Shown here: in pieces, positions 1 through 20,956 of the stretch
Numbering within the stretch: the stretch's first letter is position 1
How the letters are laid out: each line of letters starts with the position of its first letter
IMG/VR virus record: IMGVR_UViG_3300017934_000076
Span: 1-20,956 of that record
DNA length: 20,956 nucleotides
From: a virus
Strand: one strand, 5' to 3'
Notes under the pieces: model-generated
The model's input: the letters and a program-made list of their open reading frames with translations, nothing else
The model's database searches: none
What the model was told of the DNA's origin: nothing
Made by a program: the position numbers and the translations under genes

Positions 1-1
1 A

Positions 2-1201
2 ACTTATCCGCAAGTAACCATTATTGATCAAGAAATTCCTACTGTACAATTGGTTATTGTTATCCAAGGAAAAGTATTTTATCATGGTCCTAATCCTATG
101 GGTATTGATAAATATCCTTTCATTCCGGTATTCGCTTATTATAGGCCAGAGATGCCGTATTTCCCATGGAGAATTCAAGGGGTTGTTCGTGGATTACGGG
201 ATGCTCAATATCTATATAATCGCCGAAGAGTTATTGAATTAGATATTCTTGAAAGTCAAATTAATTCTGGATGGATCTATAAAGAGAATGCTTTGGTCAA
301 TCCAAAAGATGTTTTCTTATCAGGCCAGGGAAGAGGATTAGCTCTTAAAGAAGAAGCACAAATGACTGATGTGCAACAAATTCAAGCGCCTAATGTGCCA
401 GCTTCTATGATTCAGCTTTCAGAATTATTAGCTAAAGAAGTCAGTGAAATATCGGGTGTTAATGAAGAATTACTTGGTAGCGCGATTGATGACAAAGCTG
501 GAATCTTATCTATGCTTCGCCAAGGTGCCGGATTGACTACCCTACAAGTGTTATTTGATAATTTGGATGCTGCACAAAAATTACTTGGCCATTTGATTCT
601 TGATCTTATTCAAGCAAATTTCACTCCTGGAAAAGTACAAAAGATCCTTGAAACAGAACCGCCATCACCGCAATTCTATAATAAAGCATTTGGTAAATAT
701 GGTGCGGTCGTTGAAGAAGGACTTAATACTACTACCCAAAAACAAATGCAGTTTGCTCAATTGTTACAATTGCGTGAAGCTGGAGTTCCTGTTCCAGATG
801 ATGTACTTATAGAATCATGTACCATTCAAAACAAAAAACAATTAACTGAATCTATTCAACAATCACGTATGCAACAACAACAAATGCAACAACAACAAGT
901 ACAAGCTGCCGTTGCAGAACAAATGGCGCGTACCAATTTGGCTAATGCACGAGCTCAAGCTGATACTGGTTTAGGTATGGAACGCATTAGTCGTATCCAA
1001 GAAAATCAAGCTTTGGCTGTGGAACGTCAAGCTGCTGCTAAAAAAGATGATGAAGTTGGCTTGTTGAATTTAGTAAAAGCATTAAAAGAAATTGATACGA
1101 TTGATATCGATCAAGTACAAAAATTAGTCACTCTTGCAAACATCGTAAAATCGCAGGAGACTAATACACAACCACCACAGCAGGGTGTTGCGGTAGGTTA
1201 G
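2..1201 (+). CDS. Portal protein, P22-like, C-terminal part (5' end outside window)
   Basis: About 399 residues are visible and the frame is open from the left edge, so the start is missing. The segment PNPMGIDKYPFIPVFAYYRP followed by a WRIQGVVRGLRDAQYLYN stretch and LVNPKDVFLSGQGRGLALK is characteristic of P22-type portal proteins, which form the dodecameric ring at the capsid vertex through which DNA is packaged and ejected. The last roughly 110 residues are Gln/Ala-rich (MQQQQMQQQQ) and predicted helical, like the C-terminal barrel or crown helices of this family. The gene opens the visible late operon and is followed by a run of small genes before the scaffold. The family call is confident from motif recognition; the exact subtype is inferred. 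Confidence 0.9.
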   Translation, partial: TYPQVTIIDQEIPTVQLVIVIQGKVFYHGPNPMGIDKYPFIPVFAYYRPEMPYFPWRIQGVVRGLRDAQYLYNRRRVIELDILESQINSGWIYKENALVNPKDVFLSGQGRGLALKEEAQMTDVQQIQAPNVPASMIQLSELLAKEVSEISGVNEELLGSAIDDKAGILSMLRQGAGLTTLQVLFDNLDAAQKLLGHLILDLIQANFTPGKVQKILETEPPSPQFYNKAFGKYGAVVEEGLNTTTQKQMQFAQLLQLREAGVPVPDDVLIESCTIQNKKQLTESIQQSRMQQQQMQQQQVQAAVAEQMARTNLANARAQADTGLGMERISRIQENQALAVERQAAAKKDDEVGLLNLVKALKEIDTIDIDQVQKLVTLANIVKSQETNTQPPQQGVAVG

Positions 1202-1261
1202 AGGATCTTATTAACCTTGCCGTCCAAAAGGATGGGCAGTAACCTAATCAAGGAGAAGCTA

Positions 1262-1714
1262 ATGGCAAGACACCATGCTTCAAAAAAACATCACAAAATG
1301 ATGAAACATCACTTAGAACATCATGCACCTATGCATGAAGCAAAAGGCCATCATCCAAGAGGCCATCATATGAAAAAATATGATACCTTACGTCATGAAC
1401 CAGATCATTTCAATGATGAAGCGCATCATGATGCAGAACCAATGGCAGGTGGACCATATCATTATGATAGAGAACGTCATGAACCGTATGCAGGCCGCGC
1501 AGGACGTCGTCATCAAGAAATGGCAGATGCTGGCATGATTCATGAAGATCATCGCGCAATTGCTAATTTACCACAGAATGTAGATATCAAACCATATCCA
1601 CAAAGCTACAAATATCTTCCTGAAGATCTTGATGATACGATTCGCGGTGTAGATCGCCAAATGGATTATGACGATAGCAAGAAGTTATCTCATTTTTATC
1701 CAAAGAAAGTTTAA
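1262..1714 (+). CDS. His-rich small phage protein, function unknown
   Basis: 150 residues. The start at 1262 is chosen because AAGGAG lies just upstream; an upstream in-frame start at 1217 has no ribosome site. Of 23 histidines, 22 lie in the first 97 residues, many as HH pairs (HHASKKHH, HHLEHH, GHHPRGHH), which suggests metal or nucleic-acid binding but proves neither. Around residues 82-105 it carries RRHQEMADAGMIHED followed by AIANLP; a similar segment recurs in the next gene, so the two are probably paralogous. It lies between portal and scaffold, where virion or assembly accessory proteins are common. No catalytic motif or membrane segment is seen. Confidence 0.8.
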   Translation: MARHHASKKHHKMMKHHLEHHAPMHEAKGHHPRGHHMKKYDTLRHEPDHFNDEAHHDAEPMAGGPYHYDRERHEPYAGRAGRRHQEMADAGMIHEDHRAIANLPQNVDIKPYPQSYKYLPEDLDDTIRGVDRQMDYDDSKKLSHFYPKKV

Positions 1715-1732
1715 TTCTATTTGGAGTAAACT

Positions 1733-2041
1733 ATGTCTATCAAGTTCAAAGCACAAATGATGGGTATGTCTCCTCGGCTAATCAATAAAACTGATCCGAG
1801 AAGATTACAAGAGCTTATGGATGCACGGATGATCCAAGAAGATGAGAATGCAATGGCAAACTTGCCACCACGCGCTATTCATCAAGAATACAGTCATAGT
1901 TATAACAATCCGTATGATGACAATGCTGCAATAAAGCCAATACCTAATCGTAATAGACGATATGTAGATAATGAAGATCGCAATCATTATATGGCTGATG
2001 CAGAAGCTGAATCGTATGGAGAACGCGTGGAGGAATGGTAA
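1733..2041 (+). CDS. Small phage protein, paralogue of the preceding His-rich protein
   Basis: 102 residues with a good ribosome site (TTGGAG) before ATG 1733. Residues about 23-45 (RRLQELMDARMIQEDENAMANLP) match the His-rich neighbour in the pattern R-R-x-Q-E-[LM]-x-D-A-x-M-I-x-E-D-x-x-A-x-A-N-L-P. The rest is rich in Asn, Asp and Tyr and has no recognisable fold. The His-rich head is absent. Its stop codon is immediately followed by the next start, so the genes are probably translated together. Function is unknown; the conserved core suggests one shared partner or structural role. Confidence 0.75.
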   Translation: MSIKFKAQMMGMSPRLINKTDPRRLQELMDARMIQEDENAMANLPPRAIHQEYSHSYNNPYDDNAAIKPIPNRNRRYVDNEDRNHYMADAEAESYGERVEEW

Positions 2042-2191
2042 ATGCCAACAATGCCTCGTGTAAAAAACAAGGCTACTAAGATTGCTTATAAGATCTTGGG
2101 TATGCCGGCAAACATTCGCTATAACAAACGGCCGTTTGATAAGAAGATTAACAAAAGATTGATCTTTGAAGAAACTGCTCGTGTACGATAA
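2042..2191 (+). CDS. Small basic protein, 49 residues
   Basis: ATG 2042 abuts the preceding TAA, with GGAGG in the end of the upstream gene as ribosome site. The product is Lys/Arg-rich (MPTMPRVKNKATKIAYKILG at the start) and ends with FEETARVR. It has no membrane segment or recognised domain. The segment KRLIFEETA is faintly reminiscent of the R-x-[LM]-I-x-E-[DE] core of the two genes before it, but too short to prove kinship. Its tight placement in the cluster and clean ribosome site are the main evidence that it is real. Confidence 0.6.
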   Translation: MPTMPRVKNKATKIAYKILGMPANIRYNKRPFDKKINKRLIFEETARVR

Positions 2192-2199
2192 TCATGCTA

Positions 2200-2240
2200 A
2201 AGAATCCTTCTTTTTAGAACAACCGGAAAGAGGGATTCTT
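2200..2240 (+). other. Long intergenic RNA hairpin without U-tract
   Basis: The arms 2200-2213 (AAGAATCCTTCTTT) and 2227-2240 (AAAGAGGGATTCTT) pair over 14 bp with one G-U, around a 13-nt loop. No T-run follows; instead the AAGGAG ribosome site of the next gene comes three bases later. This is unlike an intrinsic terminator and more like an RNase III-type processing or stabilising hairpin. Confidence 0.6.
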
Positions 2241-2253
2241 GCAAGGAGATGTA

Positions 2254-2583
2254 ATGAAAAAGAAAAAACCTGCTGCTAAAGCCGCTAAAAAAATAACCGT
2301 AGCTAAAGGCGTTAAGGTTAAACGTGGTGTTGAAGAAAAAATGCGTGCTAAAAAAGGAAGTGGTAGCGCTGGAAAATATAAAACCGTATCACCAAAGGCA
2401 TTTGCAGGTGCTTCCGGTGGAGCTTCTAAATTCAGCTTCCCCATCAATACTATTGCTCGTGCAAGGAATGCTTTAGCTCGAGCCCATTTTGCACCTTCAC
2501 CTGAAGGAATTCGTGCTAAGGTGTATAAAAAATATCCAGAATTAAAAATACGTCATATGAAACGTCATGGCGGAAAGGCTTAA
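2254..2583 (+). CDS. Lys/Ala-rich basic protein with DUF6582-like C-terminal part
   Basis: 109 residues, with start at 2254 after AAGGAG. Residues 1-45 are Lys/Ala/Val-rich and resemble a histone H1-like or nucleic-acid-binding tail. Residues about 62-100 (FPINTIARARNALARAHFAP then EGIRAKVYKKYPELK) look like the short helical segment found in DUF6582-type phage proteins; that family name is from memory and tentative. It precedes another very basic small protein. It may bind packaged DNA or other virion proteins, which is inference from charge only. Confidence 0.7.
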   Translation: MKKKKPAAKAAKKITVAKGVKVKRGVEEKMRAKKGSGSAGKYKTVSPKAFAGASGGASKFSFPINTIARARNALARAHFAPSPEGIRAKVYKKYPELKIRHMKRHGGKA

Positions 2584-2586
2584 CCA

Positions 2587-2784
2587 ATGGCTAAGAAGAA
2601 AAAGAAATCTAAGAAACTAACCAAGGTTTCTAAGGTAATGGAAGAATTTAAAGCAGGAGAATTGCATTCTGGTTCTAAAAAAGGGCCACAAGTAACTAAT
2701 CCAAAACAGGCTATTGCGATTGCTCTTTCAGAACAACGTAAAGCAAAACCTGGATCAGTAAAACGAAGAAAATCTCCGCGATAA
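2587..2784 (+). CDS. DUF6496-like small basic protein
   Basis: 65 residues, starting three bases after the preceding stop. The core VMEEFKAGELHSGSKKGPQV followed by TNPKQAIAIALSEQRKA is the hallmark of DUF6496 proteins, short Lys-rich proteins common in phages and bacteria with no established function. Both ends are strongly basic (AKKKKKSKKLTK; KRRKSPR). It is the last gene before a clear terminator, so it closes the portal-proximal small-gene cluster. Confidence 0.8.
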   Translation: MAKKKKKSKKLTKVSKVMEEFKAGELHSGSKKGPQVTNPKQAIAIALSEQRKAKPGSVKRRKSPR

Positions 2785-2814
2785 AGAAAACCTTGAGCTC
2801 TACTTTTTGTCAGT

Positions 2815-2846
2815 CCCTGTGAAGATATTCTTCATGGGGGTTTTTT
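2815..2846 (+). terminator. Rho-independent terminator after the portal cluster
   Basis: CCCTGTGAAGA (2815-2825) pairs with TCTTCATGGGG (2829-2839) over 11 bp including two G-U pairs, with a 3-nt loop, followed by G and six T (2841-2846). The next gene has its own ribosome site at 2849-2854, so it may receive read-through or a separate transcript. Confidence 0.85.
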
Positions 2847-2860
2847 ATAAGGAGACAATA

Positions 2861-3217
2861 ATGAAGTTATTATGTTTTTTACTTGGTATATTTCTTCCGA
2901 TATATACTATGAAGACTGATGAAGAAATAGATTATGATAGTTTAGAAAAAGAAACTAAACGACAAACCACCTTTCAGAAATATTTTGATAAAGGTAAACA
3001 AGAACTTTCCTTAGAAGAGAATGAACCCCCTTCTGATAATGATGAGCCACATGGTTATAGATATTTAATGAGAAAAGCTGATAAGCTTATGGCTAAAATC
3101 AATAAAGAAATAGAAACCATTGACCCAAAAAAGAAAGCTGATTTAGATAATTTACAACGTTTAGAACAAAGATTAGTTAACTTATATGCAGAAATGAATG
3201 AGTATGAATTCGCGTGA
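2861..3217 (+). CDS. Small acidic protein with hydrophobic N-terminus, unknown
   Basis: 118 residues from ATG 2861, preceded by AAGGAG. Residues 2-16 (KLLCFLLGIFLPIYT) form a short hydrophobic stretch that could be a signal or membrane anchor, although it lacks a clear cleavage box. The remainder is charged and helical, with a Glu/Lys-rich coiled-coil-like C-terminal half (about 70-118). The alternative start MKTDEE inside the gene has no ribosome site. It overlaps the next gene by about 20 bases. No family is recognised. Confidence 0.65.
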   Translation: MKLLCFLLGIFLPIYTMKTDEEIDYDSLEKETKRQTTFQKYFDKGKQELSLEENEPPSDNDEPHGYRYLMRKADKLMAKINKEIETIDPKKKADLDNLQRLEQRLVNLYAEMNEYEFA

Positions 3218-3659
3218 AACCGTAGGTAAAGTAGCACAAGATCTTATTATTAAAGATGAGAAAGTAACTCCTACTGAGCAGATGATGGAATCATTATCTG
3301 ATTATGATAAGAATATTTATGAGGCAATTGATAGAGGAAAAAAGGATTTTGCGGGAGACTTTTTTGTCGTTGTCCTCACAAAACGAGAAAAGCTTCTGCC
3401 TAATGTATTACGTAATTATTTCACCGTACGTTTAAGTTGCCCAACTCCCAATTATGATCAAACGGTCTATCAGTATATTCATAAAAATGATGCCTTAGAA
3501 TTCTTATGGACTATTCCTGATCGTTATATTTGTAACTTTATTAAAGAACATTGTATGGAATTACCACCAGAACAAAAACAGCTTATACAATTTGTTTTAG
3601 ATTTTGCTGATGGTACACTAATGCAAAAAGCAATGGTATTAAATAAGGAAATAGTATGA
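3198..3659 (+). CDS. Conserved phage protein upstream of scaffold, unknown function
   Basis: 153 residues. The start is ATG 3198 or ATG 3204, inside the end of the previous gene and with a weak ribosome site, suggesting translational coupling. The central part (DFFVVVLTKREKLLPNVLRN then a RLSCPTPNYDQTVYQY stretch and EFLWTIPDRYIC) resembles a hypothetical protein often seen next to scaffold and capsid genes of similar phages. The C-terminal FVLDFADGTLMQKA is also typical of it. No catalytic motif is apparent. It overlaps the scaffold gene by ATGA, so its level is probably tied to capsid assembly. Confidence 0.75.
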   Translation: MSMNSRETVGKVAQDLIIKDEKVTPTEQMMESLSDYDKNIYEAIDRGKKDFAGDFFVVVLTKREKLLPNVLRNYFTVRLSCPTPNYDQTVYQYIHKNDALEFLWTIPDRYICNFIKEHCMELPPEQKQLIQFVLDFADGTLMQKAMVLNKEIV

Positions 3660-4399
3660 GTGACACCCCAAAAACAGCACAACAAATATTAGAAATTCCA
3701 AGTCAAGAAGAATTACAAGAACAACCGGTTGAACAAGTTCAAGAGCCAGAAGTCCAAGAACCAGTACAAGAAGCACAGCCTAAAGAATCAGTACAAGCTA
3801 AAAACTTTGCTGCTTTGCGTCAACAAAAGGAACTTGCTGAGCGTGAACGCGATGAAGCTATTAGAATCCTGAAAGAGATGGAATCTAAAAAAGCACCTGA
3901 AGTTGATGAAGAGATTGTTCTTGGGCCTGATGATCTTGCTGAAGGTAAACATTTAAGCAAAGTCCAACAAAAGATAAAAAAATTAGAACAACAACTGAAA
4001 AATTACGAACGACAATCAGTGGAAAGCAACATTGAAACAAAACTTAAGGTCCAATATCCAGACTTTGATTCCGTTGTTTCTCGTGAGAATATAGATTCAT
4101 TACGCTCAAATTATCCAGAAATTGCTGCAACTATTAATTCTTCTCCTGATTTATATAGTAAAGCAGTATCAGCCTATACTCTTATTAAAAAATTGGGCAT
4201 AACCCCTGATACTTCCTATGATATGGATAAAGTTAAGATCCAGCAAAATGTTGCGAAGCCTAAACCTTTGGCTTCAATTTCTCCGCAACGTGGCGATAGT
4301 CCTTTATCAAGAGCTAATGCTTTTGCTGAAGGTAAATTAAGCAAAGAACTTTCAGAACAATTGTTTAAAGAAATGAATGAAGCCCGTAAAGGTTATTAA
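3656..4399 (+). CDS. Putative capsid scaffolding protein
   Basis: 247 residues, with start overlapping the upstream stop as ATGA. The N-terminal third is acidic and Gln/Glu/Pro-rich (EQPVEQVQEPEVQEPVQEAQ). Residues about 55-125 are strongly helical and coiled-coil-like (AERERDEAIRILKEMESKK; VQQKIKKLEQQLKNYERQ). The C-terminus is helical and charged. Low complexity, a coiled coil and position directly before the major capsid gene fit a scaffolding protein, which templates procapsid assembly and leaves before or during packaging. The function is inferred from position and composition because scaffolds share little sequence. Confidence 0.75.
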   Translation: MSDTPKTAQQILEIPSQEELQEQPVEQVQEPEVQEPVQEAQPKESVQAKNFAALRQQKELAERERDEAIRILKEMESKKAPEVDEEIVLGPDDLAEGKHLSKVQQKIKKLEQQLKNYERQSVESNIETKLKVQYPDFDSVVSRENIDSLRSNYPEIAATINSSPDLYSKAVSAYTLIKKLGITPDTSYDMDKVKIQQNVAKPKPLASISPQRGDSPLSRANAFAEGKLSKELSEQLFKEMNEARKGY

Positions 4400-4411
4400 A
4401 ACGCTCTCTCC

Positions 4412-4452
4412 GGTCTCTCTTTTCTTAGTCTATCTTTCGGAAAAGAGGGACC
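4412..4452 (+). other. Long RNA hairpin after scaffold gene, no U-tract
   Basis: GGTCTCTCTTTTC (4412-4424) pairs with GAAAAGAGGGACC (4440-4452) over 13 bp with one G-U and a 15-nt loop. It is followed by TTAACTTTAATTG rather than a T-run. The 3' arm shares CGGAAA(A)GAGGGA with the hairpin at 2200-2240, hinting at a common role such as RNase III cleavage or mRNA end protection. Confidence 0.55.
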
Positions 4453-4472
4453 TTAACTTTAATTGTAGCAAT

Positions 4473-4498
4473 AAAAAAGACCAGATATTGCTATCTGG
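4473..4498 (-). terminator. Leftward rho-independent terminator in the scaffold-capsid gap
   Basis: Read on the minus strand, CCAGATA, a GCAA loop and TATCTGG are followed by TC and six T. On the plus strand the A-run precedes the stem, so the signal works leftward only. No convincing leftward gene lies immediately upstream; the nearest is the antisense endonuclease inside the capsid intron, about 0.7 kb away. Confidence 0.65.
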
Positions 4499-4769
4499 CC
4501 AATCCACATCCTTTTCTTTCCCAGAAAAATCCTGAAGCATCAGAAGATTATCCAGAAACAAAAAAGAAGAGAAAATATGAGCATAATTACTGCCCCAGTC
4601 TAAAGACATTTGCATTTTTTTCAAGGAATGTTGTAGAATAAATATGCGTAATTAAAGGAGTTCGCGTCCCTTCTTTTGGTGTAATGAAGATTCACCACTT
4701 CACGACGTATATTCGGCCTCGTCAACCCAAATGTAATTAAATTTGATTAATTATTACTTTGGAGACACT

Positions 4770-5052
4770 ATGGCAATAACTACTACAAGTACTCTGCCAG
4801 CGCCGGTGCAGCAAAGTTTCAGCTATAAACTACTTTCTGTACCCGTGCCAAATATGATCCATAAAATCCCTGCTATGCGTAAAAATATGCCCAGAAATGG
4901 GGGAACTACGCTCAGAATGCGGCGTTATAATCCATTAAATACAGCTATGGTTCCATTGGGAAATACTGGTGTAACACCTCCTGCGCAGAATTTAACTGCG
5001 ATTGATATTGATGCAAAAATATCGTTTTACGGTAAAGGTGCCGTAATAGTTT
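4770..5052 (+). CDS. Major capsid protein, N4-gp56 family, exon 1
   Basis: ATG 4770 follows TTTGGAG; about 94 residues are encoded before an in-frame TAA at 5052-5054. The sequence is the N-terminal third of N4-gp56-type capsid proteins: IPAMRKNMPRNGGTTLRMRR, NPLNTAMVPLGNTGVTPPAQ and the strand ending SFYGKGAVIV. The fold stops mid-domain and resumes in frame at about 5857, so this is an interrupted gene and not a short one. Joining bases 4770-5052 to 5857-6527 gives a 317-residue protein of normal family length. The exact 5' splice position is not proven: a U at 5052 fits frame and ends in U as group I exons do, but upstream positions such as 5050 remain possible. Confidence 0.85.
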
Positions 5053-5201
5053 AATTGTAAGACCTATGTTCAATTAAACGAGCAGGTTAACACATTGTTC
5101 TTTGAAATTTCTTGGTTTTGCAGATTAATAGCCTGCTTTAAACCCGCGGTGATTGACTTGGAAGCCCTAACGTAAAGACGAGGGTGACAAGGCGCAAGTG
5201 T

Positions 5202-5681
5202 TTAGAGCTTATTGCTATAATTTCGACAATGAAGTGAACGCATTTCATCAAAATATTTTTTTCTTAAAATTAGTGTTTCTTGATCAATTGGTTGAATTCC
5301 TTGAAATCCTTTTTGCATGCCAGTTTTTTCAAATGTTTTTCTCATTTCGATCATGATTTCACATTGACGTTTTTTTATAATCAAATAAGGAAGTAATAAA
5401 TGACACAAATGTGTTAAAAGATTTCCACTTACTATCCATCTATATACTTCTTTTCGTGAATTCTGCGGAGTTTGTTTAGCGGTATATATAGTAGATCTTC
5501 CCCCAATATTTTCAACAAGCCAATCTATTAATAATTTATCAGTATTAGTAACTTCCATATTTGTTTGATAATACAAACTTCCAGTTTTAGGATTAGAACT
5601 GAAATTTCCTATATAAATGCTTCCTTCACCGTCGATAATTCCAGCTAAATAAGCTATTTGGGTTAATGTATATTGTTTCAT
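5202..5681 (-). CDS. LAGLIDADG homing endonuclease, antisense inside the capsid intron
   Basis: 159 residues. The start at 5681 (MKQYTLTQ) is chosen because AAGGAT lies six bases upstream; longer reading frames begin without a ribosome site. Residues 12-20, LAGIIDGEG, are a single LAGLIDADG motif with E19 in the catalytic acid position, so the enzyme should act as a homodimer cutting a long asymmetric site, presumably the intronless capsid gene. The motif is followed by SIYIGN and the usual beta strands and basic C-terminal half. The gene occupies the P6 loop almost exactly: its stop lies six bases from the P6 5' strand. It runs opposite to the capsid mRNA, so it cannot be translated from the late transcript. 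A maturase role is possible in the family but unlikely for an antisense product. Confidence 0.9.
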   Translation of the reverse strand: MKQYTLTQIAYLAGIIDGEGSIYIGNFSSNPKTGSLYYQTNMEVTNTDKLLIDWLVENIGGRSTIYTAKQTPQNSRKEVYRWIVSGNLLTHLCHLLLPYLIIKKRQCEIMIEMRKTFEKTGMQKGFQGIQPIDQETLILRKKYFDEMRSLHCRNYSNKL

Positions 5682-5711
5682 AATATCCTTATAGTTTAAA
5701 TGTGTATATAC

Positions 5712-5739
5712 ATTATATAACAAATAAAATAAATGTACA
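5712..5739 (-). promoter_or_regulatory. Candidate promoter for the antisense endonuclease
   Basis: On the minus strand TGTACA (5739-5734) and a perfect TATAAT (5717-5712) are separated by 16 bp. The predicted start near 5704 leaves a leader of about 20 nt before ATG 5681, with AAGGAT in it. The -35 box lies next to the P6 3' strand, so the whole expression unit fits inside the intron loop. Confidence 0.55.
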
Positions 5740-5856
5740 GCGTGAGAGACTAAGTCCATGGGGATTACAACTGTAATCAAGCGATAGTCCGAGCTTAATA
5801 GAAATATTAAGAGGAAGGAATAACAAGACTTCCCGCCTCTTTGAGGTCATTATAAG

Positions 5857-6527
5857 TAACAGGTATCTGTACACTACAAAACCAAGATCCAGTTTTAAAC
5901 GAATGCGCCGCTCGTTTAGGCGTAAGTTTAAGACAAACAGAAGACCAATTAACACGGGATATGTTAGCTGCTACCGCAGGATTTATTAACTGTACCGGTG
6001 GCGTTAATGGTGACAATCCTACTGAAATTACACGTGCTGATGTTGATGAAGTGGTACGAACATTATTGAATAATAATGCTTATACCATTATGGATAACAT
6101 TGAAGGCGAAGATAAATTCGGTACAGCGCCGGTGCGTGATGCATACTTTGCATTATGTTCTACCCAGTTAACGGGTAATTTAGATAACGTTGCAGGATTT
6201 ATTCAAAAGAATCAGTATCCTGCACCAATGAATGCTCTTCGTTCTGAATGGGGCGCAATTGGTAACCTTCGCTTCTTGGTAAGTTCAATTGGCAGTTTCT
6301 TTGCAAATGCTTCTGCATTAGGCGCAAATGTCTTTAATATTTTCTGCGTGGGTATGGAAGCATACGCATGCATAGAACAAGATGGCTATAGCGCAAGCTT
6401 TATTTATAGACCGCCAATTTACGATGGCCCATTGGCATTAAATGCATCAGTCGGCTATAAGTTTGCAGAAGTGCCCAGAATAACCAACGATTTGTGGGTC
6501 ATCAATTTACGCGCTACATTAGCTTAA
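5857..6527 (+). CDS. Major capsid protein, N4-gp56 family, exon 2
   Basis: The frame is open from 5856 onward and has a TAA at 5853-5855, marking the upstream limit. It begins TGICTLQNQDPVLNECAARL and continues SLRQTEDQLTRDMLAATAGF, the conserved segment that follows the YG-x-x-V strand in N4-gp56 capsids. Later parts include VDEVVRTLLNNNAYTIMD, the family-typical TAPVRDAYFALCSTQL, GNLRFLVSSIGS near the middle of the exon, and the C-terminal beta strands ending VINLRATLA. An internal ATG at 5961 could be misannotated as a separate gene start but has no ribosome site. The protein forms the capsid shell, and continuity with exon 1 requires intron splicing. Confidence 0.9.
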
Positions 6528-6539
6528 AAGGAGTAAATA

Positions 6540-7529
6540 ATGGCTACAAATACAACTACTTTACAAGGTACATTCACCGGAACTGGTGGACCAGTATTCA
6601 TACCATTTGTTTCAGGAATTGATTGGCTTCAGGTTTATAACCTTACCCAAATGAATGCTTCACCAAATCCTCATGCTGGTATTCAATGGTACTGGCAACG
6701 GCAAATGATTGCTGGGTCTGGTATTGAATATTTCAATACCGCTGGAACACAAGTATTAAATGCTGCATTTGTTACCCCAGCATTCTTTTTATATGATTCA
6801 ACTAATCCTCCGCAAAATGCACCAGTAGTAATTGCTGCTGGTACTAATGCGGTTCAACCAGTATTTACTACCGGAACTACCACTAATTTATTTACAGGAA
6901 GTATTGTAAGAGTGACAAATCTTGCAACAACTCCTAACTTAAATGGGTATGATTTCAGCATTGATACTATTATTCCTGCAACGAGTTTTAGAGTTAAAAA
7001 TGCACTGGCTAACGCGCCTGGTGCTGTTACTGGTGCTGGTTTCTATCAATTGATTAGTTCATTTGGTCCAACACCACAAACCAATGTTCCGTATTGGTAT
7101 CCTTCAAATAGAAGAATAGTAAATATAACTCAGGCTAATCCTGCAGTTATTACTACTTCGGTTGATAGTGCTTATATTGCTGGACAAGCTATTAGATTAG
7201 CTGTACCGCCACAATTTGGTATGACACAAGCTGATAGTTTAGTAGTAAATGTCATCTCTGTTAATGGTGGTGATATTACGGTTAATTTGGATACTACTGG
7301 ATTTACTGCATTTAAATTCCCATTAAATACTGTTTATCCATTCACTCCTGCTCAATGTGTGCCGGTTGGTGAAGAAACAGATCAGTTTTCTAATCCAAAT
7401 CTTTTGGATGATGCAACTATTAATACAGGCCAAACTGGTATTGTATTAATGGGTGGTATAAATGGCCCTGCTGGACAAAATGCAGATAATATTATCTGGA
7501 TTGGTGGAAAAACATTTAATGGTTCATAA
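6540..7529 (+). CDS. Beta-rich virion protein with two E1-FCCH-like repeats
   Basis: 329 residues, start after AAGGAG, 12 bases downstream of the capsid stop. The sequence is Thr/Asn/Gly-rich with alternating beta pattern. Residues about 104-172 and about 190-263 are two copies of a domain often labelled ubiquitin-activating E1 FCCH-like in phage proteins. Copy two contains YPSNRRIVNITQANPAVITT, a GMTQAD segment and VNLDTTGFTAFKFP. Such proteins sit right after N4-type capsids in related phages and are probably capsid decoration or head-surface proteins; ubiquitin chemistry is not implied. The role is inferred from position and fold type. Confidence 0.75.
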   Translation: MATNTTTLQGTFTGTGGPVFIPFVSGIDWLQVYNLTQMNASPNPHAGIQWYWQRQMIAGSGIEYFNTAGTQVLNAAFVTPAFFLYDSTNPPQNAPVVIAAGTNAVQPVFTTGTTTNLFTGSIVRVTNLATTPNLNGYDFSIDTIIPATSFRVKNALANAPGAVTGAGFYQLISSFGPTPQTNVPYWYPSNRRIVNITQANPAVITTSVDSAYIAGQAIRLAVPPQFGMTQADSLVVNVISVNGGDITVNLDTTGFTAFKFPLNTVYPFTPAQCVPVGEETDQFSNPNLLDDATINTGQTGIVLMGGINGPAGQNADNIIWIGGKTFNGS

Positions 7530-7537
7530 ATAACAAT

Positions 7538-7557
7538 GGGGGACCAAAGAGTCCCCC
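7538..7557 (+). other. GC-rich hairpin after the decoration gene
   Basis: GGGGGAC (7538-7544) pairs with GTCCCCC (7551-7557) around a 6-nt loop. It is followed by GGGGAAATG with no T-run, so termination is unlikely; it may stabilise the capsid/decoration message or slow ribosomes or nucleases. Confidence 0.5.
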
Positions 7558-7620
7558 GGGGAAATGAAGCATATCACAGAAAGAACTATGATAAAAAATA
7601 GTATAACAAAAAGGAAAAAG

Positions 7621-8052
7621 ATGGCACAAGAAATACATAAAGAAAAAAAAGATGCTAAAAAACAAATCAATTTACAATATCAACGTGATAAAGATCGTGA
7701 AATGGTAAAAGGAATATTCCGTTTTTATGAAGTTCCCGGTGGCTCGATGAGTTTTAATTTCAAAAAATATAAAAATGATCTGGTAGAGAGATTTGATTTA
7801 ATAGATGGTCAAGTATATACCATTCCTTTAGGGGTAGCTAAACATCTTAACAATGATTGTTGGTATCCTGAATATGGTTTTATTCCTGGTGAAACACAAG
7901 TAGCTACTGGATTTAATAGTATGACCGGAACGGGTATGCGTATCACCAAAAAAGTTAAACGTTGCTCTTTTAATAGTTTAGAGTTTATGGATTTAGAAGA
8001 TGTTCCAACAACATCATCACCTATAATTACGGTTGAACAGGTAGCTTTATGA
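7621..8052 (+). CDS. Conserved small phage structural-region protein, unknown
   Basis: 143 residues from ATG 7621, chosen because AAGGA is five bases upstream; an in-frame ATG at 7564 would add 19 residues but its only purine run nearly touches the start. The N-terminus is a Lys/Glu-rich helix (KEKKDAKKQINLQYQRDKDR). The body (FRFYEVPGGSMSFNFKKYKN, DGQVYTIPLGVAKHLNND) resembles conserved proteins encoded near capsid genes of similar phages, possibly head-associated. It overlaps the next gene by ATGA. Function not assigned. Confidence 0.7.
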   Translation: MAQEIHKEKKDAKKQINLQYQRDKDREMVKGIFRFYEVPGGSMSFNFKKYKNDLVERFDLIDGQVYTIPLGVAKHLNNDCWYPEYGFIPGETQVATGFNSMTGTGMRITKKVKRCSFNSLEFMDLEDVPTTSSPIITVEQVAL

Positions 8053-8417
8053 GCCAATGTATTGCAGTACAAACTCCTATATTTCAGCCTGCAATGCGCT
8101 TAATTACTGCTATGACTAATAGCTATCCTGTAGTTATTACCACGAGCTTTGATCATCAATATATAACGGGCACCGTTATTAGATTAGATATTCCTCAAGC
8201 TGATGGTATGCAAGAAGCAAATCAATTTGTGGGGCCTATTTTAGTGCTTAGCCCTACTACTTTTAGCATGGATTTAGATACAACAAGCTTTGGAGTTTTT
8301 GCTATACCAGCACCTACTCCTGCTAATTTTCATATATTTACGTGTGCACAAGCAGTTCCTATTGCTGAATCGAATGACATTCTTTCAGCAGCAGTTCAGA
8401 ATGTTTTACCGATTTAG
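8049..8417 (+). CDS. Short virion protein consisting of one E1-FCCH-like domain
   Basis: 122 residues, start overlapping the upstream stop (ATGA). Residues about 17-88 align by eye with the second repeat of the 329-residue protein upstream: RLITAMTNSYPVVITTS, then Y-I-T-G-x-x-I-R-L, a GMQEANQF segment and MDLDTTSFGVFAIP. It is therefore a single-domain paralogue, probably a head or neck surface component. The C-terminus (about 100-122) contains AVPIAESNDIL, similar to the CVPVGEETDQFS region of the same upstream protein, so the homology extends beyond the domain. Confidence 0.75.
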   Translation: MSQCIAVQTPIFQPAMRLITAMTNSYPVVITTSFDHQYITGTVIRLDIPQADGMQEANQFVGPILVLSPTTFSMDLDTTSFGVFAIPAPTPANFHIFTCAQAVPIAESNDILSAAVQNVLPI

Positions 8418-8425
8418 GAGATGTC

Positions 8426-9559
8426 ATGGCCAATCCACCACCAAATCCAGCAAGTAATCTACAAGCGATACGTACCAAAGTACGACGATTAACAAGAAAT
8501 ATGTCTGAAAGTCAGCTAGCAACAACAGATATTGATAATTATATCAATACGTTTGTGTTATATGATTTTCCTGAACATTTACGTACGTTCAATTTACGTA
8601 CGAGTTTTAACTTCTGGGCTAATCCCTTCCAAGATACGTATCCGACTGATACGCTGTCATTTGGTGATCCGGTCGTTAATCCAACCATACAAAACAATCC
8701 TTTATATAATTTTCAGAATACCTATTTAACGGTACATCCGCCGGTTTTTATTGCTGGCTTTCAAGCATTTTATACCCAATCTCGTGAACAGATGTATGGC
8801 GTTTATCCTATTGTTAATAGCATTGTTTCCATTGGCCCTGCAGGTGATGGCGTAACGACAGTATTCACGGGAGTTATCAATTCACAACAAGCTATTGTAC
8901 CAGGGAATTTTGTTCAAACCGTTTGCTTATTACAAAATAATGTATTGTTTAGTTCTGTTGATTTGAATGGCAATGGCCTTACATTAGTAGACGTTCCGGT
9001 TATTGTTCCTTCAACCGGTAATCCAAGTATCAATGGGAATTTATATATTCCTGGATTTCAGCCAGTAACACCACCAACGGTAATAACTCCGGGTAATACC
9101 ATTAACTATGTAACGGGTAAATTCACTATTACATTTCCTTTTGCTCCGGGATCTGGTGTACCGATTAATAGCCAAACGGTTCCGCAAATTGTTGCTATGC
9201 CGCAAGCTTTGTTGTATTACAACAATAAATTTACGCTTAGGCCAGTACCCGATCAGCCGTATCAAGTTAATTTTGAAGTATATGTACGACCAACAGCATT
9301 ATTGAATATGCAACAAACGCCTGATTTGGAAGAATATTGGCAATATATATCCTATGGCGCTGCTAAAAAGATATTTGAAGATCGTATGGATTTGGATAGT
9401 GTTGCATTAATAATGCCTGAATTTAAAAAACAAGAAGCATTGATGATCCGTAGAAGTATAGTACAATACACCAATGAAAGATCTGCTACAATTTACACCG
9501 AACAAACCTCATTTGGTCCTGGATCAGGAGCATGGGGCTGGGGCGGCGGCCCGTTCTAG
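8426..9559 (+). CDS. Head-tail adaptor/connector-like protein
   Basis: 377 residues, start after TAGGAG. The N-terminal region (LQAIRTKVRRLTRNMSESQL, then DIDNYINTFVLYDFPEHLR) resembles helical head-tail adaptor proteins. The C-terminal region (VYVRPTALLNMQQTPDLEEY, ISYGAAKKIFEDRMDLDS) resembles the end of podovirus head-to-tail connectors. Between them, about residues 120-260, is a beta-rich insertion. The tail is Gly-rich (GPGSGAWGWGGGPF). Adaptors join the portal to the tail and stop DNA leakage. Assignment rests on pattern and gene position. Confidence 0.65.
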   Translation: MANPPPNPASNLQAIRTKVRRLTRNMSESQLATTDIDNYINTFVLYDFPEHLRTFNLRTSFNFWANPFQDTYPTDTLSFGDPVVNPTIQNNPLYNFQNTYLTVHPPVFIAGFQAFYTQSREQMYGVYPIVNSIVSIGPAGDGVTTVFTGVINSQQAIVPGNFVQTVCLLQNNVLFSSVDLNGNGLTLVDVPVIVPSTGNPSINGNLYIPGFQPVTPPTVITPGNTINYVTGKFTITFPFAPGSGVPINSQTVPQIVAMPQALLYYNNKFTLRPVPDQPYQVNFEVYVRPTALLNMQQTPDLEEYWQYISYGAAKKIFEDRMDLDSVALIMPEFKKQEALMIRRSIVQYTNERSATIYTEQTSFGPGSGAWGWGGGPF

Positions 9560-9591
9560 TTACTTGATTTTATAACGGTTTTCTATAAAAT

Positions 9592-9626
9592 ACCTTATAT
9601 CTACGCAGCTTTTAAAAATATAAGGT
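9592..9626 (+). promoter_or_regulatory. Hairpin sequestering the ribosome site of the HNH gene
   Basis: ACCTTATAT (9592-9600) is a perfect 9-bp complement of ATATAAGGT (9618-9626), loop 17 nt. The 3' arm contains AAGGT, the only Shine-Dalgarno candidate for ATG 9633. A second inverted repeat, TTTTATA 9568-9574/TATAAAA 9584-9590, sits directly before it. The arrangement would lower translation from transcripts containing both arms. Confidence 0.6.
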
Positions 9627-9632
9627 AAACCT

Positions 9633-10094
9633 ATGGGAAAACATTGTGGAACATGTATATGTAAATATAAAAGAAAAACAGTTTACAAAGAGTATCCATG
9701 TGAGCATTGTGGAACTCCTTGTAAAAGACAACAAAAACGAGCTTTATGTTCATTGAAATGTAGATTGTTAGGCAATATAAAAAAAGAAAATGGTTGTTTT
9801 ATATGGCAAGGAAAAATAGGTATAGATGGTTATGGGCAAATTATGATCAATAAAAAAAGGCAACGAGTACATAGAGTATCATTTGAAACTTTTAAGGGAT
9901 CTATCCCTCAAGGCTATTTAATGTGCCATACATGTGATACGCCTGCATGTATAAATCCGAAGCATTTATTTTTTGGAACTCATGAAGATAATATGTATGA
10001 TATGGTTAAGAAAGGGAGAAGTTATAACGGGGGCTATAGAAGAATGAGAACAATAAAAAAAATAAATAATGATACTAATATTACTACCCCTTAA
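9633..10094 (+). CDS. HNH homing-type endonuclease, free-standing
   Basis: 153 residues. The C-terminal half has the HNH signature: VHRVSFETFKGSIPQGYL, then C98-H99-T-C-D, A-C-I-N108-P-K-H111-L and GTHEDNMYDMVKKGR, which form the metal-binding beta-beta-alpha nuclease core. The N-terminal 45 residues carry Cys pairs (C5-x2-C8, C23-x2-C26, C39-x3-C43) likely to bind zinc. Such genes are mobile and spread by cutting alleles that lack them. Both neighbours look intact and no intron core was found around it, so it appears free-standing. Low GC and the sequestered ribosome site fit a recent insertion in the late operon. Confidence 0.9.
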   Translation: MGKHCGTCICKYKRKTVYKEYPCEHCGTPCKRQQKRALCSLKCRLLGNIKKENGCFIWQGKIGIDGYGQIMINKKRQRVHRVSFETFKGSIPQGYLMCHTCDTPACINPKHLFFGTHEDNMYDMVKKGRSYNGGYRRMRTIKKINNDTNITTP

Positions 10095-10103
10095 GGAGTT
10101 TTC

Positions 10104-10202
10104 ATGGCTTTTTTTGAATTTATGTCAAATCATTCAGTCTTAATTGGTATAACTACCATTATCCTGCTTGTTGCTGGTGCATGGTATATAAGCAACCAAT
10201 AA
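10104..10202 (+). CDS. 32-residue single-span membrane peptide
   Basis: ATG 10104 follows AAGGAG, which overlaps the end of the HNH gene. Residues about 11-28 (SVLIGITTIILLVAGAWYI) form one membrane span, with a short polar tail SNQ. It is too short for a classical holin but could be an accessory lysis or membrane peptide; nothing else identifies it. The next gene has its own AAGGAG 15 bases on. Confidence 0.65.
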   Translation: MAFFEFMSNHSVLIGITTIILLVAGAWYISNQ

Positions 10203-10217
10203 CCAAGGAGAGTAGTA

Positions 10218-10805
10218 ATGGCAATACCATACAATAATAATATTCCGCAACCTACGGATATTCCTGCACAATCGCAGCCACAAATTTTAACTAACTTTGC
10301 TTCTATACAAAGTATTATTGATGTTAATCATGCTGATTTTGGTGCTGCTACTGCTGGCCAACATAATTATGTAGAAATGCCGGTACAACCTGCTGCTCCT
10401 GCTGTCACCATTGGTGAAGTTGGATTGTATAATTTATTATTAACTGGTGTTAATGAAATGTTTGTGCGCAAATCAGATGGTACTTCAATACCGATGACCA
10501 AAAGCAATCAAGCATTACCAGGTTATACGTATTTACCTTCAGGAATCATTCTACAATGGGCACAAATAAGTGCTAATACTAATCCTTTTGCGGTAGTATT
10601 TCCGTTGCCATTTCCTACGTCATGCTTTGTGGTAATGACTTCTATGGTTTCGCCATCGGCTGCGGACCCCAATACTTTTGTGAGTGTTATAACAACAACC
10701 GTAACGAATCTTGGATTTAGTGTAAATTTATATAAACGAGATGCACATAGTACCGTTCCTTCAACAAACCCAGGACAATTTTATTATCTGGCTATAGGAA
10801 AGTAA
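10218..10805 (+). CDS. Tail fibre-type protein with gp53-like C-terminal domain
   Basis: 195 residues. Residues about 36-60 (VNHADFGAATAGQHNYVEMP) and the following EVGLYNLLLTGVNEMFVR match a segment common in short fibre-like phage proteins. Residues about 100-195, starting GYTYLPSGIILQWAQIS and VFPLPFPTSCFVVMTSMV, resemble the beta-sandwich C-terminal domain of putative tail fibre gp53-like proteins, thought to be surface or receptor-facing. No long collagen-like or coiled shaft is present. The stop overlaps the next start (TAATG). Confidence 0.75.
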   Translation: MAIPYNNNIPQPTDIPAQSQPQILTNFASIQSIIDVNHADFGAATAGQHNYVEMPVQPAAPAVTIGEVGLYNLLLTGVNEMFVRKSDGTSIPMTKSNQALPGYTYLPSGIILQWAQISANTNPFAVVFPLPFPTSCFVVMTSMVSPSAADPNTFVSVITTTVTNLGFSVNLYKRDAHSTVPSTNPGQFYYLAIGK

Positions 10806-13045
10806 TGGATAGATTTTTTATTGGTCCTTTAAATACTGGTTTACAATTAGATCTCAAACCATGGTTAATTGCCGATGATGCATTTACCACCTTACAAAAT
10901 GCGTATGTATTTCGGGGAAGAGTAAGAAAACGATTTGGTCAAACATTAACCGGCAGCGGTTATCCCAATATAACTTTAGCACCCCTTTATTCTCGAGTAG
11001 CTATTGAAGTTGGTACTACTGATGGTGGCGGAGATCTATCAGGTAATGTTGGCGGGGCTATTTGGGAAGTTGGTCAAATTTTTGTTATTGGTACCGCTAT
11101 CTATACGGTCTATCAACCTGGGGTTGCAATGCCCATGTTAGCAACGGTAGCTACGCCAACTGCTACGTATGATACTACCAATGGAAACTTTGTATTTGTC
11201 GGTGCTCCTCCTGGCCAACAAGTATATTTCTATCCAGCACAGCCCATTATGGGTTTGACGCAATATGGCGTTGGACCTATTAATAATCAGCCTGCTTTTG
11301 CTTTTGATACGCAATATGCTTATATGTTTAATGGCTCTTATTGGATTAGATCAGGATCGGGTGTAACGCCGATTTGGCATGGCAATGATACCAATTTCTT
11401 TTGGGCTTCTACGTGGGGCGGATTTGATGTAGGTTCTGGATTATTTGAAACTGCATTATTTGTAAGCAATTTTCAAGTTACCAATCCTAATGGTGTTCCA
11501 GTAGCAGCTACCGATGATCCCATTTGGATGTATAATGGCTCTACATGGGCTACGTATATTCCCACATTTTTAACGAATGGAAGTTTTGTACAAACAGCAT
11601 TAATAATATTGAATTTCAGAAATAGACTTATCTTATTGAATACGATTGAGACTAATACAACGCCGTTAAATTATAATTTTGTTAATCGTTGTAGATATTC
11701 TGCTGATGGTAGTCCTTTTGATCCTAATACCTGGCTTGAAAAAGGACAAACAGGATATGTTGGTGGTGGTTATATTGATGCTCCTACCAAAGAGATGATT
11801 GTTGGTGCAGAGTTTATTAAAGATCGATTGATTGTTTTCTTTGAAAGAAGTACATGGGAATTGGCATTTACTGGTAATGATATTTTGCCATTTACCTGGT
11901 TTCAATTGAATACTGAACTTGGCAGTGAATCTACGTTTTCCAGTATTCCTTTTGATAAAGAGATTTTAGCAATTGGCAATACCGGCGTGCATAGTTGTAA
12001 TGGCTCTAATGTGCGCAGAATTGATGATAAGATTCCTGATGAAGTATTTAATTTTAAGGATCCCCAAAGTGATACGGTAAGAATTCAGGGAATTCGTGAT
12101 TATTATGTTGAAATGGCCTATTGGACTTTTTGTTCATACAATGAAAATGCAATGAACACCTTTCCTAATCAAGTATTAGTATATAACTATAAAAATGGTG
12201 CATGGGCATTAAATGATGATTGTATAACCGCATTTGGTTATTTTGAACAAGCTACGGGATTGTTATGGGAGAATGTTATTTGGCAATGGAATGAATGGCT
12301 TGATCCCTGGAACAGCGATGTACATTCACCCAATTCAAGACAGGTAATAGCAGGGAATCAGCAAGGATTTATCTTTATTATTGATGCAGATCAAAGTGCT
12401 AATGCACCGGTGATGTCTATAACAAATATGGTACAAACCAGTGCTGATATTATTACCTTAACTATTATTAACCATACCTTAAACAATGGGGATTATGGTG
12501 ATTTTATACAAATTAGAAACTCATTTACTAGTATTGATGGTGCTATATTCAAAGTTATCGGTGTGACTGATGCTAACAATGTAACTGTTGGTGGTACATT
12601 CACAGGAACCTATAATGGTGGTGGTAATGTAGTTCGCGTTTCCAATATCCAAATTGCCTCGAAGCAATGGAATCCTTATGTAAGTAAAGATAGAAATTTC
12701 TATCTGCAACGTATAGATTTTTGTGTTGACAGAACCGTTAATGGTCAGTTAACGATAGATTATTATCCTTCATCAACTACGGTTTCGATGATTACGGATG
12801 GTACTGATACGGGCGCATTAATGGGTAATAATATTCTTGAAACTAATCCTTATGCATTGGTACCTTTGGAATCATTTCAGGATAGATTGTGGCATCCAAT
12901 TTACTTCCAAACAGAAGCAGAGTCGATACAAATATATATATATATGACAGATGCACAGATGACCAATGGTGCAATTGCTTTTGAACAGTTTACGTTAGAA
13001 GGTTTGATTTTATACACTCAACCAACAAGTCAAAGGTTACAATAA
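10805..13045 (+). CDS. Large tail/neck structural protein
   Basis: 746 residues. It begins FFIGPLNTGLQLDLKPWLIA and YVFRGRVRKRFGQTL, a start recognisable in large hypothetical virion proteins of similar podoviruses. The body is beta-rich with Trp/Gly-Asn repeats (MFNGSYWIRSGSG, MYNGSTWATY, VLVYNYKNGAWAL), suggestive of a propeller-like fold as in P22 tail accessory factor gp10; that analogy is inference. Residues about 534-610 (SITNMVQTSADIITLTI, NNVTVGGTFTGTYNGG) form an E1-FCCH-like domain also found in two head proteins upstream. It overlaps both neighbours by TAATG, so the three tail genes are translated as a unit. Confidence 0.7.
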   Translation: MDRFFIGPLNTGLQLDLKPWLIADDAFTTLQNAYVFRGRVRKRFGQTLTGSGYPNITLAPLYSRVAIEVGTTDGGGDLSGNVGGAIWEVGQIFVIGTAIYTVYQPGVAMPMLATVATPTATYDTTNGNFVFVGAPPGQQVYFYPAQPIMGLTQYGVGPINNQPAFAFDTQYAYMFNGSYWIRSGSGVTPIWHGNDTNFFWASTWGGFDVGSGLFETALFVSNFQVTNPNGVPVAATDDPIWMYNGSTWATYIPTFLTNGSFVQTALIILNFRNRLILLNTIETNTTPLNYNFVNRCRYSADGSPFDPNTWLEKGQTGYVGGGYIDAPTKEMIVGAEFIKDRLIVFFERSTWELAFTGNDILPFTWFQLNTELGSESTFSSIPFDKEILAIGNTGVHSCNGSNVRRIDDKIPDEVFNFKDPQSDTVRIQGIRDYYVEMAYWTFCSYNENAMNTFPNQVLVYNYKNGAWALNDDCITAFGYFEQATGLLWENVIWQWNEWLDPWNSDVHSPNSRQVIAGNQQGFIFIIDADQSANAPVMSITNMVQTSADIITLTIINHTLNNGDYGDFIQIRNSFTSIDGAIFKVIGVTDANNVTVGGTFTGTYNGGGNVVRVSNIQIASKQWNPYVSKDRNFYLQRIDFCVDRTVNGQLTIDYYPSSTTVSMITDGTDTGALMGNNILETNPYALVPLESFQDRLWHPIYFQTEAESIQIYIYMTDAQMTNGAIAFEQFTLEGLILYTQPTSQRLQ

Positions 13046-13266
13046 TGAAATGGGAAAAGTTATCTAATGATCTTGAAGATCTTCCCACCAAAACGTATTT
13101 TTTATTAATGCATCCAGGAGATAAAGATGATAATTACCATAGAACTTATATAGTCATGTATTGTATTGGAAGATGGTTTACTTCTCCAATCAATGGTTAT
13201 AATTTGAAGTGGGATACTATTAAAAAACGTTTTACTCATTGGGCAATTATTGAGGAACCAAAATAA
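13045..13266 (+). CDS. 73-residue DUF551-like protein
   Basis: It overlaps both neighbours (TAATG at each end). The product starts MKWEKLSNDLEDLPTKTYFL and ends THWAIIEEPK, echoing the W-x-P...DLP...THWMPLPEPP layout of DUF551 proteins, small phage proteins of unknown function. Two proteins on the minus strand (17607-17813 and 18122-18388) have loosely similar layouts. It is not obviously structural although it sits in the tail operon. Confidence 0.65.
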   Translation: MKWEKLSNDLEDLPTKTYFLLMHPGDKDDNYHRTYIVMYCIGRWFTSPINGYNLKWDTIKKRFTHWAIIEEPK

Positions 13267-13817
13267 TGCCAGTAGTCCAAAGTTCGCTTGTTGGCGCGTA
13301 TGTTCCAACATCATATATTTGGGATGTGTCACAATTGGCTGATATTGAAGTAACAAGTCCTGAATTCAAAGAACTTTTAGTGCGGATGTATCAGAATCTT
13401 TCATTTATGGCCATAGTATTAAATACTAAAGCTACGGGTATTTATGATACGCAAGAATATCCCAATAGTAAGTTATTTTTCCCTAATCCCGCTAATACAT
13501 CACAAACAAATGTTGGCCCCAATTATCGCCAAGTATTACAAAAGACTATTAACTTTGGTGCTTTACCAAATGCTGCAACTAAATCAGTAGCTCATGGTAT
13601 TGTAAATGTAAATTCATCTCTTACTTGGGTAAATATTACTGCTTGTGCTACTGATACAACTGGTTTAACGGGATTAAATATTCCTTATGCTTCTACAACT
13701 GCTGTTGCTGATAATATAGAAATATTTGCTGACGCGACCAATGTAAATATAATAACTGGTAGTAATCGTAGTAATTACAATGTGTGCTATGTTTATTTAG
13801 AATATTTACTCTATTAA
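13266..13817 (+). CDS. Tail-region virion protein, unknown subtype
   Basis: 183 residues. The N-terminal 60 residues are helical (SPEFKELLVRMYQNLSFMA). The C-terminal two thirds are beta-rich, with NYRQVLQKTINFGALPN, KSVAHGIVNVNSSLTW and a final YNVCYVYLEYLLY strand. This VAHGI-type module occurs in short fibre or spike-like proteins of related phages. It may form a trimer with the helical part as stalk, which is inference. It is followed at once by AAGGAG of the Gln-rich protein. Confidence 0.65.
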   Translation: MPVVQSSLVGAYVPTSYIWDVSQLADIEVTSPEFKELLVRMYQNLSFMAIVLNTKATGIYDTQEYPNSKLFFPNPANTSQTNVGPNYRQVLQKTINFGALPNAATKSVAHGIVNVNSSLTWVNITACATDTTGLTGLNIPYASTTAVADNIEIFADATNVNIITGSNRSNYNVCYVYLEYLLY

Positions 13818-13826
13818 GGAGAAGCA

Positions 13827-14489
13827 ATGGCGCTACAACCAAATCAAGTCGGAGCTCAAATGGGGATGGGCAATATTCCCAATCCAACCGGATTTTTAGG
13901 AAGCTTAAAAAATTTTGCTCTAGGAACTCCACAACAAGTACAACAATTATCACCTTATTCTCAGCAACAACAAATGGGTACGAGTCAGTTATTACAACAA
14001 GGATTGCAAGGAATACAACAAACACCTATAAGTTTTGAGCCAATTAAACAACGATTATTAAAGACCTATCAAGAACAAATTGTACCGAGTTTGGCTACAA
14101 GATTTAGTTCTATGGGTTCTGGAGGAGCTCAAGGATCAAGTGCATTTCGTGGTTCATTAGCTGAATCTGGTGGCGATATTCTTCAACGGCTAGGCGAATT
14201 AGAAAATCAATACAATCTTCTCGGTCGTCAACAAGGAATAGATTTAGCGCGTTTAGGATTAACCCCGCAATATGAAAACATAATCCAAGGAAGAGAACCT
14301 GGAATACTGGAAAATGCTCTTGTTGCTTATTTAAGTGGTGCAGGAGGAGCTCATCTTGGGCAAGGATTAGGTAATTTGTTAAGTGGAAGACGATTTGGTG
14401 GTCAAGAACGTAATGCTGCTCCCGAAGATAAACAATCTCAAATCCGTTATTACATACAACAACTTCAACAATTATTAGGGGAACAATAA
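13827..14489 (+). CDS. Gln-rich putative internal virion (ejection) protein
   Basis: 220 residues from ATG 13827 with AAGGAG upstream. Low-complexity Gln runs (TPQQVQQLSPYSQQQQMGTS) are followed by helical segments (FEPIKQRLLKTYQEQIVPSL) and Gly/Ser-rich patches (SSMGSGGAQGSSAFRG). The pattern resembles proteins encoded just before DNA-ejection proteins in P22/N4-like phages. The first of three consecutive helical genes, it overlaps the next by TAATG. No enzyme motif is seen. Confidence 0.6.
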   Translation: MALQPNQVGAQMGMGNIPNPTGFLGSLKNFALGTPQQVQQLSPYSQQQQMGTSQLLQQGLQGIQQTPISFEPIKQRLLKTYQEQIVPSLATRFSSMGSGGAQGSSAFRGSLAESGGDILQRLGELENQYNLLGRQQGIDLARLGLTPQYENIIQGREPGILENALVAYLSGAGGAHLGQGLGNLLSGRRFGGQERNAAPEDKQSQIRYYIQQLQQLLGEQ

Positions 14490-15586
14490 TGGCACAGTTT
14501 ATACAGGGTGAAAGTTTTGGAGGAAGATTAGGAACTGCGTTAGGAACAGGAATTGGCACTGGTTTACAACAATTAGCTCAACAAAAATTACAACAATTAG
14601 CTCAACGCCAACAAGGAGCATTTTGGGAACAACTTGGATTACCTTCCTCAATTGGTAATTTAGATCCGAGCGTTCAACGAGCTTTGCTCGATAGATTAGA
14701 AGGAATTAGCTTAGGTGGCCAACAAACAGCTGGCATTCCGGCTTTACAACAAATGGCTCAGCAACCAGGTCAAGAATTGCCGCAAATTCCTCAAGGAATA
14801 GAACAAGTACAACAACAAGCAGCTGTTACCCAACCAAAAGCTGGTGCTGGAATTACGTTAGGACCAAGCTCTGCTGAACGTAGACATAGAGAAACATTAG
14901 AAGTTGCAAAAGAAAAAGTTAAACAACGAGAATCGGAAGCAGAACAACGAAGAATTGAGAATGCTTTTAAAGTAACTCAAAAAGAACGAGAACAATATCT
15001 TAATGAAAAACGACAAGCTCGAAGTGATCTTAAAGAACTTAATTTTATGAAAGAACTTAATGAATCTGGAAAATTAATAGATCCAGCTCGTTATTCTATA
15101 TTAAAATCCTTACATTTAGATGTACCTGCTCTTTTACAATCTCCAGAATCAGAAGCCTATATTAATGCTACTAAAAATTTCATTGCTAATGCTCGTCAAG
15201 TATTTGGTGGTCGTGTAACAAACTTTGAACTTGAACAGTTTCTTAAAACAATTCCTACGTTAGAAAATACTAAAGAAGGAAGAAAAATAATTATTGATAA
15301 AATGGAATTATTAGCTCGTGCTAAAGAAGCTACCTATTCTGCTTATCAAAAAGTATTAGCTGATCCTAAGAATAAGGGAATTCCTCCGTTAGATTTAGGC
15401 GATCAAGTTGAAGCTATTGCAGGAAAACAGATTGATAAAATGGGTAAAAAGTTCTTACGTGGTTATGCTCAACATGAGTATGAAAATTTAACTGATGTTC
15501 CGCGTGAAGGATTAACGGTTGGAAAGTCTTATGTTGAAGATGAATCAGGTAAAAAACTTTATTGGAATGGTAAAGATTTCGCGTAG
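14489..15586 (+). CDS. Coiled-coil putative internal virion (ejection) protein
   Basis: 365 residues. A glycine-zipper-like N-terminus (GGRLGTALGTGIGTGLQQLA), which may interact with membranes, is followed by Gln-rich coiled coil (QKLQQLAQRQQGAFWEQLG). Residues about 125-190 are a highly charged helix (EVAKEKVKQRESEAEQRRIE). The C-terminal third is globular and ends VEDESGKKLYWNGKDFA. A small amphipathic head plus long helices is typical of proteins ejected with phage DNA into the host envelope. This is inferred from composition and neighbours. Confidence 0.6.
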   Translation: MAQFIQGESFGGRLGTALGTGIGTGLQQLAQQKLQQLAQRQQGAFWEQLGLPSSIGNLDPSVQRALLDRLEGISLGGQQTAGIPALQQMAQQPGQELPQIPQGIEQVQQQAAVTQPKAGAGITLGPSSAERRHRETLEVAKEKVKQRESEAEQRRIENAFKVTQKEREQYLNEKRQARSDLKELNFMKELNESGKLIDPARYSILKSLHLDVPALLQSPESEAYINATKNFIANARQVFGGRVTNFELEQFLKTIPTLENTKEGRKIIIDKMELLARAKEATYSAYQKVLADPKNKGIPPLDLGDQVEAIAGKQIDKMGKKFLRGYAQHEYENLTDVPREGLTVGKSYVEDESGKKLYWNGKDFA

Positions 15587-15594
15587 GAGAATAT

Positions 15595-16854
15595 ATGGCA
15601 TACAAATTATTCAATCCTGAGCCACAACAAGAACAACAATCAACATTAGGTACTATTGCAAGTAAAGTTGGTCGTGGTTTAGCACGTGCTTCAGTAGAAA
15701 TTCCTGCTACTGCTGCAGCGTTACCACGACAAATAATAACTGCTGGATCTCAAGGATTAGATTATCTTCTTGGGGCTTTAGGTGCACCGAAAGAAATTAC
15801 CGGAAGACCAGAATTCCAAAAAGGACCAGAGTTCTTACCGAGCTATCCCGAATTAAAAGAAACTATTGGTAAAACAGCCGCTAAACATTTACCTGAGGGT
15901 GCTTTAAGATCACCAGAAACAAGACCAGAAAAAGCATTTGATGAGTTTGTGCATACCGTTACTTCATTAGTAACACCATTTCCAGGTGGCGCATTAAATT
16001 TAGCTAAAGCTGCTAAAATTTCTGCCTTTGGTCAAGGAGCTAAAGAATTCTCTAAGTTATTGGGTGCGAGTGATGAAACGGCTAATTTTGTTAAATTAGG
16101 CGCTATGATTCCAGCTTCTATTTATGGCACTAGAGAAGAAGGAATAAAATTATCAAAGCAACATTATAAAACAGCTGAAAAAGCTATTAAAGATATTGAT
16201 GTTCCATCTGCTCCTGTAAAAAATATTATTGATCCTATTTATAATAAAGTAGCTGAAAGTGCTGGTCCCGGGATGGAAGCTACCGAAAAAATTCTCAAAC
16301 CCATAATTACTAGATTATCTAAAGAAGGTACTACTACTATTCCCGTACAAAAGTTGTGGGACTATAAAAAAGATATGAATGCATGGCTGAGTAAATATAA
16401 TACTCCAAAAGAAGCACGGCCTTATATAAAATTAGTAAGTGGTAAACTTGATGGAATACTAGAAGATTATGGAAAAACAAATCCAGAATTCTTACAAAGC
16501 TATAATATTGCGGATCAATTACACGGAGCATTTGCTAATAAATCCATTTTGAAACAATTTACCGAAGCTCATCCAGCAGTAAGTTCCGTTATTAGTCATC
16601 CCTTAACAAAATTCTTGTTTTATGGCCCAAAAAAAGCAATAGCTATTGGCGGAGCAATTTTAAGTGCTCCTGTTGCTGCCTATAAAGTTGCATCTATTAT
16701 GAATAAAAGCCCTGAAGCACGTAAATTATATATAGATGCTATTAATAATGCACTTAAACAAGATGTTAAAGCTTATGTATCAGATGTAGGCAAATTAGAT
16801 AAGATTTTAGGGAAAGAAGAAAAGAATACGAAACGATATAAATTAGTCCGGTAA
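15595..16854 (+). CDS. Large helical putative ejection/internal virion protein
   Basis: 419 residues, start after TAGGAG. Hydrophobic/Ala-Gly-rich stretches occur near 20-65 (IASKVGRGLARASVEIPATA), near 120-150 (VTSLVTPFPGGALNLAKAA) and near 345-370 (KKAIAIGGAILSAPVAAYKV), separated by amphipathic helices. This resembles P22-type ejection proteins that insert in or cross the host envelope. It is the last rightward gene. Its final 12 bases overlap the end of a convergent minus-strand gene; a T-rich stretch follows but no clear terminator stem was found. Confidence 0.6.
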   Translation: MAYKLFNPEPQQEQQSTLGTIASKVGRGLARASVEIPATAAALPRQIITAGSQGLDYLLGALGAPKEITGRPEFQKGPEFLPSYPELKETIGKTAAKHLPEGALRSPETRPEKAFDEFVHTVTSLVTPFPGGALNLAKAAKISAFGQGAKEFSKLLGASDETANFVKLGAMIPASIYGTREEGIKLSKQHYKTAEKAIKDIDVPSAPVKNIIDPIYNKVAESAGPGMEATEKILKPIITRLSKEGTTTIPVQKLWDYKKDMNAWLSKYNTPKEARPYIKLVSGKLDGILEDYGKTNPEFLQSYNIADQLHGAFANKSILKQFTEAHPAVSSVISHPLTKFLFYGPKKAIAIGGAILSAPVAAYKVASIMNKSPEARKLYIDAINNALKQDVKAYVSDVGKLDKILGKEEKNTKRYKLVR

Positions 16855-16998
16855 AAGTTCTTTTTTGTTTTTATTATTTTGAGGTAATAATTTTATGTGT
16901 TCTTCACATAAATTAATAAAACAATCACCACATAAATCTAAACATTTATATAAAGCCTTCATTTCACATTCGTCATAAGAACATATTATATTATTCAT
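16843..16998 (-). CDS. 51-residue Cys-rich (zinc-finger-like) protein
   Basis: Reads MNNIICSYDECEMKALYKCL and then DLCGDCFINLCEEH. Cysteines at 6, 11, 19, 23, 26, 31 and His 34 give C-x2-C-x4-C-x2-H spacing at the end, reminiscent of half a B-box or zinc ribbon. The start overlaps the preceding tiny gene (ATGAATAA), so translation is probably coupled; no separate ribosome site is seen. The 3' end overlaps the convergent late gene by 12 bp. Function unknown. Confidence 0.55.
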   Translation of the reverse strand: MNNIICSYDECEMKALYKCLDLCGDCFINLCEEHIKLLPQNNKNKKELLPD

Positions 16999-17074
16999 TA
17001 GGATCATAAGAATTATCGTCTAATATAACCACTGAAAAAAGAAACATTATAAAGAATATTAATAAGTATGGCAT
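16991..17074 (-). CDS. 27-residue membrane peptide
   Basis: MPYLLIFFIMFLFSVVILDD followed by NSYDPNE: one hydrophobic span and an acidic tail. AAGGT precedes the start at good distance, and the ATG overlaps the stop of the upstream gene (TAATG). Its downstream overlap with the Cys-rich gene suggests a coupled three-gene run. Role unknown. Confidence 0.55.
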   Translation of the reverse strand: MPYLLIFFIMFLFSVVILDDNSYDPNE

Positions 17075-17259
17075 TATAACCTTAATTTCTCATATTTTTT
17101 TAATCTTTTAATTTCATCGTTTTTTAATTTTTCTTCTAATTCTTCCCAACTCATATCAAATCTGTGATCAATTTCTGCATTATCCCAACTTTTTTGCATT
17201 TCATGTGCGCATTTTTTATAAATTTCTTCTATTTTTTTTTCAATATTTATTTTTAGCAT
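17074..17259 (-). CDS. 61-residue charged helical protein, unknown
   Basis: The start at 17259 follows GAGGT eight bases upstream. The product is highly charged and helical (NIEKKIEEIYKKCAHEMQKS; WEELEEKLKNDEIKRLKKYE), possibly a coiled coil. No family is recognised. It is in series with other tiny leftward genes and ends in TAATG overlap with the membrane peptide. Confidence 0.65.
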   Translation of the reverse strand: MLKINIEKKIEEIYKKCAHEMQKSWDNAEIDHRFDMSWEELEEKLKNDEIKRLKKYEKLRL

Positions 17260-17271
17260 TTATAACCTCAA

Positions 17272-17445
17272 TTAATGGGAATATTCATACGTTTCATCAA
17301 ATACTCGTTTGCATTTGACTGTTCGTTCATCATCTAAATATCCAGAACATCTTTCATAACCTTCATTATAATAATAACAACACCAGCCACATTTACCATT
17401 ATCCCAACATTGTGAACAAAATTGGTCACTTCCATTCCATGACAT
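17272..17445 (-). CDS. 57-residue Cys-rich protein, putative zinc-binding
   Basis: Reads MSWNGSDQFCSQCWDNGKCG, then WCCYYYNEGYERC and later VKCKRVFDETYEYSH. It has seven cysteines, with C10-x2-C13-x5-C19-x2-C22C23, arranged like a zinc ribbon or a knuckle. TAGGGGA upstream, overlapping the stop of the preceding gene, is the ribosome site. The function is unknown; metal binding is inferred from spacing. Confidence 0.55.
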   Translation of the reverse strand: MSWNGSDQFCSQCWDNGKCGWCCYYYNEGYERCSGYLDDERTVKCKRVFDETYEYSH

Positions 17446-17456
17446 GATTATTTCCC

Positions 17457-17570
17457 CTAAATATATTCTTCGACCAATAACTCAAAACATCTGCCACATT
17501 CTTTACATTCCCAATAACCTGCATAGAAATATTCTGGGCAAAGATCGCAATGTTCTTGATAAATTTCCAC
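17457..17570 (-). CDS. 37-residue zinc-ribbon-like peptide, GTG start
   Basis: GTG 17570 lies four bases after GAGGA, a good ribosome site. The product has C8-D-L-C11, then C22-K-E-C25-G-R-C28: two CxxC knuckles 10 residues apart, the basic layout of a zinc ribbon. The frame stays open upstream to TTG 17594 (giving LSRFEETV before the GTG), so a longer 45-residue form is possible. The 5' end overlaps the 40-bp repeat with the dyad. Confidence 0.5.
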   Translation of the reverse strand: MEIYQEHCDLCPEYFYAGYWECKECGRCFELLVEEYI

Positions 17571-17606
17571 AGTTTCCTCAAATCGTGACAAATTGTCACG
17601 GGTTGC
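17567..17606. repeat. 40-bp direct repeat, copy A, with 7-bp dyad
   Basis: 38 of 40 bases are identical to 18054-18093. It contains CGTGACA-AAT-TGTCACG (17584-17600). The only differences between copies are in the 3-base centre, so both arms are kept. On the minus strand the dyad ends about five bases before GAGGA of the 37-residue gene. It could be an operator or an RNA hairpin controlling that gene. Confidence 0.85.
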
Positions 17607-17813
17607 CTATTTATTATCAGATGGTAGATTTATGATAGAATAATAACTGTAATTTGATGGTAAAGTATGCTCTTGAATACATTCTTCACATCCTATTAAT
17701 CTAAATCCATATTCAGTAGACCACCAGAAAACATCATAATCATTATCATCGGAACATATAATTGGTCTTTTAGAAAACTCAGTTTCTGGAGTTATCTTTA
17801 TCCATTCAATCAT
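17607..17813 (-). CDS. 68-residue protein, loosely DUF551-like
   Basis: Starts MIEWIKITPETEFSKRPIIC and ends SYYSIINLPSDNK. The Trp-rich start, the D-x-D-V-F-W-W centre and the closing LP are loosely like DUF551 small phage proteins, a weak match. The ATG overlaps the stop of the preceding gene as ATGA, implying coupling. It ends immediately before repeat copy A. Confidence 0.6.
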   Translation of the reverse strand: MIEWIKITPETEFSKRPIICSDDNDYDVFWWSTEYGFRLIGCEECIQEHTLPSNYSYYSIINLPSDNK

Positions 17814-18043
17814 ATTATTGTTTGTTTACTTACTGGTGGAAGTTCATAAAACTCATAACCATTAAGATCAAAGCAATTTTCTATCAAATGCTTAGCAAAG
17901 AGCTGAAGACAGTTCAAATAAATACAATGTTGTTCAAGAATATTTTTATTATTGCAGTATCGATTTAACATTTTACGCTGGCCTGTTTGAAAATCCATTA
18001 AATAATTTTCTAAATTAAAAGTACATGATTCACATATTTTCAT
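17810..18043 (-). CDS. 77-residue Cys-rich protein, unknown
   Basis: Starts MKICESCTFNLENYLMDFQT, with a CxxC at 4-7 and further Cys at 30, 40, 45 and 57. The ribosome site is weak (GAGAAG very near the ATG). Repeat copy B lies just upstream and in another frame would encode MSRFEETVVEKI before a stop, so this 5' region may be a decayed or shifted copy of the other repeat-associated gene's start. It ends in ATGA overlap with the next gene. Confidence 0.55.
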   Translation of the reverse strand: MKICESCTFNLENYLMDFQTGQRKMLNRYCNNKNILEQHCIYLNCLQLFAKHLIENCFDLNGYEFYELPPVSKQTII

Positions 18044-18053
18044 ATCTTCTCTA

Positions 18054-18093
18054 CCACAGTTTCCTCAAATCGTGACATTTTGTCACGGGTTGC
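18054..18093. repeat. 40-bp direct repeat, copy B, with 7-bp dyad
   Basis: Contains CGTGACA-TTT-TGTCACG (18071-18087); otherwise identical to copy A at 17567-17606. It sits in the 78-bp gap before the 77-residue gene, the longest gene-free gap in the small leftward cluster apart from the one with the tRNA-like unit. Confidence 0.85.
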
Positions 18094-18121
18094 TTAGTCA
18101 TGTTTTCATTTCTCCATGTAA

Positions 18122-18388
18122 TCATTCCATTCCCCAAAGTTTTAAGAGAGTTTTTTTACATATCTCTATATTTTCTGAAGATGGTAAATCTTTTTTATTA
18201 TATTCATTACAATTAATGTTTTCAGAAAAGTTAATCCACCAAAATTCATAGGTAATTTCAATTTTATCAGGAAGCGAATACCATTTATTTCTTTCCCATA
18301 AAGCAACACCTATATATCCCTTTTGATTAAGAACGAGATATAATCCAGTTTCTTTCGGTAACGATTCAAACTTTCCCATTAATTTCAT
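18122..18388 (-). CDS. 88-residue protein, loosely DUF551-like
   Basis: Starts MKLMGKFESLPKETGLYLVL and has VALWERNKWYSLPD and YEFWWINFS. The order S-L-P, glycine-rich strand, W, W resembles DUF551-type proteins such as the one at 13045-13266. A weak GGAT is the only ribosome site; a second Met at residue 4 is an alternative start. It is followed by the repeat-bearing gap. Function unknown. Confidence 0.6.
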   Translation of the reverse strand: MKLMGKFESLPKETGLYLVLNQKGYIGVALWERNKWYSLPDKIEITYEFWWINFSENINCNEYNKKDLPSSENIEICKKTLLKLWGME

Positions 18389-18414
18389 AAATATCCGATC
18401 GTAATTGTTGTATA

Positions 18415-18606
18415 TTACTTTTCTATCAGCTTATCACTTATTATTACTTTGTCAATCTTTTCAACTAAAGTTTTAAGCCATTTCTCGCTTATTTTACATG
18501 GTTCTTTTCTATTAGCAATTTTGAATTCACGTAAGATAAGAGCACTTAAACAAAGGCCTATAAGTTCAAGACCTAATGAAATATAAAAACTATAGATTTG
18601 ATCCAT
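18415..18606 (-). CDS. 63-residue membrane-anchored protein
   Basis: A strong AAGGAG precedes ATG 18606. Residues about 6-26 (SFYISLGLELIGLCLSALIL) form one membrane span. The C-terminal 35 residues are charged and helical (SEKWLKTLVEKIDKVIISDK). It could be a small membrane or lysis-accessory protein (spanin or superinfection type), but no motif decides. It is the first leftward gene after the tRNA-like/terminator gap. Confidence 0.65.
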   Translation of the reverse strand: MDQIYSFYISLGLELIGLCLSALILREFKIANRKEPCKISEKWLKTLVEKIDKVIISDKLIEK

Positions 18607-18626
18607 TATTCTCCTTTTGTTATATT
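18598..18626 (+). promoter_or_regulatory. Candidate rightward promoter for the tRNA-like RNA
   Basis: TTGATC (18598-18603) and TATATT (18621-18626) are separated by 17 bp. A start about seven bases on falls at 18633, the first base of the tRNA-like acceptor stem. It overlaps the start of a leftward gene. Confidence 0.45.
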
Positions 18627-18632
18627 ATTGTT

Positions 18633-18703
18633 TATCTTTATAGCTCAACGTTAGAGCCGCATGATTGTACATGCGAGGTAGGGGTTAAATTCCTCAAAAG
18701 ATA
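18633..18703 (+). tRNA. tRNA-like RNA, degenerate, possible Thr (UGU) anticodon
   Basis: 71 nt. Acceptor arms TATCTTT (18633-18639) and AAAGATA (18697-18703) pair 7/7. TAGCTCAACGTTAGAGC (18641-18657) is a standard D-arm lacking one G of the usual GG pair. CGCATG/CATGCG (18658-18663, 18670-18675) closes a 6-nt loop ATTGTA, giving UGU if U33 is the second T-side base. GGGGTTAAATTCCTC is like a T-arm lacking C56. The stem and loop sizes are off by one in places, and no CCA is encoded. It could be a divergent tRNA, a decayed tRNA or a tRNA-mimicking small RNA. Confidence 0.45.
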
Positions 18704-18704
18704 A

Positions 18705-18734
18705 GGCCTGGAACTAATAACTCCAGGCCATTTT
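18705..18734 (+). terminator. Strong terminator after the tRNA-like RNA, possibly bidirectional
   Basis: GGCCTGGA (18705-18712) pairs with TCCAGGCC (18722-18729), with a 9-nt loop, then A and TTTTG. On the minus strand the same stem follows the stop of the 84-residue gene and is succeeded by TTATCTTTTG, so it may serve both directions. Confidence 0.75.
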
Positions 18735-18735
18735 G

Positions 18736-18990
18736 TTATCTACCAGTTTTGATGTAATCGATATAATAACCATTAAGCTGATTGAGTTGTCTACGATCTG
18801 TCGACAACTTGTCGATCGTTGAATTTGATAGTAAAGACTTAGATAATCTATAAGGAAACAGAAGAAATCTTTTTTTTCTATGCGCAGGTTCTATAAGAAC
18901 AATTAATATTACCACAAAGAGAATCCAGCCTCCAATATTAACAAACTTCCATAACCAATCTTGCCAATCATTCTTCATTTTTGTAAGCAT
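18736..18990 (-). CDS. 84-residue single-span membrane protein
   Basis: Starts MLTKMKNDWQDWLWKFVNIG with a span at about 20-37 (GGWILFVVILIVLIE), then a basic linker (PAHRKKRF) and a polar tail. Start 18990 or 18978; neither has a good ribosome site and both lie inside the end of the upstream gene, so coupling is likely. The basic residues after the span suggest the C-terminus is cytoplasmic. Function unknown. Confidence 0.6.
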   Translation of the reverse strand: MLTKMKNDWQDWLWKFVNIGGWILFVVILIVLIEPAHRKKRFLLFPYRLSKSLLSNSTIDKLSTDRRQLNQLNGYYIDYIKTGR

Positions 18991-19294
18991 TTAAAAGTTT
19001 TTTATCATAGCCTTCATCATCATTATCCTTCAATTCATGTTGTAAGTTATTTGCGTTACCGCCTTTTTTACACATAAAACAATAATATTTATTCTGATTA
19101 CGCGATAAAGCAAAATCATGTTTCTTATCATGGATATGAACCTTAAAAGGACATTTTCCTAACCAATAAGGCCCAGCTTCTGTTAATTGTAATTTCTCTA
19201 TTATTTCATCATATAAACAATTTATAGGACAATTCTTGCCCCATGGTGCTTTTCCACATTGAATGCATTGAACTCTAAGTATTTTACTCATCAT
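18968..19294 (-). CDS. Stand-alone CHC2-type zinc-finger protein (primase zinc domain-like)
   Basis: 108 residues, start after GAAGGATA. Residues about 44-80 read WLGKCPFKVHIHDKKHDFAL then YYCFMCKKGGNANNL, the C-x-x-H...C-x-x-C layout of the zinc-binding domain of DnaG-type primases. The N-terminus has another Cys cluster (CIQCGKAPWGKNCPINC). No TOPRIM or polymerase domain follows, so it is the DNA-recognition zinc module alone; perhaps a regulator, or a partner of a primase elsewhere. The gene lies between two exact 21-bp repeats, and its last residues ELKDNDDEGYDKK resemble the end of the terminase upstream. Confidence 0.75.
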   Translation of the reverse strand: MMSKILRVQCIQCGKAPWGKNCPINCLYDEIIEKLQLTEAGPYWLGKCPFKVHIHDKKHDFALSRNQNKYYCFMCKKGGNANNLQHELKDNDDEGYDKKLLNAYKNEE

Positions 19295-19308
19295 TATCCT
19301 TCAATTCA
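19017..19308. repeat. Pair of exact 21-bp direct repeats flanking the CHC2 gene
   Basis: 19017-19037 and 19288-19308 are identical over 21 bases, offset 271 bp. In the terminase frame and in the CHC2 frame the repeat reads E-L-K-D-N-D. The right copy also supplies the ribosome site and ATGATG of the CHC2 gene. It looks like an insertion or duplication scar. Confidence 0.85.
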
Positions 19309-19787
19309 GGAACTAACGGAGAATTGGGTATCTTAAGCTCTTCAATAGTAATATTCACATTAGCTGCTTCGCCTTGGCTTTGCTTTTTAAGTTCAGCCTC
19401 AAATCGCATCATATTTGCCCAGTCCTTGTCATATTGTGGCATCATCTTAAGCGCAGATCCGGCATCGTATTTTCGTGTAATGGCGCCTATTTCTCGTCTG
19501 CTTGCAATAGCCATAAGAGCAAAATCATATGCTTCTTTTAATCGAGGAAACTTTTCAATCCAATCATAAAAGACATGAGGAGATAATTTTCTTTGCCAAA
19601 TAAAGTCTTTAGCGCGTAATGCTTGGGTATTCTCTGCCCAGTCTTCTAAATCTTCTGCAATCTCAGTGATAATATAGTCTGGAACTGGTCCCGTTTGGCT
19701 TAAAACAGCAAATCTTTCGCGATACCCAACATTAGCATACTTCTTTTTTTCCTTGCTATTCTTAGTTATTTTTGCTTGTTCTGTCAC
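19284..19787 (-). CDS. Putative terminase small subunit
   Basis: 167 residues from GTG 19787, chosen because GGGAG lies six bases upstream; a TTG at 19820 would extend it without a ribosome site. Residues about 60-95 (DFIWQRKLSPHVFYDWIEKF, LKEAYDFALMAIASRRE) are a helix-turn-helix-like segment plus a long helix, and KYDAGSALKMMPQYDKDWAN follows. This pattern is familiar from phage proteins annotated as small terminase subunits, which recognise pac/cos DNA. A large subunit is not in the window. Other DNA-binding roles are possible. The end overlaps the CHC2 start. Confidence 0.55.
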   Translation of the reverse strand: MTEQAKITKNSKEKKKYANVGYRERFAVLSQTGPVPDYIITEIAEDLEDWAENTQALRAKDFIWQRKLSPHVFYDWIEKFPRLKEAYDFALMAIASRREIGAITRKYDAGSALKMMPQYDKDWANMMRFEAELKKQSQGEAANVNITIEELKIPNSPLVPELKDNDE

Positions 19788-20160
19788 TCTTTGCTCCCAA
19801 AAGTGCTTTAATATCTTCAAGAGTAGTATTTATATCAGTAAGATAGGTATCAATTTGTTCAAGGTTGGTGCGTATTTTATCTTGTATATAATCCAAGAGT
19901 TCAAGTTTAGATTCTATATTCATCTTATTTCTTTCATATGAAAAATGGTGTTGACATGATGGTAATTTTATTTGGCAACAAGTTGGCGGATTAAATTTAC
20001 AAGAGAGATTATAATCACCTAAGGCCATCACATCAGGCAAAACATAATATTTTATTATGCGACATTGACAATCAGAAGGACATCCTTGCCCATGATTTCT
20101 AATAGTATCATAATCAAGCATACTTCGATCAAAAGGTTCTTTTTTAGATTTCTTCTTCAT
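19762..20160 (-). CDS. 132-residue protein: Cys-rich front, coiled-coil back, unknown
   Basis: Residues about 25-72 hold seven Cys and two His (GQGCPSDCQCRIIKYY; CKFNPPTCCQIKLPSCQHHF), likely a metal-binding module. Residues about 80-120 are a heptad-like helix (LELLDYIQDKIRTNLEQIDT), suggesting an oligomer. The start has only a weak ribosome site and overlaps the previous gene by 17 bp; the end overlaps the terminase start. It may be a partner of the terminase, which is inference from position only. Confidence 0.65.
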   Translation of the reverse strand: MKKKSKKEPFDRSMLDYDTIRNHGQGCPSDCQCRIIKYYVLPDVMALGDYNLSCKFNPPTCCQIKLPSCQHHFSYERNKMNIESKLELLDYIQDKIRTNLEQIDTYLTDINTTLEDIKALLGAKSDRTSKNN

Positions 20161-20329
20161 CTTTGATCTTTTCCCATTGCATATTCTTTAATTCTCTTTT
20201 TATTTCTAAAAGAGTTTGTTCCCGTGAAGAAAGTGGATAATAGATAAAATCCAAAGGGATAACAATATGAGTAACATCATTTTGGTTATCGGTGAGAAAA
20301 TAATAAACGATTTCTTTAATTTCTTCCAT
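20144..20329 (-). CDS. 61-residue protein, unknown
   Basis: Starts MEEIKEIVYYFLTDNQNDVT, with a beta segment (HIVIPLDFIYYPLS) and a charged helical tail. No clear ribosome site before ATG 20329. Kept because it fills the gap in the series and overlaps the next gene in the usual way. No family is recognised. Confidence 0.5.
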   Translation of the reverse strand: MEEIKEIVYYFLTDNQNDVTHIVIPLDFIYYPLSSREQTLLEIKRELKNMQWEKIKDEEEI

Positions 20330-20363
20330 GATTTACGTACTACTTTACTCTGGGGATGTTTCA

Positions 20364-20798
20364 TCATAACTCTCTTATCGTAAACTCAGTTCTTGGATCA
20401 TCATCATACACTTTTTTTGCACTTATAACAGCTATCAAACAATCATCATCAAACAGAATCTTGTTTGAGACATCTTCATAGAATTTAATCAAATTTGAAA
20501 TATCCGGCCGGTAGATATGATATCTTCCCTGCAAAACACCATTCTTTTTGGATGATTTTGGTATGGGAAGATAAAATACAAAATTAACACAAAGAGCTCC
20601 CTTAAAAAGAGGCCTTGATCCATGTTGATGTCCTAAGAGCAAGCCGACATTCAACTTATCAAGCTTTTGAGCATCATAAATGTGATTACCCGAATGTCGA
20701 TGCCGTGCCAAGGCAATAGGATCCCCCGGAACGGTATAAACTTGAACGTCCTCAAATTTGACATTAGACGAATCTTTTTTTCTTGATAAGGTATTCAT
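20364..20798 (-). CDS. RusA-like Holliday junction resolvase
   Basis: 144 residues. Recognisable family parts in order: VPGDPIALARHRHSG with YDAQK near the start, LFKGALCVNFVFYLPIPKS in the middle, then YHIYRPDISNLIKFYEDVSN and ILFDDDCLIAVISAKKVYDD, ending PRTEFTIREL. The Asp in RPDISNLIKF and the two Asp in FDDDCLI are the metal-binding acidic residues of RusA endonucleases, which cut four-way junctions as dimers. In phages they resolve recombination or branched replication DNA before packaging, which fits a neighbour of terminase. Length is close to the family norm (about 120-150). Confidence 0.85.
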   Translation of the reverse strand: MNTLSRKKDSSNVKFEDVQVYTVPGDPIALARHRHSGNHIYDAQKLDKLNVGLLLGHQHGSRPLFKGALCVNFVFYLPIPKSSKKNGVLQGRYHIYRPDISNLIKFYEDVSNKILFDDDCLIAVISAKKVYDDDPRTEFTIREL

Positions 20799-20803
20799 AT
20801 TAC

Positions 20804-20956
20804 TTAACCCAGTTTCGTTTGATACAGCTCATCCTCGTTTAAATTAGACCCATGTTTAGTCTTATATGCCGGATGATTTTTCAAGTTCATTCTAAGTCGA
20901 TCTAAATAATTGGCAACAAATTCCTTGCCGAGCAGCTTGTTAATATCAACCAAATA
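20804..20956 (-). CDS. Leftward gene cut by the right edge (C-terminal 50 residues)
   Basis: The frame is open from the window edge to TAA 20804-20806, with KLLGKEFVANYLDRLRMNLK and a polar end YQTKLG. The stop is followed six bases later by the RusA start, so it is probably in the same operon. Too little is seen to assign a function. Confidence 0.6.
   Translation of the reverse strand, partial: YLVDINKLLGKEFVANYLDRLRMNLKNHPAYKTKHGSNLNEDELYQTKLG

Follow-up and report, generated by a model that had tools for sequence, protein, structure and literature searches.

A 28-nucleotide mini-intron with group I splice signals, probably excised by the ribozyme of its neighbour, in the capsid gene of a soil phage

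In this soil phage, two inserts, A and B, and not one, interrupt the capsid gene (window, the whole stretch of DNA analysed, 20,956 nucleotides; all positions refer to it). It is likely that the capsid pre-mRNA contains a complete mobile intron, B, together with a non-autonomous mini-intron, A, which is excised by the ribozyme of its neighbour. This reading is drawn from the boundaries of the inserts, from covarying pairings, from the fixed position of a helix that would tether A to the next intron and from the joint occurrence of the two introns.

The capsid gene and its two inserts

Exon 1 (4770–5033, plus strand) encodes the N-terminal part (MAITT...ISFYG) of an N4-gp56-like major head protein, as assigned by its match to phrog_1357 and by homologue alignment. 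An earlier note on this DNA had stated that the capsid frame stops at 5052, and the frame from 4770 does run into a TAA at 5052–5054. Eighty capsid relatives in IMG/VR were compared, most of which are intronless in this region and read ISFYG-TYVQLNEQV-TLQNQDPVL. Positions 5062–5087 of the window (ACCTATGTTCAATTAAACGAGCAGGT) correspond to the stretch of the homologues that lies between ISFYG and TLQNQDP, in another frame. Since TYVQLNEQV is carried by the intronless homologues and encoded by 5062–5087, the region holds two introns. Mini-intron A (5034–5061, plus strand; AAAGGTGCCGTAATAGTTTAATTGTAAG) is 28 nt long, contains an in-frame stop, ends in G and is missing from the intronless homologues. 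It is followed by a micro-exon of 26 nt (5062–5087, plus strand), identified by homology to the intronless genes, which codes for TYVQLNEQ(V). Intron B (5088–5869, plus strand, 782 nt) lies between GCAGGU and UACAC, beginning with UAACAC and ending with GGUAUCUG, and it is supported by the U.G pair of P1-B, by P10-B and by P7 covariation. Exon 2 (5870–6527, plus strand) also matches phrog_1357 and the splice gives back TLQNQDPVLNE; the E values of the two capsid halves against this PHROG major head protein are 9.4e-9 and 1.2e-17. Once A and B are taken out, the window reads like the intronless genes, and so do the other loci with both boundaries, save one (L209), whose contig begins within exon 1 and which was translated in the wrong frame.

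The earlier note had proposed a single group I intron with a 5′ boundary at 5052 and exon 2 from about 5857. The group I intron in the capsid gene stands, while its single number gives way to two and both boundaries are displaced, as the homologues show coding resuming inside the supposed intron. A junction of 5052 with 5857 does yield an open frame, but the joint peptide KGAVIVLTGIC was found in none of the intronless homologues listed. The comparison with intronless homologues, suggested in the note as a check, thus returned one continuous capsid protein, with insertion points other than the proposed junction. Both the 28-nt insert and the 26-nt micro-exon had been missed, and they are a greater surprise than the antisense endonuclease gene on which the note had dwelt. 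That an essential capsid gene is the host had been considered to make the case more striking; the host is indeed a capsid gene, and the argument adds little, as intron splicing in capsid genes has already been reported for Cluster J mycobacteriophages (PMC3706429).

The capsid relatives in cultured phages are 23–31% identical, and four relatives were found in the genome collection, in unrelated bins. Group I-sized inserts were also observed at no fewer than 20 positions in the capsid genes of L004, L043, L046, L047, L050, L084, L216, L238, L260, L270 and others; a single gene often has several of them, and the motifs ATTGACTTGG and GTAACAGATTG reappear from site to site. A free-standing HNH endonuclease gene is present at 9633–10094 of the window, among phage structural genes.

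Intron B and its antisense endonuclease gene

By its pairings, intron B is a group I intron. Its internal guide sequence, GCCUGC (5131–5136, plus strand), pairs with exon GCAGGU (5082–5087) to form P1-B, which places a U.G pair at the 5′ splice site. The first pair of P10-B is formed in 37 of 38 copies (shuffle maximum 31) and the second in all 38, and the terminal G is present. Helices P3, P4, P6 and P8 were read from the alignment. The 5′ strand of P7 (5746–5752, plus strand) contains a bulged A5747 and faces a 3′ strand at 5785–5790. The canonical core claimed in the earlier note found support here: beside the conserved bulged nucleotide, two variable P7 pairs covary, being formed in 32/32 aligned copies with three pair types each, and none of 5,000 shuffles was as good.

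The Rfam Intron_gpI search that the note had offered as a check turned out less favourable, as the window scored only 20.7 bits (E 0.01) against a gathering score of 50, which is a detection rule and not a defining trait. At the gathering score, no group I match was obtained in the window and 19 related loci. Copies of intron B without an ORF, which measure 195–298 nt, also stay below this score, and the intron B family seems to lie outside the reach of the model. In one locus (L254) the core at site B has been swapped for a more typical group I core, which reaches 40.1 bits (E 1.7e-8) in the same model; A, P1-B and the 3′ end are kept despite the swapped core, and the LAGLIDADG gene is on the sense strand there.

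The P1-B loop (5088–5130 of the window) is conserved and contains an exon mimic (TTCTTTGAAATTTCTTGGTTTTG..), complementary to intron B's own guide. The mimic is usually present in intron B copies with A and a long P1 loop, and in L261, L266, L273 and L275, which lack A, a run of A residues takes its place. This distribution is only suggestive, and it is a matter of speculation that the mimic could delay B until A is gone.

The LAGLIDADG homing endonuclease gene (5202–5681, minus strand, 159 aa) lies in L6 of intron B, between the P6 strands at 5193–5195 and 5740–5742, as the earlier note had described. Its product matches PF00961 (25.3 bits, cut-off 23.1) with the motif LAGIIDGEG, and phrog_5046 with an E value of 6e-26. 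In 28 of the 29 intron B copies longer than 650 nt, as counted by hand, the long ORF is antisense; the exception is the core-swapped L254. The Pfam scan of long ORFs covered four copies, among which L109 remained under the cut-off. The antisense endonuclease gene is a family trait of intron B. A tblastn search with the endonuclease gave no match in cultured phages. Sense-strand stretches weakly similar to it (23–24%) were observed in L075, L076 and L080, directly upstream of where the capsid exon matches. On the minus strand at 5712–5739, a promoter-like TGTACA-16-TATAAT and a ribosome-binding-like AAGGAT precede the endonuclease gene; the number of such promoter-like matches in the region is not above chance.

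The note's statement that antisense endonuclease genes are known mainly from nuclear rDNA introns agrees with the open-access literature searched, in which they are described for nuclear rDNA introns (PMC9548176) and none was found for phage introns. The orientation of the endonuclease gene of B, opposite to the ribozyme strand, is shared with the Didymium nuclear rDNA introns, whereas the latter have an enzyme of the His-Cys family in a P9.2 extension in eukaryotic rDNA, and B has a LAGLIDADG enzyme in L6 of a phage mRNA intron (PMC9548176). The core, splice signals and endonuclease gene of B are those of phage group I introns with homing endonuclease genes (T4, Twort, Bastillevirinae). Unlike these, B carries its LAGLIDADG gene antisense in L6, belongs to a capsid gene with at least 20 insertion positions and has a partner mini-intron.

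Splice signals of A and its helix with the next exon

In total, 63 distinct copies of A were found, with lengths of 28–75 nt. The 5′ exon strand UACGGU (5028–5033, plus strand) pairs with GCCGUA (5040–5045) to form P1-A, a helix of six pairs with a U.G pair at the cut after U5033. P1-A covaries, as TACGGT with GCCGTA in some copies and TATGGT with GCCATA in others. The guide strand AGGU of P10-A (5036–5039, plus strand) pairs with ACCU (5062–5065). The third pair of P10-A is Watson-Crick in 42/42 distinct copies (G-C 22, A-U 9, U-A 6, C-G 5), compared with a shuffle mean of 15.0 and a maximum of 25 in 10,000 shuffles; the guide base follows the free third base of a threonine codon, which takes all four letters across the phages. 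The terminal G is present in 59/59 copies. Divergent copies retain the pattern, with an exon start CAAU and guide GUUG in L271, and P1 UUUGGU with GCCAAA and P10 CCUGU with ACAGG in L269. As exceptions, two copies have only 1 and 0 contiguous P10 pairs, and four have 3. All copies examined for it (42/42) contain an in-frame stop and the lengths cover all three classes modulo 3, so that A cannot simply be translated through.

A third pairing, helix X, is formed between GUUUAAUUG (5049–5057, plus strand) of A and CAAUUAAAC (5071–5079) of the micro-exon, and stops 8 nt short of the 5′ splice site of intron B. Its mean length is 9.1 bp against 5.4 for shuffled sequences (maximum 6.4), and some of the helices in copies followed by B (class B) need a bulge. 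In 49/59 copies the distance from its end to the next 5′ splice site is exactly 8 nt, compared with 2.5% for shuffled tails. RNA folding of the window segment recovered both hairpins (z −2.7). With a separate tool and 13 ungapped sequences, 91.5% of the cells of the named structure were paired, against 32–47% when the partners were slid.

Where intron B is missing, another group I intron is found at site C (after GGATCCCGT, 50 nt past A) or site D (after GTGTCGCT, 86 nt past A), and helix X pairs with the exon just before C or D instead. Cross-tests bear this out: class C helices have 9–12 bp at C and 1–4 at B; class D helices have 8–11 bp at D and 2–4 at B or C; and the means for class B helices are 8.3 at B, 3.0 at C and 4.9 at D. 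By eye, the core of the site-D introns of L285–L290 looks to be of another type than that of L091, so that A seems to serve more than one ribozyme. In the whole viral collection, a pattern for the class B form of A, with the exon running on unbroken across site B, gave 0 matches. A scan for A with neither site B nor site C occupied gave seven contigs, each of which has an intron at D, and nine contigs have intron B without A. Hence the ribozyme does without A, while A was not found without a ribozyme.

In the first survey pattern for A, most of P1-A and the initial bases of helix X were prescribed, and for this reason only the positions left variable and a survey keyed on intron B alone are free of this bias. 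As the copies of A are related, sequence counts overstate independent events; in a poorly resolved tree of 18 rows, P10 pair 3 changed at least four times and helix X pair 4 at least seven times. Among the loose-pattern matches listed, mostly chance matches, there was no convincing case of an A-like insert outside capsid genes.

Proposed removal of A by a neighbouring ribozyme

The defining trait of a group I intron is a ribozyme of its own. A appears to lack this trait while using group I splice signals (P1 with U.G, P10 and terminal G): its 28 nt are nearly all taken by P1, P10 and helix X, with no core P3–P8 of its own, and in copies of 28–36 nt no P7 strands are available. The simplest account is that A provides the splice sites and the guide, and that catalysis would come from the neighbouring core. 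In this scheme, A would supply splice-site recognition only, through its own guide, which pairs with the 5′ exon (P1-A) and the 3′ exon (P10-A). Helix X would tether A directly beside P1 of the full intron, and with such a tether the ribozyme of that intron could take up P1-A. The neighbouring ribozyme would cut after UACGGU and join the exon at ACC, following the terminal G of A, and would also splice itself. Removal of A would take place at the RNA level and in cis, before the neighbour leaves.

T4 gene 60, in which ribosomes bypass 50 nt, likewise has a short non-coding stretch inside a phage coding sequence, with hairpins at the gap and an endonuclease gene near. It might be argued that A, with a gap flanked by hairpins and an endonuclease gene nearby, is skipped by the ribosome in the same way, and we consider this very unlikely. 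Matching take-off and landing codons are absent, since the take-off codon is GGU and 0/42 copies of A end in GGN (AAG, TTG, TAG, ACG, ATG, GAG, CTG and GTG being found); the pairings are of the group I splicing type, and under bypass it would be unexplained why P10 varies with the codon beyond the gap and why helix X shifts with the next intron. As A breaks the reading frame in every copy, a decaying capsid pseudogene with A as debris was also weighed, and its probability is negligible, because the exons are intact with ~90% protein identity across diverged contigs and A is under pairing constraint. Landing codons, lengths modulo 3, exon conservation and P10 covariation led us to reject bypass, frameshift, pseudogene and terminator as readings of A.

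Two further readings keep A as a spliced intron. Small degenerate group I introns of fungal rDNA (Phialophora PaSSU, 63–75 nt) are reported to self-splice in vitro and share with A the P1 with G.U at the 5′ splice site, the P10 and a pairing of the middle of the intron with the 3′ exon, and for one fungal intron, of 67 nt, splicing with almost no core was reported, so that size alone is no bar to autonomy (PMC3160393). That A is likewise an autonomous, extremely reduced group I intron with unaided splicing appears quite improbable: for these introns a P7 with a guanosine site and a terminal U are reported, whereas A, at 28–75 nt and in a phage protein gene, shows no P7, has G at its end and tracks a neighbouring full intron, and at 28 nt it has hardly a base to spare beyond P1-A, P10-A and helix X. 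Autonomy would also leave unexplained that helix X moves with the next intron and that A was never seen alone in the scans. In engineered trans excision-splicing, a group I core removes a short internal segment set by P1 and P10 (review PMC6155759), and A resembles such a segment in being defined by these two helices and in its proposed removal by a group I core. It differs in being natural, in having the guide inside the excised segment and in its tether helix, which points to the ribozyme. Excision of A mainly in trans, by free intron RNA and with the full intron already gone, could draw on these engineered ribozymes as a precedent; it is nevertheless unlikely, as helix X abuts P1 of the full intron, suggesting that both are folded in one precursor.

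Returning to excision in cis by the adjacent ribozyme, the comparison of sequences points to a natural class of guide-only introns of 28–75 nt, probably removed in this manner via a retargetable tether helix, which could be an addiction device. If the full intron were lost precisely, A would stay unspliced and the capsid gene would no longer work. Speculatively, A could travel with the full intron when this homes, through co-conversion of the flank, and would then make loss of the full intron lethal. Users of gene callers should be aware that A-type inserts disrupt capsid genes and that neither Rfam nor ORF finders detect them.

If A splices alone, it would instead be a new variant of the small fungal introns. 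To our knowledge, A would be the smallest intron with group I signals. If the proposed mechanism is true, A separates substrate from catalyst within a self-splicing RNA. A similar split is thought to have been passed through by spliceosomal introns, from a different ancestor. The capsid gene of a bacterial virus would then offer a compact and directly testable case, and would suggest how a mobile intron might reach a state in which it can no longer be lost.
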